This document shows, one piece after another, positions 1 through 64,000 of a DNA stretch of 64,000 bases. The notes beneath the pieces are model-generated. The model was given only the letters and a program-made list of their open reading frames with translations, had not been told where the DNA came from and made no database searches. The stretch spans positions 4,613,501-4,677,500 of the forward strand of contig NZ_CP072827.1 in NCBI RefSeq assembly GCF_017916255.1, in the 5' to 3' direction. This stretch comes from Streptomyces mobaraensis NBRC 13819 = DSM 40847. GTDB lineage: Bacteria; Actinomycetota; Actinomycetes; Streptomycetales; Streptomycetaceae. The position numbers and the translations under genes are program-made. Positions within the stretch are counted from its first letter, which is position 1, and each line of letters opens with the position of its first letter.

Positions 1-567
1 CTCCTTGAGCCCGACCTGGCTGCTGCCCTCGCCCATGCCCTCCAGATCGGCCGGCACCACCTTGTGCCGCTGCTCCTTGGGGAACTTGGGCAGCAGGGTG
101 TCGGCGAAGAGCATCTTCAGCGTGGAGGCCGGGGCCAGCCGCCAGTGGGCGTTCTTCGCCGCCAGGACCTCGCCGGACTCGGCGTCGGCGATCAGCCAGG
201 CGTCCCCGCTCAGGTCCTTCGGCAGCTCGGGCGCGCCCGGCCGCGGCAGCACCTGGACACCCGGTTTGCCCAGCAGCTCGCCGCCGACCTCGGACATCTT
301 CGCGGGGGGCTGTTTGGGCGGCCGGCCCTTGCCGTCGGCCGGCGTCCCGCTCGGCTTCCCGCTGGGCGTCCCTCCGGGGGACGCGCCGGGGCCGGTCCTC
401 GGGCTCCCGGGAGCGGACGGGGTATGGCTGGCGGAAGGGGCGGGCGGGGCCGCGAGCGCCGGGGCCGCGGCGGCCAGGGGGAGTAGGAACGAGGCGGAGG
501 CGGCCGCCAGGGCCGCGCCACGGCGGCGGGCCGTCGCTGAGCGCGTCGCGTTCGGTGATGTCGTCAT
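1..567 (-). CDS. D-alanyl-D-alanine carboxypeptidase (peptidase S11), N-terminal part
   Basis: The gene begins at the ATG at 567 and runs off the left edge of the window, so only 189 codons are present. The product opens with an Arg-rich n-region, a hydrophobic Ala/Leu stretch and an ALA-A type signal cleavage site. A Pro/Ser/Gly-rich linker of about 50 residues follows. The penicillin-binding fold then starts with the active-site SxxK motif, read as Ser-Thr-Leu-Lys, about 30 codons before the edge. S11 enzymes trim the terminal D-Ala of peptidoglycan stem peptides outside the membrane. The SxN and KTG motifs lie beyond the window, so activity cannot be judged. The family call is firm. Confidence 0.85.
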   Translation of the reverse strand, partial: MTTSPNATRSATARRRGAALAAASASFLLPLAAAAPALAAPPAPSASHTPSAPGSPRTGPGASPGGTPSGKPSGTPADGKGRPPKQPPAKMSEVGGELLGKPGVQVLPRPGAPELPKDLSGDAWLIADAESGEVLAAKNAHWRLAPASTLKMLFADTLLPKFPKEQRHKVVPADLEGMGEGSSQVGLKE

Positions 568-682
568 CGGCACGCCGGTGAACGTACCGTTCCGCCCGCT
601 CCCCGAGGGCGAGCCGGTGGCCCGGGCTTCCGCCGAGGACCCGATAGGACCAGTGCGTACTCCGGATCGCATACTGAAACCC

Positions 683-964
683 ATGGTGAAACCCTCCGGC
701 TCGACAGCCCCTCGCACCCCCGCGTCCCTCTCCCGCCCCGTCTCCTGGTTCCTGCTCGCCTTCGGCGTATGGAGCTGGTTCATCTGGATCACTTTCGCAA
801 AGAATCTGTGGAAGGACGGGAGCGGGCTCGCCTTCGACGACGCGGGGGAGCCGACCGCGTACTTCTGGGTGCATCTGCTGCTGGCGGTCACCTCTTTTCT
901 TCTGGGGACGGTCATCGGCCTCATCGGGTTGCGTGGAGTCAGGGCGTTGCGGCGCACCTCATAG
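683..964 (+). CDS. Small two-helix membrane protein (SCO4848-like)
   Basis: A 93-residue protein divergent from the carboxypeptidase gene. The ATG at 683 is the first start that puts the conserved Pro-Val-Ser-Trp-Phe start of helix 1 near the N-terminus. The longer upstream frame is only the shadow of the carboxypeptidase gene. Two hydrophobic segments (about residues 18-38 and 57-80) are separated by a loop with Lys, Asp and Gly. The basic C-terminus (Arg-Ala-Leu-Arg-Arg) suggests a cytoplasmic tail. I recognise it as the small integral membrane protein that sits next to this carboxypeptidase in streptomycetes. Its function is not known to me. Confidence 0.75.
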   Translation: MVKPSGSTAPRTPASLSRPVSWFLLAFGVWSWFIWITFAKNLWKDGSGLAFDDAGEPTAYFWVHLLLAVTSFLLGTVIGLIGLRGVRALRRTS

Positions 965-1087
965 CGGTTCCCCGAGTACGGCCCCTGACAGCCTGTCGGC
1001 CCCGGAAGTCGATCACTTGGCCGATTCCCCGGACGTACGCGCGCCGGTGTGTTTAGGTGAGGCGCGTCACGGAAAGGGGGCGCAGCC

Positions 1088-2656
1088 ATGCGTGGGGTCC
1101 GGAGGCGAAGCCGCAGCAAGGTCGTTGTGGCGGCGTTGGCGCTGATGTCGGTGGGGCTGAGCGGTTGTTCGAGCCTGTCGTCGGACGACGGGGACGAGAA
1201 GCCGATCGTCGTGGGGACGACGGATTCGGCCATGGGACTGGATCCGGCCGGCGTCTACGACGTCGGATCGTGGTCGCTTTTCGGCAACGTCTACCAGACG
1301 TTGCTGACGTTCACGCCGGGCACCGACAAGCCGACGCCCGACGCCGCCAAGAGCTGCGGCTTCAAGGATGTCGAACGGCGGACGTACAGCTGCACCCTGC
1401 GGTCCGGGCTGAAGTTCGCCAACGGGCACGATCTCACCGCCCAGGACGTCAAGTTCTCCTTCGACCGGATCCTGCGCATCAAGTCCGACCAGGGGCCCGC
1501 GGTGCTGCTGGAGACGCTGGAGTCGGTGCGCACCGAGGGGAACGACACGGTGGTCTTCCGGCTGCGCACGCCGGACGCCACCTTCCCGTCCAAGATCGCT
1601 TCCGGGGTGGGGTCGATCGTGGACAGCCGTACCTACCCGGCCGACAAGGTGCGGACGGGCAACGAACTGGACGGTTCCGGTCCGTACCGGCTGATGGACT
1701 TCCAGCCGGACGGCAAGGTCGAGTTGAGGCCCAACCCGCACTACAAGGGCGCCAACCGGACGTCCGGAAACCCGGTCACCGTACGGTACTTCGGCAAGCC
1801 CAAGGACCTCATGGCCGCCTGGAAGCGGCAGGACATCGACGTCGCCTCCCGCGATCTGCCGGCCGCCGACGTCGCCGAACTCTCCCTGGGGGACAACGAC
1901 TTCAGGGTCACCGAGAACGCCTCGGCGAGCACCCGTTTCCTGGTCTTCAACCTGAAGAGCAAGTCCCCGGTGAAGGACGTCGCCGTCCGGCGCGCGGTCG
2001 CGTCCGTCCTGGACCGGGTGGCGGTGGCGCGGGACGTCCACCACCGGACGGTCGAACCGCTCTACTCCCTCATCCCGCAGGGCCTCTTCGGGCATACGAC
2101 GTCCTTCTTCGACCGCTATCCGCGCCCGGACGCGGAGGCCGCCGCCCGGCTGCTGCGGTCGGCGGGCGTGACGGCGCCGGTGCGCTTCAAGCTGGCCTAT
2201 TCCAAGGGTGTCTCCACGGACGAGGAGACGGCGCTGATCAAGAAGCAACTGGAGTCCACGGGCCTGTTCCGGATCGACACGGAACACGTGGAGTGGTCGC
2301 GGTTCCAGCAGGGCCGGGCCAAGGGCGAGTACGACGCGTACCTCCTGGGGTGGGTCGCGGACTACCCGGACGCCGACACGTTCACCAGCCCGCTCGTGGG
2401 CACCGGGAACACGCTCTACTCGGGCTACTCCAACGACCGGATCGACAAGCTGATCCGGGACGCCCAGCGGAACGGCCGGCGGGACGGGAGCACGGACGAC
2501 TACCGGACCATCCAGAAGATCATCGCGGAGGATGTGCCGCTGCTGCCGCTGTGGCAGAGGAAGGAGTTCGTGGTGAGCAAGGAGTCCATCTCGGGGGCGC
2601 AGTACCTGAGGGACGGCTCGGGGCTGTGGCGGCTGTGGCGCCTGGACAGGATCTGA
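1088..2656 (+). CDS. ABC transporter substrate-binding lipoprotein, family 5 (peptide type)
   Basis: A 522-residue extracytoplasmic solute-binding protein of the DppA/OppA class (SBP_bac_5). The N-terminus has a basic region, a hydrophobic stretch and a Leu-Ser-Gly-Cys lipobox with the lipidated Cys at residue 27. A GG-rich ribosome-binding site (GGAAAGGGGG) precedes the ATG. Family landmarks include the early Leu-Asp-Pro-Ala segment and the late sequence describing a planar ligand pocket (LLGWVADYPDADTF). No permease or ATPase genes adjoin it, so it is an orphan binding protein that must share a transporter encoded elsewhere. Ligands could be oligopeptides, but family 5 also binds other solutes. 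Confidence 0.85.
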   Translation: MRGVRRRSRSKVVVAALALMSVGLSGCSSLSSDDGDEKPIVVGTTDSAMGLDPAGVYDVGSWSLFGNVYQTLLTFTPGTDKPTPDAAKSCGFKDVERRTYSCTLRSGLKFANGHDLTAQDVKFSFDRILRIKSDQGPAVLLETLESVRTEGNDTVVFRLRTPDATFPSKIASGVGSIVDSRTYPADKVRTGNELDGSGPYRLMDFQPDGKVELRPNPHYKGANRTSGNPVTVRYFGKPKDLMAAWKRQDIDVASRDLPAADVAELSLGDNDFRVTENASASTRFLVFNLKSKSPVKDVAVRRAVASVLDRVAVARDVHHRTVEPLYSLIPQGLFGHTTSFFDRYPRPDAEAAARLLRSAGVTAPVRFKLAYSKGVSTDEETALIKKQLESTGLFRIDTEHVEWSRFQQGRAKGEYDAYLLGWVADYPDADTFTSPLVGTGNTLYSGYSNDRIDKLIRDAQRNGRRDGSTDDYRTIQKIIAEDVPLLPLWQRKEFVVSKESISGAQYLRDGSGLWRLWRLDRI

Positions 2657-2690
2657 CCGGCCGGTCCCTCCCCGGCTCGACCTGACAGAC

Positions 2691-2727
2691 TCCGCCGCCG
2701 GCCCGCGGTTCGCGCGCCGGCGGCGGA
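2691..2727. terminator. Hairpin after the substrate-binding protein gene
   Basis: A 12-bp perfect stem (2691-2702 with 2716-2727, arms TCCGCCGCCGGC and GCCGGCGGCGGA) encloses a GC-rich 13-nt loop. It lies 35 bp past the stop codon with no gene between. There is no T-tract, as is usual for such GC-rich genomes. Confidence 0.55.
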
Positions 2728-2885
2728 CCGCTTCCCTCCGGTCACCGGGCCCCGCACCCGGAACCCAAGCCTCCGCGCCGCCCGTCCGACCGCCTTGACC
2801 TCGACCGGAGTTGAGGTTGTTGAGTGGTGGGCATCGGCCCGGACGGGCCGGGGCTCGGAACAAGGCAAGGAAAGCGGTATTCACC

Positions 2886-3317
2886 ATGGCAACGACCAGC
2901 GAATTCCACGATGTCGTCCCCGCCGATGTCGCCATCGCCGTACGCGACGTCGTCCGCTCGCTCCAGGACGCGTTCAACGCCAAGGACGCGACGGCCCTGG
3001 CCGACTGCTACGCCCGGAACGCCACCTGGACCAACGCCATGGGGAAGCGCCTCACCGGCCGCGAGGAGATCACCGAGCTGTCCCGGAAGGTGTTCCCCGT
3101 CCTGCCGGACCAGCCGGTCCGCTACGACGTCGTCCGGATGTTCGCCATCCGGCCCGAGGTGATCGCCGTCAACGTCGTCCAGACGCCGGTCTCCCCGGCG
3201 GGCGACCCCGTCGAGGGCGCCAAGGGCGCGCCGCTCTACGTCATATCCAAGGAGGAGGACGGCTGGAAGATCATCGCCGGGATGAACGGCTTCCTCACCG
3301 ACCCGGCGACGGACTGA
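2886..3317 (+). CDS. NTF2-like protein (SgcJ/EcaC or SnoaL-like family)
   Basis: A 143-residue protein with the cone-shaped alpha+beta fold signature of the NTF2-like superfamily. An N-terminal helix (VRSLQDAFNAKDATALADCY) is followed by alternating strands, with the typical Asp-Gly-Trp-Lys-Ile-Ile strand close to the end. The start at 2886 is preceded by a purine-rich AAGGAAAG about 10 nt upstream. The longer frame from 2811 has no such site. Members are small hydrolases, isomerases or ligand-binding proteins, often annotated as SgcJ/EcaC family oxidoreductases. No catalytic residue pattern lets me assign a reaction. It stands alone between the lipoprotein and the aldo/keto reductase. Confidence 0.7.
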   Translation: MATTSEFHDVVPADVAIAVRDVVRSLQDAFNAKDATALADCYARNATWTNAMGKRLTGREEITELSRKVFPVLPDQPVRYDVVRMFAIRPEVIAVNVVQTPVSPAGDPVEGAKGAPLYVISKEEDGWKIIAGMNGFLTDPATD

Positions 3318-3348
3318 AGCGTCCCTTGGGCCTCCTGACGCCGGTCGC

Positions 3349-3379
3349 TTGACTTCGAGTGTGCTCGAACTCCTAACGT
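3349..3379 (+). promoter_or_regulatory. MerR-type promoter of the aldo/keto reductase gene
   Basis: A -35 hexamer TTGACT (3349-3354) and a -10 hexamer TAACGT (3374-3379) are separated by an over-long 19-bp spacer. The spacer contains the dyad TTCGAG-TGTG-CTCGAA (3354-3369). The combination of a 19-bp spacer and a dyad inside it is the hallmark of promoters activated by MerR-family regulators. The regulator itself is not in the window. Confidence 0.6.
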
Positions 3380-3422
3380 CTGAGACGACAGCGCAGCACA
3401 ACCGCCCCAGGAGGCACCGGTT

Positions 3423-4415
3423 ATGACCAGCATTCCCACCCGACGGCTCGGCGGACTCACGGTCGGCGCCCAGGGCCTCGGCTGCATGGGCATGAGCCAC
3501 GCGTACGGCGCGTCGGACGACGCCCAGTCGATCGCCACCCTGCACCGAGCCCTGGACCTGGGCGTCACCCTCCTCGACACCTCCGACTTCTACGGCAAGG
3601 GCGACAACGAGGAGCTGATCGGCCGGGCCCTCGCCGCCCCCGGGCGGCGCGAACAGGCGGTCGTGGCCACCAAGTTCGGCTTCGCCAACCGGCTGGGCGA
3701 GCCCACGGTGATCCGTGGTGACGCGGCGTACGTCCGGCAGGCGTGCGAGGCGTCGCTGCGCCGGCTCGGCCTCGACCACATCGACCTCTACTACGTGCAC
3801 CGGGTCGACCGGAACGTGCCCATCGAGGAGACCGTCGGGGCGATGGCCGAGCTGGTGGCGGAGGGCAAGGTGCGCCACCTCGGCCTCTCCGAGGCGAGCG
3901 CCGCCACCATCCGGCGGGCGCACGCCGTCCACCCGATCGCCGCGCTGCAGAGCGAGTGGTCGCTCTGGACCCGCGACATCGAGGCCGAGGTGCTGCCCGT
4001 CTGCCGCGAACTCGGCATCGGAATCGTCCCGTTCTCGCCCCTCGGCCGGGGCTTCCTCACCGGCCGCTACACCTCGCTCGACGCCCTGGAGCAGACGGAC
4101 ATGCGCCGCACCCAGCCGCGCTTCGCCGACGGCAACCTGGAGAAGAACCTGGCCATCGTCGAGCGGCTGGAGGCGCTGGCCGCGGAGAAGGGCGTCACCG
4201 CCGGCCAGCTCGCCCTCGCCTGGGTCCAGCACCGCGGCGACGACGTCGTCCCGATCCCGGGCACCCGCCGCGAGAAGTACCTGACGGAGAACGTCGCCGC
4301 CGCGTCCCTGGAGCTGTCCGCGGACGACCTCGCCGCCATCGACGCGGCGGCCCCGGCCGAGGCGGTCGCCGGCTCGCGCTACGACGAGACGAGCCTGACC
4401 TTCGTCAACGCCTGA
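3423..4415 (+). CDS. Aldo/keto reductase
   Basis: A 330-residue NADPH-dependent oxidoreductase with the (beta/alpha)8 fold of the AKR superfamily, close to the AKR13/YakC-type group. All four catalytic residues are visible: Asp and Tyr in [15 protein letters not shown], Lys in VVATKFGF, and His in YYVHRVD. The C-terminal cofactor segment ([13 protein letters not shown]) binds the 2'-phosphate of NADPH in this family. An AGGAGG site lies 7-13 nt before the ATG. Transcription is probably induced through the MerR-type promoter upstream, suggesting a role in carbonyl or redox detoxification. The stop codon overlaps the 3' end of the convergent MFS gene by 11 bp. Confidence 0.9.
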
Positions 4416-5664
4416 CCCCGGGCCCGGCGGCCGCGTCCCGGCGCGGCCGCCGCCGGAGGGCCATCGCCGCCCCGGCGAGGGCCGCCGCCACCACGACGGC
4501 GCCCGTCCAGCCCAGCGCGGTGACGTCGGCCCCGTTCGCCAGCAGCCGCGAACCGCCCCATGAACCCGCCGCGTTGCCCAGGTTGAAGGCGGAGGTGTTG
4601 GCGGCCACGGCCAGCGCCGACCCGCCGCCGGCCGCGCCGAGTACCCAGGACTGCAGCGGTGGCACCAGGGCGCCGGACGCGGCCCCGATCAGCAGGATCG
4701 CCACCGGGACGGCGGCCTTCGCCTCGGCGACGGCACTGACCAGCGCGAGCGCCCCGGCGAGCACCGTGAGCGAGACCACCAGGGTGCCGCGCAGCGACCG
4801 GTCCGCGTACCGCCCGCCGACCGCGTTGCCCGCGAACCCGCCCAGGCCGAAGAGGAACAGCAGGACGGTCGTGGCGGTCGCGCCGTACCCCGTCGTGTCC
4901 CGCAGCAGCGGAGCGACGTAGCTGTAGAGCAGGAACCAGCCCGCCTGTGAGACGGCGGTGACGCCCAGGGCGCAGATCACCTGAGGCCGTGCCAGCACCC
5001 GGGCACCGGCGGTCCGCGCTCCCGCCGGGCCCCGGGTGACCGAGCGCGGCACCAGAGTCACCAGGGCCGTGAGCGCCACCGCCGCCGCGGCCGTCACGCA
5101 CCAGAACGTCGCGCGCCAGCCCCACTGCTGCCCGACGGCCGTGCCGACCGGCCCGCCGAGGACCGTCGCCAGCCCCAGCCCGCCGGACACCCAGGCGATG
5201 GCGGTCCCCTGGCGGCCGGGGGGCGACATGCGGACGGCGATGAGCACGCAGACCGCGGCGAAGGTGCTGTGCGTCAGGGCGCCCAGTGTCCGCGCGGCCA
5301 TGAGCAGCGGGAACGAGGGGGCGATCGCGCCCAGGACGTTGGCCGCGGCGAAGACGGCCAGCAGCGCCGCCGCCAGGGTCCGCGGCGCCACCCGGGCGGT
5401 GAGGGCCGTGACGACCGGGCCGCCGACGGCGACGACCAGGGCGTACGCGCTGAGCAACTGCCCGGCCGTCGCCACCGGGACGCGCAGGTCCCGGGAGACG
5501 TCCAGCAGCAGCCCGACGAGCGCGAACTCGGCGGAGCAGAGGGCGAAGGCGGCGAACGCGAGCGCCGCCAGGGCCGCGACCGGGACGGTCGCGGGCGGTG
5601 GTGGCGGCGCCGGGTCACGGTCGTGCGGGGCGGTGGTGGACGAGGACGCCGAGGCGGATGACAA
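4405..5664 (-). CDS. MFS efflux transporter (DHA1/AraJ-like)
   Basis: A 419-residue major facilitator with about 12 predicted helices, a Pro-rich cytoplasmic N-terminus and a basic Arg-rich C-terminus. The motif A region between helices 2 and 3 is degenerate (Thr-Ala-Arg-Val-Ala-Pro-Arg). The [11 protein letters not shown] segment resembles drug/sugar antiporters of the AraJ/CmlA type. The start is a TTG at 5664, preceded by GGAGGGAG at 8 nt, and no ATG or GTG fits better. It is divergent from the padR gene and shares an operator region with it, so it is very probably the efflux pump that this PadR repressor controls. Substrate unknown. Confidence 0.85.
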
Positions 5665-5685
5665 CGGTGGTGCTCCCTCCCTGAT

Positions 5686-5717
5686 TAGGTCGAAACGCTG
5701 TATGTCGAAACGACCTA
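5686..5717. promoter_or_regulatory. Probable PadR operator between the MFS and padR genes
   Basis: Inverted arms TAGGTCG (5686-5692) and CGACCTA (5711-5717) flank a tandem direct repeat GTCGAAACG at 5689-5697 and 5704-5712 (15-bp phase). It sits between two divergent starts, only 22 and 31 bp from them, so binding would cover both promoters. Assigning it to the adjacent PadR protein is inference. Confidence 0.55.
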
Positions 5718-5747
5718 TCTCGGAGTCTAGGGATATGCTCTCTGTTC

Positions 5748-6287
5748 ATGTCAAGCCTGTTGGACCTCGCCATCCTGGGCTTCCTCCACGAGGAACCCCT
5801 GCACGGCTATGAGTTGCGCACCCGTATCGCCCGTCTCACCGGGCACGTCAAGGCGATCAGCCACGGCACCCTCTACCCGGCGATCAAGCGCATGGAGGCG
5901 GCCGGGCTGCTCGTCCGGGAGGCGCAACAGGGAGCGGTGGCGGCGCCGCGGCACGTGCTCAGCCTGACCGAGGAGGGCCGGCGGACGTTCCTGGAGCGGC
6001 TGCGGCGGCCCGAGGAGCCGTTCGTCACCGACGAGAACCGGTGGTTCGTGCTGCTCGCCTTCCTGCGCCACCTGCCGGACCGGCAGGCGCAGGCGGACGT
6101 CCTCCGCAGGCGGCTGGCGTTCCTTCGTGAACCGAGCAGCTTCTTCTACGACGGCGACCGGCCGCTGGGCGTCGAGGACGTGGACGACCCCTTCCGGCGC
6201 GGCGTCCTCGCCATCGCCCGCGCCACCTCACGGGCCGAACTCGCCTGGCTGGAGGAGACGATCGCCGAGCTGGAACGGCCGGCGTGA
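5748..6287 (+). CDS. PadR family transcriptional regulator
   Basis: A 179-residue repressor. The N-terminal winged helix starts at once with the hallmark Leu-Asp-Leu-Ala-Ile-Leu-Gly-Phe-Leu and the HGYEL turn. The recognition helix and wing follow (SHGTLYPAIKRMEAAGLL), then a C-terminal helical dimerisation domain (about residues 90-179), as in PadR subfamily s1 (Vir_act_alpha_C). It is divergent from the MFS transporter gene. PadR proteins usually repress such a neighbour until a phenolic or drug ligand binds. Confidence 0.88.
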   Translation: MSSLLDLAILGFLHEEPLHGYELRTRIARLTGHVKAISHGTLYPAIKRMEAAGLLVREAQQGAVAAPRHVLSLTEEGRRTFLERLRRPEEPFVTDENRWFVLLAFLRHLPDRQAQADVLRRRLAFLREPSSFFYDGDRPLGVEDVDDPFRRGVLAIARATSRAELAWLEETIAELERPA

Positions 6288-6292
6288 ACGCC

Positions 6293-6330
6293 GAAGGGCC
6301 CCCGCTTCCGGGAGGAAGCGGGGGCCCTTC
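6293..6330. terminator. Bidirectional terminator between padR and sdhB
   Basis: A perfect 17-bp stem (6293-6309 with 6314-6330, arm GAAGGGCCCCCGCTTCC) is closed by a GGGA tetraloop. It sits between two convergent genes, 6 bp past the padR stop and 16 bp from the sdhB stop, and can serve both. Confidence 0.8.
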
Positions 6331-6345
6331 GTACGGCTGGGGGGA

Positions 6346-7104
6346 TCAGAAGCGGCGCGTGATCAGCGCCCGCTTGACCTCCTGGATCGCCTTCGTCACC
6401 TCGATGCCGCGCGGGCAGGCGTCGGTGCAGTTGAAGGTGGTCCGGCAGCGCCAGACGCCGTCCTTGTCGTTCAGGATCTCCAGCCGCTGCTCGCCGGCCT
6501 CGTCACGCGAGTCGAAGATGAAGCGGTGGGCGTTGACGATCGCCGCCGGGCCGAAGTACTGGCCGTCGTTCCAGAACACCGGGCACGAGGACGTGCACGC
6601 GGCGCACAGGATGCACTTGGTGGTGTCGTCGAAGCGCTCGCGGTCCTCGGCGGACTGCAGGCGCTCGCGCGTCGGCTCGTTGCCCTTGGTGATCAGGAAC
6701 GGCATCACGTCCCGGTACGCCTGGAAGAAGGGCTCCATGTCGACCACGAGGTCCTTCAGGACCGTGAGGCCCTTGATGGGCTCCACCGTGATCGGCTTGT
6801 CCGGGTTGATGTCCTTGATCAGGGTCTTGCACGCGAGGCGGTTGCGGCCGTTGATGCGCATGGCGTCGGAGCCGCAGATGCCGTGGGCGCAGGACCGGCG
6901 GAAGGTCAGCGAACCGTCCAGGTCCCACTTGATCTTGTGCAGACCGTCGAGCACGCGCTCCTTCGGGTCGATCTCGACCTCGAAGTCCTGCCAGGTCGCC
7001 TCGGCGGAGACCTCCGGGTTGAACCGGCGGACGCGGAAGGTGACCGTGATGTAGGGGGAGGCCTTGCTCGCGGCCTCCACCTTGTCTTCGATCGCGGTGC
7101 TCAT
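6346..7104 (-). CDS. sdhB: Succinate dehydrogenase iron-sulfur subunit
   Basis: A 252-residue subunit carrying electrons from FAD to quinone in complex II. The N-terminal ferredoxin domain has the [2Fe-2S] ligands in RSCAHGICGSDAMRI. The C-terminal domain has the [4Fe-4S] set CILCAACTSSCPVF and the later CTDACPRGIEVTKAI that supplies ligands for the [3Fe-4S] cluster. Its ATG overlaps the sdhA stop in TGATG, so the two are translationally coupled. It is the last gene of sdhCDAB and ends at the strong terminator hairpin. Length and motifs are standard for actinobacteria. Confidence 0.97.
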   Translation of the reverse strand: MSTAIEDKVEAASKASPYITVTFRVRRFNPEVSAEATWQDFEVEIDPKERVLDGLHKIKWDLDGSLTFRRSCAHGICGSDAMRINGRNRLACKTLIKDINPDKPITVEPIKGLTVLKDLVVDMEPFFQAYRDVMPFLITKGNEPTRERLQSAEDRERFDDTTKCILCAACTSSCPVFWNDGQYFGPAAIVNAHRFIFDSRDEAGEQRLEILNDKDGVWRCRTTFNCTDACPRGIEVTKAIQEVKRALITRRF

Positions 7105-8858
7105 CAGTACTTACGCTCCATGGGCTGGTAGCGGGTCTGCACGACCGGCTTGTAGTCGAGCCGGATCGAATCCCTGCCGTCCGCGTCGACCTCGCGGTAC
7201 GCCATGGTGTGGCGCATGAAGTTGACGTCGTCGCGGTTGGGGTAGTCCTCGCGGTAGTGACCACCGCGGGACTCCTTGCGCGCGAGCGCGGAGACCGCCA
7301 TGACCTCGGCCAGGTCGAGCAGGTTGCCCAGCTCGATGGCCTCCAGCAGGTCGGTGTTGAAGCGCTTGCCCTTGTCCTGGATGGACACGTTCTTGTAGCG
7401 CTTGCGCAGCTCGGCGATCTTCTCGACGGCCGTCTTGATGGTCTGCTCGGTGCGGAAGACCATGACGTTGGCGTCCATGGTCTCCTGCAGCTCCTTGCGG
7501 AGCTCGGCGACCCGCTCGGTGCCCGTGGACTCGCGCAGCCGCTCGACCTGCTCCCGGACGAACGCGGCCGGGTCCTCCGGCAGCTCGACGAAGTCCGCCT
7601 TGTGGGCGTACTCCGCGGCGGCGATGCCCGCGCGCTTGCCGAAGACGTTGATGTCCAGCAGCGAGTTGGTGCCCAGGCGGTTGGCGCCGTGGACGGAGAC
7701 GCAGGCGACCTCGCCGGCGGCGTACAGGCCCGGGACGACGGTGTCGTTGTCGGCCAGCACCTCGCCCTCGACGTTGGTCGGGATGCCGCCCATCGCGTAG
7801 TGCGCGGTGGGCTGGATCGGGATCGGGTCCGTGTAGGGCTCGATGCCGAGGTAGGTGCGCGCGAACTCGGTGATGTCCGGCAGCTTGGCGTCCAGCTGCT
7901 CCGGCGGCAGGTGCGTCAGGTCGAGGTAGACGTGGTCGCCCTCGGGACCGCAGCCGCGGCCCTCGCGGATCTCCGTGTAGATGGAGCGCGAGACGACGTC
8001 ACGGGACGCGAGGTCCTTCATGACCGGCGCGTACTTCTCCATGAAGCGCTCGCCGTCCTTGTTGCGGAGGATGCCGCCCTCACCGCGGGCGCCCTCCGTC
8101 AGCAGGATGCCCATGCGCCAGATGCCCGTCGGGTGGAACTGGAAGAACTCCATGTCCTCCAGCGGCAGGCCGCGCCGGTAGCAGGCGGCCTGGCCGTCAC
8201 CGGTCAGGGTGTGCGCGTTGGAGGTCACCTTGAAGAACTTGCCGGTGCCGCCGGAGGCGTAGATGACCGACTTGGCCTGGAAGACGTGGATCTCGCCGGT
8301 GGCCAGCTCGTAGGCGACCACACCGGCGGACTTCTTGACGCCGTCCACCTCGGTGATCAGCTGGTCGAGGACGTAGAACTCGTTGAAGAACTCCACGCCC
8401 TCCTTGACGCAGTTCTGGTACAGCGTCTGGAGGATCATGTGGCCGGTGCGGTCCGCGGCGTAGCAGGACCGGCGGACCGGGGCCTCGCCGTGGTTGCGCG
8501 AGTGACCGCCGAAGCGGCGCTGGTCGATGGTGCCGTCCGGGGTGCGGTTGAACGGCAGGCCCATCTTCTCCAGGTCGAGGACCGCGTCGATGGCCTCCTT
8601 CGCCAGGATCTCGGCGGCGTCCTGGTCGACCAGGTAGTCACCGCCCTTGACCGTGTCGAAGGTGTGCCACTCCCAGTTGTCCTCCTCGACGTTGGCGAGG
8701 GCGGCGGCCATGCCGCCCTGGGCCGCGCCGGTGTGGGAGCGGGTGGGGTACAGCTTGGTGAGCACCGCGGTGCGGCTGCGCTTGGTCGACTCGATGGCCG
8801 CGCGCATGCCGGCGCCACCGGCGCCGACGATGACGGTGTCGTACTTGTGGATCTTCAT
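7104..8858 (-). CDS. sdhA: Succinate dehydrogenase flavoprotein subunit
   Basis: A 584-residue catalytic subunit that oxidises succinate to fumarate on covalently bound FAD. The Rossmann motif VIVGAGGAGMRAA lies at the N-terminus. The flavinylated His sits in RSHTGAAQGGM, the catalytic region HGEAPVRRSCYAADRTGH follows, and the substrate and FAD-binding stretch HGANRLGTNSLLD comes later. The ATG at 8858 gives the usual MKIHKYDTVIVGAG start. The longer open frame upstream is only the shadow of sdhD. It is the third gene of the sdhCDAB operon. Confidence 0.97.
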   Translation of the reverse strand: MKIHKYDTVIVGAGGAGMRAAIESTKRSRTAVLTKLYPTRSHTGAAQGGMAAALANVEEDNWEWHTFDTVKGGDYLVDQDAAEILAKEAIDAVLDLEKMGLPFNRTPDGTIDQRRFGGHSRNHGEAPVRRSCYAADRTGHMILQTLYQNCVKEGVEFFNEFYVLDQLITEVDGVKKSAGVVAYELATGEIHVFQAKSVIYASGGTGKFFKVTSNAHTLTGDGQAACYRRGLPLEDMEFFQFHPTGIWRMGILLTEGARGEGGILRNKDGERFMEKYAPVMKDLASRDVVSRSIYTEIREGRGCGPEGDHVYLDLTHLPPEQLDAKLPDITEFARTYLGIEPYTDPIPIQPTAHYAMGGIPTNVEGEVLADNDTVVPGLYAAGEVACVSVHGANRLGTNSLLDINVFGKRAGIAAAEYAHKADFVELPEDPAAFVREQVERLRESTGTERVAELRKELQETMDANVMVFRTEQTIKTAVEKIAELRKRYKNVSIQDKGKRFNTDLLEAIELGNLLDLAEVMAVSALARKESRGGHYREDYPNRDDVNFMRHTMAYREVDADGRDSIRLDYKPVVQTRYQPMERKY

Positions 8859-8878
8859 GGTCGCGTCAGCCCCGGGCT

Positions 8879-9349
8879 CTAGCGGATGTTCGGGTCGAAG
8901 GTGAAGATCACCAGCGTGCCCAGCAGGACGGTGAACACCGTGGCGGTGTACAGCAGCATCTTCAGCCAGAAGCGGGTGGTGTCCCGCTCCGCGTAGTCGT
9001 TGATGACCGTACGGAGGCCGTTGGCGCCGTGCAGCATGGCGAGCCACAGCATGATCAGGTCCCACGCCTGCCAGAACGGCGAGGCCCAGCGGCCGGCCAC
9101 GAAGGCGAAGCCGATCTTGGTGACGCCGCCGTCCAGCACCAGCTGGATCAGCAGGTGGCCCAGGACCAGGACGACGAGCACGATGCCGGACAGCCGCATG
9201 AACAGCCAGCCGTACAGCTCGAAGTTGGTGCGGGTCGCCTTCGGCGTCTTCTTGGTGCGCTTGCGGGGCGCCTCGATGACCGGCGCCGGGTTGTCGACGT
9301 CGTAGAGGGAGACGCCTTCGGCGGTCGCGGGGGTGGTTTCAGCGGACAT
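8879..9349 (-). CDS. sdhD: Succinate dehydrogenase membrane anchor subunit
   Basis: A 156-residue anchor protein. A soluble N-terminus rich in Lys, Arg and Pro (to about residue 42) precedes three hydrophobic helices. The quinone/heme region LAMLHGANGLRTVINDY falls between helices 2 and 3, and the conserved His in it is a candidate heme or quinone ligand. The ATG at 9349 follows the sdhC stop by 8 bp. The open frame extending to 9967 is the antisense shadow of the upstream gene. With SdhC it fixes SdhAB to the cytoplasmic membrane. Confidence 0.93.
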   Translation of the reverse strand: MSAETTPATAEGVSLYDVDNPAPVIEAPRKRTKKTPKATRTNFELYGWLFMRLSGIVLVVLVLGHLLIQLVLDGGVTKIGFAFVAGRWASPFWQAWDLIMLWLAMLHGANGLRTVINDYAERDTTRFWLKMLLYTATVFTVLLGTLVIFTFDPNIR

Positions 9350-9357
9350 GTCTTGCG

Positions 9358-9738
9358 TCAGCTCCCGAACAGCGTGTGCAGCGTGTGGCTGAGCACGGGG
9401 TAGAAGGCGCCGGCCATCAGGACGACCCAGACGCCCACGACGGTCCACAGCATCTGCTTCTGGTACCGCGGGCCCTTGGACCAGAAGTCCACCGCGATGA
9501 CGCGGAGGCCGTTGAGCGCGTGGAAGAGGATGGCGGCGACGAGGCCGTACTCCATCACGTTGACGACGGGTGTCTTGTACGTCGCGACGACGTTGTCGTA
9601 CGCCTCCGGGGAGACGCGGACGAGAGCGGTGTCCAGGACGTGCACGAACAGGAAGAAGAAAATGAGGACGCCGGTGACTCGGTGAGCCACCCAGGACCAC
9701 ATGCCTTCCCGACCGCGGTACAGCGTTCCAGCCGGCAC
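9358..9738 (-). CDS. sdhC: Succinate dehydrogenase cytochrome b556 subunit
   Basis: A 126-residue membrane subunit and first gene of the sdhCDAB operon. The conserved MWSWVAHRVTGVLIFFFLFVH segment (Ser and Arg near the quinone site) begins helix 1. The second helix region contains LFHALNGLRVIAVDF, whose His is the expected axial heme ligand. A third helix ends near the C-terminus. Transcription must start in the 9739-10052 interval shared with the divergent hexosaminidase gene. Confidence 0.93.
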   Translation of the reverse strand: MPAGTLYRGREGMWSWVAHRVTGVLIFFFLFVHVLDTALVRVSPEAYDNVVATYKTPVVNVMEYGLVAAILFHALNGLRVIAVDFWSKGPRYQKQMLWTVVGVWVVLMAGAFYPVLSHTLHTLFGS

Positions 9739-10052
9739 GGAAAACCCTCCGGGAGCGGGGATTGGGGCCTGCCGGCTTCACTGTCGGTCGGGCCCGGCCG
9801 GGTACGGTCCACCGGCCCTGGCCATCGTAGCGACGCCTTGTCGGTTCGGTCGCGCGGGGTCGGTCAGGTGTGATCAAACTGGCATGTACGGGTCGGCGGT
9901 GGTGGACGAGAGCCGCGTGGGGCGCCATGGTTGGCCGAATGGCCCTGGATCGCTGCCGGAAATTCACCTATACGGGGGAATTGTCGGGTGGGTATTCGAG
10001 GTCGTCGGCGGCGGAAAGAACTATCTTTTCCGCGATTGGGAGGTTTTGCTCC
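9739..10052. promoter_or_regulatory. Divergent intergenic region between sdhC and the hexosaminidase gene
   Basis: A 314-bp stretch with no credible gene. It must hold the promoters for sdhCDAB (left) and the GH20 gene (right). Its right part (about 9950-10050) is less GC-rich than the surroundings, fitting a promoter region, and ends in the GGGAGG ribosome-binding site at 10038-10043. I do not see a clear DasR-type palindrome or another recognisable operator. Confidence 0.5.
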
Positions 10053-11726
10053 ATGGGACTGCCTGTCAGAATCACCCGTATCGCCCGTGTCGACCTTTTC
10101 GGGCGGCGTAGGCGTGTCGCGCCGCGCCGGCCGTACGCCGTCCTCGCGCTCCTCGCCGCCGCGCTCGCCCTGCCGGTCGCCGCCGGCTGCGCCCACGACG
10201 GCGGGGCGGCCTCCGGGTCCTCCGGCCGGACCGCCGGCGACGACGACCGCTCCACCCAGGCGGCGGCGCCCTCCTCCGCCACTCGGATCACACCGGTCAC
10301 CGGCACTCCGCGGACCGTCCCGGCCGTCCGCTCCTTCACCGCCCGCGGCGGCCCCGGCTGGCGGCCCTCCTCCGCCGTCCGCGTCGTCACCGACACCGAC
10401 GGGCCCCTCGCCGACGAGGCCCGGCTGCTGGCGGGCGAGCTCAAGGTCACCATCGCCCCCGGGCCGGCCCGCGCCGGCGACGTCGAACTCGCGCTCCGCC
10501 CCGGCCAGCGCGGCGGCCCCGAGAGCTACGAGCTGACCACCCGCGACGGCCGGGTCCTCATCACCGCCCCCGACGAGGCCGGCGTCTTCTACGGCACCCG
10601 CACCCTCGTCCAGTCCGTCCGCTCCGGCGGCGGCGTCCCCGAGGGCGTCATCGCCGACGCCCCCGACCGGCCGCAGCGCGGACTCCACCTCGACATCGCG
10701 CGCAAGCACTTCACCGCCGAGTGGATCGAGGCCCGGCTGCGCGAGATGGCCGACCTCAAGCTCAACCAGCTCGGCCTGCACTTCTCCGACGACCAGGGCT
10801 TCCGGATCGAGAGCGCGAGCCACCCGGAGATCGTCTCCCCGGAGCACCTCACCAAGGCCGAGGTCCGCCGCATCGTCGCCCTCGCCACGTCGCTCCACAT
10901 CACCGTCATCCCCGAGATCGACTCGCCGGGCCACCTCGGCGCCGTCCTCAAGGCACACCCGGACCTCCAGCTCAGGGACGCCACCGGCACCCCCTCCCGG
11001 GGCGCCGTCGACATCTCCCTGCCGGGCGCGGCGGGGATCGTCGACGACCTGCTGCGCGAGTTCACCCCCCTCTTCCCCGGCCCGTACTGGCACCTGGGCA
11101 GCGACGAGTACCGCGCGCTGATGGCCCGCGACCCGCAGGGGTCCTACCCGCACCTCGCCGACCTCGCCCGGCAGCGCTACGGCTCGCAGGGCCGGGTGCA
11201 GGACCTGGCCACCGCCTGGCTCAACGACCGGGCCGCGGTCGTGCGCTCCCTCGGCAAGAAGGCCAAGGCGTGGAACGACGGCTTCTTCCGCGGCGGCCTC
11301 GTCGCCCCCGACCAGGCCATCGAGGTCGAGTACTGGACCGGCCGCGAGCTCGGCGCCCGGGACCCGCAGGAATACCTGAACGAGGGACGCACGGTCGTCA
11401 ACCTCAACGACCAATACCTCTACTACGTGCTCGGGGAACCGAACGAGTTCCGCTACCCCACCGGCGAGCTGATCTACAAGGAGTGGTCCCCGGCCGTGCT
11501 GCGCGGCACCGCCCCCGTGGCCGCCGGGACGGCGGACCCGCGCCGGGTGCCGGGCGGCCGGTTCGCCGTCTGGTGCGACCACCCCGACGCCCAGACCCCC
11601 GACCAGGTGGCAAACGGAATCCGGCTGCCGCTGGCCGCCGTCGCGCAGCGGCTGTGGGACCCGCGCCCGCCGAAGCTGCCCTGGCAGGACTTCGCGGCCC
11701 TGTACACCGCCGTCCGAGGGGGCTGA
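10053..11726 (+). CDS. GH20 beta-N-acetylhexosaminidase lipoprotein
   Basis: A 557-residue secreted glycoside hydrolase that removes terminal GlcNAc/GalNAc, for example from chitobiose or peptidoglycan fragments, by substrate-assisted catalysis. The signal peptide ends in Val-Ala-Ala-Gly-Cys, with the lipidation Cys at residue 46. A Ser/Thr/Asp-rich linker follows, then the N-terminal GH20b domain (about 100-205). The TIM barrel begins at GLHLDIARKHF. The catalytic Asp-Glu pair is D351-E352 in HLGSDEY. The ATG at 10053 has GGGAGG 9 nt before it. The codons in frame upstream lack a start site of that quality. Outer-face location suits chitin or cell-wall recycling. Confidence 0.92.
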   Translation: MGLPVRITRIARVDLFGRRRRVAPRRPYAVLALLAAALALPVAAGCAHDGGAASGSSGRTAGDDDRSTQAAAPSSATRITPVTGTPRTVPAVRSFTARGGPGWRPSSAVRVVTDTDGPLADEARLLAGELKVTIAPGPARAGDVELALRPGQRGGPESYELTTRDGRVLITAPDEAGVFYGTRTLVQSVRSGGGVPEGVIADAPDRPQRGLHLDIARKHFTAEWIEARLREMADLKLNQLGLHFSDDQGFRIESASHPEIVSPEHLTKAEVRRIVALATSLHITVIPEIDSPGHLGAVLKAHPDLQLRDATGTPSRGAVDISLPGAAGIVDDLLREFTPLFPGPYWHLGSDEYRALMARDPQGSYPHLADLARQRYGSQGRVQDLATAWLNDRAAVVRSLGKKAKAWNDGFFRGGLVAPDQAIEVEYWTGRELGARDPQEYLNEGRTVVNLNDQYLYYVLGEPNEFRYPTGELIYKEWSPAVLRGTAPVAAGTADPRRVPGGRFAVWCDHPDAQTPDQVANGIRLPLAAVAQRLWDPRPPKLPWQDFAALYTAVRGG

Positions 11727-11945
11727 AGTCCCGCTACCGAGTGGGCTTTCGACCGGTTTGCCGGGCCTTGGGGGCGCCCTGAGGGCGGGCGCTCCCCACA
11801 CACCTCCAAAGCGGGCTAGCCTCCGGGTTGAACCATGCGCGGCGTCCGGTCGTTGTCCAACCGGAAGGCATCGGCCGGTGCGCGGCGCAGCTGTCCACGG
11901 CGGACGTGCGCGCTCGCGCGCCCATCGCACTGAACGAGGGCCCGG

Positions 11946-14024
11946 ATGAAGATCGAATTCCTGCTGCACAATGCGTACGGCATCGGCGGAACCATCCGTT
12001 CGACCGTCAACCTCGCCACCGCCCTCGCCGACCGGCACGAGGTCCGCATCATCAGCGTCAACCGGCCCGTGGACGAGCCCGAGCTCACGATCGACCCGCG
12101 CGTCCGGCTGACCCCCCTCGTCGACATGCGCGAGGGCACCGACGGCGACGAGTACGGGGCGCCCCTCAACCAGCGGCCCAGCGAGATCTTCCGCGACGAG
12201 CGCATCGACAACGGCCGGATGGCCGCCACCGCCCTCACCGACGAGCGCGTCGCCGCCCACCTCGCGGCCACCGACGCGGACGTCGTGATCGCCACCCGCC
12301 CCAAGCTCATCGGCTACCTCGCCCGTTACGGCAGCGACCGCTACCTCCGCCTCGGCCAGGAGCACCTCACCCACGAGGCCCACGTCCCCGAGCTGCACGC
12401 CGTCATGGACCCGGCCATCGCCGCCCTCGACGCCTTCGTCACCGTCTCCGAGGCCGACGCCGGCCACTACCGCGACGCCCTGCCCGCCGACCGCCGCGCG
12501 CGGGTGCTGTCCGTCCCCAACGCCGTCCCCGCCCCCGCCGCCGCGCCCTCCGACGGCACCTCGAAGATCATCGTCTCGGCCGGGCGGCTCGTCGGCGTCA
12601 AACGCTACGACCGGCTCATCAACGCCTTCGCGAAGATCGCCGACGAGCGCCCCGACTGGCAGCTCCGCATCTACGGCCGCGGCACCTCCAAGGCCAAGCT
12701 GCGCCGCCAGATCGAGGAGATGGGCCTCTACGAGCGGATCACCCTCATGGGCGCCCGCTCGCCCATCGAGACCGAGTGGGCCAAGGGCGCCGTCGCCGCC
12801 GTCGCCTCCGACGCCGAGTCCTTCGGCATGACCATCGTCGAGGCCATGCACGCCGGACTCCCGGTGATCGCCACCGACTGCCCGTACGGCCCCCGCGAGA
12901 TCCTCAACGACGGCACCGACGGCATCCTCGTCCCGCTCTCCCCGCAGAGCGAGGCCGACAGCGTCGACGCCTACGCGGAGGCGCTGCTCAAGCTCACCGG
13001 CGACGACGGACTCCGCGCCCGGCTCGGCGCCGCGGCCCGCGCCGCCGCCCACCGCTACGAACCCGACGCCATCGCCCGCCGCTACGAGCAGCTCTTCGAG
13101 GAACTCCGCCCCGGCTCGACCGCCCCCGCGAAGAAGGGCGGCCTGCTGCGCGGCCTGTTCGGCGGCGGCCGCAAGCAGCAGTCCGCCCCCGCCGCCCCCG
13201 CGCCCACCGAGACGGCCAACCCGGAGGCGCGCTGCGCCGTGGCCGCCGACGGCTCCCTCGTCTTCCGGGTGCGCGCCGCGCAGCTCACCGCCGACGACTC
13301 CCACCTGCTGCTCCGGCACCGCGGCAGCAAGGGCAAGGAGGCCGTCCGCGTCCCGCTGCGGCGCACCCCGGGCGCCGACTGGGCCGAGGCCCGCGTCGAG
13401 CGCGCCGCGCACACCCTGCCCGAGGGCCGCTGGGACAGCTACGCCGAGCGCAAGGCCGACAAGTCGCGGCGCCGGCTGACCGCCGTCCTCGTCGAGCAGC
13501 AGGCCCTGCTCGGGCTGGGGCTTCAGACCGGTCCGTCCGGCGTCGCGCCCTGGATCCCGTACGAGACCAGCGACGGCTTCCTGGCCGTCCGCACCTGGCT
13601 GCGGGAGCGGCACGCCGAGGTGACGGACGCCCGGGTGGGCTCCGCCGAGGAAGGCGTGGTCACCCTCACGGTCGCCGCTCATGGCGTCGAGCTGCGCGAC
13701 GGCGCCGAGCTGATCGCCCGGCTGCGCGGCGGCGACGGCGAGGTGGCCGACGTCCGCGCGCCGCTGGAGGGCGGCACGGGCCGGCTGCCGTACGAGCCGA
13801 TGTGGCGGCGCCGGGGCGAGGAGCAGGACCTGTGGGACCTGTACGTACGCCCCGCCGCGGGCGCCGCTCCGGTCCGGCTCGGCCGGCTGACCGGCGACTT
13901 CGCGGACCGCAAGGGCGTCGACACCTTCCCCGCGGCGGACCGGGACGGGGTGCGGCTGCGGCCCTTCTTCACGGTGACGAACGACCTGACGATCTCGGTC
14001 AAGGACATCGCCGGGGAGGAGTGA
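11946..14024 (+). CDS. GT4 glycosyltransferase with long C-terminal extension
   Basis: A 692-residue GT-B glycosyltransferase. The N-terminal acceptor domain starts MKIEFLLHNAYGIGGT. The C-terminal nucleotide-sugar domain shows GRLVGVKRYDRLINAF and the EX7E motif (Glu-Ser-Phe-Gly-Met-Thr-Ile-Val-Glu) typical of GT4 retaining enzymes. The GT core ends near residue 390. A Lys/Gly/Pro-rich hinge and roughly 270 residues of mostly beta-strand character follow, which I cannot assign. The general resemblance is to wall-teichoic-acid alpha-glucosyltransferases (TagE-like). There are no signal peptide or membrane helices, so it is cytoplasmic. The 219 bp before it show no gene. Confidence 0.85.
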   Translation: MKIEFLLHNAYGIGGTIRSTVNLATALADRHEVRIISVNRPVDEPELTIDPRVRLTPLVDMREGTDGDEYGAPLNQRPSEIFRDERIDNGRMAATALTDERVAAHLAATDADVVIATRPKLIGYLARYGSDRYLRLGQEHLTHEAHVPELHAVMDPAIAALDAFVTVSEADAGHYRDALPADRRARVLSVPNAVPAPAAAPSDGTSKIIVSAGRLVGVKRYDRLINAFAKIADERPDWQLRIYGRGTSKAKLRRQIEEMGLYERITLMGARSPIETEWAKGAVAAVASDAESFGMTIVEAMHAGLPVIATDCPYGPREILNDGTDGILVPLSPQSEADSVDAYAEALLKLTGDDGLRARLGAAARAAAHRYEPDAIARRYEQLFEELRPGSTAPAKKGGLLRGLFGGGRKQQSAPAAPAPTETANPEARCAVAADGSLVFRVRAAQLTADDSHLLLRHRGSKGKEAVRVPLRRTPGADWAEARVERAAHTLPEGRWDSYAERKADKSRRRLTAVLVEQQALLGLGLQTGPSGVAPWIPYETSDGFLAVRTWLRERHAEVTDARVGSAEEGVVTLTVAAHGVELRDGAELIARLRGGDGEVADVRAPLEGGTGRLPYEPMWRRRGEEQDLWDLYVRPAAGAAPVRLGRLTGDFADRKGVDTFPAADRDGVRLRPFFTVTNDLTISVKDIAGEE

Positions 14025-14471
14025 CGCGGGCTCCGGGCCCGGGTGCGGGCGAGGAGACGGCCGGGCCACCACCCCCCACAGGAGAGGCCGCGGCCGTCGC
14101 CCGCCACGCGCCTGGGTGAGGCGCGCACTTCTCTCAGCGCCGAACGGCCGGATTCCGTCACACCCCGCGCGCGGGGCCGGGGCGCCGACCGGTCCCGGCC
14201 GGGGGCGGGGGCCGGCCGGGGTCCCTTCCGGACGCTTTTCGGGCGCCTTCCCGGTGCCTCGGGTGGCCGGTTCCCTCCGGTCGCCCGCTTCGGTCCGGCC
14301 CCTCCTGGACGGGAGCGGTCCGTTGCCCGTAACGTGCGGGCCGCGTCGCCCGGTGCGTACGCGACGGCCCGTCGGCCGCCGCCCCGCCCGTCAGGCCGGC
14401 GCCGACGAGCAGTCGACTCAACGGCGCCGATCCGCCGGTGCCGTTCCGGCGTTCCGTGGGGGGACAAAGAG
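14025..14471. other. Intergenic stretch without a recognisable gene
   Basis: 447 bp of extremely GC-rich sequence between the GT4 gene and the DUF4328 gene. All frames stay open because of base composition, but translations are Arg/Pro/Gly-rich without any domain-like pattern or ribosome-binding site. It presumably holds the GT4 terminator and the promoter of the next gene, though I cannot point to either. Confidence 0.5.
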
Positions 14472-15857
14472 ATGTATCCGTGCGGTCGTTGCCGTGCCGC
14501 CGCCGTGGGGCCGGACGGCCGCTGTGCGGCGTGCGGCGCCGAGCAGCGGGGACCGGAGGGGGCCGCGACGCCGGCCGGGCGGCCCGAGCCGCCGCCTCGC
14601 CCGACGCATGCGCCTCCGGTGCCGCCTGTGCCTCCGATGACGCCCGCCGCTCAGGTGCCGTCTGCCACTCCGCAGCCGTCTGCCACGCCGCTGCCGCCCG
14701 TCACTCCGCTGCCGTCCGACGGGGGAACGCCGTTCGCCACCGGGGCGCCCGGGCCCGAGCCGCTCGGCGGGGTCGATCTGCGCCGCGGGGTACGGATCTC
14801 GCTCACCACCGTCCTGACCCTGGCGCTGCTCGGCCTGCTGCTGCTCGCCGCCGCCCGGTTCCAGCAGCGCGGCGCGCTCGGCGACGTGCTGGCGGAGGGC
14901 GCGGTGCTCGGCGACGAGACGGCCGACAAGGCGAACCAGGCGGACACCTTCTTCGCGTCGGTCTCCCTGGTGGCCGCCGTGCTCGGGCTGGGCACGGCCG
15001 GGCTGTGGGCGGTCTGGTTCCGGCGGGTGCGGCTCAACGCCGAGGCGCTCGCGCCCGGTACGCACCGCTTCGGGAGCGGCTGGGCGGCGGGTGCCTGGTT
15101 CACCCCGGTGGTCAACCTGTGGTTCCCCAAGCAGATCGCCAACGACATCTACCGCGCGTCCGCCCCCGCCGGCCCGCAGGGTGCTCCGAAGGGGCTGCTC
15201 AACGCGTGGTGGGTGAGCGGGCTCGTGGCCGGTGCCCTCACGGGGGCGAGCGCTTTCGGCTACGCGCTGACCGAGGCGAAGATGCGCCGCGACTTCCGGC
15301 TCGAGCGGTTCGACGCCTGGGAGGCCGACGTCCGCAACCTGAGGACGCTGGCCGGAGCGAGTGCCTTCGGGTACCTGCTGTGTGCCGTCGCGGGCGCACT
15401 GGCGCTGCTGGTGGTGCGGCAGTTGACGCGGATGCAGGAGGAACGGGCGCTGGAGCGGATGGGGTTCGAGGGTTTCGCCGGTGCCGGTGGCCCGTACACG
15501 GCCGGTGGTCCGTACCCGGTCGCCGACCCGTATGCGGCCTCCGGTCCGTACGCCGCGCCTTGGCCGTACCCCCCGCCTCACTCAACTCCCGCGCCCTACG
15601 GTGATCCTGGTGTGTACGGGACGCCTGGTGTGCCCGGGGCGCCATCGCCCGGTCCTTATCCGGCCGCCGGGCCGTACGCTTCCTACCCGCCCCCGGGCCA
15701 GGGCCCGTTGCCCGGGGCGCCGGTCGGCCCGTACGGTCCTTCGTACGGGCCGTCGTACGGCGCGCCGAACGGTTCGCCGTACGGTCCTCCGCCCGGCGCG
15801 GGCAGTTCCGTGCCGAACCCCTACAACGGTGAGCCCGACGGCGGACCCGCGCATTAA
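14472..15857 (+). CDS. DUF4328 domain membrane protein with zinc-ribbon N-terminus
   Basis: A 461-residue protein. It starts with a CxxC pair plus a second CxxC (MYPCGRC and CAACG), a short zinc ribbon. A Pro/Thr linker follows, then a four-helix membrane domain: helices near VLTLALLGLLLLAAARF, VSLVAAVLGLGTAGLWAVW, the WAAGAWFTPVVNLWFPKQIANDIYRAS block that marks DUF4328, and two more up to about residue 325. The last 130 residues are a Gly-Pro-Tyr repeat tail. Function unknown. The ATG at 14472 is the first that gives the zinc ribbon, and its ribosome-binding site is weak. The ECF sigma gene starts 19 bp downstream. Confidence 0.8.
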   Translation: MYPCGRCRAAAVGPDGRCAACGAEQRGPEGAATPAGRPEPPPRPTHAPPVPPVPPMTPAAQVPSATPQPSATPLPPVTPLPSDGGTPFATGAPGPEPLGGVDLRRGVRISLTTVLTLALLGLLLLAAARFQQRGALGDVLAEGAVLGDETADKANQADTFFASVSLVAAVLGLGTAGLWAVWFRRVRLNAEALAPGTHRFGSGWAAGAWFTPVVNLWFPKQIANDIYRASAPAGPQGAPKGLLNAWWVSGLVAGALTGASAFGYALTEAKMRRDFRLERFDAWEADVRNLRTLAGASAFGYLLCAVAGALALLVVRQLTRMQEERALERMGFEGFAGAGGPYTAGGPYPVADPYAASGPYAAPWPYPPPHSTPAPYGDPGVYGTPGVPGAPSPGPYPAAGPYASYPPPGQGPLPGAPVGPYGPSYGPSYGAPNGSPYGPPPGAGSSVPNPYNGEPDGGPAH

Positions 15858-15876
15858 CGATTCATGAGTTCTGCAA

Positions 15877-16620
15877 GTGATGCAGGATGTGGGTGTGCAG
15901 GGGGATGACGCTGAGCTGACCGTCGCGGTACGCGCGGCGCAGAGCGGGGACGAGACGGCCTTCCGCGCGGTCTACCGGTCCGTCCAGCCCCGCCTGCTCG
16001 GGTACGTGCGCACGCTCGTCGGCGAGACCGACGCCGAGGACGTGGCATCCGAGACCTGGCTCCAAATCGCCCGCGACCTCGACCGGTTCACCGGCGACGC
16101 CGACCGCTTCCGCGGCTGGGCCGCCCGTATCGCCCGCAACCGCGCCCTCGACCACATACGGATGCGCGGCCGGCGGCCCGTGATCGGCGGCGACGACAGC
16201 GAACTCGCCGGCCGCGCCGGGGACGCCGACACCGCGGGCGAGGCGCTGGAATCCCTGGGGACCGCACGGGTCCTCTCGCTCGTCGCCCGGCTGCCCCAGG
16301 ATCAGGCGGAGGCCGTGGTCCTCCGCGTGGTCGTCGGCCTCGACGCCGCCACGGCCGCGGAGGTGCTGGGCAAGCGGCCCGGCGCCGTCCGCACGGCGGC
16401 CCACCGCGGCCTCCGCAGACTCGCCGGGATGATGAACGGAACGGACCTGACGGGACGGGAAGGAGGGGCCGGAGGGACGGGAGGGGGCGGAGAGGGGGGA
16501 GTCGGGGTGAACGGACAGCCGGGGTCGGAGGGCATCCCCGGACAGCGCAGATCACCCACCGGTCCGGGACCTTCCCGCGGTGTGACGCGATCGGGCGCGC
16601 GGACGCAGAAGGACATGTGA
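15877..16620 (+). CDS. ECF-type RNA polymerase sigma factor
   Basis: A 247-residue sigma-70 family member. Region 2 spans about residues 15-95 (AFRAVYRSVQPRLLGYVRTLV, then DAEDVASETWLQIARDLDRF and the -10 recognition segment FRGWAARIARNRALDHIR). Region 4 spans about 130-185, with the helix-turn-helix LDAATAAEVLGKRPGAVRTAAHRGLRRL. The last 60 residues are a Gly-rich extension not needed for the fold. The start is a GTG or ATG close to 15877 with a poor ribosome-binding site. The gene overlaps the next one, so it is probably co-expressed with it, as sigma factors are with their anti-sigma partners. Confidence 0.85.
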   Translation: MMQDVGVQGDDAELTVAVRAAQSGDETAFRAVYRSVQPRLLGYVRTLVGETDAEDVASETWLQIARDLDRFTGDADRFRGWAARIARNRALDHIRMRGRRPVIGGDDSELAGRAGDADTAGEALESLGTARVLSLVARLPQDQAEAVVLRVVVGLDAATAAEVLGKRPGAVRTAAHRGLRRLAGMMNGTDLTGREGGAGGTGGGGEGGVGVNGQPGSEGIPGQRRSPTGPGPSRGVTRSGARTQKDM

Positions 16621-17930
16621 TGGCGGACGACCACGAGCACGACTGGTTGCGGCACGACGACCGGTTGGACGGAACGGCGCTCGCGTCCTGCGCCGCGTGC
16701 GGCTCCTGTGCTTCCTGTGCCTCCCACACGCCGGCCCCCGACCCCGAACAGGCGGACTCCGCTCTCGCCGCACTCCGCACCCTGGCCGCCCCCGCCCCGG
16801 CGCCGGACCGCCCCCTCCCGGGCGAGGACGCCGCCGTCGCCGCCTTCCTCGCCGCTCGGCGCGAAGCGTCCCCCGAAGGGGCGCGCGGCGAAGGGGAGTC
16901 GGCCTCGCCGCGGCACCCGGCCGTCCGCTCGGACGCCGTGACCGCCCCCGCACCGGATGATGACGGCATGGCCCGGGAGACCGGCCACCCGCACCCGGCC
17001 GGGAAGCCGGGCAGGCGGTGGGCGCGGGCCGGACGCGCCGGAGGGGACGGCACGCGCGGCAACGGGGCCGGACCGGGCGGCACCGGCACCGGGCCGCGCG
17101 GCCGGATCGCCGATCGCGGCGGCCGGCGGGAAACGCGCTCCCTGCCGCGCCGCCGCCCCGCCCGGGCGGTCCTGGTCGCGGCCCTGGCCGCGTGCGCGCT
17201 GAGCGGCGTGGCCGTGCTCTCCGGTGTCGTCACCGTGCCCACCCCGTTCACCGCCGCCCACCGTGGGCCGGCCGCGGTGGACGACCGGGCGGGCACCGTG
17301 GGCGGAGGCGGTCCGCACACCGCCCGGCCGCGTCCCCAGGGTTCCGCGTCGGACGGCCCGGCCGACGGCCGCGCCGAGGGAGGACGCGACGGGAAGGACG
17401 CGGGCGGGCACCTCCTCCCTTCCCCCCACGGCCCCTCGCCCTCCGGCCGTGGTACGCCCCGCCCGGGTGAACGGCCCACCGCCGGGCCCGGCACGGGCGC
17501 CGACCGGGGCGAGGGGACGGCCTCTCCGTACCAGGGCGACGCCGACGGCGACCTCGAACAGGCCGTCGGCCTCTGCCGCGACTACCTCACCCGGGGGAAG
17601 TGGCGCGAACAGGCGGACGAGGACGCCGTCCACGCCCTCGAACGCCGCGCCGGCGGCCCGGTCGGCGTCCGCGCCTACTGCACCCGCCTCGTCCACGACC
17701 ACGACCGGATCGCCGGCGACGGGAACGGGAACGGCGGCGACGAGAACGAGGACGACGAGGAGGGCGAAGACGAAGGGGACGGCGGAGAGCACGAGGACGA
17801 CAGAGGAAGCGACGAGGGGGGCGCTCACCGGGCCGGAGACGCCCGCGACGGCCGCGGCGGTCAGGGGAGCCACGACGACCGCGACGACCGCGACGACCAC
17901 GGCGACCATGGCGGACAGGCCGACCGGTAA
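16620..17930 (+). CDS. Membrane-anchored partner of the ECF sigma factor (putative anti-sigma)
   Basis: A 436-residue bitopic protein overlapping the sigma gene at the stop-start junction. The ATG at 16620 has AAGGA 6 nt upstream, and a GTG at 16617 is possible. Residues 24-34 contain a cluster of Cys (CAACGSCASC) that could bind zinc. A single hydrophobic helix at about 181-204 follows a basic Arg-rich stretch, implying an N-in topology. The outer part is low-complexity, with one well-structured segment (LEQAVGLCRDYLTRGKWREQ) and an acidic Asp/Glu/Gly tail. No ZAS HxxxCxxC motif is intact, so the anti-sigma role rests on gene position and topology only. Confidence 0.6.
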   Translation: MADDHEHDWLRHDDRLDGTALASCAACGSCASCASHTPAPDPEQADSALAALRTLAAPAPAPDRPLPGEDAAVAAFLAARREASPEGARGEGESASPRHPAVRSDAVTAPAPDDDGMARETGHPHPAGKPGRRWARAGRAGGDGTRGNGAGPGGTGTGPRGRIADRGGRRETRSLPRRRPARAVLVAALAACALSGVAVLSGVVTVPTPFTAAHRGPAAVDDRAGTVGGGGPHTARPRPQGSASDGPADGRAEGGRDGKDAGGHLLPSPHGPSPSGRGTPRPGERPTAGPGTGADRGEGTASPYQGDADGDLEQAVGLCRDYLTRGKWREQADEDAVHALERRAGGPVGVRAYCTRLVHDHDRIAGDGNGNGGDENEDDEEGEDEGDGGEHEDDRGSDEGGAHRAGDARDGRGGQGSHDDRDDRDDHGDHGGQADR

Positions 17931-18295
17931 TGGCGCGGCGGCGCCGGTGAAACGTGCGCCGGACGAGGCGGGGGCCGGGGCGACAGGCGCGGCGGTGACG
18001 CGACGCGCGGCCCGTCGGCCCGACTCCCCCCGGACTCGGCCACCTGGCTCCGCGCCCCGGCCACCGCCCTGCCACGGCGAGGGACCCCCGGCCGGTACGC
18101 CGAGTGTGACGCTTTCCGGGGCCACGGCGCTGTAGGGAGTGGGCCGACTGGTCATCGGCCGCGCGGAAGCCGCAGTTCCCCCCATGCCGCCGGCTCCGCG
18201 CAACAGCGCGGGCGGGGTACGTCCCCCCGGCCCTGCCCGCGCTCCTCCTCCCTTGCCGGCCGTCCCGGCCCTTCCGGCCCCTTCCACCGTTCCCA

Positions 18296-18328
18296 CCTTC
18301 TTCCCCCCTTCTTCCCCCCTTCTTCCCC
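18296..18328. repeat. Three perfect 11-bp polypyrimidine units
   Basis: CCTTCTTCCCC occurs three times in exact register (18296-18306, 18307-18317, 18318-18328) inside a longer C/T-only tract. Such homopyrimidine mirror-like tracts can form triplex (H-DNA). No gene reads through it. Confidence 0.8.
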
Positions 18329-18390
18329 TCTGACGTCCCGCCCCTGCCCCGGCCCTGCGCGTCCCCTGACAGTGCCGCCCGGCCGTCGCT

Positions 18391-18426
18391 ACAGTCCGGT
18401 TTCTCGTAACAGTCCGGTGTCTCGCA
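18391..18426 (+). repeat. 18-bp tandem repeat before the mutase gene
   Basis: ACAGTCCGGTTTCTCGTA (18391-18408) is followed directly by ACAGTCCGGTGTCTCGCA (18409-18426), with two mismatches. The second copy ends 26 bp before the mutase ATG, so the pair could be a tandem operator or part of the promoter. Confidence 0.6.
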
Positions 18427-18452
18427 AGCGAGGTCGGCGGGAGGCGTCAGCC

Positions 18453-20054
18453 ATGGCACAGGAGCCGGAAACCACCCGGAGCACCGAGTCGGGCCTCGGC
18501 GTCCGGCCCGTCTACGGGCCCGAGGCCCTCGAGGGCTGGGACCCCGCGGCCCGGCTCGGCGAACCCGGCGCGTACCCCTTCACCCGCGGCATCCACCCCA
18601 CCATGTACACCGGGCGGCCCTGGACCATGCGGCAGTACGCGGGGTTCGGCACCGCGGCCGAGTCCAACGCCCGCTACCGGCAGCTCATCGCCCACGGCGG
18701 CCACGGCCTGTCCGTCGCCTTCGACCTGCCCACCCAGATGGGTCACGACTCCGACGCGCCCGAGGCCCGGGGCGAGGTCGGCAAGGTCGGCGTCGCCGTG
18801 GACTCCGTCGAGGACATGCGCGTCCTCTTCGACGGCATCCCCCTGGACCGGGTCTCCACCTCCATGACCATCAACGCCCCGGCTGCCCTGCTGCTGCTGA
18901 TGTACCAAATCGTGGCCGAGGAACAGGGCGTGCCCGCGGACCGGCTGACCGGGACCGTCCAGAACGACGTCCTCAAGGAGTACATCGCCCGGGGCACCTA
19001 CATCTTCCCGCCCGCCCCCACCTTGCGTCTCACCTCCGACATCTTCCGCTACTGCCACACCGCGATCCCCCGGTGGAACACCATCTCCATCTCCGGCTAC
19101 CACATGGCCGAGGCAGGCGCCTCACCCGCGCAGGAGATCGCCTTCACGCTGACCAACGGCATCGAGTACGTCCGCACCGCCGTCGCCGCCGGTATGGACG
19201 TCGACGACTTCGCCCCCCGGCTCTCCTTTTTCTTCGTCGCCCGCACCACCCTCCTCGAAGAGATCGCCAAGTTCCGCGCGGCCCGCCGGATCTGGGCCGG
19301 TGTGATGCGCGACCGGTTCGGCGCCCGCAACCCCCGCTCGCTGATGCTGCGGTTCCACACCCAGACGGCCGGCGTCCAACTCACCGCCCAGCAGCCGGAG
19401 CTGAACCTGGTCCGGGTGACCGTCCAGGCCCTCGCGGCCGTCCTCGGCGGCACCCAGTCCCTGCACACCAACTCCTACGACGAGGCCATCGCCCTCCCCA
19501 CCGACAAGGCCGCCCGCCTCGCCCTGCGCACCCAGCAGGTCCTCGCCCACGAGACGGACGTGACCGCGACGGTCGACCCGTTCGCCGGCTCGTACGCCGT
19601 CGAGTCCCTCACCGACGACCTGGAACAGGCCGTCCTCGACCTGATGACCCGGATCGACGACCTGGGCGGCGCGGTGTCCGCCATCGAACGCGGCTTCCAG
19701 AAGGCCGAGATCGAACGCAACGCCTACCGCATCGCCAGGGAGACCGACGACGGCGACCGCGTGGTCGTCGGCGTCAACCGCTTCCGGCTCGACGAGGAGG
19801 AGCCGTACGAACCCCTCCGCGTCGACCCCGCCATCGAGGCCCGGCAGTGCGAACGGCTCGCCGCCCTGCGCGCGGACCGCGACCGGCGGGCGGTGGACGG
19901 CGCCCTCGCCCGGCTGCGGGAGGCGGCCTCCGGCACGTCGGAGAACGTCCTCCCCCCGATGAAGGAGGCCCTGCGCGCCCGCGCCACGGTAGGCGAGGTG
20001 TGCGGGGCACTCCGTGAGGTCTGGGGTTCCCACGTGCCCGACGAGAGTTTCTGA
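18453..20054 (+). CDS. Acyl-CoA mutase large subunit, methylmalonyl-CoA type, without B12-binding domain
   Basis: A 533-residue (beta/alpha)8-barrel substrate domain of the adenosylcobalamin-dependent acyl-CoA mutases. Residues that bind the methylmalonyl carboxylate in the P. shermanii enzyme (Tyr89, Arg207, His244) align without gaps to Tyr62, Arg180 and His217 here. Isobutyryl-CoA mutase has Phe and Gln at the first two positions. The preference is therefore probably for a dicarboxylic acyl-CoA. The protein stops before the cobalamin domain, so no DxHxxG motif is present, and it needs a separate small subunit not found in this window. The ATG at 18453 follows a GGGAGG site. Upstream codons belong to repeat DNA. 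Confidence 0.88.
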
Positions 20055-20094
20055 CCAGTCCCTCCCCGTCCGGTGGATTTGCGACACTGGACCG

Positions 20095-20307
20095 ATGTCC
20101 GCACCCCGCCGCACCTGCCCCGTCTGCTCCCGCGAGATCGCCGTCGTGGGCGGTCGCTACGCCCGCCACGATCCGCCCGGCCGCAGAGTCTCCTACGAAC
20201 TGGTCTCCTGCCCCGGCTCTCGCCGCTCGGCGCCCCTCCTGGCCACCGAGCCCCGGCTGTTCGACCCGGAGGAGCCGCCGATGGAGGGACAGGGACAGTT
20301 GTTCTGA
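20095..20307 (+). CDS. Small Cys-containing hypothetical protein
   Basis: A 70-residue protein beginning 40 bp after the mutase stop. The N-terminus carries CPVC followed by a second Cys about 30 residues later (ELVSCPGS), with basic residues between. This could be a partial zinc knuckle, although only three Cys are present. The C-terminus is acidic and Pro-rich. Codon use matches its neighbours, and the ATG at 20095 is the only sensible start, though its ribosome-binding site is weak. No function can be given. Confidence 0.5.
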   Translation: MSAPRRTCPVCSREIAVVGGRYARHDPPGRRVSYELVSCPGSRRSAPLLATEPRLFDPEEPPMEGQGQLF

Positions 20308-20343
20308 CGGGACCGGCGGGCAGCGAGGGGGCACCGGCCATGG

Positions 20344-21861
20344 TCAGCGGGCGCAGAGCACATCCTTCTCGGGGCGCTCCCCGGTGCGGAGGAAGTCGGT
20401 GACCTTCCGGTCCCCGCAGGCGTTCCCGGTGCCCAGGTACGCACCGTGCCCCCCGCTGTCCACCGATATCATCCGGGCCCGCCGCCCCAGCGCCTCCCGC
20501 ATCTTCAGCGCTCCGAAGTACGGTGTCGCGGGGTCGCGCAGGTTCTGGATCATCAGGACGTTCGACGGTCCGTCGGAGGTGATCCGGGCGGGTTCCTCGG
20601 CGGGGGCCCACTTCCAGAAGGCGCACGGGAAGACACCGACCGGCATGCCTCCGGTGAGCGGGTACCGCGCGCGGTCGGCGGCCACGTCCCGCGCGGTCGC
20701 CGGCAGCGAACGCCGCGGCCAGCGGACATCGTTGCATATGGTCGAGACCGTCACGGCCGCCTCGTGCTCGGGCACGGAACCGGCCAGCGCGGCCGGCAGG
20801 GCCGGCGTCGCCCGCGGGTCACCGGCGTCCTTGATCAGCCGCGCGGTGCCGGCGAAGACCGTGTCGCCGTACATCGCCAGTTGCAGGGCCTGCCGCAGCC
20901 GGTTGCCGGTGAGCGGTCTGCCGGGCGTCGTCGTCGGCTTCGGGTGGCGGTCGAGCCGCTCCGCCAGGGCGACGACCATCGGGCGGACGTCCTCGGCGCG
21001 CCGGGCGAGGCGGAGCCCGCCCCCGCCCTCGGGGCCGTCCTTCTCACGGGCCGGGTCGGCGGCCCACCGGGCGAAGTCGGGGAACCGCTGCTCCATGGCC
21101 GGCGACAGGTTCGCCGACCAGCCGCGCGCCACCCGTTCCGGGTCGGGGTCGCCGTTGCTGTCGAGCACCCAGCGGTCGGTGCGGTCCGGGTACTTCTGCG
21201 CGTACTGCGCGGCGACGTAGGTGCCGTACGACGTCGCGAACGCGGAGAGCTTCTCCTCGCCCAGCGCCGAGCGGAAGGAGTCGATGTCGCGGGCCTCGTT
21301 GGCCGTGCTCATGCTGCGCAGCAGCGGGCCGCCCTCGCGGGCGCAGGCGTCGGCGACGCGGCGGGCGCGGCGCACGCTGTCCGCGATGTCGCCATCCGGC
21401 CCGGGCCACGGGCGGAGGTTGACGAGATCCCGGTCCTCGTCGCTCAGGCCGCAGCCGGTGCGGTCGCTGCCGCCGATCCCCCGCGGGTCCAGGGCGACCA
21501 GGTCGTAGGCGCCTCCCAGCTCCTTCTGCAGCGCCTTCCCCTTCTGGGCCAGCCGCTGCGTCCCCGAACCGCCGGGCCCGCCCGGAATGACGATCAGCGT
21601 GCCCCGCCGGGCCTCGGGCCGGTCGCTCGGCACCCGGGACACCCCGAGCCGGGTGCGGGGCCCCTCCGGATCACCGTAGTCGAGCGGCACGGAGAGCTCG
21701 GCGCACTCCTGCCGGTCCGGCCCGCCCTCCTGCGCGCAGGGTCTCCAGCGGAGCTCCGGAGACGAAGAGCCGGCCGCCTGCGCGGGCACGGCCGACAGGG
21801 TGGCGGCTACGGCGGAAACGGACAGGGCGAGGAGGAGGCCCGAGCGGGCACGCTTCTTCAT
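20344..21861 (-). CDS. Secreted alpha/beta hydrolase, tripeptidyl aminopeptidase (TAP-like) family
   Basis: A 505-residue exported peptidase of MEROPS family S33. A Sec signal peptide (MKKRARSG, hydrophobic core, PAQA-A cleavage) precedes the fold. The oxyanion-side motif is VIPGGPGGSG. The nucleophile is the Ser in ATSYGTYVAAQYA, the acid is the Asp in NLRDPATPY, and the His is in SVDSGGHGAY. The last segment matches the TAP C-terminal domain. The Streptomyces homologues SlpD/SlpE and Tap release N-terminal tripeptides from secreted proteins. The ATG at 21861 gives the best signal peptide, and a GTG two codons earlier (21867) is equally possible. Confidence 0.88.
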   Translation of the reverse strand: MKKRARSGLLLALSVSAVAATLSAVPAQAAGSSSPELRWRPCAQEGGPDRQECAELSVPLDYGDPEGPRTRLGVSRVPSDRPEARRGTLIVIPGGPGGSGTQRLAQKGKALQKELGGAYDLVALDPRGIGGSDRTGCGLSDEDRDLVNLRPWPGPDGDIADSVRRARRVADACAREGGPLLRSMSTANEARDIDSFRSALGEEKLSAFATSYGTYVAAQYAQKYPDRTDRWVLDSNGDPDPERVARGWSANLSPAMEQRFPDFARWAADPAREKDGPEGGGGLRLARRAEDVRPMVVALAERLDRHPKPTTTPGRPLTGNRLRQALQLAMYGDTVFAGTARLIKDAGDPRATPALPAALAGSVPEHEAAVTVSTICNDVRWPRRSLPATARDVAADRARYPLTGGMPVGVFPCAFWKWAPAEEPARITSDGPSNVLMIQNLRDPATPYFGALKMREALGRRARMISVDSGGHGAYLGTGNACGDRKVTDFLRTGERPEKDVLCAR

Positions 21862-22030
21862 GTCCACAAGGCTCGTCGAAGCGGCGGGCCCGGACCATCA
21901 GGGAAGCCCCCCAATTGCGGGTAGGGGAACCCTTCCTGGAAGTGTTCGAGTCCGGGCCCGCGCCGGTCGCCATCCGGGCCGCGACGTCGGCCGATCGTCA
22001 ACGCGCGGCGGTCGGACAGGCGTTACTCCG

Positions 22031-22390
22031 TCACGAAAAGGAACGCACGACCTGGATCGTTCCGACGATATGCGCGTTGAAGAGATCCAGCTCCTCGGCC
22101 GGGACCCAGAGTTCGAGAATGGTCCGGCCGCCGGCCTGGCGCACCGGGTACCGGGTCAGGAATTCCGTGTCCACCTCGAAGCGGGTCACATATCCGGCCC
22201 CGTCGTGGCGGACGTTCCAGTCCCGGGCGATCCTGATCGCGTAGTCCTCGTTGAGCACCGGATAGAAGATCGGCTGCTCCGGAAGCCGCGGCGGCCAGGC
22301 CCGCCAGTCGAGCTCCTCCAGCAGGGCGAGCTCCGCGGGCCCGACGGGGCGCCAGAGCGTGGTGGTGGCAGGGGCGGTGCGACTGATCAT
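22031..22390 (-). CDS. Small conserved hypothetical protein (annotated elsewhere as ADP-ribosylation/crystallin J1)
   Basis: A 119-residue soluble protein. Key stretches are LWRPVGPAELALLEE, the Pro-rich LPEQPIFYPVLNEDYA and ARDWNVRHDGAGYVTRFEVD, then a hydrophobic strand with LELWVPAEELDLFN and IVGTIQVV. I recognise this as a compact family common in actinobacteria and sometimes named ADP-ribosylation/crystallin J1. That name rests on old annotation, and no ADP-ribosyl hydrolase motif is visible. It lies alone between two transcription units, divergent from the amidase gene. The role is unknown. Confidence 0.7.
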   Translation of the reverse strand: MISRTAPATTTLWRPVGPAELALLEELDWRAWPPRLPEQPIFYPVLNEDYAIRIARDWNVRHDGAGYVTRFEVDTEFLTRYPVRQAGGRTILELWVPAEELDLFNAHIVGTIQVVRSFS

Positions 22391-22610
22391 GGTCCGGTTC
22401 CGGTTTCGCTATCGGTCCGCACCGCGCAACCACGGCGGGCGGTTTCGGGGACTTTACCGAGAAGGACGGAAACCGGCGACGGAATTGCCGGGCCACGCGC
22501 CCCCTGAAGCGCCATCCGTGTGACGCAACTCTCCTCTTCCGCGGGCTCGTCCCGTCCGGATACGCGCGCCTACCGTGAGAGGGGACGGTCCGGCGGGGAA
22601 GGGGCTTGCG

Positions 22611-24044
22611 GTGGCGCGCTACGGGAGCTGTGAGTCGAACGGGGCTGTGGGGTTGGGGCGTGCGTTGGCGCAAGGTGAGGTGTCGGCACGGGAGTTGGCA
22701 CAAGAGGCGCTGCGACGGATAGAAGTGACGCAAGGGACGCTGAACGCCTTCCGGTGGGTGCGTGGCGAGGATGCCCTGCGCGACGCCGACGCGGCCGACC
22801 GGCGGCTGCGGGCGGGGGAGCGGGGAGCGCTGCTCGGTGTGCCCGTGGCCGTCAAGGACGACATGGACATGGCCGGTCTGCCCACCGCCTTCGGCTGCCC
22901 CGGTGACTTCCCGGTGAAGCGGGCCGACAGTGAGGCCGTGCGCCGGCTCCGCGCCGCCGGGGCCGTGATCGTCGGGAAGACCAACACGCCCGAGCTGGGG
23001 CAGTGGCCGGTGACCGAGGGGCCCGCGTTCGGGGTGACACGGAACCCGTGGAACACCGCGTACACCCCCGGCGGTTCGTCCGGCGGCTCGGCGGCGGCCG
23101 TCGCCGCCGGGATCGTTCCCGCGGCCCTCGGCTCGGACGGCGCCGGATCCGTCCGCATTCCGGCCGCCTGGACCCACCTGGTCGGGATCAAACCGCAGCG
23201 GGGACGGATCTCCGCGTGGCCGGAGCGCGAGGCGTTCCGCGGGCTGACCTGCGGCGGAGTGCTGGCACGGACGGTCGCCGACGCGGCGCTGCTGCTGGCC
23301 GCCGCGAGCGGCTCGCACGCCGGCGACCTGCACCGGCCCGCGGCGGTCGACGTCGTGGCCGCCCTGGAGCGCACCCCGCGGCGACTGCGGATCGCCCTCT
23401 CGCTGCGGCCGGCGTTCGCCGCGGTACGGCACCGGCTCGACCCTCGGGTGCGGGCCGCGACCCTGCGGACGGCGGAGCGGCTGGAGGCGCTGGGGCATGA
23501 AGTGGTGCCCGAGGAACCGCGGTTCGGGCCGGTGGGGCTGACGTTCGTCCCCCGGTCCATGTCCGGGGTGCGCGAGTGGGCGGGCAGGGTGCCCGAACGG
23601 CGGCTGCTCGACGGGCGGACGCACCTCAACGCGCGCGGCGGACTGGTGCTCGGCGGCGCCGTCCTGCGCGCGGCGCGCGCGGCGGAAGCACCCCTGCGGG
23701 GGCGGATGAACGCCCTGTTCGGCCGCTACGACGCACTGCTCACGCCGACCACGGCCGCGCCGCCGCTGCCCGTCGGGGCGCTGGACGGGCTCTCCGGCCG
23801 GGAGACGAACTCCCTGATGATCACGGCGTGTCCGTACGCCTGGCCGTGGAACGTCCTGGGCTGGCCCGCCGTGAACGTCCCCGCCGGGTTCACCGAGAAC
23901 GGCCTGCCGCTCGGCTCGCAACTGCTGGGCCCGGCCGGCGCCGAGCCGCTGCTGGTCTCCCTCGCCGCGCAACTGGAAGAGGAGGAGCGGTGGTTCGAGC
24001 GCCGGCCGGTCGCCGACTGGGGCGTGGGGCGGGCCGTGGCGTAG
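22611..24044 (+). CDS. Amidase (amidase signature family)
   Basis: A 477-residue hydrolase of carboxylic amides. The amidase-signature triad is complete: Lys in VPVAVKDDMDMAG, the cis-Ser in TPGGSSGGSAAAVAAG, and the nucleophilic Ser in GSDGAGSVRIPAA. The GTG at 22611 has a purine-rich GGGGAAGGGG just upstream. The frame from 22575 lacks one. There is no signal peptide, so it is cytoplasmic. Family members act on diverse amides (AmiD, 6-aminohexanoate-cyclic-dimer hydrolase-like), and the substrate cannot be read from sequence. Nothing beyond proximity ties it to the peptide locus 300 bp downstream. Confidence 0.9.
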   Translation: MARYGSCESNGAVGLGRALAQGEVSARELAQEALRRIEVTQGTLNAFRWVRGEDALRDADAADRRLRAGERGALLGVPVAVKDDMDMAGLPTAFGCPGDFPVKRADSEAVRRLRAAGAVIVGKTNTPELGQWPVTEGPAFGVTRNPWNTAYTPGGSSGGSAAAVAAGIVPAALGSDGAGSVRIPAAWTHLVGIKPQRGRISAWPEREAFRGLTCGGVLARTVADAALLLAAASGSHAGDLHRPAAVDVVAALERTPRRLRIALSLRPAFAAVRHRLDPRVRAATLRTAERLEALGHEVVPEEPRFGPVGLTFVPRSMSGVREWAGRVPERRLLDGRTHLNARGGLVLGGAVLRAARAAEAPLRGRMNALFGRYDALLTPTTAAPPLPVGALDGLSGRETNSLMITACPYAWPWNVLGWPAVNVPAGFTENGLPLGSQLLGPAGAEPLLVSLAAQLEEEERWFERRPVADWGVGRAVA

Positions 24045-24105
24045 GGCACCGGGTGACGGGACCTGAACTCCCTTGAGGGGGAAGGTTTCTTCTTTCGGCA
24101 CCGCG

Positions 24106-24129
24106 ACAGGAAGGGTGGTTTCTTCCTGT
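24106..24129. terminator. Hairpin between amidase and the peptide locus
   Basis: ACAGGAAG (24106-24113) pairs with CTTCCTGT (24122-24129) over an 8-nt loop, followed by AAATCCCTATTATTT, unusually AT-rich for this genome. It may end the amidase transcript. The AT-rich tail may also serve the start of the next transcript. Confidence 0.45.
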
Positions 24130-24357
24130 AAATCCCTATTATTTCCCGGCCTTGCGCCCGACATGCCGTAGATGCCCAATCCGGGCCCAGACGCAACCCG
24201 TCCGAGTGAGTCGTCGAGTGATGCCGTGCTCGCGATACGTATCGGGCGCTAGCCTCCTTGCGGGATGGCGGGGCCAGAGAGGTCCCCGTCGGCGTGCCGG
24301 GCAGCGGTGCCTGGCGGTCGGTGGGACTGGATGGAACGGCGCCGTCCGGAGGGAGGG

Positions 24358-24633
24358 ATGACGATGAGAACCGCTGTGACCTTCGGGGAGCTCGCCGCGC
24401 TCCAGGGCGAGGTGCTGCCGCCTCGTACGGTCCTGTCGAGCCTGCCGGCGGGGAGCGCGGATCCGTCGTTGTACCCCATGCTGGTCAGATCCGAGCACGG
24501 TACGACCGTCGTCTACGCCTGCCAGTACCGGCAGGACGCGGGTAGTCCCGGGCTCCTGGCGGCGCTGGGGCTCGCGCCCAGCACCCCGGGGCACACGGTC
24601 ACCTGCATCCCCGCGGGGATCTCCACGCGCTGA
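24358..24633 (+). CDS. Putative precursor peptide 1 (paired with the 24934 gene)
   Basis: A 91-residue protein with a strong GGAGGGAGG-type site immediately before the ATG (24358, with a second ATG at 24364). An N-terminal leader-like block (residues 9-25, FxELAxxxGEVLPxRTV) is followed by a variable region. A 45-residue C-terminal block begins HGTT and carries Cys55 and Cys83. It aligns without gaps to the second peptide: 12 of 17 leader residues and about 20 of 45 C-terminal residues are identical, and the two Cys keep the same 28-residue spacing. There is no classical signal peptide. I do not recognise the family. A ribosomally made, post-translationally processed peptide is the likeliest reading, given the M50 protease downstream. 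Confidence 0.6.
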   Translation: MTMRTAVTFGELAALQGEVLPPRTVLSSLPAGSADPSLYPMLVRSEHGTTVVYACQYRQDAGSPGLLAALGLAPSTPGHTVTCIPAGISTR

Positions 24634-24933
24634 TCGCACCCGGAAGCACCGCGCACCACACCGCATCACCCGCACCGCACCGAAACCGACGAAGACCTTC
24701 CGCCCCGACATCGGCGACGTCACCGTACGCGGCGCGGCGGTGTTGCCCGCTTCCACCCAGATATCCAAGGTCTCATCCCCGGAGACCGTCCGGCCGGGGA
24801 TGGAGCACTCGGTCCCGTCGGTCCGGCGGCCGGGTGCGGAGGCCCGGCGAGTGCGGTCCATCAGGGCATTCCCAGGGCATCCAGTACGTCCCAGGGCATC
24901 CGGTACGTCCCACGTCCAGAGAAAGGGAACGGA
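24634..24933. other. Intergenic region between the two peptide genes
   Basis: 300 bp with no further gene that I can support. Its right half contains the 19-bp tandem repeat at 24871-24908 and then the GAGAAAGGGAACGGA ribosome-binding site of the second peptide. The distance and the repeat suggest that the second peptide gene can have its own promoter. Confidence 0.5.
24871..24908 (+). repeat. 19-bp tandem repeat before the second peptide gene
   Basis: CCCAGGGCATCCAGTACGT (24871-24889) is repeated at 24890-24908 with a single A-to-G change, and a partial copy (TCAGGGCATT) precedes it at 24861-24870. It ends 25 bp before the ATG of the second peptide gene. Confidence 0.7.
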
Positions 24934-25236
24934 ATGGACAACCTCATCAGCTTCGAAGAGCTCGCCGGAGTCTCCGGCGAGGTGCTGCCCGAGCGTACGG
25001 TCATGGGCATCATGGCCGTCCCGTTCGGCCCCGGCGACGGCGGTGCCGGCAGCGCCGCCGGCAGCCTGTCCAGCGCGTCGGCCAACGGCGGCGGCGACCA
25101 CGGCACCACGGTGCTGTCGTCCTGCCAGTCCCTCGACCACCCGCAGACCGCGGGCCTGCTCGGGTCGCTCGGCCTCCCGTCCCAGAACACGACCACCAGC
25201 GTCACCTGCACCCCCGCGGCCATCTCCAGCCACTGA
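24934..25236 (+). CDS. Putative precursor peptide 2
   Basis: A 100-residue paralogue of the 24358 product. The leader-like block is at residues 7-23 (FEELAGVSGEVLPERTV). A Gly/Ser/Ala-rich spacer (32-54) follows, longer than in peptide 1. The conserved 45-residue C-terminal block is HGTTV at 56-60, Cys64-Gln, GLL..LGL and VTC at 90-92, ending in Ala-Ile-Ser-Ser-His. The purine-rich site GAGAAAGGGAACGGA lies directly upstream. The M50 protease gene begins 126 bp downstream on the same strand. No function is known to me. The conserved leader and variable linker are typical of modified peptide precursors. Confidence 0.6.
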   Translation: MDNLISFEELAGVSGEVLPERTVMGIMAVPFGPGDGGAGSAAGSLSSASANGGGDHGTTVLSSCQSLDHPQTAGLLGSLGLPSQNTTTSVTCTPAAISSH

Positions 25237-25362
25237 TCGCTCCCGGGCCACCGGCCCGGTAGCGGAGCGCCGCACTCGCCCGGTGGGGGAGGGCCGTGTG
25301 TCCTCGGCCTTCCCCCGCTGTGCCAGGGGAACCGTCGCCCGACACCCTTTCGGAGAGCATCC

Positions 25363-26850
25363 ATGACCCTGCCCTTCGTCCCGGGCGCCGGCCGCGCGGG
25401 ATCCCCGCCGGGGCGGCGGCCGCTCCCGGACCGGCGGGCGGCCGGAGAACCCCGGTTGGTACCCGGCACCGAGCTCGTCGGCGAGTTCGAGGGGTCCGGC
25501 TACCGCGACCCGCCGCAGCTGGTCTGCCGCCCCGACGGGCAACTGGTGCGGCTGCCCGGGCTGTTGTACCAGGTCGTACGCGCCCTGGACGGCCGCGGCG
25601 ACGGTCGCCGTGATCAGCGTTCGTCGGAGCGGCCTCCGGACGAGGACGCTCCGAAGGGCGAGACGAAGGCTCCGGACGGCGACCCCGTCCTGGCGCGCGT
25701 GGCGGACGAGCTGAGCCGGGAGACCGGACGGCGGTTCACCGCCGAACACATCGCGTACCTCATCGACGAGAAGCTCGCCCCCCTCGCCGTCACCACCTAC
25801 AGCGACGGCTCCCCGCCCCCGCCGGCCCGCCGGAGCGACCCCTTTCTCGCCTTCCGGTTCCGGCTCGCGGTGCTGCCCGAGCGCGTCACCTGGTTCGTCT
25901 CCGGCCTCTTCGCCTGGCTCTTCCACCCCTTCCTGGTGTACCTCGCGGTCTGCGTCTTCGTGGTCGGTGAGACATGGGTGTGGATGTCCCCGGAGACCGT
26001 GACCGCCCTCCAGGCGGTGCTCACCGCCCCGGGCAGCGTCCTCCTCGTGGTGTTCCTGGCCATAGCCTCCTGCGTCTTCCACGAGTGGGGGCACGGCGCG
26101 GCGTGCCGGTACGGAGGGGTGCGGCCCGGCGCCATGGGCTGCGGCATCTACCTCGTCTGGCCCGCCTTCTACACCGACATCACCAACTCCTACCGCCTGG
26201 GGCGGGCCGGGCGGATCCGGGCCGACCTGGGCGGTGTCTACTTCAACGCGCTGTTCGTCCTCGGTCTGCTGGGCCTCTACGCGGCCACGGGATTCCAGCC
26301 GCTCCTGGTCGCGATCGTCGCCGTCAACCTGGAGATCGTCCAACAGCTGCTCCCCACGCTGCGGTTCGACGGCTACTACATCGTCGCCGACCTCGTCGGC
26401 ATCCCCGACCTCTTCTCCTACATCGGGCCCATCCTCAAGCGCGTGCTGCTCCGGCGCCCCGCGGACGAGCGGCTCCGCGCCCTCAAGCGATGGCCTCAGG
26501 CCGTGGTCGCGTGCTGGGTGCTGTGTCTGATCCCGGTGCTCGCGCTCCAGGTCGGCATCCTCCTGCTCAATCTGCCCCAACTCCTCGCCGCCGACTGGCA
26601 CAAGGCGCGGTGGCTGCTGGAGAACGCGGGCGCGTCCGGCCACCAGGTCCTCGGCATGGTCTCGGCCTGCCTGCAGATCGTGCTGCTCGCCCTGCCGATC
26701 GCCGGACTGCTGCTCGCCCTGGTGCGGCCGGCGCGCTCGCTCGTCCGGTTCCTCGGCCGCAAGGCGGGGCGGAGCGGCCGGAAGACGGGACGGCACGGGG
26801 GAGCGGCCACCCGGAAGGCGCGCCGGGCGGGCCGCCACGCCGCGAAGTGA
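25363..26850 (+). CDS. Membrane M50-type zinc metalloprotease with RRE/PqqD-like N-terminal domain
   Basis: A 495-residue integral membrane protein. Residues about 30-145 look like a winged-helix recognition element: PPQLVCRPDGQLVRLPGLLYQVVRALDG, a charged insert, then LARVADELSRETGRRFTAEHIAYLIDEKLAPL. Several helices follow. The zinc motif HEWGH is at 240-244, and a second motif, LRFDGYY (Asp336), is the expected third metal ligand. The C-terminal 40 residues are strongly basic. Such 'putative peptide zinc metalloproteases' (YydH-like, and the protease of daptide clusters) accompany small peptides. Here it most likely binds the leaders of the two upstream peptides and cuts them at the membrane. 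The ATG follows TTTCGGAGAG. Confidence 0.75.
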   Translation: MTLPFVPGAGRAGSPPGRRPLPDRRAAGEPRLVPGTELVGEFEGSGYRDPPQLVCRPDGQLVRLPGLLYQVVRALDGRGDGRRDQRSSERPPDEDAPKGETKAPDGDPVLARVADELSRETGRRFTAEHIAYLIDEKLAPLAVTTYSDGSPPPPARRSDPFLAFRFRLAVLPERVTWFVSGLFAWLFHPFLVYLAVCVFVVGETWVWMSPETVTALQAVLTAPGSVLLVVFLAIASCVFHEWGHGAACRYGGVRPGAMGCGIYLVWPAFYTDITNSYRLGRAGRIRADLGGVYFNALFVLGLLGLYAATGFQPLLVAIVAVNLEIVQQLLPTLRFDGYYIVADLVGIPDLFSYIGPILKRVLLRRPADERLRALKRWPQAVVACWVLCLIPVLALQVGILLLNLPQLLAADWHKARWLLENAGASGHQVLGMVSACLQIVLLALPIAGLLLALVRPARSLVRFLGRKAGRSGRKTGRHGGAATRKARRAGRHAAK

Positions 26851-26876
26851 CGCCGGGCGGCCCGCCGCGCGGGGGG

Positions 26877-27578
26877 CTACGGCGCCAGGATGTCCAGCTC
26901 GGCCATCGCGCCCGTCGCGATCTCCCGGGTGAGCGCCTCCGCGCGCTCGGCGTCGTGCAGCCGGACCGCCTCGGCCACCTGTACGTGGAGGGTGACCGCG
27001 GCCGGATCCGGGTCGGTGAACATCACCTGATGCCGGGTCCGGCCGGTGAGCACCTCGGCGACGACATCGCCGAGGCGGGCGAACATCTCATTGCCCGAGG
27101 CGCGCAGCACGACCCGGTGGAACGCGATGTCGTGCAGCAGATAGGCGTCCAGTTGCTGGCCTCGTGAGGTGGCGACCATCCCGAGCGCGTGCTCGGTGAG
27201 TTCGGCGCACTGCTCCGGGGTGGCCAGGCGGGCGGCGAGGCCCGCCGCGACGGGTTCCACGGCCGAGCGGAGCACGGTCAGCGACCGCAGCTGCCGGGGC
27301 CGGTCCGGGCCGGCCAGCCGCCAGCGGATGACCTGCGGGTCGTAGACGTTCCACTCCTCGGGCGGCAGCACCGTCACGCCGACCCGCCGCCGCGAGCTGA
27401 CCAGGTGCATGGACTCCAGGACGCGTATCACCTCGCGGACGACCGTGCGCGAGACCCGGAAGCGCTCCTCCAGCTCGTCCGTGCGCAGCACGCTCCCCGA
27501 CGGGTATGCGCCCGCCGTGATCGCGGGTCCCAGGGACTCCAGCACCCGTGCGTGCGGTCCCTGCCCATGGTTGGCCAT
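26877..27578 (-). CDS. FadR-type GntR family regulator of the gluconate genes
   Basis: A 233-residue regulator. The GntR winged helix occupies residues 8-75 (SGSVLRTDELEERFRVSRTVVREVIRVLESMHLV) and the FCD ligand-binding domain the rest. The FCD metal/ligand His and Asp residues appear in AYLLHDIAFHRVVLRASGNEMF and ATLHVQVAEAVRLHDAE-like positions. It is divergent from gluconokinase, with an inverted repeat in between. FadR-type regulators of this position (GntR, GluR) release DNA on binding gluconate or 6-phosphogluconate. Confidence 0.88.
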   Translation of the reverse strand: MANHGQGPHARVLESLGPAITAGAYPSGSVLRTDELEERFRVSRTVVREVIRVLESMHLVSSRRRVGVTVLPPEEWNVYDPQVIRWRLAGPDRPRQLRSLTVLRSAVEPVAAGLAARLATPEQCAELTEHALGMVATSRGQQLDAYLLHDIAFHRVVLRASGNEMFARLGDVVAEVLTGRTRHQVMFTDPDPAAVTLHVQVAEAVRLHDAERAEALTREIATGAMAELDILAP

Positions 27579-27612
27579 GGGACCAGCCTACGTGTCCATG
27601 GCGACCCCGATT

Positions 27613-27654
27613 AAGTATGACGTTTGGGTCACAGAGGCTTGATACGTCGTACTT
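27613..27654. promoter_or_regulatory. Probable GntR operator between the regulator and gntK
   Basis: Arms AAGTATGACGT (27613-27623) and ACGTCGTACTT (27644-27654) are inverted copies with one mismatch and a 20-bp spacer. The right arm contains the 9-bp odd palindrome TACGTCGTA. The site lies between the divergent regulator and kinase starts. Assignment to the adjacent regulator is by position. Confidence 0.55.
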
Positions 27655-27715
27655 CATCAGGTTCAGTGGAGCGGCAGCCGGCGCCGAGGAAGACGCCGGA
27701 GACAGTGAGGTGCAC

Positions 27716-28279
27716 ATGACCACCGCCGACAGCGGAGCCGCCCCCGGCGACGGGGCGTCCGGCGCCCGCACACCTCCGGCGGCCTCTCGGGTCGTCGTCG
27801 TGATGGGCGTCGCCGGTACCGGCAAGACCACCGTCGGCCCCCTCGTGGCGGACGCCCTGGGCGTTCCCTACGCCGAGGGCGACGACTTCCACCCGCCCGC
27901 GAACATCGCCAAGATGTCGTCCGGCGTCCCCTTGGACGACGCCGACCGGGCCCCCTGGCTCGACGCCATCGGCGCCTGGGCGCGCGACCGGACGGACCGG
28001 GGCGGAGTGGTCAGCTGCTCCGCGCTCAAGCGCGCGTACCGCGACCGGCTCCGGGCCGCCGCGCCGGGCGTCGTGTTCCTGCACCTCACCGGCGGCCGGG
28101 AGCTGATCGCCGGCCGGATGGCCGCCCGCAAGGGGCACTTCATGACCACCCGGCTGCTGGACTCGCAGTTCGCGACGCTGGAACCGTTGGGCGCGGACGA
28201 GGCGGGTGTCGCCGTGGATGTCGCCCCGGAGGCGGCCGTCATCGCCGAGCGCGCGGTCGCCGCCTTGCGGCACGTGTGA
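27716..28279 (+). CDS. gntK: Gluconokinase
   Basis: A 187-residue GntK-type kinase that phosphorylates D-gluconate to 6-phosphogluconate, feeding the pentose phosphate route. The P-loop is VVVVMGVAGTGKTT. The gluconate-binding GDDFHPPANIAKMSSGVPLDDADRAPWL block is characteristic, and CSALKRAYRDRLR and HFMTTRLLDSQFATLE follow. The ATG at 27716 has GAGG 6-9 nt before it (a GTG two codons upstream is possible). The first 24 residues are a non-conserved Ala/Gly/Pro tail. It is co-directional with gntP after a 482-bp gap. Confidence 0.93.
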   Translation: MTTADSGAAPGDGASGARTPPAASRVVVVMGVAGTGKTTVGPLVADALGVPYAEGDDFHPPANIAKMSSGVPLDDADRAPWLDAIGAWARDRTDRGGVVSCSALKRAYRDRLRAAAPGVVFLHLTGGRELIAGRMAARKGHFMTTRLLDSQFATLEPLGADEAGVAVDVAPEAAVIAERAVAALRHV

Positions 28280-28761
28280 CGCGGGTACGGCGGTACGCCG
28301 GAACGGCGGGCCGGCCGCGCCGGTAGGCACCGGAGGGCGGACACCCCGGGCCGCCGCGGCCGGACGGGAACGGGCCGATCCTGAACGGACCGTGACGGTA
28401 CGACGGGCGGGGCGCCCCCGGCGTCGTACACCCGCGCGACTGCCGCCGCACCCGCGCGACCGCGTCGTACCCGCGCGACCGCACCGCCCGCGGCGACCGC
28501 ACCACCCGCACCGTTCGCGGCGACCGCACCACCGCCACCCCGCGCCGCCCCCACCGCTACCCAACGTCCCACCCGGCACCCGAGCCCCAAGCGCCACCGC
28601 GCCCCGCCGCGGGCCCTGGCCCCCGGGCCCTGGCCCCCGCCCCCAGACCCGGACCCGGAACCCGGACCCGGAACCCGGACCCGGAGCCCGGCCACCCCGC
28701 CCCGGCGGGGCCCGCACCCCCGCGGCCCCCGCCGTGCCCCCAACACACCCAAGGAAGCCCC
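28280..28761. repeat. Low-complexity C-rich spacer between gntK and gntP
   Basis: 482 bp with no gene. It has several short imperfect repeats: CCCGCGCGAC units around 28430-28480, CGACCGCACC units around 28480-28530, and a 12-bp period array of GGACCCGGAACC type at about 28646-28691. The last 15 bp carry the AAGGAAG ribosome-binding site of gntP. An independent promoter for gntP could be hidden here, but I cannot identify one. Confidence 0.55.
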
Positions 28762-30159
28762 GTGAGCACTCTCAGCGTCGAGATGCTGGCCGCGGCCCCC
28801 GCCGAACCGATCACCTCGGCGGGCCACGCACAGCTGGGCATCGCCGTCCTCGCCGGCATCGCCGTCATCGTCCTTCTCATCACCCGCCTCAGGCTCCACG
28901 CCTTCCTGGCGCTGACCATCGGTTCGCTGGTGCTCGGCGCCGCCGCCGGGGCACCGCTGGACAAGGCCATCGCCAGCTTCAGCGCCGGTCTGGGCTCCAC
29001 GGTCGCCGGGGTCGGCGTCCTCATCGCCCTCGGCGCGATACTCGGCAAGCTGCTGGCCGACTCCGGCGGCGCCGACCAGATCGTGGACACGATCCTGGCC
29101 AGGGCGAGTGCCCGGTCGATGCCCTGGGCCGTGGTCCTCATCGCCGGGGTCATCGGACTGCCGCTGTTCTTCGAGGTGGGGATCGTGCTGCTGATCCCCG
29201 TGGTGCTGCTGGTGGCCAAGCGCGGTGGGTTCTCCCTGATGCGCATCGGCATCCCGGCCCTGGCCGGTCTGTCCGTGATGCACGGCATGGTCCCGCCGCA
29301 CCCGGGGCCGCTGGCCGCGATCGACGCGATCGGGGCCGACCTCGGGGTGACCCTCGCGCTCGGCGCGCTGATCGCCGTGCCGACCGCGGTGATCGCCGGG
29401 CCGCTGTTCTCCCGCTTCGCCGCCCGCTGGGTGGACGTGCCGCCGCCCGAGAAGCTGATGCCCCAGCGCCCGTCCGAGGACCTGGAGCGCCGCCCGGGCT
29501 TCGGCGTCACCGTGGCCACCGTCCTGCTGCCGGTGGTGCTGATGCTGGTCAAGGCGCTCGTGGACGTCGTCGTGGACGATCCGAAGGACCACGTCCAGCG
29601 GGTCGCGGACGTCGTCGGCTCCCCGCTGATCGCGCTGCTCGCGGCCGTTCTCGTCGGCATGGTGACCCTCGGCCGGGCCGCCGGCTTCGGCCGCGACCGG
29701 CTGGCCTCGACCGTCGAGAAGTCCCTGGCCCCGATCGCCGGCATCCTGCTGATCGTCGGCGCGGGCGGCGGTTTCAAGCAGACGCTGATCGACGTCGGCG
29801 TCGGCCGGATGATCCTCGACTTCTCCAAGGACTGGTCCGTCTCGGCCCTGCTCCTGGCCTGGCTGATCGCGGTCGGCATCCGGCTCGCGACCGGCTCCGC
29901 CACCGTGGCCACCATCTCGGCCGCGGGGCTGGTGGCGCCGCTCGCGGCCGACATGAGCACCACCCACACCGCCCTCCTCGTCCTGTCCGTCGGTGCCGGC
30001 TCGGTCTTCTTCAGCCATGTGAACGACGCGGGCTTCTGGATGGTGAAGGAGTACTTCGGCCTGGAGGTCGGGCAGACGCTCAAGACCTGGTCGGTGATGG
30101 AGACGATCATCTCCGTGGTGGGGCTGGGGTTCGTGATGTTGCTGTCGCTGGTGATCTAA
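28762..30159 (+). CDS. gntP: Gluconate permease of the GntP family
   Basis: A 465-residue H+-coupled gluconate importer with about 12-14 hydrophobic segments. Family landmarks are AILGKLLADSGGADQIVDTI near helix 3, GLPLFFEVGIVLLIP, the HGMVPPHPGPLAAIDAIGADLG loop, GAGGGFKQTLID, and GSATVATISAAGLVAPL late in the protein. The GTG at 28762 follows AAGGAAG by 7 nt. It completes a regulator-kinase-permease set. Its last codons and stop lie in a tandem 20-bp duplication. Confidence 0.93.
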   Translation: MSTLSVEMLAAAPAEPITSAGHAQLGIAVLAGIAVIVLLITRLRLHAFLALTIGSLVLGAAAGAPLDKAIASFSAGLGSTVAGVGVLIALGAILGKLLADSGGADQIVDTILARASARSMPWAVVLIAGVIGLPLFFEVGIVLLIPVVLLVAKRGGFSLMRIGIPALAGLSVMHGMVPPHPGPLAAIDAIGADLGVTLALGALIAVPTAVIAGPLFSRFAARWVDVPPPEKLMPQRPSEDLERRPGFGVTVATVLLPVVLMLVKALVDVVVDDPKDHVQRVADVVGSPLIALLAAVLVGMVTLGRAAGFGRDRLASTVEKSLAPIAGILLIVGAGGGFKQTLIDVGVGRMILDFSKDWSVSALLLAWLIAVGIRLATGSATVATISAAGLVAPLAADMSTTHTALLVLSVGAGSVFFSHVNDAGFWMVKEYFGLEVGQTLKTWSVMETIISVVGLGFVMLLSLVI

Positions 30160-30180
30160 GGCTGTCGCTGGTGATCTAAG
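30141..30180 (+). repeat. Perfect 20-bp tandem duplication spanning the gntP stop
   Basis: GCTGTCGCTGGTGATCTAAG at 30141-30160 is repeated exactly at 30161-30180. The first copy encodes the last residues and TAA stop of gntP. The second is untranslated. It looks like a recent slippage duplication. Confidence 0.9.
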
Positions 30181-30186
30181 AGCGGC

Positions 30187-30225
30187 GGGCGAGGGGTGGG
30201 GGCGGCGGGCCCCCACCCCTCGCCC
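30187..30225. terminator. Bidirectional terminator between gntP and the monooxygenase gene
   Basis: A perfect 17-bp stem (30187-30203 with 30209-30225) has a 5-nt loop, arm GGGCGAGGGGTGGGGGC. It lies between convergent genes. Confidence 0.8.
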
Positions 30226-30236
30226 GTCTCCGAGGA

Positions 30237-31745
30237 CTACGCCCCGGCCACCTCGGCCAGGTACTTCCGCACCTCCGCCGCGTCCTCCGCGGCCAGCCCG
30301 ATGTAGCCGTCCGGCCGGATCAGGAACAGCCCCGGCCCGTAGGCCCGCGCCAGGTGCCCGTCCACGTCCGTCAGACGCGCGATCCGCACCAGCGGCCCGG
30401 CGACGTCCGCCGGAACCTCGTCCTCCGCCGCGCGGCCGACCGCGAGCAGGGTGTAGTGCCCGCTCCCGAACAGGTCGAAGAGGCGCACCGGTTCGCCGGG
30501 CTCCGTCGCGCACGGCGCGTCCGGCGCCCGGTCGCCCGCGCGCGGCGCGTCGTCGGCGAGGCCGGTGCGTGTCTCGCGGCTGAGCGGGCTCTCGCGGTAG
30601 TGCAGGTCGAGCTGGTGCGCGTCGCGGCCGCGGCGCGTGGTCAGCTTCAGCCCTTCCTTCCCGGGGCCCCGGTGGATGCGGGTGCTCAGGCCGAGCACGC
30701 CCGCCGCGACGGGCAGCCGCTCCGCCTCGTACGAGTCGAGCAGCGCGTCCGGCGCGCCGTGCCGCACCACGTGTCCCAGCTTCCAGCCCAGGTTGAACGC
30801 GTCCTGGACGCTGGTGTTGAGCCCCTGGGCCCCGGCGGGGGAGTGCACGTGGGCGGCGTCCCCGGCGAGGAACACCCGGCCGTCGTGGAACCGTTCCGCC
30901 ATGGCCGCCCGGGCGCGGAAGACCGAGGCCCAGTCCACCGCCCCGGCCGTCAGCCCGGTCCGTTCCGCGATCAGCGCCCGGACGCCGTCCGGCGACGGGT
31001 CCGGCTCGCCGTCCCGGAAGGCGGCGATCAGCTGGAAGGCGTCCGTCGCGTGCAGCGGGCAGATGCCCACCATGCCGGCGGGGTGGTCCGGCCAGGTGTG
31101 CCAGTGCGTCCGCGGCAGCCCCTCCAGGTGGACGTCGGCCACCAGCATCGGCGTGGGGTCGACCGTCTCGCCGGTGAACGGGGTGCCCAGCAGGGTCCGC
31201 ACGGTGCTGCGCCCGCCGTCCGTGCCGACGAGCCAGGAGGCGCGGACGGTGGACGACGCGCCGTCCGCGGTCTCCAGGTGCGCGGTGACGCCGTCCCCGT
31301 CCTGCGCCAGCCCGATGAGCCGGGTGCCGAACTCGACCCTGCCGCCGAGTTCGCCGAGTCGTTCCCGCAGGAGCTCCTGGGTGCGCCACTGCGGCAGCAG
31401 CAATGGTTGGCCGTAGGGCGCGTCGGGCGTCGGCTCGACCCGGGTGAACATGTCCCACTCGGCGACCATCTCCCCGTCCCGCCAGCTGCTCATCATCGGC
31501 GCGGGGCCGCCGTCCGCGAGGAAGCGGTCGACGACGCCGAGCGTCCCGAGGAGCTCCAGCGTCCGCGGCTGGATGCCCTTGCCGCGCGATCCGACGAACC
31601 CCTGCTCGCCCGCGTCGACCAGGCGGAACGGGACGCCCTGCTCGGCGAGGACGCAGGCCAGGACCAGGCCGGACGGCCCGGCGCCGACGATCAGCACCTC
31701 CGGGGCCTCGGCAGGCGTGACGGGCGTAACAGATGTAACGGACAT
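30237..31745 (-). CDS. FAD-dependent aromatic monooxygenase
   Basis: A 502-residue class A flavoprotein hydroxylase (PheA/TfdB, rifampicin monooxygenase-like group). The FAD-binding Rossmann motif is VLIVGAGPSGLVLACVLAEQG. The second FAD motif is VFLAGDAAHVHSPAGAQGLNTSVQDAFNLGWKL. A C-terminal thioredoxin-like domain is present (about 400-502). It uses NAD(P)H and O2 to hydroxylate an aromatic or polyketide substrate. It is divergent from a TetR gene with operator copies in between, an arrangement typical for inducible drug or aromatic-compound inactivation. Substrate unknown. Confidence 0.9.
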   Translation of the reverse strand: MSVTSVTPVTPAEAPEVLIVGAGPSGLVLACVLAEQGVPFRLVDAGEQGFVGSRGKGIQPRTLELLGTLGVVDRFLADGGPAPMMSSWRDGEMVAEWDMFTRVEPTPDAPYGQPLLLPQWRTQELLRERLGELGGRVEFGTRLIGLAQDGDGVTAHLETADGASSTVRASWLVGTDGGRSTVRTLLGTPFTGETVDPTPMLVADVHLEGLPRTHWHTWPDHPAGMVGICPLHATDAFQLIAAFRDGEPDPSPDGVRALIAERTGLTAGAVDWASVFRARAAMAERFHDGRVFLAGDAAHVHSPAGAQGLNTSVQDAFNLGWKLGHVVRHGAPDALLDSYEAERLPVAAGVLGLSTRIHRGPGKEGLKLTTRRGRDAHQLDLHYRESPLSRETRTGLADDAPRAGDRAPDAPCATEPGEPVRLFDLFGSGHYTLLAVGRAAEDEVPADVAGPLVRIARLTDVDGHLARAYGPGLFLIRPDGYIGLAAEDAAEVRKYLAEVAGA

Positions 31746-31757
31746 GGTGGAGCCCCC

Positions 31758-31806
31758 TTAACGGCGTTCAATTTAACGTTGTTAAGCATCGACTGAACGG
31801 CGTTAA
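31758..31806. promoter_or_regulatory. Three TetR-type palindromes between the monooxygenase and tetR genes
   Basis: TTAACGGCGTTCA (31758-31770), TTAACGTTGTTAA (31773-31785) and TGAACGGCGTTAA (31794-31806) each fit a TTAACGnCGTTAA-like palindrome. They fill the 70-bp gap, overlapping both expected promoters. AT-rich content here contrasts with the surroundings. Confidence 0.65.
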
Positions 31807-31815
31807 GCTGTCAAG

Positions 31816-32466
31816 GTGGCAAATCGACTGGACCGCGACCAAGTGGTGAGCACCGCACTGGAGCTGCTGAACGACGTGGGTCTGGAAGGGCTGACCCTGC
31901 GCCGCATCGGCAAGGAGCTCGACGTCCAGGCGCCCGCGCTCTACTGGCACTTCAAGAACAAGCAGGACCTGCTGGACGCCATGGCCACGGAGATGCTGCG
32001 CCGGATGACCGCCCTCCAGGAGGTGGAGGGCGGATTCGCACCCGCGACGTGGCAGGAGATGCTGGCCGGCAGCCACCGGGCGCTGCGGCGGGTGCTGCTC
32101 ACCTACCGCGACGGCGCGAAGGTCTACAGCGGCACCCGCTTCACCGACACGTCGTACGCCGTTCCGATGGAGCGGTACCTCGCGTCGCTGGTCGGCGCCG
32201 GCTTCACGCCGGGAGAGGCCGCGCGCGCGTACTACACCGTGTACTGCTTCACGATCGGGTATGTCATCGAGGAGCAGTCGGCGGCGGACGATCCGGAGCG
32301 GGGCGTCAAGGGCATCGATGTGACCGAACGCGCCGAACGGCTGGCGGAGTTCCCGCTCGCCGCCGCGGCGGGACCGGAACTCTTCGGGGACGCGGACGCC
32401 GGGTTCGAGGCGGGGCTGGCCGCGATCGTCGCGGGGATCGCGGCGACGCGGGGGCGGGCGGGCTGA
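31816..32466 (+). CDS. TetR family regulator (TetR class with TetR_C domain)
   Basis: A 216-residue repressor. The N-terminal helix-turn-helix is DQVVSTALELLNDVGLEGLTLRRIGKELDVQAPALYWHFKNKQDLL, with the Ala-Leu-Tyr-Trp-His-Phe signature of tetracycline-repressor-like proteins. The C-terminal all-helical ligand domain fits TetR_C_1. The start is a GTG at 31816, 9 bp beyond the last palindrome, so the message has almost no leader. It very likely represses itself and the divergent monooxygenase until the monooxygenase substrate binds. Confidence 0.9.
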   Translation: MANRLDRDQVVSTALELLNDVGLEGLTLRRIGKELDVQAPALYWHFKNKQDLLDAMATEMLRRMTALQEVEGGFAPATWQEMLAGSHRALRRVLLTYRDGAKVYSGTRFTDTSYAVPMERYLASLVGAGFTPGEAARAYYTVYCFTIGYVIEEQSAADDPERGVKGIDVTERAERLAEFPLAAAAGPELFGDADAGFEAGLAAIVAGIAATRGRAG

Positions 32467-32478
32467 CGGGGGCGGGCG

Positions 32479-33585
32479 TCAGCGGCTGTCCGTCGCCTGA
32501 GGTGTCGCTTCCAGTCCGCGCCGCAACAGGGGTGTCAGGCGCCGCTCCACTCCCACGTGCAGCACCCAGGCCAGGGCCAGCATCAGCCCCACGGTCAGCA
32601 CCAGCACCCCGTACGACGGGATCCCCAGCCTCCGGTGCAGCACCTGCACCACGAGCCACCCCAGGTGCTCGTGGACCAGGTAGAAGGGGTACGTCAGCGC
32701 CCCCGCGACCGTCAGCCACCGCCAGGACGGCCACCGGGCGCCCCGCACCGCCACGGCCGCGACCGCCGCGTACCCCAGGGCGAGCACCGCGATGATCACG
32801 ACGGGGGAGCGGTACGAGAAGTGGTGCGGGCCCGGCGGGTGCCACAGGCCCGCCACCGCGTAGTGCTGGCCGACCAGGAAGCTCACCGCGACGATGCCCC
32901 AGGCCGTCAGCGAGTGGCCGTACCGGTGGACGAGGTAGAGGCCGATGCCGCCGATGAAGAACGACGACTCCTCCGGCATCACCACCACCTTGAGCGCCTC
33001 GGCGTGCGCGGCCGTGGTGAGCGCCGACGCGAGCGTCCACACCGCGCAGAAGAGGACGACGCGGTGCCGGGTCGCGCCCGGCAGGACGACGAAGAGCGCG
33101 AACAGCGCGTAGAAGCGGACCTCCACCCAGAGCGTCCAGCACACGCCGAGGACCCGCTCCGCGCCGACGGGCTGTTGCAGCATCGTCAGGTTGACGAGGA
33201 TGTCGCTGGTGGACACCGAGCCGCCGTAATGCCGGGCGAGCGGGAGCGCGAAGGCGGCGGTGACCAGCAGGATCGCCGCCCAGTAGGCGGGGTAGAGGCG
33301 GGCGGCGCGGGAGGCGGTGAAGGAGCGGAGGGAGCGGCCCCAGCCGCTCATGCAGATGACGAAGCCGCTGATGACGAAGAAGAGTTGGACGCCTAGGCAG
33401 CCGTAGGCGAACGCTTGTGACAGGTGGGGGAATTGGTGGCGTGGGGAGCTTCCCCACGCTGTGGTGATCTGGCCGCCTCGGCCGCCGTAGTGGTAGAGGG
33501 CGACCATGAGGGCGGCGATGAGGCGGAGGGCGTCGAGGGCGGTGAGGCGGGGGTGGTGGCGGGGGGTGGAGTGCCCCGGCCCCAC
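32479..33585 (-). CDS. Acyltransferase 3 family membrane protein
   Basis: A 368-residue integral membrane acyltransferase with about ten helices. The family R-X10-H motif is intact in RLIAALMVALYHY near the N-terminus. Further landmarks are LGVQLFFVISGFVI, TASRAARLYPAYW, and VCWTLWVEVRFYALF with the conserved Trp-x-Glu-Arg/Val-x-Phe-Tyr type segment. Such enzymes O-acetylate cell-surface sugars or peptidoglycan. It lies beside the glycopolymer genes, so it may decorate that polymer, but a palindromic repeat separates them. The start at the GTG at 33585 is an estimate. No convincing ribosome-binding site exists further upstream. Confidence 0.85.
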   Translation of the reverse strand: MGPGHSTPRHHPRLTALDALRLIAALMVALYHYGGRGGQITTAWGSSPRHQFPHLSQAFAYGCLGVQLFFVISGFVICMSGWGRSLRSFTASRAARLYPAYWAAILLVTAAFALPLARHYGGSVSTSDILVNLTMLQQPVGAERVLGVCWTLWVEVRFYALFALFVVLPGATRHRVVLFCAVWTLASALTTAAHAEALKVVVMPEESSFFIGGIGLYLVHRYGHSLTAWGIVAVSFLVGQHYAVAGLWHPPGPHHFSYRSPVVIIAVLALGYAAVAAVAVRGARWPSWRWLTVAGALTYPFYLVHEHLGWLVVQVLHRRLGIPSYGVLVLTVGLMLALAWVLHVGVERRLTPLLRRGLEATPQATDSR

Positions 33586-33651
33586 CCCTTCGCCGCTTCC
33601 TGGGGCTGCGCCCCAGACCCCCTTGTCGCGGCTCCGCCGCTCGTCCTCGAA

Positions 33652-33703
33652 CGCCGGACGGGCTGAATCGTGCGCCCGGGCGCGATATCCAGCCCGTCCG
33701 GCG
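33652..33703. repeat. Long palindrome of the dispersed CCGGACGGGCT type, probable terminator
   Basis: CGCCGGACGGGCTG (33652-33665) pairs perfectly with CAGCCCGTCCGGCG (33690-33703), enclosing the smaller palindrome GCGCCCGGGCGC. Flanking TCCTCGAA and TTGAGGA extend it imperfectly. A relative lies at 48887-48916. It follows the glycosyltransferase operon read on the minus strand, and I recall such elements being dispersed in Streptomyces genomes. Confidence 0.75.
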
Positions 33704-33758
33704 CTTGAGGACAGCACCCGCAGGGCGCTTCGGGGGTGCGGGGGCTCGCCTCCGGTCG

Positions 33759-35114
33759 TCACTTGCGACCCTTCCCGTGCAGCCTCCGCCGCACCGCCCG
33801 GGCCCGGCGCGCCAGCCGGCGGACCGCCGAGTTGCGCGGGAGGAAGGCGAGGCGGGCGGGAAGACCGCCGGGCAGGGCAAGGGCCGTGAGGCGGCGCCGC
33901 TTGAAATAACGGCGAGTACGAGCGGTCAGCTGGTGCGCGAGGTAGCGCTCCGCAGCCGGTCGCAGGTCGGGGCGGATGCGTGGCTGCATCGCGTAACCCA
34001 CGGCCGACAGCAGGGCGTTGAGTTCGGACGCGTCCGGCGGCGCCGCGCCGCCGTCCGCCGCCTCCTCCAGCGCGGGCAGCAGCGCGTCGACGATCGTCAC
34101 CGGCACCCGGTTGCTGTTCTCGTACGGTGAGAGCCGGTCGAGCAGCAGGTCCGTGCCGGTCCGGGCGGCCGGGAGGCCGTAGAAGGCGCGCGCCGTGACG
34201 AGCGCGGTCGAGAAGCAGCCGGCCACCAGGGCGGGCCGCAGCCGCTGGAACAGCGCCTCCGCCAGCGCGGTGCCGTCCAGCACTGTGAGGTGGACGCCGA
34301 GCCGGCCGGCCTCGTCCTCCAGCAGCCGCGACCAGCGGGCGGGGGCCGTCGGGTGCGGTTTGAAGACGACGTCCCGGTGGCCGCGCCCGGCCGCGCCCCG
34401 CAGCATGCGGACGTGCAGCCGCTCCTCTTCCTCGGGCGTGAGGATGCCCAGCGCCGAGAGGTACTGGCCGAGCAGCAGCGCGGCGCCCTCCGGGGCGGGC
34501 GGCAGCGGGGTGGCGTCGGCCAGTTCGGCCAGCACCTTGGTGACGACGTCGCCGGGGACGATCTCCGGTCGGACCCCGAACTCCCGCAGCAGCAGCGGGC
34601 GCAGGCCCGGAACGAGGTCGAGGTGGAGCAGCCGGCGCACCCGGGTGCCGACGAGCGGGTCGAGCTTGTCGCGCGTGGGGCCGTAGCTCATCAGCCCGTC
34701 CGCGTAGACGTCCAGCGGGGCGTCGGGGAAGATCCGGGCGATCGCGAGGGCCGGGTCGACCTGGAGGGACTCGAGGACGAGCGAGACGTCGTCCGTCCCC
34801 AGGTCCCACAGCAGCCGCAGGTGCCGCTCCCACAGCGGGGCGTCATCGGGGCGCGGGGACCAGCCGCCGGGGTGGAGCGGGCTGATCGCGTCGTTCCAGG
34901 AGAGGACGTCGTCGAAGCGGGTGCGCAGCCGGTCGAAGCCGGGCGCCCGGTCGAGGCCGGGGCTGGTCTCGGGGACGGCGGCGTTGTTGGCGACGAGCAG
35001 CAGCCGGCGGCCGGCGGTGGGGAAGAGGCCGGCGTCGAGGGCGGCGGCGAGGGTCGCGGCGCCGTAGAGGGTGGAGGCCAGGAAGATCTGGGCCGTACGC
35101 GGGTGGCCGGGCAT
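33759..35114 (-). CDS. Polysialyltransferase-family glycosyltransferase
   Basis: A 451-residue protein resembling bacterial alpha-2,8-polysialyltransferases (A-2_8-polyST, GT38/GT52 clan). The N-terminus IFLASTLYGAATLAAAL starts a GT-B Rossmann half. The motifs used by these enzymes are present: the DG element in DVYADGLMSYGP, the HP element in VVFKPHPTAP (general CMP-sugar binding), and the Ser-Thr pair in AGCFSTALVTA. The C-terminus is very basic, suiting membrane contact. Its ATG overlaps the upstream GT2 stop in TGATG, so the two are translationally coupled. It probably polymerises or transfers a nonulosonic acid from the CMP-donor made by the neighbouring NeuA-type enzyme. Confidence 0.78.
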   Translation of the reverse strand: MPGHPRTAQIFLASTLYGAATLAAALDAGLFPTAGRRLLLVANNAAVPETSPGLDRAPGFDRLRTRFDDVLSWNDAISPLHPGGWSPRPDDAPLWERHLRLLWDLGTDDVSLVLESLQVDPALAIARIFPDAPLDVYADGLMSYGPTRDKLDPLVGTRVRRLLHLDLVPGLRPLLLREFGVRPEIVPGDVVTKVLAELADATPLPPAPEGAALLLGQYLSALGILTPEEEERLHVRMLRGAAGRGHRDVVFKPHPTAPARWSRLLEDEAGRLGVHLTVLDGTALAEALFQRLRPALVAGCFSTALVTARAFYGLPAARTGTDLLLDRLSPYENSNRVPVTIVDALLPALEEAADGGAAPPDASELNALLSAVGYAMQPRIRPDLRPAAERYLAHQLTARTRRYFKRRRLTALALPGGLPARLAFLPRNSAVRRLARRARAVRRRLHGKGRK

Positions 35115-36109
35115 CAGGTGGGCACCCCCGCGCGGGGCGCGGGGACGGGCCGGCGGCGCAGCCTGCGCAGTCGGCCCGCCCGGTCGGCGTCCATGGCGTT
35201 CAGGGCGTCGTTCAGCAATGCCGGGGGCATCCGTTTCATCGCGGCGGCACTCATCGACCGCAGGGTGCGGGCGACTTCGGGTTCGAAGCGTTCGATGGAA
35301 CCGAGGTGGTGGGAAATGATCGCGCAATAGGTGCGCACGGCTTTCGGCAGCAGCGCGTCGGCGTCGCGGTCCCGGCGTGTTTCGTCGAGCACCTGATCGA
35401 ACGCGCGCAGAAAATCGAGTTGCCGCACATCGCCGATCTGGGTGAGCGAGGAGGTCACTCCGCGGCGGTAGAAGACACCGAGCAGTCCGGTGATCGCGAA
35501 ACTGCGGGCCTCGCGGTGCAGCCGCCAGATCCAGGGCCGGTCCTCGGCGGTGCGCAGGCCGTGCGGGAAATGCAGCAGTCCGTCGTCCAGCAGCCTGCGG
35601 TGGTAGATGCCGGCCCAGGCGTACGGGTAGTCGACGGAGGTGGAGCGGTCGGCGGGGAGTATCGCGTCGCGCGGATCGAGGACGACCCCGCGGCGGCCGT
35701 CCGGGACGCGTTGGAGGGTGCGGTTCCGGCCCGTGCAGCTGACGTGGTCGGTGCGCACGAAATCCACCCCCAGATCCTCGATGACCTGCACCAACCGCGC
35801 GTAGTAGCCGGGTGCGAGCCAGTCGTCGCCGTCCAGGAAGGTCACGTACTCGCCGCGGGCGGCGTCGAGTCCGGTGTTCCGGGCGGTGGCCAGGCCGCCG
35901 TTCCGTTCGTGGCGCTTCAGCACCACCCCGGGGATGTCGTCCCGGGCTCGTTCCAGAAGCGCGGACGTACCGTCGGTCGAACAATCGTCGACGAAAATGA
36001 ATTCGAAATCCTCGCGGGAGTTCGCATTCAGGCTGCGCAGCGCGTCCGAGGCATACGTCTGCACATTGAAGAACGGCACGATGACGGAGAGCTTGACCAC
36101 CCGCGTCAC
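35114..36109 (-). CDS. GT2 family glycosyltransferase
   Basis: A 331-residue GT-A enzyme. The N-terminal LSVIVPFFNVQTYASDALRSL, the nucleotide-binding FVDDCSTDGT, and the metal-binding DxD-equivalent FLDGDDWLAPGYY are all clear. The family's acid region is near AEDRPWIWRLH. The C-terminal 60 residues are helical and basic. There is no signal or transmembrane segment. It forms an operon with the polysialyltransferase-like gene (1-nt overlap) and is divergent from the DUF6716 gene. It probably adds a hexose to the same surface polymer. Confidence 0.88.
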   Translation of the reverse strand: MTRVVKLSVIVPFFNVQTYASDALRSLNANSREDFEFIFVDDCSTDGTSALLERARDDIPGVVLKRHERNGGLATARNTGLDAARGEYVTFLDGDDWLAPGYYARLVQVIEDLGVDFVRTDHVSCTGRNRTLQRVPDGRRGVVLDPRDAILPADRSTSVDYPYAWAGIYHRRLLDDGLLHFPHGLRTAEDRPWIWRLHREARSFAITGLLGVFYRRGVTSSLTQIGDVRQLDFLRAFDQVLDETRRDRDADALLPKAVRTYCAIISHHLGSIERFEPEVARTLRSMSAAAMKRMPPALLNDALNAMDADRAGRLRRLRRRPVPAPRAGVPT

Positions 36110-36287
36110 GTTAGGTGACGCCCCGGCATTCGTTCTGTCCGTCGCCGTAATCCGGGATGAACGAAGTGCGGCGGAACGATGAACCGGGTGCGCGCGTCAA
36201 CCGCTTCGCCGGGTGTCGGTGCGCTGTTTACCGAGTGTTGCGCTCGCGTTGGTCAGCCAAACCGGATCCATTCCTATCGTCGGTTCC

Positions 36288-37643
36288 GTGCCTTCAGCGC
36301 CCTCCGCTCACGCAGCGCCCCCGCATTCCGCTTCCCCGCCGCGCGTCGCCGTGCTCGCGGACTCCGACACCCGGTGGAAATGGGGAGCGCTCACCGCGCA
36401 CCGGCTCGCCCCCGGCGCCGGGCTGGACGGCTTCCTGCTGCGCGGGCGGGCCACTCCCACCCGCCGCCAGCTCACCGAAGTCGGCGTGCGGGCCGACGCG
36501 TTGCGCGAGGTGACGGCCGCCGAGTTCACGGCCGCGGCCGGCCGGCCCCCGTACGACGTCGTGCTCCTCGCCTGTGTCGGCGGCACCGTCCAGGCGATGC
36601 TGCACGCGCTCGCCCGGGCCTGGACCGGCGCCGAGCGGCGGCCGGTCGTCGTGACCGGGTACGTCGGCGTCGTCTACGAAAAGCTTGCCGACGGACTGCT
36701 GTTGCGGCACGGCGCCGACGTCGTCCTCGCCAACTCCCGGCATGACGCGGAGCGTTTCCGCGCGGTCTATGAGGGGGTCGGCGCCCCGGCGGACGGCGTC
36801 ACGGAGTGCGCCCTGCCGTTCCTCGGGGGGCGCCCGTACGAGCCCGCGCCCCGCGAAGTGCGCCCGTACACCGTCGTGTTCGCCGCCCAGCCGTCCGTCC
36901 CGGAGAGCAGGGCGGACCGGTTGTACCTGCTCCGCAGGGCCGCCGGGCACGCCCGCGCGCACCCCGGCCGCGATGTGCTGATCAAGCTGCGCAGCAAGCC
37001 CGGCGAGCACACGACGCACATCGAGGAGCACCCGTACCAGAAGCTCGCCACCCGGCTGCCCGGCGGCCTGCCCGCCAACTGCCGCCTGGTGTACGGCAAC
37101 ATGGGCGCGGTCCTGGACCGCACCGACCTGCTGGTCACCGTCAGCTCCACCGCCGCCCTGGAAGCCCTGCACCGGGCGGTCCCCACGGCCGTCCTCACCG
37201 ACCTCGGCATCCGCGAACGGCTCGGCAACCACCACTTCCTGGGCTCTGGCTGCCTCACCTCCTGGGACCACCTGGACGCCGGACGGCTACCGAAGGCCGA
37301 GCCGGAGTGGCTGGCCCGGCAGGGCGTGGCCGCCGACCGGCCGTACGAGCGGGCGTTCGACGCCGCCCGGCGGCGCGTCGCCGACCTCGTCGCCCGCGAC
37401 CGGCTGCCGCCCCCGAGCCCGTACTACACACCCGAGACGGCCCCCGGCTACCTTCCCGCCGTCCTCGCCCGCCACGGCTTCGCCCCCGACGGGCGCCCGC
37501 TGCCGGGCCGCGCCGCGCCCCCGCCCGGCCGGAGCGCCCTGCGCCGCGCCGGCCGCGACGTCCTGCGCGGGGCGGCCCGCGGGGCGTACCGGCACGGGGT
37601 GCAGCGGGTGGCGCCCGTCATCCGGCGGATGGGAGAGCTGTGA
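36288..37643 (+). CDS. DUF6716 putative glycosyltransferase
   Basis: A 451-residue protein of the GT-B type, matching what I know as the DUF6716 putative glycosyltransferases. Landmarks are RVAVLADSDTRWKWG at the N-terminus, VVVTGYVGVVYEKLADGLLLRHGADVVLANS, DVLIKLRSKPGEHTTHIEEHPYQKLA, and the LVTVSSTAALEALHRAVPTAVLTDLG segment. That last segment resembles the Ser-Thr motif of CMP-sialic-acid-using enzymes. The C-terminus is Arg-rich. The GTG at 36288 is a likelier start than the frame opening at 36213, which lacks conserved sequence. Neither has a good ribosome-binding site. The gene overlaps the next (GTGA), so they form one operon. Confidence 0.75.
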   Translation: MPSAPSAHAAPPHSASPPRVAVLADSDTRWKWGALTAHRLAPGAGLDGFLLRGRATPTRRQLTEVGVRADALREVTAAEFTAAAGRPPYDVVLLACVGGTVQAMLHALARAWTGAERRPVVVTGYVGVVYEKLADGLLLRHGADVVLANSRHDAERFRAVYEGVGAPADGVTECALPFLGGRPYEPAPREVRPYTVVFAAQPSVPESRADRLYLLRRAAGHARAHPGRDVLIKLRSKPGEHTTHIEEHPYQKLATRLPGGLPANCRLVYGNMGAVLDRTDLLVTVSSTAALEALHRAVPTAVLTDLGIRERLGNHHFLGSGCLTSWDHLDAGRLPKAEPEWLARQGVAADRPYERAFDAARRRVADLVARDRLPPPSPYYTPETAPGYLPAVLARHGFAPDGRPLPGRAAPPPGRSALRRAGRDVLRGAARGAYRHGVQRVAPVIRRMGEL

Positions 37644-38887
37644 GCACACCGGCCGGAGCACCCGAACCCGAGGAGTCCCCGATGCCCTCCGTCCTCGCCG
37701 TCGTCCCCGCCCGCGGCGGGTCCAAGGGGGTGCCGGGCAAGAACCTGGCGCCCGTCGGCGGGATACCGCTCGTCGCCCGCGCGGTCCGCGCCTGCCGGGC
37801 CGCCGCGCTCGTCACCGACGTCGTCGTCTCGACCGACGACCCCGCCGTCGCCGCCGCGGCCCGCGCGGCCGGCGCGGAGGTCGTCGAACGGCCCGCGGCG
37901 CTGGCCGGCGACACGGCCACCAGCGAGGCCGCGGTGCTGCACGCCCTGGACGCGTACGAAGCGGAGTCCGGACAGGCGGTGGACACCGTCCTCCTCGTGC
38001 AGTGCACCAGCCCGTTCGTCACCGCAGGCGACATCGACGGCGTCGCCGCGCCCGTCCTGCGGCGGGAGGCGGACTGCGCGGTGACGGTGGCGCCGTTCCA
38101 CGGCTTCCTGTGGCGCGAGGCGCCCGCACCCGCCGGCGCCCGGGGCGTCAACCACGACGCGTCCCACCGCCCCCGCCGCCAGGACCGCCCGCAGGACCTG
38201 CTGGAGACCGGCGCCGCCTACGCCATGCGCGCCGACGGGTTCCGCGCCGCGCGGCACCGCTTCTTCGGCCGCGTCGAACCGGTCCGCACCGACCCCGCGC
38301 GCGTCCTGGAAGTGGACGATCCCGCCGACCTGGCGCGCGCCCGTGCCCTCGCGCCCCTCCTGGACGCGGACGCGCCCGCGCGGCAGCCCGCCACCGGTGG
38401 TTCCGACGGCTTCCCCGGGCGTGCCGACATCGACGCCGTCGTCCTCGACTTCGACGGCACGCAGACCGACGACCGGGTCCTGGTCGACGCCGACGGCCGC
38501 GAGTTCGTCGCCGTGCACCGCGGGGACGGCCTCGGCGTCGCCGCGCTGCGGCGCGCGGGGCTGGCGGTGCTGATCCTCTCCACCGAGGCGAACGGCGTCG
38601 TCGCCGCCCGCGCCCGCAAGCTGCGGGTGCCCGTCGTGCACGGCACCGACCACAAGGACGCCGCGCTCAAGGAGTGGTGCGCGGAGGAGGGCATCGCCCC
38701 CGAGCGCGTGCTGTACGCCGGCAACGACGTCAACGACCTGCCCTGCCTCCGCCTTGTCGGCTGGCCCGTGGCCGTCGCGGACGCCCACCCCGCCGTACGC
38801 GCCGCGGCCCGCGCGGTGACGCGTACGCCCGGGGGAGCGGGCGCGGTCCGCGAGCTGGCGGGACGGATCCTGGGCCCGGAGCTCTGA
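37640..38887 (+). CDS. neuA: Bifunctional CMP-nonulosonate cytidylyltransferase / HAD phosphatase
   Basis: A 415-residue fusion. Residues 16-240 are a NeuA-type cytidylyltransferase: the CTP loop ARGGSKGVPGKN, LLVQCTSPF, and the RPRRQDRPQDLLETGAAYAMR block. Residues 265-415 are a KdsC-like C0/C1-type HAD phosphatase: motif I DFDGTQTD, motif II Ser-Thr in LILSTE, Lys in the DHKD region, and motif IV GNDVNDLPCL. It would dephosphorylate a nonulosonate 9-phosphate and activate the free sugar with CTP. The GTG start overlaps the previous stop (GTGA) behind GGGAGAG. The gene symbol refers to the first domain. Confidence 0.88.
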   Translation: MSTPAGAPEPEESPMPSVLAVVPARGGSKGVPGKNLAPVGGIPLVARAVRACRAAALVTDVVVSTDDPAVAAAARAAGAEVVERPAALAGDTATSEAAVLHALDAYEAESGQAVDTVLLVQCTSPFVTAGDIDGVAAPVLRREADCAVTVAPFHGFLWREAPAPAGARGVNHDASHRPRRQDRPQDLLETGAAYAMRADGFRAARHRFFGRVEPVRTDPARVLEVDDPADLARARALAPLLDADAPARQPATGGSDGFPGRADIDAVVLDFDGTQTDDRVLVDADGREFVAVHRGDGLGVAALRRAGLAVLILSTEANGVVAARARKLRVPVVHGTDHKDAALKEWCAEEGIAPERVLYAGNDVNDLPCLRLVGWPVAVADAHPAVRAAARAVTRTPGGAGAVRELAGRILGPEL

Positions 38888-38984
38888 CCCACGCCGCGAC
38901 GCCCCGCCACCGCCACCCAGTGGATACCCCGCCGAGCACCCGCGCCCCTCGCCGCGAGCAAGCACCCCGGCGCCGACCCTGCCC

Positions 38985-39047
38985 CGACGCCCGACGCCCG
39001 ACGCCCGACGCCCGACGCCCGACGCCCGACGCCCGACGCCCGACGCC
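38985..39047. repeat. Nine perfect 7-bp tandem units in the neuA-neuB gap
   Basis: CGACGCC is repeated nine times without interruption. It lies in a 394-bp gene-free spacer (38888-39281) between the cytidylyltransferase and NeuB genes. The rest of the spacer is C-rich, with no recognisable gene, and ends with the GAAGGA ribosome-binding site of neuB. Confidence 0.9.
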
Positions 39048-39281
39048 ACCGGACAACCCAGCGCTCACCCTGCCCCCGGCCTCTTCCGGACGCCACCCGA
39101 ACACCCCGTACGACCGCGCGGACACCGCACCCGGCACACCCCGTACCGCCCCCAGGAGGTCCGCACTCCGCACCCGTCCCGTACCGCCCGCGGGTCCGTG
39201 CTCGGCGCGGTCCGGACACCACCCGCGGGCCCAGCGCCCAGCGCCCCGCACCACCGTCCCCACACGAAGGAAACCCTCCCC

Positions 39282-40313
39282 ATGGCCTCCACCGCCCCCC
39301 TCACCAGCCCCGCCGCCCGCACCCGTCACCTCGGTGACCGCCCCGTCGGCCCTGGTCACCCCGTCTACATCACCGGCGAGATCGGCATCAACCACAACGG
39401 TGACCTCGGTACCGCGCTCGCCCTCGTCGACGCCGCGGCGGACGCGGGCTGTGACGCGGTCAAGTTCCAGAAGCGGACCCCGGAGGTCTGCACTCCGCGC
39501 AGTCAATGGGAACTCGAACGGGACACCCCCTGGGGCCGGATGACGTACATCGACTACCGCCACCGGGTGGAGTTCGGGGAGGACGAATACCGCAGGATCG
39601 ACGAGCACTGCCGGGAGCGCGGCATCGCCTGGTTCGCCTCGCCGTGGGACGTCGAATCCGTCGCCTTCCTGGAGAAGTTCGACCTCCCGGCGCACAAGGT
39701 CGCCTCCGCCTCGCTCACCGACGACGAACTCCTGCGCACCCTGCGCGCCACGGGCCGCACGATCGTGCTGTCCACCGGGATGTCCACCCCGAAGCAGATC
39801 CGGCACGCGGTCGAGGTGCTGGGCAGCGAGAACATCGTTCTCTGCCACGCCACTTCCACCTACCCGGCGCGGGCGGCCGAGCTCAACCTCCGGGTCATCC
39901 ACACCCTCCAGGCCGAGTACCCCAACGTCCCCATCGGCTACTCCGGTCACGAGACCGGCCTCCAGACCACGCTGGCCGCCGTGGCCCTCGGCGCCGCCTT
40001 CGTCGAGCGGCACATCACCCTCGACCGCGCCATGTGGGGCTCCGATCAGGCCGCCTCCGTCGAACCGGGCGGTCTGCAGCGGCTGGTGCGCGACATCCGG
40101 GTGGTCGAGGAGTCCCTGGGGGACGGAGTGAAGCGGGTGTACGAGAGCGAACTGGCCCCGATGCGGAAGCTCCGACGGGTGCCGGGCGTCGTCGCGCAGG
40201 CGGACGAACGGGCCGAACGAGCCGAACGGGGCGAGCCGGCCGAAGAGGCCGCAGGGGCCCGCGGCAGCGACCGGTCCGACTCCGCCGGTGACCGCGAACC
40301 GGCCGCGGTCTGA
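39282..40313 (+). CDS. neuB: NeuB-family nonulosonic acid synthase
   Basis: A 343-residue enzyme condensing phosphoenolpyruvate with a mannose-type sugar. The TIM-barrel signatures are all present: EIGINHNGDLGTALALVDAAADAGCDAVKFQKR, WFASPWDVESVAFLEKFDLPAHKVASASL, ILSTGMST-like VLSTGMSTPKQIRHAV, LCHATSTYPA, IGYSGHETGLQTT, GAAFVERHITLDRAMWGSDQAASVEP. The barrel ends near residue 300. The usual C-terminal SAF (antifreeze-like) domain is replaced by a charged low-complexity tail (Ala-Glu-Arg repeats). The ATG has GAAGGA 12 nt upstream. It lies downstream of the cytidylyltransferase. No UDP-GlcNAc 2-epimerase gene is nearby, which argues for Kdn rather than Neu5Ac. Confidence 0.9.
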   Translation: MASTAPLTSPAARTRHLGDRPVGPGHPVYITGEIGINHNGDLGTALALVDAAADAGCDAVKFQKRTPEVCTPRSQWELERDTPWGRMTYIDYRHRVEFGEDEYRRIDEHCRERGIAWFASPWDVESVAFLEKFDLPAHKVASASLTDDELLRTLRATGRTIVLSTGMSTPKQIRHAVEVLGSENIVLCHATSTYPARAAELNLRVIHTLQAEYPNVPIGYSGHETGLQTTLAAVALGAAFVERHITLDRAMWGSDQAASVEPGGLQRLVRDIRVVEESLGDGVKRVYESELAPMRKLRRVPGVVAQADERAERAERGEPAEEAAGARGSDRSDSAGDREPAAV

Positions 40314-40326
40314 CGGGCGCCGGCCG

Positions 40327-41673
40327 ATGACCGAACCCGCCGACGACGCGGTGGACCCGGAGCGCCCCCGGCGGCGCGGAGATCCGGCCGGCGAACGGGA
40401 CTCCGGCCCGGCCGAGACCCTGGCCTTCGTCGAGAGCCCCGTCCAGCTCCTCAACGTCCTGGAGTGGGCGCACGCACGCGCGAGTGCGCCTCCCGCGCCG
40501 CCCCCCGCGCCGCCACCGTCCCCCACCGGCCTGCTCAGCGTCGGCGTCCCCCGCCAGACCGACCGCCACACCGCCGACCGCCACACCGCCGACCGGCGCC
40601 CCACCGACGGCACCGACACCACCCCGGGCGCCGACACCACCCCGGGCACCGACACCACCCCCGGCGCCCACAGCACGTACGGCCCGCCCCCCACGCACGA
40701 CACCGTCATCGTCGTCCTCGCCCCCCACGACCCCATGACCCGCGGTCAGCTTCGTCGCATGGCCGAGCTGGCCCGTGCGCAGGGGTACCGGCTGCGCTGG
40801 GAGGAGGCGCGCGGCGGTGCCGGGGCGCCGGTGCAGACGATCGGCGGGCTGGCCGGGCCGCTGCGCGCCGCCCGCCGCGTCGTCATCGGGGACCCGTTCT
40901 CCCGCTATGTGCAGCTGCTGCTGACCCTCACCCGGGCCAGGGAGCTGGTGGTGGTCGACGACGGCACGGCCACCATGGAGTTCGTCGGCCAACTCGCGCG
41001 CGGGGAACGGTTCGTACGCTGGCACCGCTACCGGGGCGGACGGGGTGGATGGGGAGCGCGTGACGTCGTCTTCGCGCCGGTCTCCGCTTCGGCGCGCCGG
41101 ATGCTCACTCCGAACAACCGCCGAAGTGTGGAGTTGTTCACGTCGATGCCGGTCGAACCACCCCCGGGAGTGGCCGTCACGGCCAACGCCTTCGCGTGGA
41201 CCCGCGCGGCCTTCGGCCCGCCGCGCCTCACCCGGAGCACGGACCTGGTGGGAACGTCCCTGGTCGAGACGGGGATCGTGGACGCGGAGCGCTATCTGGA
41301 GGCCGTCACCGCGCTGGCCGGGGAGCACGGCGCCACCCGGTACTTCGCGCATCGCCGCGAGAACACCGACAAGCTGCGCCTCATATCCGGACGGCTCGGC
41401 CTGGAGGTCGTCCGGCCCGAGTTGCCCCTGGAACTGATCGCCCGCCGCGGACCGATAGGGCGCACGGTGCTGAGCTTCCCGTCCACCGTCGTGCACACGC
41501 TGCCGCTCGCGCTGGCGGGCACCGGGGTGACCGTCGCCGTCTGCGACGTCGACCCCGGCTGGCTCACCGCCCACGCCTCGCCGCGCGCCGAGGGCTTCCT
41601 CTCCCGGGTCACCGGCAGCGCCCGCGGTGTGCACCGCCTACCGCGGATGTCCGCCCGGGCGAGTACCACCTGA
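40327..41673 (+). CDS. GT52/polysialyltransferase-like protein with low-complexity insert
   Basis: A 448-residue protein following neuB by 13 bp. The start of a GT-B fold is seen in LAFVESPVQLLNVLEWAH, a segment typical of GT52/GT38 sialyltransferase-like proteins. A Pro/Thr/Asp-rich insert of about 70 residues with TTPGxD repeats interrupts the first Rossmann half. Afterwards come VVVDDGTATMEFVGQL (DDG element), a His in YFAHRRENTDKL, and the Ser-Thr element in LSFPSTVVHTLPLALAG. It is therefore likely a second enzyme using a CMP-activated nonulosonate, though weak conservation leaves this open. The ATG at 40327 is preferred. A GTG at 40288 would overlap neuB. Confidence 0.65.
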   Translation: MTEPADDAVDPERPRRRGDPAGERDSGPAETLAFVESPVQLLNVLEWAHARASAPPAPPPAPPPSPTGLLSVGVPRQTDRHTADRHTADRRPTDGTDTTPGADTTPGTDTTPGAHSTYGPPPTHDTVIVVLAPHDPMTRGQLRRMAELARAQGYRLRWEEARGGAGAPVQTIGGLAGPLRAARRVVIGDPFSRYVQLLLTLTRARELVVVDDGTATMEFVGQLARGERFVRWHRYRGGRGGWGARDVVFAPVSASARRMLTPNNRRSVELFTSMPVEPPPGVAVTANAFAWTRAAFGPPRLTRSTDLVGTSLVETGIVDAERYLEAVTALAGEHGATRYFAHRRENTDKLRLISGRLGLEVVRPELPLELIARRGPIGRTVLSFPSTVVHTLPLALAGTGVTVAVCDVDPGWLTAHASPRAEGFLSRVTGSARGVHRLPRMSARASTT

Positions 41674-41805
41674 CGGTGTCTCGCAAAGGTACGCCGTAAA
41701 TACGGGTCATACCCCCCTCGTGACCCATCCATGCGGCTGAACTTTTCATGATCGGAGGGCAGTTGCCCTGTGAAGGGCTCTACTCTTCAAAGGGTGAATC
41801 ACCTG

Positions 41806-43056
41806 ATGCCCTGTGAAGCCGCACCCGAAACCTCCGTCGACGATCTTGAAGGCGACCTGGCCGGCGCGCTGCCCGGCCGTCTTCCGGCCGAGCTGCGCGC
41901 CGAACTCATCGCCTTCCGGCGGGACTTGCACATGCACCCGGAGCTGGGGCACCGAGAGTTCCGTACCACCGCGGCGCTCAGGGCCAGACTGGAGAAGGCC
42001 GGGCTGCGGCCCCGGACCCTGGCCTCCGGCACCGGGCTGATCTGCGACATCGGGCGCTCCCGGCCGGGCGCCTCGCGCCGCCCGGTGCTGGCCTTCCGGG
42101 CCGACCTGGACGCGCTGCCCATCCCCGACACCAAGCAGGTCCCGTACCGCTCCACCGTCCCCGGCGCGGCCCACGCCTGCGGGCACGACGTGCACACCAC
42201 CGTCGTCCTCGGCGCCGGTCTGGTGCTGGCCGCGCTGGCCGAGGAGGGGCTGCTGCCGCACCCCGTCCGGCTGATCTTCCAGCCCTCCGAGGAGGTGCTG
42301 CCCGGCGGCGCCCTGGACGCGATCGAGGACGGCGCCCTGGACGGCGTCGGCAGGATCGTGGCGGTGCACTGCGACCCCAAGGTCGAGGTCGGCCGGATCG
42401 GGCTGCGGACCGGGCCCATCACCTCCGCCTGCGACAAGCTGGAGGTCGCGCTGGACGGCCCCGGCGGCCACACCGCCCGCCCCCACCTGACCACCGACCT
42501 GGTGACCGCCGCGGCCAAGGTGGCCACCGAGGTGCCCGCGCTGCTCGCGCGCCGGATCGACACCCGGGCGGGCCTCGCCGTCACCTGGGGACGGCTGGAG
42601 GCCGGGCACGCGGCCAACGTCATCCCGCAGCGCGCCGAGCTCTCCGGGACCGTGCGCTGCCTGGACATCGACGCCTGGCGGGACGCCCCCGACCTGGTGC
42701 ACGCCGCCGTGGACGAGGTGGCCGCCATGCACCGCGCCAAGTCGCAGATCACCTACATCCGCGGCGTCCCCCCGGTGGTCAACGACGGGGAGATCGCCGG
42801 GCTGCTGGGCCGGGCCATGACGGCGCGGCGCGGCGCGGACGCGGTGGAGGACACCCAGCAGAGCCTGGGCGGGGAGGACTTCTCCTGGTACCTGGAGCGG
42901 GTGCCCGGGGCCATGGCCCGGCTGGGCGTCCGCCCGGTGGGCGACTCGAAGGCCCGTGATCTGCACCGCGGTGACTTCGACGTCGACGAGGGGGCCATCC
43001 AGGTCGGAGTGGAGCTGTTCACGGCGGCCGCTTTGCTTGATCGCAATCAAATGTAG
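41806..43056 (+). CDS. M20 family amidohydrolase/peptidase
   Basis: A zinc-dependent amidohydrolase of the M20D group (hippurate, IAA-amino-acid hydrolase-like), 416 residues from this start. Metal and catalytic residues are visible: FRRDLHMHPELG, FRADLDALP, ACGHDVHTTVVLG, FQPSEEVLPGG, and the late GGEDFSWYL. The dimerisation lid follows DGPGGHTARP. The start is uncertain: ATG at 41806, GTG at 41794 or GTG at 41770 are all in frame, and AAAGGG lies 11 nt before the first of these. It hydrolyses an N-acyl amino acid or similar amide in the cytoplasm. It precedes the nucleoside uptake operon but is separated from it by 140 bp. Confidence 0.87.
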   Translation: MPCEAAPETSVDDLEGDLAGALPGRLPAELRAELIAFRRDLHMHPELGHREFRTTAALRARLEKAGLRPRTLASGTGLICDIGRSRPGASRRPVLAFRADLDALPIPDTKQVPYRSTVPGAAHACGHDVHTTVVLGAGLVLAALAEEGLLPHPVRLIFQPSEEVLPGGALDAIEDGALDGVGRIVAVHCDPKVEVGRIGLRTGPITSACDKLEVALDGPGGHTARPHLTTDLVTAAAKVATEVPALLARRIDTRAGLAVTWGRLEAGHAANVIPQRAELSGTVRCLDIDAWRDAPDLVHAAVDEVAAMHRAKSQITYIRGVPPVVNDGEIAGLLGRAMTARRGADAVEDTQQSLGGEDFSWYLERVPGAMARLGVRPVGDSKARDLHRGDFDVDEGAIQVGVELFTAAALLDRNQM

Positions 43057-43070
43057 GTTTCGTGGTCGTT

Positions 43071-43093
43071 TCGCGAACGAGTTCGGTTCGCGA
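43071..43093. terminator. Small hairpin after the amidohydrolase gene
   Basis: TCGCGAAC (43071-43078) pairs with GTTCGCGA (43086-43093) across a 7-nt loop, 14 bp past the stop. It could equally be an operator in the promoter region of the nucleoside transporter. Confidence 0.4.
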
Positions 43094-43130
43094 CGATCCG
43101 ATAACGGCTTGGGACTAGCCCTTTTCAGGC

Positions 43131-43149
43131 CATCTACGCGCGTTACGAT
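43131..43149 (+). promoter_or_regulatory. Promoter and operator of the nucleoside transporter operon
   Basis: CATCTACGCGCGTTACGAT contains the near-palindrome TACGCGCGTT at 43135-43144, and its end, TACGAT (43144-43149), resembles a -10 hexamer. The same core, as a perfect palindrome, precedes the add gene and lies before the ATPase gene of this operon. Confidence 0.55.
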
Positions 43150-43196
43150 CCCTCCGAACCAGCGCCAATGGAGGCGCTTCGAGTGAAGGGGCCCTC

Positions 43197-44228
43197 GTGC
43201 GCCGGGTATCCACCATCACTGTCGCGGGCATTGCCACCGCGGCTCTCGCATTCACCCTCACCGCCTGTGGCGAGTCCTCGACCGAGTCGAGCGGCAAGAA
43301 GGACAAGGGTCTCGGTCTCGCCTTCGACGTCGGCGGCCGTGACGACCACTCCTTCAACGAGTCCGCCGCCCGTGGCGCCGACAAGGCCGAGAAGGAGTTG
43401 GGCGTCCCGAACCGCCTGATGACGGCCAAGAACGGCGAGACGGAGGCCGAGCGCGAGCAGCGGCTGAACTCGCTGGCCGAGGCCGGGTACAACCCCGTCA
43501 TCGGCGTCGGCTTCAACTACCAGAAGTCGATCGAGAAGGTCGCGAAGGACCACCCGGACACCACCTTCGCCGTGATCGACTCGGTTGCCCAGGGCAAGAA
43601 CGTCGCGAGCATCACCTTCGGCGAGCACGAGGGCTCCTACCTCGCGGGTGTCGCCGCCGCCCTGAAGTCCAAGACCCACAAGGTCGGCTTCATCGGCGGT
43701 GTGAACAACGCCCTCATCCAGAAGTTCCAGGCGGGCTTCGAGCAGGGCGTCCGGGACACCGACCCCAAGGCGCAGATCACTTCGCAGTACCTGTACCCGA
43801 ACAACGACAAGGGCTTCAACGACCCGGCCGCCGCCAAGGACAAGGCCAAGGGCATGCTCGACTCGGGCATCGACGTGATCTACACCGCGGCCGGCCTCTC
43901 CGGCAACGGCTCGATCGAGGCCGTCGCGGGTCAGAAGGACGCCTGGGCGATCGGCGTGGACTCCGACCAGTACCAGCTCCCGGGCCTGGCCAAGTACAAG
44001 GACCACATCCTCACCTCCGTGGTGAAGAACGTGGACGTGGCCGTGTTCGACCTGGTCAAGAGCGTCAAGGACGGCAAGCCGCTGACCGGCCAGAAGACCT
44101 ACCTGCTCAAGGACGGCGGCGTCTCGCTGGTGACCTCGGGCGGCTTCATCGACGACATCAAGGACAAGATCGAGGCCGCGAAGAAGAAGATCGCGGACGG
44201 TCAGGTCAAGGTCAAGGACAAGCCGTAA
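43197..44228 (+). CDS. BMP family nucleoside-binding lipoprotein
   Basis: A 343-residue binding protein of the PnrA/BmpA family for purine and pyrimidine nucleosides. The GTG start is followed by a signal peptide with Leu-Thr-Ala-Cys (lipidated Cys at 24). The fold landmarks are LGLAFDVGGRDDHSFNESAARGADKAEKELG, VIGVGFNYQKSIEKVAKDHPDTTFAVID, and VGFIGGVNNALIQKFQAGFEQGV. The nucleoside-contacting Asp and Phe residues (GRDDHSFNES) and the DQYQLPG stretch are typical. It is the first gene of an operon with ATPase, two permeases, cdd and deoA, so it brings nucleosides in for salvage and catabolism. Confidence 0.93.
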   Translation: MRRVSTITVAGIATAALAFTLTACGESSTESSGKKDKGLGLAFDVGGRDDHSFNESAARGADKAEKELGVPNRLMTAKNGETEAEREQRLNSLAEAGYNPVIGVGFNYQKSIEKVAKDHPDTTFAVIDSVAQGKNVASITFGEHEGSYLAGVAAALKSKTHKVGFIGGVNNALIQKFQAGFEQGVRDTDPKAQITSQYLYPNNDKGFNDPAAAKDKAKGMLDSGIDVIYTAAGLSGNGSIEAVAGQKDAWAIGVDSDQYQLPGLAKYKDHILTSVVKNVDVAVFDLVKSVKDGKPLTGQKTYLLKDGGVSLVTSGGFIDDIKDKIEAAKKKIADGQVKVKDKP

Positions 44229-44308
44229 CCCACGGCCGGCTCCGGCCGGCCGTCCGGCTGACCGGGCCCGGCGGGGAACACCCTCGCCGGGCCCGCACAT
44301 ACGCGCCA

Positions 44309-44326
44309 ACGCTACGCGCGTAGCGT
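44309..44326. promoter_or_regulatory. Perfect 18-bp palindrome before the transporter ATPase gene
   Basis: ACGCTACGCGCGTAGCGT is a perfect palindrome. It shares its TACGCGCGTA core with sites before the binding-protein gene and before add. It lies 80 bp after the lipoprotein stop, and could be an internal operator or a processing/attenuation site in the mRNA. Confidence 0.65.
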
Positions 44327-44374
44327 GCAGTTGTCGCGTGTAGCGTCACCCCCGCCCGTCCGGAGATCTCCACC

Positions 44375-46087
44375 GTGCCCCCACCCGGTGGACACCCCGG
44401 TGTCACCCCCGCTCCCTTTCCCCGAGGAGAGTGCGCCATCAAAGCGTCCAGCAAAGAGTCCAGCAGCGGCACCGCTCCCGCGGTGGAACTGCAAGGCATC
44501 ACCAAGCGGTTCCCGGGCGTCGTGGCCAACCACGACATCTGCCTCACGGTCCGCCGCGGCACCGTCCACGCCCTCTGCGGCGAGAACGGCGCCGGCAAGT
44601 CCACCCTGATGAAGATCCTCTACGGCATGCAGAAGCCGGACGAGGGCACCATCACCCTCGACGGCGAGCAGGTCAGCCTGCACAGCCCGGCCGACGCCAT
44701 CGCGCGCGGCATCGGCATGGTGCACCAGCACTTCATGCTCGCCGACAACCTGACCGTCCTGGAGAACGTCGTCCTCGGCGCCGAGAAGCTCCACGGCATC
44801 GGCGGCAGGGCCCGCAAGAAGATCAAGGAGATCTCCGACGCGTACGGCCTCGGCGTCCGCCCCGACGTCCTCGTGGAGGACCTCGGCGTCGCCGACCGCC
44901 AGCGCGTGGAGATCCTCAAGGTTCTCTACCGGGGCGCGCGCACGCTGATCCTCGACGAGCCGACCGCCGTCCTGGTCCCGCAGGAGGTCGACGCGCTCTT
45001 CGACAACCTGCGCGAGCTCAAGGCCGAGGGCCTGACGGTCATCTTCATCTCGCACAAGCTCGGCGAGGTGCTCTCCGTCGCGGACGACATCACCGTCATC
45101 CGCCGCGGCACCACCGTCGGCACCGCGGTCCCCAGCGAGACCACGCCCAAGCAGCTCGCCGAGCTGATGGTCGGCGAGGAGCTGCCGTCGCCGGAGACCC
45201 GCGAGTCCACGGTCACCGATACGCCGATGCTCACCGTCGAGGGCCTGCACCTGTCGGCCACCGACTCCGACGGCGTCGTCCGGACCGTCCTCGACGGCAT
45301 CGGCTTCACCATCCACAAGGGCGAGGTCCTGGGCCTCGCGGGTGTGGAGGGCAACGGCCAGGCCGAACTGGTCGAGACGATCATGGGCATGCGCGACCCG
45401 GACCGCGGCACCGTCACCCTCGACGGCGCCGAGATCACCCACACGCCGACCCGCAAGCGGCGTGAGGGCGGCATCGGCTACATCCCCGAGGACCGGCACC
45501 GCCACGGCCTGCTGCTGGAAGCCCCGCTGTGGGAGAACCGCATCCTGGGCCACGTCACGGAGAAGCCCAACAGCAAGGGCGCGCTCCTCGACAACAAGGC
45601 CGCGCGGGCCGACACCGAGCGCATCGTCCGCGAGTTCGACGTCCGCACGCCCGGCATCGAGGTCACCGCGGCCTCGCTGTCCGGCGGCAACCAGCAGAAG
45701 CTGATCGTCGGCCGCGAGATGAGCCACAAGCCGAAGCTGCTCATCGCCGCCCACCCCACCCGCGGTGTGGACGTCGGCGCGCAGGCGCAGATCTGGGACC
45801 AGATCCGCGAGGCGCGCCGCGAGGGACTCGCGGTGCTGCTGATCTCTGCCGACCTGGACGAGCTCATCGGGCTCTCCGACACCCTGCGGGTGATGTTCCG
45901 CGGCCGCCTGGTCGCCGACGCGGACCCCGCCACCATCACCCCGGAGGAGTTGGGCTCGGCCATGACCGGCGCCGCGACCGGGCACCTCGAGCACGACGAG
46001 AACCCCGAGACCCCCGAAGAGCCGCCGGCCCCGGCCGACGGCACCAACGACGACAGCGACAGCGCGGAAGGAGGCGACTCCAAGTGA
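44375..46087 (+). CDS. Nucleoside ABC transporter ATP-binding protein (two ATPase domains)
   Basis: A double-ATPase subunit of the carbohydrate/nucleoside uptake type (YufO/NupA-like), up to 570 residues. Domain 1 has Walker A GENGAGKST, and Walker B in LILDEPTAVL. Its signature motif is degenerate (VEDLGVADRQ). Domain 2 has a degenerate Walker A (GVEGNGQAEL) with signature LSGGNQQKL and Walker B LLIAAHPTRGVD, as is usual in this family. The acidic C-terminal tail is low-complexity. The start is unclear. GTG at 44375 has GGAG 9 nt before it, but the best ribosome-binding site (GAGGAGAG, 44424-44431) points to an ATC codon at 44438. GTG at 44483 is a further option. Confidence 0.9.
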   Translation: MPPPGGHPGVTPAPFPRGECAIKASSKESSSGTAPAVELQGITKRFPGVVANHDICLTVRRGTVHALCGENGAGKSTLMKILYGMQKPDEGTITLDGEQVSLHSPADAIARGIGMVHQHFMLADNLTVLENVVLGAEKLHGIGGRARKKIKEISDAYGLGVRPDVLVEDLGVADRQRVEILKVLYRGARTLILDEPTAVLVPQEVDALFDNLRELKAEGLTVIFISHKLGEVLSVADDITVIRRGTTVGTAVPSETTPKQLAELMVGEELPSPETRESTVTDTPMLTVEGLHLSATDSDGVVRTVLDGIGFTIHKGEVLGLAGVEGNGQAELVETIMGMRDPDRGTVTLDGAEITHTPTRKRREGGIGYIPEDRHRHGLLLEAPLWENRILGHVTEKPNSKGALLDNKAARADTERIVREFDVRTPGIEVTAASLSGGNQQKLIVGREMSHKPKLLIAAHPTRGVDVGAQAQIWDQIREARREGLAVLLISADLDELIGLSDTLRVMFRGRLVADADPATITPEELGSAMTGAATGHLEHDENPETPEEPPAPADGTNDDSDSAEGGDSK

Positions 46088-47190
46088 AGAAGTTCGACAA
46101 GAACAAGATCATCCTGGGGATCGCCGCGCCCCTGCTGGCGATCGTGGCGGCCGTCGCGATCACCTCGGTCATCATCGCGGCCACCGGCAAGGACCCGTTC
46201 CACGCCTACCAGGTGATGGTGGACTTCGGCTCGAAGAGCGACAGCCAGGTCTGGATCATCAACAAGGCGACCCCGTACTACCTGTCCGCGCTGGCCGTCG
46301 CCATCGGCTTCCGGATGAATCTCTTCAACATCGGCGTCGACGGCCAGTACCGCATCGCGGCCTTCTTCGCCGCCGTCGTCGGTGGCGCGCTCACGCTGCC
46401 CGGCATCATCCAGATCCCGATCATCATCATCGTGGCGATGGCGGTCGGCGCCGTCTGGGCGGGCATCGCGGGTCTGCTGAAGACCACCCGCGGCGTCAAC
46501 GAGGTGATCAGCACGATCATGCTGAACGCCATCGGCGCCTCGGTGATCGGCTACTTCCTCCAGGACGGCCGGCTGGCGAAGAAGGAGGGCAACCTGATCC
46601 ACACGCCCTACCTGCCGGACTCGGCGCACTTCTTCGAGATCCCGACCACGCCCAAGCCGATCTACGGCTTCGTGATCGTCGCGGCCGTCGCGGGCCTGGC
46701 CTACTGGTTCATCCTGGGCCGCACCCGCTTCGGCTTCGACCTGCGCACCGTCGGCCAGTCCGAGTCGGCCGCCCAGGCCAGCGGCGTCAGCGTCAAGCGC
46801 ATGATCATCACCTCGATGCTGCTCTCCGGCGCCGTCGCCGGCCTCGTCGGCATGCCGACCCTGCTCGGCGTCTCGTACAACTACGGCACCGACTTCCCCA
46901 CGGGCATCGGCTTCACCGGCATCGCCATCGCCCTGCTCGGCCGCAACCACCCCATCGGCATGGCGCTCGGCGCCCTGCTCTGGGGCTTCCTGGACCGCAC
47001 CGGCACGCAGCTCGAGTTCGAGGGCTACGCCCAGGAGATCGTCGGCGTGATCCAGGGCGTCATCGTCCTCTGCGTCGTCATCGCCTACGAGATCGTGCGG
47101 CGCTACGGCCTCAAGACCCAGCAGCGCAAGGTCGGCGAGGAGCTCGCCGCCCAGGCCCGCAAGAGCGACAAGGCGGAGGTTTCCGCGTGA
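46084..47190 (+). CDS. Nucleoside ABC transporter permease 1
   Basis: A 368-residue permease of the BPD_transp_2 family with about ten helices. The GTG start lies in a GTGA overlap with the ATPase gene behind GGAGGCG. Characteristic segments are YYLSALAVAIGFRMNLFNIGVDGQYRIAAF, TTRGVNEVISTIMLNAIG (the conserved loop that contacts the ATPase), and LGVSYNYGTDFPTGIGFTGIAIALLGRNHPIG. It pairs with the following gene as the membrane channel for nucleosides. The C-terminus is a charged cytoplasmic tail. Confidence 0.93.
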   Translation: MKKFDKNKIILGIAAPLLAIVAAVAITSVIIAATGKDPFHAYQVMVDFGSKSDSQVWIINKATPYYLSALAVAIGFRMNLFNIGVDGQYRIAAFFAAVVGGALTLPGIIQIPIIIIVAMAVGAVWAGIAGLLKTTRGVNEVISTIMLNAIGASVIGYFLQDGRLAKKEGNLIHTPYLPDSAHFFEIPTTPKPIYGFVIVAAVAGLAYWFILGRTRFGFDLRTVGQSESAAQASGVSVKRMIITSMLLSGAVAGLVGMPTLLGVSYNYGTDFPTGIGFTGIAIALLGRNHPIGMALGALLWGFLDRTGTQLEFEGYAQEIVGVIQGVIVLCVVIAYEIVRRYGLKTQQRKVGEELAAQARKSDKAEVSA

Positions 47191-48479
47191 GTACCACCTT
47201 CACCTCCGGGCTCGCCGACCGGCTGAGCGGGAAGAACAAGGGCGACGGCGGAAAGCGGAAGCTCTCCTACCCCGTCATCATGCTGGGCGTGGCGGGCGCG
47301 CTGATCCTGCTCTCCGCGCTCCGCGCGATCACCGGTGCCAACGACCTGACCGGTTCCGGCCAGTTCGGCTCGGCGCTCGCGGCGGCGGTGCCGATCGGCC
47401 TCGCGGGCCTCGGCGGCCTCTGGTCCGAGCGGGCCGGCGTGGTCAACATCGGCCTCGAGGGCATGATGATGCTGGGCGCCTTCTCGGCCGGCTGGATGGG
47501 CTGGCAGCACGGCCCCTGGGTCGCGGCCGCGGCCGGTGTCGTCGGCGGCGCGCTGGGCGGTCTGCTGCACGCGATCGCCACCGTCACCTTCAACGTGGAC
47601 CACATCATCTCCGGTGTGGCCATGAACATCCTGGCGCTGGGCATCACCCAGTACTTCGCCAAGCTGTGGTTCGGCGCCGAGGGCAGCGCCGCCCAGCAGG
47701 CGGGCGGCAACGACAAGCAGTCGCCCGTCATGAGCAACATGGGCGACTTCTCCATCCCCGGTCTCGCCGACTGGCTCCACGACGTGGAGAAGCACCACTG
47801 GTTCCTCGTCTCGGACGCCGCAGGCATCGTGCGCGGCTTCGTCTCCGAGGTGGACTGGCTGACGATCGTCGCCGCGCTGCTCTTCGTCGGCACCTTCTTC
47901 GTGCTGTGGCGCTCGGCCTTCGGCCTGCGCCTGCGCTCCTGCGGCGAGAGCCCGGTGGCCGCCGAGTCGCTCGGCGTCAACGTCTACACGTACAAGTACG
48001 CGGCGGTCGTCGTCTCCGGCGCCCTCGCCGGCCTCGGCGGCGCGTTCCTCGCCATCGGCACCCACATGTACTCCGACGGCCAGACCGGCGGCCGTGGCTA
48101 CATCGGCCTCGCCACGATGATCTCCGGCAACTGGCGGCCGGGCGGCGTGGCCATGAGCGCCGGCCTGTTCGGCTTCATGGACAGCCTCCAGCTGCGCTCG
48201 GGCGGCCCGACCGTCCACGCGCTGCTGCTGCTGATCGCCGTGCTCCTGGTGGGCCTCGCGGTCTTCCGGTACCGGGGCGGCAAGGTCAAGGCGGCCGGTG
48301 TCGCGGCGGTCGTGGCCGTGGCCCTGTTCGTCTGGTTCTCCCTGACGGACACCGTGCCGCTGGAGTTCGTGGACGCCACGCCGTACGTGGTCACGCTGCT
48401 GGTGCTGTCCCTGTTCTCGCAACGGCTGCGGATGCCGAAGGCGGACGGCAAGCCCTATCGAAAGGGTCAAGGAAAGTGA
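47187..48479 (+). CDS. Nucleoside ABC transporter permease 2
   Basis: A 430-residue BPD_transp_2 permease, start GTG in a GTGA overlap with permease 1. Landmarks are IGLAGLGGLWSERAGVVNIGLEGMMMLGAF, ITFNVDHIISGVAMNILALG-type loop (here VTFNVDHIISGVAMN), LRSCGESPVAAESLGVNVYTYKY and GGRGYIGLATMISGNWRPGG. It is longer than average because of a hydrophilic segment of about 45 residues (AEGSAAQQAGGNDKQSP onward) between helices and extra helices at the end. It completes the transporter and overlaps cdd by four bases. Confidence 0.93.
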   Translation: MSTTFTSGLADRLSGKNKGDGGKRKLSYPVIMLGVAGALILLSALRAITGANDLTGSGQFGSALAAAVPIGLAGLGGLWSERAGVVNIGLEGMMMLGAFSAGWMGWQHGPWVAAAAGVVGGALGGLLHAIATVTFNVDHIISGVAMNILALGITQYFAKLWFGAEGSAAQQAGGNDKQSPVMSNMGDFSIPGLADWLHDVEKHHWFLVSDAAGIVRGFVSEVDWLTIVAALLFVGTFFVLWRSAFGLRLRSCGESPVAAESLGVNVYTYKYAAVVVSGALAGLGGAFLAIGTHMYSDGQTGGRGYIGLATMISGNWRPGGVAMSAGLFGFMDSLQLRSGGPTVHALLLLIAVLLVGLAVFRYRGGKVKAAGVAAVVAVALFVWFSLTDTVPLEFVDATPYVVTLLVLSLFSQRLRMPKADGKPYRKGQGK

Positions 48480-48871
48480 CCTCTCCCGCTCTCTGGGCGG
48501 ATCTGCGTGCGCAGGCCCGGGACGCCATGTCCCGGGCCTACGCCCCGTACTCCGGCTTCCCCGTCGGTGCCGCGGCCGTCGTCGACGACGGCCGCGTGGT
48601 CACCGGCTGCAATGTGGAGAACGCCGCCTACGGCGTCGCCCTGTGCGCCGAGTGCGGTCTGATCTCCGCCCTCGTCTCCTCCGGCGGCGGCCGGCTCACC
48701 GCCTTCACCTGCTGCGACCGCAACGGCGACGTCCTGATGCCGTGCGGCCGCTGCCGCCAGCTCCTCTGGGAGCACGGCGGCCCTGAGCTGGCCGTGGACA
48801 CGGCCTCCGGGATCCGCCCGCTGGCCGAGCTCCTCCCGGACGCGTTTGGGCCCGCCGACCTCGATCGTTGA
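48476..48871 (+). CDS. cdd: Cytidine deaminase
   Basis: A 131-residue tetrameric-type zinc enzyme converting cytidine and deoxycytidine to uridine and deoxyuridine. The substrate-binding NVENAAYG, the zinc/catalytic Cys-Ala-Glu in VALCAECG, and the second zinc pair in MPCGRCRQLLWE are all present, as is the PYSGFPVGAA region. The GTG start overlaps the permease stop (GTGA), with AAGGA just before it. It works on nucleosides brought in by the upstream transporter and feeds deoA. Confidence 0.96.
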   Translation: MTSPALWADLRAQARDAMSRAYAPYSGFPVGAAAVVDDGRVVTGCNVENAAYGVALCAECGLISALVSSGGGRLTAFTCCDRNGDVLMPCGRCRQLLWEHGGPELAVDTASGIRPLAELLPDAFGPADLDR

Positions 48872-48886
48872 AGATGTCCTCAAGCG

Positions 48887-48916
48887 CCGGACGGGTTGCT
48901 GACGCAGCCCGTCCGG
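48887..48916. repeat. CCGGACGGG palindrome between cdd and deoA
   Basis: A 13-bp stem (48887-48899 with 48904-48916, one G-T pair) has the tetraloop TGAC, flanked on the left by TCCTCAAG. The same sequence type occurs at 33652-33703, so it is a dispersed intergenic element that may reduce read-through into deoA. Confidence 0.7.
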
Positions 48917-48973
48917 GTCACTTTCCGGCCCCGGGAAGACCTGAGGACGCACGAACTTAAGGAAAATGTGCTG

Positions 48974-50251
48974 ATGGACGCCATTTCCGTCATCCGCGCC
49001 AAGCGCGACCGCGGCCGTCTGACCGACGAGCAGATCGACTGGATGATCGACGCCTACACGCGGGGCGAGGTCGCCGACGAGCAGATGTCCGCGCTCGCCA
49101 TGGCGATCCTGCTGAACGGCATGGACCGTGCGGAGATCGCCCGCTGGACGGCGGCGATGATCAAGTCCGGCGAGCGCATGGACTTCTCCTCGCTGCCCGT
49201 GCCCACCGCCGACAAGCACTCCACCGGCGGCGTCGGCGACAAGATCACGCTGCCGCTGGCCCCCCTCGTCGCCGCCTGCGGCGCGGCCGTCCCGCAGCTC
49301 TCCGGCCGCGGCCTCGGCCACACCGGCGGCACCCTCGACAAGCTGGAGTCCATCCCCGGCTGGCGGGCGCTGCTCTCCAACGACGAGATGATGGACGTCC
49401 TCCGGAACGTCGGCTCCGTCATCTGCGCGGCGGGCGACGGCCTCGCCCCCGCCGACAAGAAGCTCTACGCGCTGCGCGACGTCACGGGCACGGTCGAGGC
49501 GATCCCGCTGATCGCCAGCTCGATCATGTCGAAGAAGATCGCCGAGGGTACGGGCTCGCTCGTCCTCGACGTCAAGGTCGGCTCCGGCGCGTTCATGAAG
49601 AACATTGAGGACGCGCGCGAGCTCGCCTCCACGATGGTCGGCCTCGGCACCGACCACGGCGTCAAGACCGTCGCCCTGCTCACCGACATGTCGACCCCGC
49701 TCGGCCTCACCGCGGGCAACGCCCTCGAGGTCCGCGAGTCCGTCGAGGTGCTGGCGGGCGGCGGCCCGGCCGACGTCGTCGAGCTGACCCTCGCCCTCGC
49801 CCGCGAGATGCTCGCCGCGGCCGGCCTGCCCGACGCGGACCCGGCCAAGGCGCTCGCCGACGGCTCCGCCATGGACCACTGGCGCCGCATGATCATCGCG
49901 CAGGGCGGCGACCCGGACGCGGCCCTCCCGGTCGCCCGAGAGCAGCACGTCGTCACCGCGACCGCGTCCGGCGTCCTGACGACGCTCGACGCCTACGCCG
50001 TCGGCGTCTCCGCCTGGCGCCTCGGCGCGGGCCGCGCCCGCAAGGAGGACCCGGTGCAGGCCGGCGCCGGCATCGAGATGCACGCCAAGCCGGGCGACAC
50101 GGTCACGGCGGGCCAGCCGCTGCTGACCCTGCACACGGACACCCCCGAGAAGTTCGACTACGCCCTCGCGGCCCTGGACGGCGGCATCGAGATCGCCGCG
50201 CCCGGCACGGACTTCACGCCGAACCCGATCGTGCTGGACCGCATCGCCTGA
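48974..50251 (+). CDS. deoA: Thymidine phosphorylase
   Basis: A 425-residue pyrimidine-nucleoside phosphorylase releasing thymine or uracil and deoxyribose 1-phosphate. The N-terminal helical domain (DAISVIRAKRDRGRLTDEQIDWMIDAYTRG) is followed by the phosphate-binding ADKHSTGGVGDK and GRGLGHTGGTLDKLESIPG. The substrate Lys is in the DVKVGSGAFMK segment, and the C-terminal PYNP domain contains AGRARKEDPVQAGAGI. The ATG at 48974 has AAGGAAAA 8 nt before it. It is the last gene of the nucleoside operon and ends at a strong terminator. Confidence 0.96.
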   Translation: MDAISVIRAKRDRGRLTDEQIDWMIDAYTRGEVADEQMSALAMAILLNGMDRAEIARWTAAMIKSGERMDFSSLPVPTADKHSTGGVGDKITLPLAPLVAACGAAVPQLSGRGLGHTGGTLDKLESIPGWRALLSNDEMMDVLRNVGSVICAAGDGLAPADKKLYALRDVTGTVEAIPLIASSIMSKKIAEGTGSLVLDVKVGSGAFMKNIEDARELASTMVGLGTDHGVKTVALLTDMSTPLGLTAGNALEVRESVEVLAGGGPADVVELTLALAREMLAAAGLPDADPAKALADGSAMDHWRRMIIAQGGDPDAALPVAREQHVVTATASGVLTTLDAYAVGVSAWRLGAGRARKEDPVQAGAGIEMHAKPGDTVTAGQPLLTLHTDTPEKFDYALAALDGGIEIAAPGTDFTPNPIVLDRIA

Positions 50252-50274
50252 CCTGCGGACGCCTTGAACGGGTG

Positions 50275-50306
50275 AACGGGGCCGGTGGCTTGCCACCGGC
50301 CCCGTT
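50275..50306. terminator. Terminator after deoA
   Basis: A perfect 15-bp stem (50275-50289 with 50292-50306, arm AACGGGGCCGGTGGC) around a two-base turn lies between the convergent deoA and 50322 genes. Confidence 0.8.
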
Positions 50307-50321
50307 GCCGTATCCGGCGGT

Positions 50322-50738
50322 TCACACGAACGGGCGATCGCTGCCCGGCCCGGCTTTCGGGAACGCCGGCTCGACGGAGCGCAGGAGGCCGACGAGGTCG
50401 TCCACGGTGAGACCGCAGTACGCGGCGCGGTGGACAGCCGCCAGGAGCAGGTGGGCGACCGTCTGCTGGTCCGTCTCCTCGTCGATCCACTCTGCGGGCT
50501 TCTCGATCCCCGCGTCGTTCAGCAGCACCCCGTGCCGGCTCGCGACCTCCGCCGCGACCTCCGTGATGGCGTGGAAGAGGGTGGGCGCCTCCCGGGTGCC
50601 GGTGACGCCGGGGTAGTGGTCCCAGGTCCGGTCCGAGTACGTGAACCCGGCGGGTGGGTCGGCGGCCAGCGCGGCGAAGTGATCCGCCTTCTTCTTCGGC
50701 CAGTTGTCGTGGAGGAGCGTCACTTCGTGATGGGTCAT
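50322..50738 (-). CDS. Conserved hypothetical protein, 138 residues
   Basis: A soluble acidic protein with predicted mostly helical structure. It starts MTHHEVTLLHDNWPKKKADHFAALAADPP. A Thr-rich middle (YSDRTWDHYPGVTGTREAPTLFHAITEVA) and a helical C-terminal half (DQQTVAHLLLAAVHRAAYCGLTVDDLVGLLRSVEP) follow. The ATG at 50738 is preceded by a weak site, and a start further upstream would add only Arg/Pro-rich shadow sequence. I do not recognise a family. It lies alone between two terminators. Confidence 0.6.
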   Translation of the reverse strand: MTHHEVTLLHDNWPKKKADHFAALAADPPAGFTYSDRTWDHYPGVTGTREAPTLFHAITEVAAEVASRHGVLLNDAGIEKPAEWIDEETDQQTVAHLLLAAVHRAAYCGLTVDDLVGLLRSVEPAFPKAGPGSDRPFV

Positions 50739-50820
50739 GCGCAGATGGTGACAGGGGGGTCTGACATCGGGGTGTCGATCACCGCCCCGAAGGTGAGCGG
50801 AGCTTGCGCCGCAGGCGCGC

Positions 50821-50847
50821 TCGGGGGTGCGGGGGCTCGCCCCCGCA
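50821..50847. repeat. Dispersed G-rich element with hairpin
   Basis: Bases 50821-50841 are identical to 33730-33750 (21 bp, core GGGGGTGCGGGGGCTCG). Here it continues into the hairpin GCGGGGGC-TC-GCCCCCGC at 50830-50847. Both copies are intergenic, 17 kb apart. Confidence 0.75.
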
Positions 50848-50882
50848 AGAAACGGGAAGGGGCGGGTCCGGGGCACCCCACA

Positions 50883-50931
50883 CGAAGGGGCCGCCCCCGC
50901 CAGGACAGGTGGCGGGAAGGCGGCCCCTTCG
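50883..50931. terminator. Long hairpin terminator of the 50950 MFS gene
   Basis: A 13-bp outer stem (50883-50895 with 50919-50931) and a 7-bp inner stem (50896-50902 with 50910-50916) are separated by a two-base AA bulge. It lies 19 bp past the MFS stop on the minus strand. Confidence 0.75.
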
Positions 50932-50949
50932 GGCGCGGGGAGGACGGGG

Positions 50950-52251
50950 TCAGGCCCTGGCCGACAAGCGCCGCGCGGCCACCCGCCGTTCCACGAGAGC
51001 CTTGCGCGTCGCGTACAGCGTGATCGACGCCGCCGCCACCATCGCGACGAGGCCGAGGACGATGACGCCGTCCCAGCCCCCGGCGCGGAACGCGAGCGCG
51101 CCGACCGTGCCGCCCACCGAGCTGCCCAGGTAGTAGGCGGTCTGGTACAGGGCGGACGCCTGGGCGCGGCCCGTGGTCGCGGTGCGGCTGACCGAGGACG
51201 AGGCGACCGCGTGGCCCGCGAAGAAGCCGGCGGTGATCAGGACGAGGCCGAGGAGGACGGCCGTCAGGGAGGACGTCAGGGTCAGCAGCAGGCCGAGGGA
51301 CGTGGTGCCCATGGCCAGGTAGAGGGCACCGCGCCGGCCCAGCCGGCCGACCAGCTTGCCGGCCGCGGCCGAGGAGACCGTGCCCACCAGGTAGACGAGG
51401 AAGACCGAGCCGACGAGCCCCTGCGGCAGCGAGAACGGCGCCGCGGCCAGCCGGTAGCCGATGACGGTGTAGACCGCGCCGAAGACGGTCATGAAGAGCG
51501 CGCCGATCAGGTACAGCCGGACCAGCAGCGGGTCGGACAGGTGCCGCCCGAGCGTACGGGCCAGGTCGCGCGGCGCCACGGAACCCGGGCTGAAGTGCCG
51601 GGCCTTGGGGATCAGCAGCCGGAACGCCACCGTGCACACCACCGCGAGCACACCGACCGAGGCCAGCCCCGCGCGCCAGTCCCACGCCTGGGCCACCCAG
51701 CCGGCGAGGATGCGGCCGGACATGCCGCCGATCGCGTTGCCCGCCACGAACAGCCCGACCGCGCCGACCAGGGCCCGCGGACGGACCTCCTCCGCCAGGT
51801 AGGCCATCGCCGACGCCGGCACACCCGCCAGCGCCGCGCCCTGCGCCACGCGCAGCCCGGTCAGCCAGCCGAGGTCCGGGGCGAACGGCACCAGCAGCCC
51901 CAGCAGCGCCGCGACACACAGGGCGGTGGTCATCATGGCCCGTCGGCCGAACCGTTCGGAGAGGGCGCTGAGCGGGACGACGGCGAGGGCGAGACCGGCC
52001 GTCGCGCCGGAGACCGTCCAGCTGGCCTGGTCCGCGCTCACCCCGAGGCCGTCGGAGACCGCGGGGAGCAGGGCCTGGGTGGAGTAGAGGAGCGCGAACG
52101 TGGCGACGCCCGCCGCGAAGAGGGCGAAACTCATCCGGCGGTAGCCGGGGTCGCCGGGCGCGATCCGGGAGTCCTCGGGAGGGGCGGAGGCGGAAGAAGA
52201 GGCACCCGCGCGCGCTATGACGGCGGATGCCCCGGTATCGGCAGGAGGCAT
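50950..52251 (-). CDS. MFS transporter (DHA1/YnfM-like)
   Basis: A 433-residue drug-type major facilitator. After a Ser/Ala/Pro-rich N-terminus (about 40 residues) come 12 helices. Motif A is visible in LSALSERFGRRAMM between helices 2 and 3, with the half-motif VGRLGRRGALY between helices 8 and 9. Conserved Arg and Gly in LTGLRVAQGAALAGVPASAMAYLAEE match motif B. It is divergent from a LysR gene, with an ATGCAG/CTGCAT palindrome beside its start, so LysR control is likely. No ribosome-binding site supports the ATG at 52251. ATG at 52275 or 52311 is also possible. Confidence 0.87.
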   Translation of the reverse strand: MPPADTGASAVIARAGASSSASAPPEDSRIAPGDPGYRRMSFALFAAGVATFALLYSTQALLPAVSDGLGVSADQASWTVSGATAGLALAVVPLSALSERFGRRAMMTTALCVAALLGLLVPFAPDLGWLTGLRVAQGAALAGVPASAMAYLAEEVRPRALVGAVGLFVAGNAIGGMSGRILAGWVAQAWDWRAGLASVGVLAVVCTVAFRLLIPKARHFSPGSVAPRDLARTLGRHLSDPLLVRLYLIGALFMTVFGAVYTVIGYRLAAAPFSLPQGLVGSVFLVYLVGTVSSAAAGKLVGRLGRRGALYLAMGTTSLGLLLTLTSSLTAVLLGLVLITAGFFAGHAVASSSVSRTATTGRAQASALYQTAYYLGSSVGGTVGALAFRAGGWDGVIVLGLVAMVAAASITLYATRKALVERRVAARRLSARA

Positions 52252-52262
52252 GTCCAAACCGT

Positions 52263-52275
52263 ATGCAGGCTGCAT
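52263..52275. promoter_or_regulatory. Candidate LysR-box palindrome
   Basis: ATGCAG-G-CTGCAT is a perfect interrupted palindrome, followed by further TGATGCG and ATGCAC half-sites up to 52294. It lies between the divergent MFS and LysR genes. LysR proteins typically bind such dyads near the promoter of the divergent target. Confidence 0.5.
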
Positions 52276-52314
52276 CTGATGCGTCCAATGCACAGAATGG
52301 CCATAATCCATCCC

Positions 52315-53358
52315 GTGAAGCATGAACGCAGGTCAGAGCGGCGTCTGTCACCGGGCGGCAACAGAAAAGACATCCCTGTTACTGGCGCGTCCTTGACGCC
52401 CGTCACCCCGGCGGCAGCCGCGGGCCCCGCGCCGAGCGCGGACGTCGAGCCGGACTCCTGGGCGGTGACGCTCACTCCGCGGCTCGCCCAGTTCGTCGCC
52501 GTGGCCCGGTACGAGCACGTCACCCGCGCCGCCCAGCGGCTCGGCATGCCGCAGTCGACGCTCAGCCGCTCCATGGCCCGGCTCGAACACGACCTGGGTG
52601 TCGCCCTGTTCGCCCGCCACGGCCGCACCGTCTCGCTCACCGCCGCCGGGCGCACCTTCCTCACCACGGTCGAGCGGGCGCTCGGCGAGGTGGACCGGGC
52701 CGCCGAGTCCGTCCGGGCGGACGCCGACCCCGCCGCCGGCAAGGTCGCGTTCGGCTTCCTGCACACCATGGGCTCCGAGACCGTACCCGAGCTGATCCGC
52801 GCGTTCCGCGCCGACCACCCCCGCGTCCGCTTCCAACTCGTCCAGAACTACGGCGAGGCGATGATCGAGCGGCTCCGCGACGGCGACCTCGACCTCTGCC
52901 TCACCTCGCCGGTCCCGGACGCGCCCGACCTCGTCGCCCGCCGCCTCGACGAGCAGAAGCTGCGGCTGGTCGTCCCCGACGACCACCCGCTGGCCGCCCG
53001 GAAGCGGATCCGCCTCGCGGAGGCGTCCGCCGAGCTGTTCGTCACCCTCGAACCCGGCTACGGACTGCGGCGCATCACCGACGCCCTCTGCGCCGAGGCC
53101 GGGTTCACCCCGAAGATCGCCTTCGAGGGCGAGGACCCCGAGACCCTGCGCGGCCTGGTCGCCGCCGGGCTCGGCGTCGCCCTGCTCCCGCCGCCCGCCG
53201 TGCCGCGCCCCGGCGTGGTGGAGCTGACCGTCACCGCGCCGCGCGCGGTACGCGAGATCGGCGTGGCCTGGCTGGACGGCCATCCCGACACCCCGCCGGT
53301 GGCGGCCTTCAAGCGCTTCCTGCTGTCGCGCCGGGGCCGACTGCTGCTGCACCGCTGA
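52315..53358 (+). CDS. LysR family transcriptional regulator
   Basis: A LysR-type regulator of about 347 residues from this GTG. The helix-turn-helix is LTPRLAQFVAVARYEHVTRAAQRLGMPQSTLSRSMARLEHDLGVALFARHGRTVSLTAAG. The substrate-binding domain with VAFGFLHTMGSETVPELIRAFRADHPRVRF and DGDLDLCLTSPVP follows. It has an unusually long N-terminal tail before the HTH (Pro/Ala-rich). The true start could be ATG 52297, GTG 52315 or TTG 52393, and none has a good ribosome-binding site. It probably controls the divergent MFS gene. Effector unknown. Confidence 0.87.
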   Translation: MKHERRSERRLSPGGNRKDIPVTGASLTPVTPAAAAGPAPSADVEPDSWAVTLTPRLAQFVAVARYEHVTRAAQRLGMPQSTLSRSMARLEHDLGVALFARHGRTVSLTAAGRTFLTTVERALGEVDRAAESVRADADPAAGKVAFGFLHTMGSETVPELIRAFRADHPRVRFQLVQNYGEAMIERLRDGDLDLCLTSPVPDAPDLVARRLDEQKLRLVVPDDHPLAARKRIRLAEASAELFVTLEPGYGLRRITDALCAEAGFTPKIAFEGEDPETLRGLVAAGLGVALLPPPAVPRPGVVELTVTAPRAVREIGVAWLDGHPDTPPVAAFKRFLLSRRGRLLLHR

Positions 53359-53361
53359 CCG

Positions 53362-54210
53362 TCAGTGGCCCAGTGTCTCGCCGAAACCGCAGGCCAGCGG
53401 CATCCGCAGGCCCAGCGGGGGAGGAGCGGCGAGGGCGTCGGCCAACGGCCGGGCGCAGGGGTGGCCGAAGAGCGTGCCCCGGACGAAGTCCGCGGTGAGG
53501 GCGAGAACTTCGGCGCGGTGCTGCCGCAACCCGTGCCCGTCCGAGTGGACTTCGAACCGGCACACCTCCCGGTTGATCTTCTTGGCCCGCTCGGCGAGCC
53601 GGTAGGACAGGTCCGGGTCGGTGCGCTCGTCATTGGTCCCGTGCACCAGCAGCACCCGGCGCCCGACCAGCTGCCGCACCGGCTCGGGGTCCAGGACGGC
53701 CTCCGGGTCGGGCAGCCAGAGGGCGATCGCCACCGCGCAGGTCACCGCCGGATGGCCCGCCGCCCGCAGCGCGGCCCGGCCGCCCAGGTCCGTACCGACC
53801 AGGCAGACCGGCACGTCGCCGTACCGCCGCACCACCTCGTCCGCCGCCCAGAGGGCGTCCTCCACCGGATGCGCCGCCGCGCCGTTCCAGCCCCGGTGCC
53901 GGTACCGGACGACGTGGGTGGCCAGCCCCTCGCCGGCACCCGCGCGGGTCAGTCGGCGGGCCAGCCGGCCCTGGGCGGCCGGGATCCGGGCCGGCGGGCG
54001 CCGCCGCCCCACGGCCGGGCCGCCCGGCAGCAGCAGCGCCACCCCGGTGACCGCCTCCCCGGCCCGGGCCGCCCCGAACGGCCTGCTCAGCGCGGGCTCG
54101 ACGGACTTCCGGCGCTCCTGAGGCCCCTGAGGTTCGTGTGATCCATGCGATCCCGGCGGGGACCCTTCCGGCCCCAGCGGATCCGGTTGCGGCAGCGCTT
54201 GCTGAACCAT
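53362..54210 (-). CDS. Alpha/beta hydrolase with Asp at the nucleophile position
   Basis: A 282-residue alpha/beta hydrolase. After a Pro/Gly-rich N-terminus the first strand is VTGVALLLPGG. The nucleophile elbow reads Gly-Thr-Asp-Leu-Gly-Gly, so Asp replaces the usual Ser. The acid is likely the Asp in LLVHGTNDERTDP and the His is in VHSDGHGLRQHRAE. An Asp nucleophile occurs in dehalogenases and epoxide hydrolases, but their other features are not evident here. The gene is convergent with LysR, with stops 3 bp apart. The ATG at 54210 is chosen because upstream sequence belongs to the add promoter region. Confidence 0.78.
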   Translation of the reverse strand: MVQQALPQPDPLGPEGSPPGSHGSHEPQGPQERRKSVEPALSRPFGAARAGEAVTGVALLLPGGPAVGRRRPPARIPAAQGRLARRLTRAGAGEGLATHVVRYRHRGWNGAAAHPVEDALWAADEVVRRYGDVPVCLVGTDLGGRAALRAAGHPAVTCAVAIALWLPDPEAVLDPEPVRQLVGRRVLLVHGTNDERTDPDLSYRLAERAKKINREVCRFEVHSDGHGLRQHRAEVLALTADFVRGTLFGHPCARPLADALAAPPPLGLRMPLACGFGETLGH

Positions 54211-54283
54211 GGCAGACAACGATGGCAGAACGACGGGCGGTGTCCACCCCGCCGACGGGTCACCGTTCCGTATCGTTCGGGTG

Positions 54284-54308
54284 CATCTACGCGCGTAGGG
54301 GCTAGAGT
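54284..54308 (+). promoter_or_regulatory. Promoter and operator of add
   Basis: CATCTACGCGCGTAG contains the perfect palindrome CTACGCGCGTAG (54287-54298). A -10-like TAGAGT at 54303-54308 ends 6 bp before the add ATG, so the message is nearly or fully leaderless. Protein binding at the palindrome would block RNA polymerase. Confidence 0.6.
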
Positions 54309-54314
54309 GCCGAA

Positions 54315-55430
54315 ATGACGAGCGACACCACCGCACTCCCGACCCCCGAACAGATCCGCCGCGCCCCCAAGGTGCTGCTCCACGACCACCTGGACGGCGG
54401 CCTGCGCCCCGCCACGGTCGTCGACCTGGCCCGGGAGACCGGGTACGACCGCCTCCCCGAGACCGACCCCGAGAAGCTGGGCGTCTGGTTCCGCGAGGCC
54501 GCCGACTCCGGGTCGCTGGAGCGCTACCTGGAGACCTTCGCCCACACCTGCGCCGTCATGCAGACCCGTGAGGCCCTGGTCCGGGTGGCCGCCGAGTGCG
54601 CCGAGGACCTCGCCGCCGACGGCGTCGTCTACGCCGAGGTCCGCTACGCCCCCGAGCAGCACCTGGAGGCCGGACTCACCCTCGAAGAGGTCGTCGAGGC
54701 CGTCAACGAGGGCTTCCGCGAGGGCGAGCGGCGGGCCAAGGAGGCCGGCCACCGCATCCGCGTCGGCGCCCTGCTGACCGCCATGCGGCACGCCGCCCGC
54801 GCCCTGGAGATCGCCGAACTCGCCAACCGCTACCGCGACTCCGGCGTCGTCGGCTTCGACATCGCGGGCGCCGAGGCGGGCTTCCCCCCCACCCGTCACC
54901 TCGACGCGTTCGAGTACCTCAAGCGCGAGAACAACCACTTCACCATCCACGCCGGCGAGGCGTTCGGCCTGCCCTCCATCTGGCAGGCCCTGCAGTGGTG
55001 CGGCGCCGACCGGCTCGGCCACGGGGTGCGGATCATCGACGACATCGAGGTCGCCGAGGACGGCACGGTCAAGCTCGGCCGCCTCGCCTCCTACGTCCGG
55101 GACAAGCGCATCCCGCTGGAGATGTGCCCGACCTCCAACCTCCAGACGGCGGCGGCCACCTCGTACGAGGAGCACCCGATCGGCCTGCTCCGCAAGCTGC
55201 ATTTCCGGGCGACGGTGAACACCGACAATCGTCTGATGAGCGGAACCAGCATGAGCCGCGAATTCGAGCACCTGGTCAAGGCGTTCGGCTACACGCTCGA
55301 CGACATGCAGTGGTTCACCGTCAATGCGATGAAGTCCGCCTTCATTCCCTTCGACGAGCGCCTGGCCATGATCAACGACGTGATCAAGCCCGGATACGCC
55401 GAGCTCAAGTCGGAGTGGCTGTTCCGCTAG
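54315..55430 (+). CDS. add: Adenosine deaminase
   Basis: A 371-residue zinc enzyme deaminating adenosine and deoxyadenosine to inosine and deoxyinosine. The zinc ligands HxH are in [13 protein letters not shown]. The catalytic Glu region HAGEAFG follows the [10 protein letters not shown] strand, the later ligand His is in [14 protein letters not shown], and the Asp pair lies in [11 protein letters not shown]. The gene has a palindromic operator in common with the nucleoside uptake operon, which points to shared regulation with that salvage pathway. There is no ribosome-binding site, in line with a leaderless transcript. Confidence 0.95.
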
Positions 55431-55506
55431 GAGCGACGGAGACCGTCGGTGCCGCGCATGCGCAGGCAATACGACTGACGGTCAATCGTCCCTGAATACG
55501 ACTGAT

Positions 55507-55535
55507 ACGGCCGGGAATTCAAACGTCCCGGCCGT
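55507..55535 (+). terminator. Terminator after add
   Basis: A 10-bp stem ACGGCCGGGA (55507-55516) with TCCCGGCCGT (55526-55535), 9-nt loop, lies 77 bp past the add stop. An 11-bp direct repeat AATACGACTGA (55468-55478 and 55495-55505) precedes it. Confidence 0.65.
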
Positions 55536-55621
55536 GTCATTCGGTACGGGCCGGTCGTTCTCGTGACAGGTTGCAAAGCCTCCGGGAAATTACCCTCCAC
55601 CGTCACGAGGACAGATTTCAC

Positions 55622-56017
55622 ATGAAGCAGGGAACCATCAAGACCATCGGTGCGGCCGCCCTCGGCGCTGCCATCGCCGTCACCGCGGCGGGCACCGCGT
55701 CGGCCGCGGCTCCCACGGGCCCGCTGGAGAGGGCCACCAACCTGGCCGCCCGCACCAGCAAGCAGCTGCCCATCGAGGACCTCGCCCCGGTGCTCCCCGG
55801 CGGACCGGTGATCAGCGCCACCAACCGCGCGCTGGGCTCCTCCGCCCTGCAGACCACGGCCGGGGCCCTGGACCGCGCGGTGTTCCCGCAGAAGGGCCCG
55901 GTGGCGCAGGAAGGCCCGGGCGACAACAAGGGCAACGCCGGCCTCCTGGGACTCGTCCCGGAGGGCGCTCTGCCCAAGGGCCTCTCGACCGGCAACCTGT
56001 CCAGCGGGCACCACTGA
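55622..56017 (+). CDS. Small secreted protein (Ala/Gly/Pro-rich), 131 residues
   Basis: The ATG at 55622 is followed by a clear Sec signal (MKQGTIKTIGAAALGAAIAVTAAGTASA-A). A mature part of about 100 residues follows, without Cys or Trp, with segments LERATNLAARTSKQLPIEDLAPVLPGGPVI and LGSSALQTTAGALDRAVF, then a Gly/Asn-rich end. I know this type only as streptomycete secreted proteins of unknown function. It resembles in layout the 62258 product, but their sequences hardly align. The region before it carries a plausible promoter, and the hairpin downstream separates it from pspC. Confidence 0.65.
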   Translation: MKQGTIKTIGAAALGAAIAVTAAGTASAAAPTGPLERATNLAARTSKQLPIEDLAPVLPGGPVISATNRALGSSALQTTAGALDRAVFPQKGPVAQEGPGDNKGNAGLLGLVPEGALPKGLSTGNLSSGHH

Positions 56018-56072
56018 GACCGCCTGAGACCCACGCCCCGGCGGGCGGCACCGACGCCCGCACCCGGCACCA

Positions 56073-56125
56073 CGTCCGCACACCGGCCGCGCACCCCGCC
56101 AGGGGGCGCGGCCGGTGTGCGGACG
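56073..56125. terminator. Very strong bidirectional hairpin
   Basis: A perfect 20-bp stem (56073-56092 with 56106-56125) continues after one unpaired base into a CCCC/GGGG inner stem, about 24 bp in all. It lies between convergent genes. Confidence 0.85.
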
Positions 56126-56160
56126 CGGCACCGACGGGCCGCCCCGGGGGCGGCCGGCCG

Positions 56161-56370
56161 TCACCAGGACTCGGACGAGCGGTGGCCGCCCTCGTTGGGC
56201 AGCAGCACCCACAGCGCCAGATAGACCAGGAACTGCGGGCCGGGCAGCAGGCAGGACACCAGGAAGATCACCCGCATCGTGGTGGGCGTGGTGCCGAAGC
56301 GGCGGGCGAGTCCCGCGCAGACACCGGCGATCATCCGGTGGTCACGCGGGCGGACCAGGGCGGCGGACAT
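56161..56370 (-). CDS. PspC domain protein
   Basis: A 69-residue small membrane protein consisting of one PspC domain: the N-terminal LVRPRDHRMIAGVCAGLARRFGTTPTTMRVIF helix-turn region, then a hydrophobic helix FLVSCLLPGPQFLVYLALWVLLP. PspC-type proteins sense or respond to membrane stress. This single-domain form is common in streptomycetes. No phage-shock gene adjoins it. The ATG at 56370 has GGAGG-rich sequence before it. Confidence 0.9.
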   Translation of the reverse strand: MSAALVRPRDHRMIAGVCAGLARRFGTTPTTMRVIFLVSCLLPGPQFLVYLALWVLLPNEGGHRSSESW

Positions 56371-56483
56371 GGCGGAGCCTCCTCGCGTACGGGCGTGAGG
56401 GCCGTACGAGCCGACGAGCGGACGAGTGGACGCCCCGGGCCGTGGGCCCGGGACCGGGAGGAGCGCCTCCCGATGACTCCACG

Positions 56484-57101
56484 CTAGGACCGGGCGCCCG
56501 GCAGGGCGTCACTCCACGGGGCGACTCCGACCCTGGGGATCGTCGGGGTCGAACCCTGAGACGCCCCCTCCTCCCGGAGGAGGGGACGCGGAGGGCGGGC
56601 CGCGGCGTCCCGGTCGGCGGCGTCGTCCCGGCGGTCCCGCCGGCGCAGCCGGGCCCGGGCCGCGGGCACCACGGCCAGGTGGGTGACCGTGACCCCGGTG
56701 ACGTTGAGCAGCAGCGCGTCCAGGTCCAGCACCTGCCCCACCACGCCGCCCCTGACCACCTGGAGGACCAGGGAGAGCATGGCGGAGGTGAAGACCGTAC
56801 GGGCCAGCGAGCCGAGCGGCGACGCGTCGAGCCGGCCGCCCGCCCAGGGCAGCAGCACCCCCAGCGGCGCGAACGGGAGCAGCCCCCCGGAGATCGCCCG
56901 CGTCGCGTCCCAGGGCCCGAGCGCCAGGTCGGCCCGGAGCGTGGCGAACGGCTCCAGATGCGCGGCGGAGACCCAGGGAGCGGTCAGCGGCCGCATGGCC
57001 AGCCAGCCCACCACGACCAGGTGGGCGGCGAGGAGGACGCAGCCCGCGACGCGGTAGCGGTGTCGGAGGGCGGCCGTACCGCCGTAACCATGACGCTGCA
57101 C
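56484..57101 (-). CDS. VanZ family membrane protein
   Basis: A 205-residue protein with about four helices. The VanZ pattern is visible: VGWLAMRPLTAPWVS, the LEPFATLRADLALGPWDATRAISGGLLPFAPLGVLLPW loop, and SLVLQVVRGGVVGQVLDLDALLLNVTGV with the conserved Asp residues. VanZ-like proteins have been linked to glycopeptide tolerance. Here the gene lies after the AfsQ genes and may be part of that cell-envelope-related transcription unit. The GTG at 57101 is chosen because an earlier start at 57245 would overlap the lipoprotein gene. Confidence 0.8.
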   Translation of the reverse strand: MQRHGYGGTAALRHRYRVAGCVLLAAHLVVVGWLAMRPLTAPWVSAAHLEPFATLRADLALGPWDATRAISGGLLPFAPLGVLLPWAGGRLDASPLGSLARTVFTSAMLSLVLQVVRGGVVGQVLDLDALLLNVTGVTVTHLAVVPAARARLRRRDRRDDAADRDAAARPPRPLLREEGASQGSTPTIPRVGVAPWSDALPGARS

Positions 57102-57192
57102 GCACCACAGGACGCGGGGCGCGGGGCGCGCGGTTCCGGCCGCGTCAGCGCGGTACCGGCGCGGACGCGTCGACGGCGCCGCGCCGGAGCGT

Positions 57193-57771
57193 TCAGTCGC
57201 CCTGGAGGTTCTCCGGGTGGGCCCGGGTGTCGTCCGTGCACACATAGCTCCGGGGCGCCTCCCCGCCGGGCCCGCCGAGCAGCACCGAGCGCCGCCCCTC
57301 GGCCGCCGGGGTGCCCGCGAACGTACAGACGATCTGCGCCAGGCCGAGCTGCGGGAGCTCGTCCGGCGGGGTGCTCAGCCGGAGCGTGCCGGCCGGATCG
57401 TCGCGGCGCGGGCCGGCGACGGTGAGCCGCTGCGGCACGTCGGTGGACAGGCCCGTCGCCTCCTCGGCGGACGAGGGCTGGCGGCGCAGCTCCTCCAGCA
57501 GTGCCCGTGCCGCGTCGACGGTGCGCTCCGCCCCGGGGCCGGTGCGCTGCCGGATCACCGGCGTCAGCTGGGAGGCGCACACCAGTTGCACGGTGACCGT
57601 CTGGGTCTTGGGCCGGGGCGTGGCCGGGGCCGGCGCCGGCCGGGTGAGGCAGGACGCCCGCGAGGGCGCGCTACCCGCGTCGACGGGGACGGCGGTGCCG
57701 CGGATCCCGCAGCCGGCGGCGAGGGCGCACAGGGCGGCGGTGAGCGCGGCAGCCCGCGCTGTGCGCCTCAC
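57193..57771 (-). CDS. Lipoprotein encoded with AfsQ1/AfsQ2
   Basis: A 192-residue lipoprotein. The GTG start overlaps the afsQ2 stop (GTGA). A signal peptide ending Leu-Ala-Ala-Gly-Cys puts the lipidated Cys at residue 21. Three later Cys residues occur in the mature part (SCLTRP, LVCASQL, QIVCTFAG) plus one near the end (SYVCTDD), so two disulfides are possible. The mature region has two halves with LEELRRQPSSAEEATGLST in the middle. Position suggests an accessory sensor or modulator of the AfsQ2 kinase, as in the corresponding S. coelicolor operon. Confidence 0.8.
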   Translation of the reverse strand: MRRTARAAALTAALCALAAGCGIRGTAVPVDAGSAPSRASCLTRPAPAPATPRPKTQTVTVQLVCASQLTPVIRQRTGPGAERTVDAARALLEELRRQPSSAEEATGLSTDVPQRLTVAGPRRDDPAGTLRLSTPPDELPQLGLAQIVCTFAGTPAAEGRRSVLLGGPGGEAPRSYVCTDDTRAHPENLQGD

Positions 57772-59510
57772 TTCGCGCCCCCTTGAGCCGGACCGCGGCC
57801 GTCCTTGTCGCCGTTCCCGGTCTCCTTGGCGTTCGCCTTCGTACCCTTCGTGTCCGCCTTCGTTCCCTTGGTGTCCGCCTTCTTGCCCTTCCCGTCCGCC
57901 TTCTTGGCGTTGGTGTCCTTGGCGTCCGTCGCGTCCTTGGCGGCGTCCCCGTCCTCGTCCCCGTCGCCGGTCGCGGACACGTCCCGAGGCAGCGTCAGCG
58001 TGAAAACCGCGCCGCCCTCCGGCGAGTTGGCGGCCGTGATCTCGCCGCCGTGGATGTGGGCGTTCTCCAGTGCGATGGACAGGCCCAGGCCGCTGCCCTC
58101 GGAGCGCGGGCGCGAGGCGCTGGCCTTGTAGAAGCGGTCGAAGACGTGGGGCAGCACGTCCTCGGGGATGCCGGGGCCGTGGTCGCGCACCTCGATGATC
58201 AGCTCATGGTCCACCGGGCGCACCCGGACCCGCACCGGCGAGCCGCCGTGCTTGAGCGCGTTGCCGATCAGGTTCGCCAGGATGACGTCCAGGCGGCGCG
58301 GATCGAGCCGCGCCATGATGCCGCGCTCGGCGTCCAGTTCGACGGCGTCCAGCCAGGCGCGGGCGTCGATGCAGGCGGTCACCTGATCGGCGACGTCCAC
58401 GTCGTCCAGGACGAGCCGGGCCGTGCCCGCGTCGAAGCGGGTGACCTCCATCAGATTCTCCACCAGGTCGTTCAGCCGCCGGGTCTCGCTCACCACGAGC
58501 TGCACCGCGGGCGCGATCATCGGATCGAGGGAGTCCGCCTCGTCCTCCAGCACCTCCGTCACCGCCGTGATGGCGGTCAGCGGAGTGCGCAGCTCGTGCG
58601 ACATGTCGGCGACGAACCGCCGGCTCGCCGCCTCGCGGGCGCTGAGCTCCTCGACCCGCTGCTCCAGCGACGCGGCGGCCCGGTTGAAGGTCCGCGACAG
58701 CTCCGCCAGTTCGTCCGTGCCCGAGACCTGGAGCCGGGTGTCCAGCTTGCCCTCGCCCAGCCGGCTCGCCGCCTCGCCGAGCCGCTGCACCGGCCGCAGC
58801 ACCGTCGACGCCGCCGCCTGCGCGAGCAGGGCGGAGCCGATCAGGGCCAGGCCGGTGGCGATCCCCAGCGACCAGGCGAGCGAGTTGAGGTCCGCGCGCT
58901 CGTTCTCCAGCGACTTCAGCAGATAGCCGGTGGGTCCGCCGCCGATCACCTTGGCGCCGCCCACCAGGTACGGCTTGCCGTCGAGGGTGATCCGCTGCCA
59001 GTACAGGTGGTACGGGTACGGGTTCGAGTCGTCGACCTTGCGTTCCCGGTTGACCGCCGTGACCAGCGTCTTCGGCACCGTCTCCAGCGTGAACAGGTCG
59101 CGGTCGGAGGGCGCCGCGCAGCTGCCGCCGCCCTTGACCTTCCCGATCAGCAGGACCGCGTACTTCTGCGAGGTCCCGGCCATCCGGTCGGCGGCGTCCT
59201 GGAGTTCGGGACAGGTCGGCGACAGCGGCAGCGAGCCGGTGTTGTCCTGGAGCGACTTGCGGAAGTCGTCCAGCGCCGCGTTCTGGGTCCGGGTGAGGAC
59301 CGCGTCGCGGTTCAGCCAGTAGGCGATGGCCGACGCGGACACCGCCGCCGCCAGCGCCACCAGGGCGAAGACCAGCATCAGCCGCAGCCGCAGGCTGATC
59401 CACCGCATGCTGATCCTCATCAGGCTCCCGGCGGCCCGGCCTCGGCCGGTCTCTTCCGTCACTGCGCTCTCTCTGTCCGTATGTGTCGAACTCTGCCCGT
59501 GTGGTGTCAC
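57768..59510 (-). CDS. afsQ2: Sensor histidine kinase AfsQ2
   Basis: A 580-residue membrane kinase. TM1 is at about 41-65 and TM2 at about 191-212, with an extracytoplasmic sensor region between them. HAMP follows (TVLRPVQRLGEAASRLGEGKL). The phospho-acceptor His305 lies in MSHELRTPLTA. The ATPase N, G1 and G2 boxes are NLIGNALKHGG, DHGPGIPED and GSGLGLSIA. In S. coelicolor the AfsQ1/2 pair responds to nitrogen/glutamate conditions and affects antibiotic production. The last 70 residues are a Lys/Asp/Thr-rich low-complexity tail with ADTKGTK repeats that I would not expect in the family. The start at 59510 is approximate. Confidence 0.9.
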   Translation of the reverse strand: MTPHGQSSTHTDRESAVTEETGRGRAAGSLMRISMRWISLRLRLMLVFALVALAAAVSASAIAYWLNRDAVLTRTQNAALDDFRKSLQDNTGSLPLSPTCPELQDAADRMAGTSQKYAVLLIGKVKGGGSCAAPSDRDLFTLETVPKTLVTAVNRERKVDDSNPYPYHLYWQRITLDGKPYLVGGAKVIGGGPTGYLLKSLENERADLNSLAWSLGIATGLALIGSALLAQAAASTVLRPVQRLGEAASRLGEGKLDTRLQVSGTDELAELSRTFNRAAASLEQRVEELSAREAASRRFVADMSHELRTPLTAITAVTEVLEDEADSLDPMIAPAVQLVVSETRRLNDLVENLMEVTRFDAGTARLVLDDVDVADQVTACIDARAWLDAVELDAERGIMARLDPRRLDVILANLIGNALKHGGSPVRVRVRPVDHELIIEVRDHGPGIPEDVLPHVFDRFYKASASRPRSEGSGLGLSIALENAHIHGGEITAANSPEGGAVFTLTLPRDVSATGDGDEDGDAAKDATDAKDTNAKKADGKGKKADTKGTKADTKGTKANAKETGNGDKDGRGPAQGGAK

Positions 59511-59585
59511 GGCCCGGAGGCCGCGCGTGTCACGCGGCCCTCTGTGTCGCGGCCTCTCTTTACGCCGCGTGTGCCACGGCTCCGG

Positions 59586-60272
59586 TCACTGCGGTGAGTC
59601 GAGCCGGTAGCCGACGCCGCGGACCGTACGGATGAGGGTGGGGGAGGACGGCACGTCCTCGACCTTGGCGCGCAGCCGCTGCACACAGGCGTCCACCAGC
59701 CGCGAGTCGCCGAGGTAGTCGTGCTCCCAGACCAGCCGCAGCAGTTGCTGGCGGGAGAGGGCCTGCCCCGGGCGGCGGCTGAGCTCCAGCAGCAGCCGCA
59801 GCTCGGTCGGGGTGAGCTGGAGGTCCTCGCCGTTCTTGGTGACCGTCATCGCCGAGCGGTCGATCACCAGCGAGCCGAACGTGGCGGAGTCGTTCGACTC
59901 CCGCTCGCCCCGGCGCAGCACCGCGCGGATCCGGGCGTCCAGCACCCGGCCCTGCACCGGCTTGACCACGTAGTCGTCCGCGCCCGACTCCAGGCCGACC
60001 ACCACGTCGATGTCGTCGTTCCGGGCGGTGAGCAGGATGATCGGCAGCTGATCGGTGCGGCGGATGCGGCGGCAGACCTCGAAACCGTCGATCCCCGGCA
60101 GCATCACGTCCAGCACGATCAGGTCCGGCCGCTGCTCGCGCAGCAGCTTCAGGCCGTCCTCGCCGGACGCCGCCGTCACCACGCGGTGACCCTGGCGGGA
60201 CAGGGAGAACTCAAGGGCCGTACGGATGGCGTCGTCGTCCTCGATCAGCAACAGGAAAGGCACAGTGGTCAT
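59586..60272 (-). CDS. afsQ1: Response regulator AfsQ1
   Basis: A 228-residue OmpR/PhoB-type regulator. The receiver domain has the acidic pocket IEDDD near residue 12, the phospho-acceptor Asp55 in LIVLDVMLPG, a Thr in LLTARND, and Lys in VVKPVQG. The winged-helix DNA-binding domain (about 130-226) contains TPTELRLLLELSRRPGQALSRQQLLRLVWEHDYLGDSRLVDACVQRLRAKVED. It matches AfsQ1 closely as I remember it. It is transcribed with afsQ2, divergent from sigQ, with a candidate AfsQ1 box between. Confidence 0.93.
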   Translation of the reverse strand: MTTVPFLLLIEDDDAIRTALEFSLSRQGHRVVTAASGEDGLKLLREQRPDLIVLDVMLPGIDGFEVCRRIRRTDQLPIILLTARNDDIDVVVGLESGADDYVVKPVQGRVLDARIRAVLRRGERESNDSATFGSLVIDRSAMTVTKNGEDLQLTPTELRLLLELSRRPGQALSRQQLLRLVWEHDYLGDSRLVDACVQRLRAKVEDVPSSPTLIRTVRGVGYRLDSPQ

Positions 60273-60374
60273 TCTGGCCTACCGCAGGGCGGTAGTTCGA
60301 CTTCCGCTCCCACGGCCCGCCGCCGCCCGCCGGTCCGCGGCCCCGCACGGCTCGTCACCGAAGCCCCGGCCGCT

Positions 60375-60390
60375 GTTGCACGCCTGTGAC
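60375..60390 (+). promoter_or_regulatory. Candidate AfsQ1-binding box
   Basis: GTTGC-n6-GTGAC (60375-60390) fits the described AfsQ1 direct repeat GTnAC-n6-GTnAC with one mismatch. It lies between the divergent afsQ1 and sigQ starts, where the S. coelicolor site is known. Confidence 0.45.
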
Positions 60391-60499
60391 AGTCGGCGGA
60401 CAACGCCATGAAACTGGCCCACCAAGCTTGTGGTCACCGGGCGAGAAGCAGTCCGGAACCACACCGGACCCAGCTGGCTCCACCGACGGGGGGCGCGAC

Positions 60500-61252
60500 A
60501 TGAACACACTGCACAGCACCACCACCAGCGCAGTTCGCACGCGCCTTCACGACGCCGGGCGGAGCTCCGAGAAGTCCGGTGCCGCGGGCGTACGGGGGTG
60601 TGCCCGCGGCACCGGACGCCGGACGCCGGGGATGTACCTGACGGCCATCGACGCCGCCGTGTACGGCGAGCCGGCCGCGCCGCGGGACGGCGAGGGCGCA
60701 CCGGAGGCCACCGGCACCAAGGCGTCCCGGGCGGAGGCGGAGTTCACCGCCTACGTCCAGGAGCGCCGGGCCTCCCTCTACGCGACCGCCTACCACCTCA
60801 CCGGCGACCGCTACGAGGCCGAGGACCTGCTGCAGAGCGCGCTGTTCTCCACCTACCGCGCCTGGGACCGGATCACGGACAAGGCGGCGGTCGGCGGTTA
60901 CCTGCGCCGCACCATGACCAACCTGCACATCAGCGCCTGGCGCCGGCGCAAGCTCAACGAGTACCCGACCGAGGAGCTGCCGGAGACGGCGGGCGACCAG
61001 GACGCGATGCGCGGCACCGAGCTGCGCGCGGTCCTCTGGCAGGCGCTCGCCCGGCTGCCCGAGCTCCAGCGGACGATGCTGGTCCTGCGCTACTACGAGG
61101 GCCGTACGGACCCGGAGATCGCGGAGATCCTGGACATCAGCGTCGGCACGGTCAAGAGCAGCATCTGGCGCTCGCTGCGCCGGCTGCGCGAGGACGAGGC
61201 CATCGGCTCCGGCCGTGGCGTCGAGGAGTCGTTCGGCGAGCTCGTGGCCTAG
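60500..61252 (+). CDS. sigQ: RNA polymerase sigma factor SigQ (SigE family)
   Basis: A 250-residue ECF-like sigma factor. Region 2 begins at EFTAYVQERRASLYATAYHLTGDRYEAEDLLQSALFSTYRAWDRI. The -10 element segment is VGGYLRRTMTNLHISAWRRRK. Region 4 carries LPELQRTMLVLRYYEGRTDPEIAEILDISVGTVKSSIWRSLRRLR. The first 85 residues are an extra, non-conserved segment with Arg and Gly. The ATG at 60500 is the most plausible start, with a GGGGGGCG site upstream. Divergent from afsQ1. In S. coelicolor sigQ is a target of AfsQ1 and negatively affects antibiotic formation. Confidence 0.9.
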   Translation: MNTLHSTTTSAVRTRLHDAGRSSEKSGAAGVRGCARGTGRRTPGMYLTAIDAAVYGEPAAPRDGEGAPEATGTKASRAEAEFTAYVQERRASLYATAYHLTGDRYEAEDLLQSALFSTYRAWDRITDKAAVGGYLRRTMTNLHISAWRRRKLNEYPTEELPETAGDQDAMRGTELRAVLWQALARLPELQRTMLVLRYYEGRTDPEIAEILDISVGTVKSSIWRSLRRLREDEAIGSGRGVEESFGELVA

Positions 61253-61260
61253 GACGACTC

Positions 61261-61339
61261 GGGGGGAACGGGGGAGCTACGGGGGAATCGAGGGGGGAGA
61301 AAAGGGGGGATAGAGGGGGGAACGGGGGAACCACGGGGG
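61261..61339 (+). repeat. G-tract array after sigQ
   Basis: Eight runs of five or six G (61261-61266, 61270-61274, 61281-61285, 61292-61297, 61304-61309, 61315-61320, 61324-61328, 61335-61339) are separated by short A-rich spacers. The spacing is compatible with G-quadruplex formation on the + strand or in the sigQ transcript. Confidence 0.8.
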
Positions 61340-61346
61340 AAAGTGG

Positions 61347-61381
61347 AGCGGGCGGACGGCCGGGGGGTCTGTCCGCCCGCT
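61347..61381. terminator. Hairpin between sigQ and the uridine kinase gene
   Basis: AGCGGGCGGAC (61347-61357) pairs with GTCCGCCCGCT (61371-61381) over a 13-nt loop, between convergent genes. Confidence 0.65.
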
Positions 61382-61408
61382 TCCGCGTTCGCCTGGGCGG
61401 ACGGTCCT

Positions 61409-61483
61409 CGCCTCAGGCCGTCGCGCCCGGTCCCCGCCTCAGGCCGTCGCGCCCGGTCCCCGCCTCAGACCGTCGCGCCCGGC
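61409..61483 (-). repeat. 26-bp tandem repeat at the 3' end of the uridine kinase gene
   Basis: Two identical 26-bp units (61409-61434, 61435-61460) and a third partial unit with one change (61461-61483) lie at the end of the kinase gene. Each contains, read on the minus strand, a Gly-Ala-Thr-(Ala or Val)-stop coding end. The working stop is in the third unit. Confidence 0.85.
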
Positions 61484-62133
61484 CGCTCCGCCCGCTCCGG
61501 CGCGCCCACCTTCTCGCAGTGGCCGGCCGCCGCCGCCGCGATCCGGCCCATCGCCGTGTCCCGGCCGCAGGCGAACGCGCCGAGCGCGGTGTGCCGGGCC
61601 ACGATCCCCCGCTCGTCGCGCATCAGCCGCAGCCCCCGGCGGATCAGGTACAGGGCCGGCTTGCGGGCCTCGCGCAGGTCGCGCAGCAGCCGCCGGCGGA
61701 AGGTCGTCGAGGGGCGGCCGCGCAGGCACAGCGCGTCGGCCAGCACGCCCAGGTCGCGGCAGCGGTCGATGATGTCGGCGGCGAAGATCCCCTCCGCCAC
61801 GAACAGCGGGGTGCGGCCGATGTCCAGCGTGGTCTCGCCGGTCCGGGAGCTGGTGGAGATGTCGTACAGCGGGACACCGGTGCGCCGGGTCCGGCAGAGC
61901 GCCTCGATCGCGGCGACCGCCGCGTCCGCGTCCCAGGACAGCGGGGAGTCCCAGTCCGGGCCCCCGCCGTCGGGGAGCTGGGGGAGCGTGGGGTCCGTGC
62001 CCTCCTTGTAGAAGTCGTCGAGGTTGAGCACGGGCAGCCCGGTGCGGGCGGCCAGGGACGACTTGCCGGAGCCGGAAGGGCCGGTCAGCAGGATCACGCG
62101 GGCGCACGGCGCCTGGGGCGGGAGGGCAGTCAC
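61465..62133 (-). CDS. Uridine kinase-like P-loop kinase
   Basis: A 222-residue nucleoside/nucleotide kinase of the uridine kinase type. Walker A is ILLTGPSGSGKSSLAA. LPVLNLDDFYKEGTDPTLPQLPDGGGPDWDSPLSWD resembles the uridine kinase DDFY region and substrate loop. VPLYDISTSSRTGE and FVAEGIFAADII (Walker B-like) follow, with the lid in LRGRPSTTFRRRLLRDLREARKP. The GTG at 62133 precedes the P-loop by 16 residues, and the longer frame to 62259 has no support. It may add a salvage step to the nucleoside genes of this window, though its unit is separate. The stop lies in a tandem 3'-end repeat. Confidence 0.85.
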   Translation of the reverse strand: MTALPPQAPCARVILLTGPSGSGKSSLAARTGLPVLNLDDFYKEGTDPTLPQLPDGGGPDWDSPLSWDADAAVAAIEALCRTRRTGVPLYDISTSSRTGETTLDIGRTPLFVAEGIFAADIIDRCRDLGVLADALCLRGRPSTTFRRRLLRDLREARKPALYLIRRGLRLMRDERGIVARHTALGAFACGRDTAMGRIAAAAAGHCEKVGAPERAERPGATV

Positions 62134-62257
62134 GGAACACCAGTGTGACGCATTGGGCCGGAAGGGGGACCCCCCTGGGTCGCCGGATGCGCCGAGAGTG
62201 ACGATTAAACTACGCTGCGTGGCTGAATGGTTCCGGTTCCCGGCTCGGCAGGTGGTC

Positions 62258-62701
62258 ATGGCCTCGCACGCACGTCACGCGTTCCGTCCGTCCTCACGTC
62301 TCGCGCGCCCCCTGGTCCGGACGGGGCTGACGCTCACCGCGGGGGCCGCCATCGCCGTCACGGGGGCGACCGAGGCGAGCGCCCGGCCGTCCGTCCATCC
62401 GTCCGGCCGTCACGCCGCCCGTCCGGGCAGCACGGCGCAGGCCCAGCTCGGGCCGATCGATCTGGCCGCCGCGGCGGAGGGGGCGCGGATCGGCCTCCAG
62501 AAGTCGGTGGAGCCGCTGATCCCGGTACTGCGGATGCTGCCCGTCAACCCGCTCGCGCGGACGGGCTCGGACCCGCTGAACAACGCGATCGGCACGCAGG
62601 TGGGGGACTTCAAGCCGATCAGCACCCGGGCGGTGACGGGCTCCCTGTCGGACGGCGGGAAGGTGCAGGACCTTCCGGGGCTGAACATGCTGCCGCGCTG
62701 A
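62258..62701 (+). CDS. Small secreted protein, 147 residues
   Basis: An exported protein with a basic N-terminus (MASHARHAFRPSSRLARPLVR), a hydrophobic core (TGLTLTAGAAIAVTGATEASA-R) and a mature part of about 100 residues. This contains LDLAAAAEGARIGLQKSVEPLIPVLRMLPVNPLARTGSDPLNNAIGTQVGDFKPI-like segments and ends in Pro-Gly-Leu-Asn-Met-Leu-Pro-Arg. There are no Cys or catalytic motifs. The role is unknown to me. The ATG at 62258 has AGGTGG before it. It is convergent with the aldehyde dehydrogenase genes across a strong hairpin. Confidence 0.65.
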   Translation: MASHARHAFRPSSRLARPLVRTGLTLTAGAAIAVTGATEASARPSVHPSGRHAARPGSTAQAQLGPIDLAAAAEGARIGLQKSVEPLIPVLRMLPVNPLARTGSDPLNNAIGTQVGDFKPISTRAVTGSLSDGGKVQDLPGLNMLPR

Positions 62702-62723
62702 GACGGTACGGAGGAGCCGCGAA

Positions 62724-62752
62724 GAGGGCGGGACCGTGACGGTCCCGCCCTC
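62724..62752. terminator. Bidirectional terminator
   Basis: A 29-nt perfect odd palindrome (arms GAGGGCGGGACCGT and ACGGTCCCGCCCTC) lies 23 bp past one stop and 27 bp from the convergent aldehyde dehydrogenase stop. Confidence 0.8.
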
Positions 62753-62778
62753 TCGGCGTCTCAGTACCTCTCGGTGCC

Positions 62779-63663
62779 TCAGTACGAGGAGCCGCCCGCG
62801 CCCAGCGACCCCGTCGGGTGCCAGACGGTCTTGGTCTCCAGGAACGCCATCAGCCGCTTGGTGCCCGGCGTCGCCGCCCAGTCCACAGCCTGTGGACGGA
62901 GGACACGCTTCAGGTTGTCCGCCGCGGCCGCCTCCAGCTCCGTCGCGAGCTCCGCGCCCGCCCCGGCCAGGTCGATCGCGTTGACGTCCTGGTGCGCGGC
63001 CAGCGACGGCATGATCTCCGCCGCGCGGCCGGACAGGATGTTGACGACGCCGCCCGGCACGTCGGAGGTGGCCAGCACCTCGCCGAGGGAGAGCGCCGGC
63101 AGCGGCGCCTTCTCGGACGCGACCACGACGACCGTGTTGCCGGCCGCGATCACCGGAGCGATCACCGAGACCAGGCCGAGGAACGACGAGTCCTGCGGCG
63201 CGACCACGGCCACGACGCCCGTCGGCTCGGGGGACGAGACGTTGAAGAACGGCCCGGCCACCGGGTTGGTGCCGCCCGCGATCTGGGCGATCTTGTCCGT
63301 CCAGCCGGCGTACCAGACCCAGCGGTCGATCGCGGCGTCCACCTGCGCGGCGGCCTTGGCCTTGGACAGGCCCTCCGCGTCGGCGACTTCGGCGACGAAC
63401 TGGTCCCGGCGGCCCTCCAGCATCTCCGCGACGCGGTAGAGGATCTGGCCGCAGTTGTAGGCGGTCGCGCCGGACCAGGCGGAGAACGCCTTGCGCGCGG
63501 CCACGACGGCGTCACGGCCGTCCTTGCGGGACGACAGGGGCGCGTTGGCGAGCCAGTTGCCCTTGGAGTCGGTCACCTCGTACACCCGCCCGCTCTCGGA
63601 CCGGGGGAACTTGCCCCCGACGAACAGCTTGTACGTCTTGAAGACGCTCAGACGCTCAGACAT
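62779..63663 (-). CDS. Aldehyde dehydrogenase-like protein lacking the catalytic half
   Basis: A 294-residue protein with the NAD-binding half of an aldehyde dehydrogenase: KTYKLFVGGKFPRSESGRVYEV, YNCGQILYRVAEMLEGRRDQFVAEVADAEG, SSPEPTGVVAVVAPQDSSFLGLVSVIAPVIAAGNTVVVVASEKAPL and SDVPGGVVNILSGRAAEI. The ELGGKSP-equivalent is altered (ATELEAAAADN), and the protein ends without the GQxCxA catalytic Cys or the C-terminal oligomerisation strands. Its ATG overlaps the upstream ALDH stop by 8 bp, so it is coupled to a full-length ALDH and may be a non-catalytic partner subunit. No in-frame stop or frameshift is seen. Confidence 0.82.
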   Translation of the reverse strand: MSERLSVFKTYKLFVGGKFPRSESGRVYEVTDSKGNWLANAPLSSRKDGRDAVVAARKAFSAWSGATAYNCGQILYRVAEMLEGRRDQFVAEVADAEGLSKAKAAAQVDAAIDRWVWYAGWTDKIAQIAGGTNPVAGPFFNVSSPEPTGVVAVVAPQDSSFLGLVSVIAPVIAAGNTVVVVASEKAPLPALSLGEVLATSDVPGGVVNILSGRAAEIMPSLAAHQDVNAIDLAGAGAELATELEAAAADNLKRVLRPQAVDWAATPGTKRLMAFLETKTVWHPTGSLGAGGSSY

Positions 63664-64000
63664 CGAGGTACGCCTCCAGACCGTGTCGGCCACCCTCGCG
63701 ACCGAAGCCCGACTCCTTGTACCCGCCGAAGGGCGAAGTCGGATCGAACTTGTTGAACGTGTTGGCCCAGACGACGCCGGCCCGCAGCTTGCTCGCGACG
63801 GCGAGCATGCGCGATCCCTTCTCCGTCCAGATGCCGGCCGACAGCCCGTACTGGGAGTTGTTGGCCTTGGCGACGGCCTCCGCCGGGGTGCGGAAGGTCA
63901 GCACGGACAGCACCGGGCCGAAGATCTCCTCGCGGGCGATCCGGTGGGCCTGGGTGACGTTGGTGAACACCGTCGGCGCGAACCAGTAGCCGGACGAGGG
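63656..64000 (-). CDS. Aldehyde dehydrogenase, C-terminal part
   Basis: The gene enters from the right edge, and only the last 114 codons and the stop are in view. They contain the ALDH C-terminal motifs: WFAPTVFTNV, AREEIFGPVLSVLTF, ANNSQYGLSAGIWT, GVVWANTFNKFDPTSPFGGYKESGFGREGG and the final LEAYLDV. The catalytic Cys and NAD fold lie outside the window. It overlaps the start of the short ALDH-like gene downstream, which together suggests a two-gene aldehyde oxidation unit. In S. coelicolor, as I recall, a similar pair lies near deoC, which would supply acetaldehyde from deoxyribose 5-phosphate. Confidence 0.88.
   Translation of the reverse strand, partial: PSSGYWFAPTVFTNVTQAHRIAREEIFGPVLSVLTFRTPAEAVAKANNSQYGLSAGIWTEKGSRMLAVASKLRAGVVWANTFNKFDPTSPFGGYKESGFGREGGRHGLEAYLDV

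Follow-up and report, generated by a model that had tools for sequence, protein, structure and literature searches.

RRE-like domains bind peptides by nature. Site-2 proteases with a fused RRE led to the discovery of daptides, whose protease, MpaP, is described in the part of the report consulted here as removing the leader and works after other enzymes (PMC10036551). Among epipeptides, according to the consulted portion of the source, EpeP is believed to combine cleavage of EpeX with its export (PMC10885120), and the maturation of the antimicrobial TMcin, as described in the sections consulted, uses an S2P-clan protease, one disulfide and an ABC exporter (PMC13252029). M50 is absent from the main text of two papers on RREs (PMC7470986, PMC12710340).

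The locus described here lies in a window of 64,000 nucleotides of the Streptomyces mobaraensis genome, part of a single 7.57-Mb contig, and comprises two genes for small peptides, B and A, followed by the gene of a membrane protease whose nearest named relatives, as judged by profile scores, are the daptide and epipeptide proteases. Its likeness to the MpaP system lies in a predicted N-terminal RRE on a site-2 protease and in several leader-bearing precursors alongside, as far as the consulted part of the daptide report goes (PMC10036551). It differs in that daptides have an ELExMEAP leader and a C-terminal Thr, whereas the window leaders contain LPxR and the peptides end in Arg and His; the dehydrogenase, aminotransferase, methyltransferase and ABC transporter of daptide loci were not recognised among the neighbours tested, whose genes were called heuristically. 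From epipeptides, of which a radical SAM epimerase is a feature, it is set apart by its two Cys-pair peptides and by having no such epimerase recognised at the locus. Common to both is an M50 intramembrane protease (YydH/LiaK/EpeP) for a small precursor, again by the consulted portion of the source (PMC10885120). TMcin (TmcA/TmcP) likewise involves leader removal by an S2P-clan protease and has two conserved Cys joined in a disulfide, the putative counterpart of the one predicted here; however, TmcP is a DUF3267 protein, with no RRE mentioned in the consulted sections of that report, and TmcA has a transmembrane helix and is accompanied by an ABC exporter and an escort protein (PMC13252029).

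Shared by several groups of soil actinomycetes, the cassette, whose protease probably reads the leader of both peptides, appears to be a hitherto undescribed way to trim and release a peptide pair without a recognised modification enzyme, no description of it having been found in the literature searched, a search outside which most subscription journals fell. We assign a probability of about 0.6 to the reading that the three genes form a self-contained, leader-directed maturation cassette, operating by the protease only, for two secreted Cys-pair peptides.

Results

The precursor peptides of the window

A first-pass annotation of the window had pointed to two tandem small-peptide genes with an M50 protease gene following them, and the three open reading frames are present at the positions given, all on the plus strand (Table 1). 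An alternative start of the first peptide is a second ATG, six bases into the frame, and close relatives of this peptide start with MRTAVTF or MGSAVTF.

Table 1. Positions of the cassette features within the window.
Feature	Position	Strand	Remarks
Type-B precursor peptide	24358..24633	+	ORF of 91 aa; the likely start at ATG 24364 gives 89 aa
Type-B leader	24358..24438	+	contains GELAALQGEVLPPRTVLS
Type-B core block	24496..24630	+	45 residues, YACQ...TCIPA, Cys 28 apart (sequence)
Type-A precursor peptide	24934..25236	+	ORF, 100 aa
Type-A leader	24934..25008	+	SFEELAGVSGEVLPERTVMG
Type-A core block	25099..25233	+	45 residues, SSCQ...TCTPAAISSH, Cys 28 apart (sequence)
RRE-like + site-2 (M50) membrane metalloprotease	25363..26850	+	ORF, 495 aa
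N-terminal RRE/PqqD-like winged-helix region of protease (predicted)	25450..25812	+	residues 30-150
Zinc motif HEWGH of protease	26080..26094	+	residues 240-244
FDGYY (DG motif) of protease	26365..26379	+	residues 335-339

Recounting from the sequence confirmed the similarities claimed for the two peptides: the leader blocks (FGELAALQGEVLPPRTV and FEELAGVSGEVLPERTV) are identical at 12 of 17 positions, and the C-terminal blocks of 45 residues align without gaps, with 20 of 45 residues identical and two Cys spaced by 28 in both. Judged from sequence, B and A are paralogues. Precursor profiles split an A type (SCQ...TCTPAA) from a B type (YACQ...TCxPA); the corresponding HMMs, built from the same loci that they typed with the window locus included, score the first window peptide at 118 bits as B versus 63 as A, and the second at 110 bits as A versus 68 as B. 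Proteins related to peptide A number 68 at E<=0.01, peptide A itself counted. P0184, a relative from elsewhere, retrieves both window peptides in the genome (A at E 2.9e-13, B at E 1.7e-6), whereas the profile search of 392 genomes (below) does not count as independent evidence, since both window peptides are part of its alignment. The P0184 matches and the recurrence in three actinomycete families indicate that the window arrangement exceeds chance.

Pfam has no family at E<=0.001 for either peptide or for the protease, and its chaplin family gives no match to the window peptides at E<=1. At E<=0.001 the peptide model has no structural match, PADLOC returns nothing for the three proteins at E<=0.1, a PDB sequence search gave nothing meaningful, and Rfam yields only two weak matches over positions 24000-27400, far under the gathering scores. 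The label 'Thiocillin family RiPP', given by its source to the related protein P0162, was rejected because no NCBIfam model backs it. A low-confidence model depicts the A core as two strands, and no transmembrane helix is evident in the precursor sequences or in that model.

Conservation of the gene trio

Related loci were collected from one genome per species with the leader pattern EVLP[EP]R[TA]V[ML][GSA] followed by confirmation against a precursor, the protease not being used for selection. The 64 loci obtained are mostly from Streptomyces, Amycolatopsis and Actinomadura, with single ones filed as Streptosporangium, Streptantibioticus and Actinomycetospora. To the question raised by the first-pass annotation, whether the three genes co-occur, the answer is affirmative: the protease follows downstream on the same strand in 56 of the 64 loci (median gap 17 bp, range -63 to 372), and 55 of these 56 carry both A and B, two peptides encoded together as in two-peptide bacteriocins. 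Exactly one A and one B are found in 54 protease-bearing loci, in the order A-B in 35 and B-A in 19, while another has five A and one B and the remaining one (L082) two A-like peptides. Six of the eight loci lacking the protease (L059, L063, L067, L079, L080 and L081) are additional A genes whose genomes carry the cassette at another locus of the set (L074, L065, L073, L075, L069 and L057, respectively); the seventh (L046) is at a contig end, where a protease starts, and the eighth (L064) is a decayed precursor. A further locus outside the 64 (L006) has an A-like peptide with no B found.

Within an even draw of Streptomyces, precursors occur in 13 of 392 genomes, the window's included, and the protease adjoins a precursor in all 13; one of the genomes searched (G128) has an extra precursor locus (L104) without an adjoining protease. 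A draw at the family level gave a match in 12 of 297 genomes, and when ten new loci and two longer stretches from this draw were searched with the protease, 11 of the 12 sequences contained a match, that in L207 being only 38% identical and L206 having none. Gene order and the two peptide types are thus conserved. On a tree of leader plus core, the A and B labels change twice, compared with 19.1 times in shuffles, although its 67 columns (57 rows, 26 chosen loci) are too few to prove single origins. Since the two types separate across loci and in the tree, the A/B pair seems either to predate the split of Streptomycetaceae, Pseudonocardiaceae and Thermomonosporaceae or to have moved between families as a pair.

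Leader and Cys conservation

Alignments comprised 76 A and 60 B rows (72 and 58 distinct), of which 7 and 5, respectively, come from L001-L006, some apparently being the same strains as L044 and L039; one B row (L053), which missed the trimming pattern, was left out. EVLPxR was part of the locus-selecting pattern and LPxR was required by the trimming pattern, so invariance there arises partly by selection. Leu at -8, a position outside the selecting pattern, is present in all 76 A rows and in 98% of the 60 B rows, and Glu at -2 in 91% of the 60 B rows.

The A core has two Cys in 74 of 76 rows and none in the other two, which are the decayed gene of L064 and the second A of L082; the spacing is 28 in 59 of the 74 and 26, 24, 29, 22 or 13 in the others. 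Two core Cys are present in all 60 B rows, seven of which have an additional Cys that lies in the leader part, and the last two Cys are 27 or 28 residues apart in 59 of the 60. Across P0121-P0188, 64 proteins have two Cys, three have none and one has three. This paired keeping or loss of core Cys fits a disulfide. P0184, in a single cluster, has the same core block behind what by eye is a Sec-like signal peptide, with no LPxR leader; a protein search for further Sec-like versions gave P0184 itself only, and searching the 392 Streptomyces genomes with P0184 returned mainly the cassette's own peptides. A weak match to P0184 (E 9.2e-5) is located in a 529-residue frame of genome G114. Two of the 120 protease homologues listed (P0066 and P0083) bear a MauE domain (PF07291), which we take to be tied to redox chemistry. 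Because of the paired Cys, the Sec-like P0184 and the MauE domain on these homologues, the core is predicted to act outside the cell, with a disulfide.

The peptides could instead be cytoplasmic regulators of the membrane protease, sensed by the RRE and never exported, as the peptide binding natural to RRE-like domains and the lack of a recognised exporter at the locus might suggest. That is hard to reconcile with the paired Cys, with the core block behind the signal peptide of P0184 and with the exchange of the core while the leader is kept (next section), and we consider it very unlikely.

Leader and core compared with the protease

Correlations with protease identity, to all of which shared ancestry adds, were calculated for loci that contain a single A and a single B. 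These were 19 of 21 from Streptomyces, including one that is filed under Streptosporangium, and, for what is referred to as the Actinomadura range, 30 of the 39 loci L056-L094. The identity of leader plus spacer follows that of the protease with r of 0.73 (A) and 0.70 (B) in the Actinomadura range and 0.45 (A) and 0.59 (B) in Streptomyces, and the core does so with r of 0.39 and 0.24, respectively, for A and 0.54 and 0.38 for B. The A and B cores barely co-vary with each other (0.23 in the Actinomadura range, 0.14 in Streptomyces), which argues against a tight one-to-one complex. Of 1378 pairs of A peptides (53 proteins, P0121-P0173), seven combine N-terminal parts at least 93% identical with cores at most 80% identical (down to 53%), while 26 show the reverse pattern; the A core looks like a module exchanged between near-identical leaders. 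In a codon comparison, which is too coarse to carry weight, leaders had undergone fewer amino-acid changes than spacers.

Core swapping of this kind, the joint presence of A and B, and the precedent of TMcin, in the part of its description consulted (PMC13252029), would all suit a two-peptide antimicrobial, in which each peptide would be secreted and would act on membranes jointly with the other. The feeble co-variation of the two cores speaks against it, as do the absence of an evident membrane-spanning helix from the low-confidence A model and the shared neighbours tested, none of which was recognised as an immunity or exporter gene; we regard an antimicrobial pair as possible but doubtful.

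The protease

Both HEWGH and FDGYY, reported for the membrane protease by the first-pass annotation, are present, and their key residues H240, E241, H244, D336, G337 and Y338 do not vary across an alignment of 66 sequences that includes the window's. An HExxH motif and a distal DG motif in a membrane core place the enzyme in the site-2 protease (M50) clan, and by analogy with S2P we expect D336 of FDGYY to be the third zinc ligand. Homologues number 1772 at E<=1e-3 among 8000 candidates scored. The window's own genome contains no second copy at E<=0.001. The protease scores 88.2 bits against the NCBIfam model daptide_HExxH (NF041824; cut-off 300) and 41.4 bits against YydH/LiaK (NF058609; cut-off 225), so it is kin to the two families but, by their thresholds, belongs to neither.

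In an AF2 model with a mean pLDDT of 78, which is poor around FDGYY (under 50 at 335-348), the N-terminal region displays the winged-helix layout of RRE/PqqD-like domains, three strands followed by three helices, in line with the PqqD/RRE-like domain supposed earlier. Overall, the enzyme is predicted to be a fusion of an RRE-like winged helix with a core of the site-2 protease type. Aligned by hhalign to PqqD, this region gave 1-3% with a narrow profile and 82.9% (E 9e-6) with a broad one, and Foldseek with the protease found nothing at E<=0.001.

Neighbouring genes

Beyond the three genes, whose loci were annotated by a GC-frame heuristic, neighbours are common mainly within one genus. The window neighbours tested by Pfam are an amidase and a GntR/FCD regulator, and ten representatives of shared neighbours gave a SpoIIE phosphatase, a luciferase-like enzyme, a halogenase-like oxygenase, an esterase, a ferritin-like protein, a kinase, an aconitase and a glycoside hydrolase, with two remaining without a match. 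Among these window neighbours and ten representatives, the latter taken from a larger set of neighbour families, neither a RiPP-modifying enzyme nor an ABC exporter was recognised, as had been claimed for the window at the outset, and the ten representatives include no recognised immunity gene. Some kilobases off, a halogenase-like oxidative enzyme is encoded in an Actinomadura locus (L084), and ABC-ATPase-like genes, noted by eye and not common to the loci, in L048 and L054. One chaplin-like gene near L210 was dismissed as a chance association, a pattern search of the window and loci having given no other.

These neighbourhoods bear on whether the peptides are true RiPPs whose cores are modified by enzymes encoded elsewhere, the protease merely finishing their maturation. 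The daptide RRE-S2P fusions do work after other enzymes, by the consulted part of that report (PMC10036551), and outside the window the genome encodes three more proteins that match the PqqD domain; however, the neighbourhood of the cassette differs by genus, and the ten representatives, out of a larger set of neighbour families, contained neither a RiPP enzyme nor an ABC transporter according to Pfam. We judge such remote modification rather unlikely. Co-occurrence, the domain model and the neighbours tested together support the minimal, protease-only locus for processed peptides that the first-pass annotation had suggested, and the observation itself is more solid than that annotation claimed.

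Sister systems with other cargo

A sister branch (L007-L022 and L142-L167) combines proteases 39-49% identical with related LPxRE/LPDKE leaders and, often, tandem precursors; the cores, by contrast, are unrelated. Its 16 Streptomyces loci have proteases 39-42% identical, ESAELLPGREALG-type leaders and Asn/Ser-rich cores. In a class-wide draw, the protease family occurs in 58 of 394 genomes and 22 of 137 genera (E<=1e-20), and many of the 26 sister loci from this draw encode precursors, roughly 70 to 387 residues long and often two or three in tandem, with leaders like GEELPDREAMS or ALPDKEVVS. The cargo is either short and Asn/Ser/Gln-rich or long, repetitive and Asn/Ala/Gln-rich, up to 387 residues. 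A strict sister leader pattern, set after the sister loci had been seen, is present in 16 of 16 and 21 of 26 of them (37/42) and in none of the control loci (0/8, 0/30 and 0/40; 0/78 in all); the five without it are L142, L148, L155, L157 and L165, of which L157 still carries an LPDKE leader. Sister neighbourhoods covered about 1.5 kb on each side, and the identification of one neighbour as bindosome_BasB was discarded (E 0.02, far under the cut-off).

That a leader is shared across protease kin with unrelated cores suggests one protease family with one leader logic and several cargo classes. RRE-guided site-2 proteases might, tentatively, even be a general export-and-release route for unmodified proteins in Actinomycetes, in which an LPx[RK] leader would pick the cargo, from A and B to repetitive proteins of almost 400 residues, for cutting in the membrane and delivery outside.

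Repetitive Asn/Ala/Gln-rich cargo of up to 387 residues is unlike peptide antibiotics and recalls instead the subunits, matured by the protease, of a surface or matrix structure such as a fibre or a coat on aerial hyphae. The two strands modelled at low confidence for the A core would agree with this, as would the Streptomyces carriers of the cassette, S. cinnamoneus and S. netropsis among them, which we take to belong largely to the verticil-forming group. Yet neither solved folds or sequences nor Pfam at E<=0.001 provide a match, a chaplin-like gene is near one locus only, and a static coat would not usually swap its cores; a structural role of this kind is conceivable at rather low odds.

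Discussion

Returning to the protease-only cassette, the following sequence of events is proposed. A and B are synthesised behind a common leader, approximately [F/Y]-x-E-L-D-x-L-x-G-E-V-L-P-x-R. The N-terminal RRE-like domain of the protease would bind this leader, and the site-2 protease core would then cut shortly after LPxR. The C-terminal part is assumed to pass outside, alone or via a general exporter, where its two conserved Cys may close a disulfide. The two products would be those of A and B, no enzymatic tailoring being recognised at the locus. The A core may represent the variable business end, swapped between strains, with leader and protease evolving together. Most likely, the products serve as a secreted peptide pair at or between cell surfaces, in strain-specific interaction or as a surface layer.

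The usual reason to look for an RRE is to locate an enzyme that modifies peptides. In this cassette, a membrane protease is the sole recognised enzyme; it seemingly carries its own leader reader and serves two conserved peptides. If the leader also drives export, secretion would take a route that needs no dedicated transporter. The system, consisting of just one protein, a short leader and a pair of small products, is simple and directly testable, and in the sister branch the same logic seems to be applied to other cargo across Actinomycetes.

The core block of the cassette peptides also occurs behind other N-termini, being preceded by a Sec-like signal peptide in P0184 and by a different N-terminus in P0180 from Kitasatospora. 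Both core Cys residues are lost together in the precursors P0176, P0178, and P0179 and in one precursor of locus L082 (table).

Among the protease homologues, P0066 and P0083 are fused to a MauE domain (PF07291), with DoxX additionally present in P0066. At the sister RRE-S2P loci (L142–L167 and L007–L022), LPxRE or LPDKE leaders are carried by repetitive, Asn/Ala/Gln-rich cargo of up to 387 residues; after it, in L013, L016, L146, and L164, comes a protein that looks secreted and bears CxxC motifs. Locus L023, where a 29% identical protease adjoins a peptide with an EAP leader and a terminal Thr, is probably a daptide locus.

In Actinomadura sp. K4S16 (L093), five A-type and one B-type precursors precede a single protease. 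The cassette of genome G879 (L210) has two A-like genes with, by eye, transposase-like pieces in between, and a chaplin-like gene lies close to it; a chaplin pattern search of the loci found none outside L210. Three Amycolatopsis loci (L050, L051, and L052) encode, after the protease, a small protein that looks secreted; the one checked, that of L052, had no Pfam match.

Coordinates of individual features within their loci
Locus	Position	Feature
L082	9464-9817	precursor, both Cys lost
L210	631-969	chaplin-like gene
L052	12975-13334	small secreted-looking protein

Within three sets of type-A precursors (P0139/P0144/P0169, P0142/P0149, and P0156/P0162), nearly identical leaders and spacers are joined to clearly different cores, an apparent exchange of cores.
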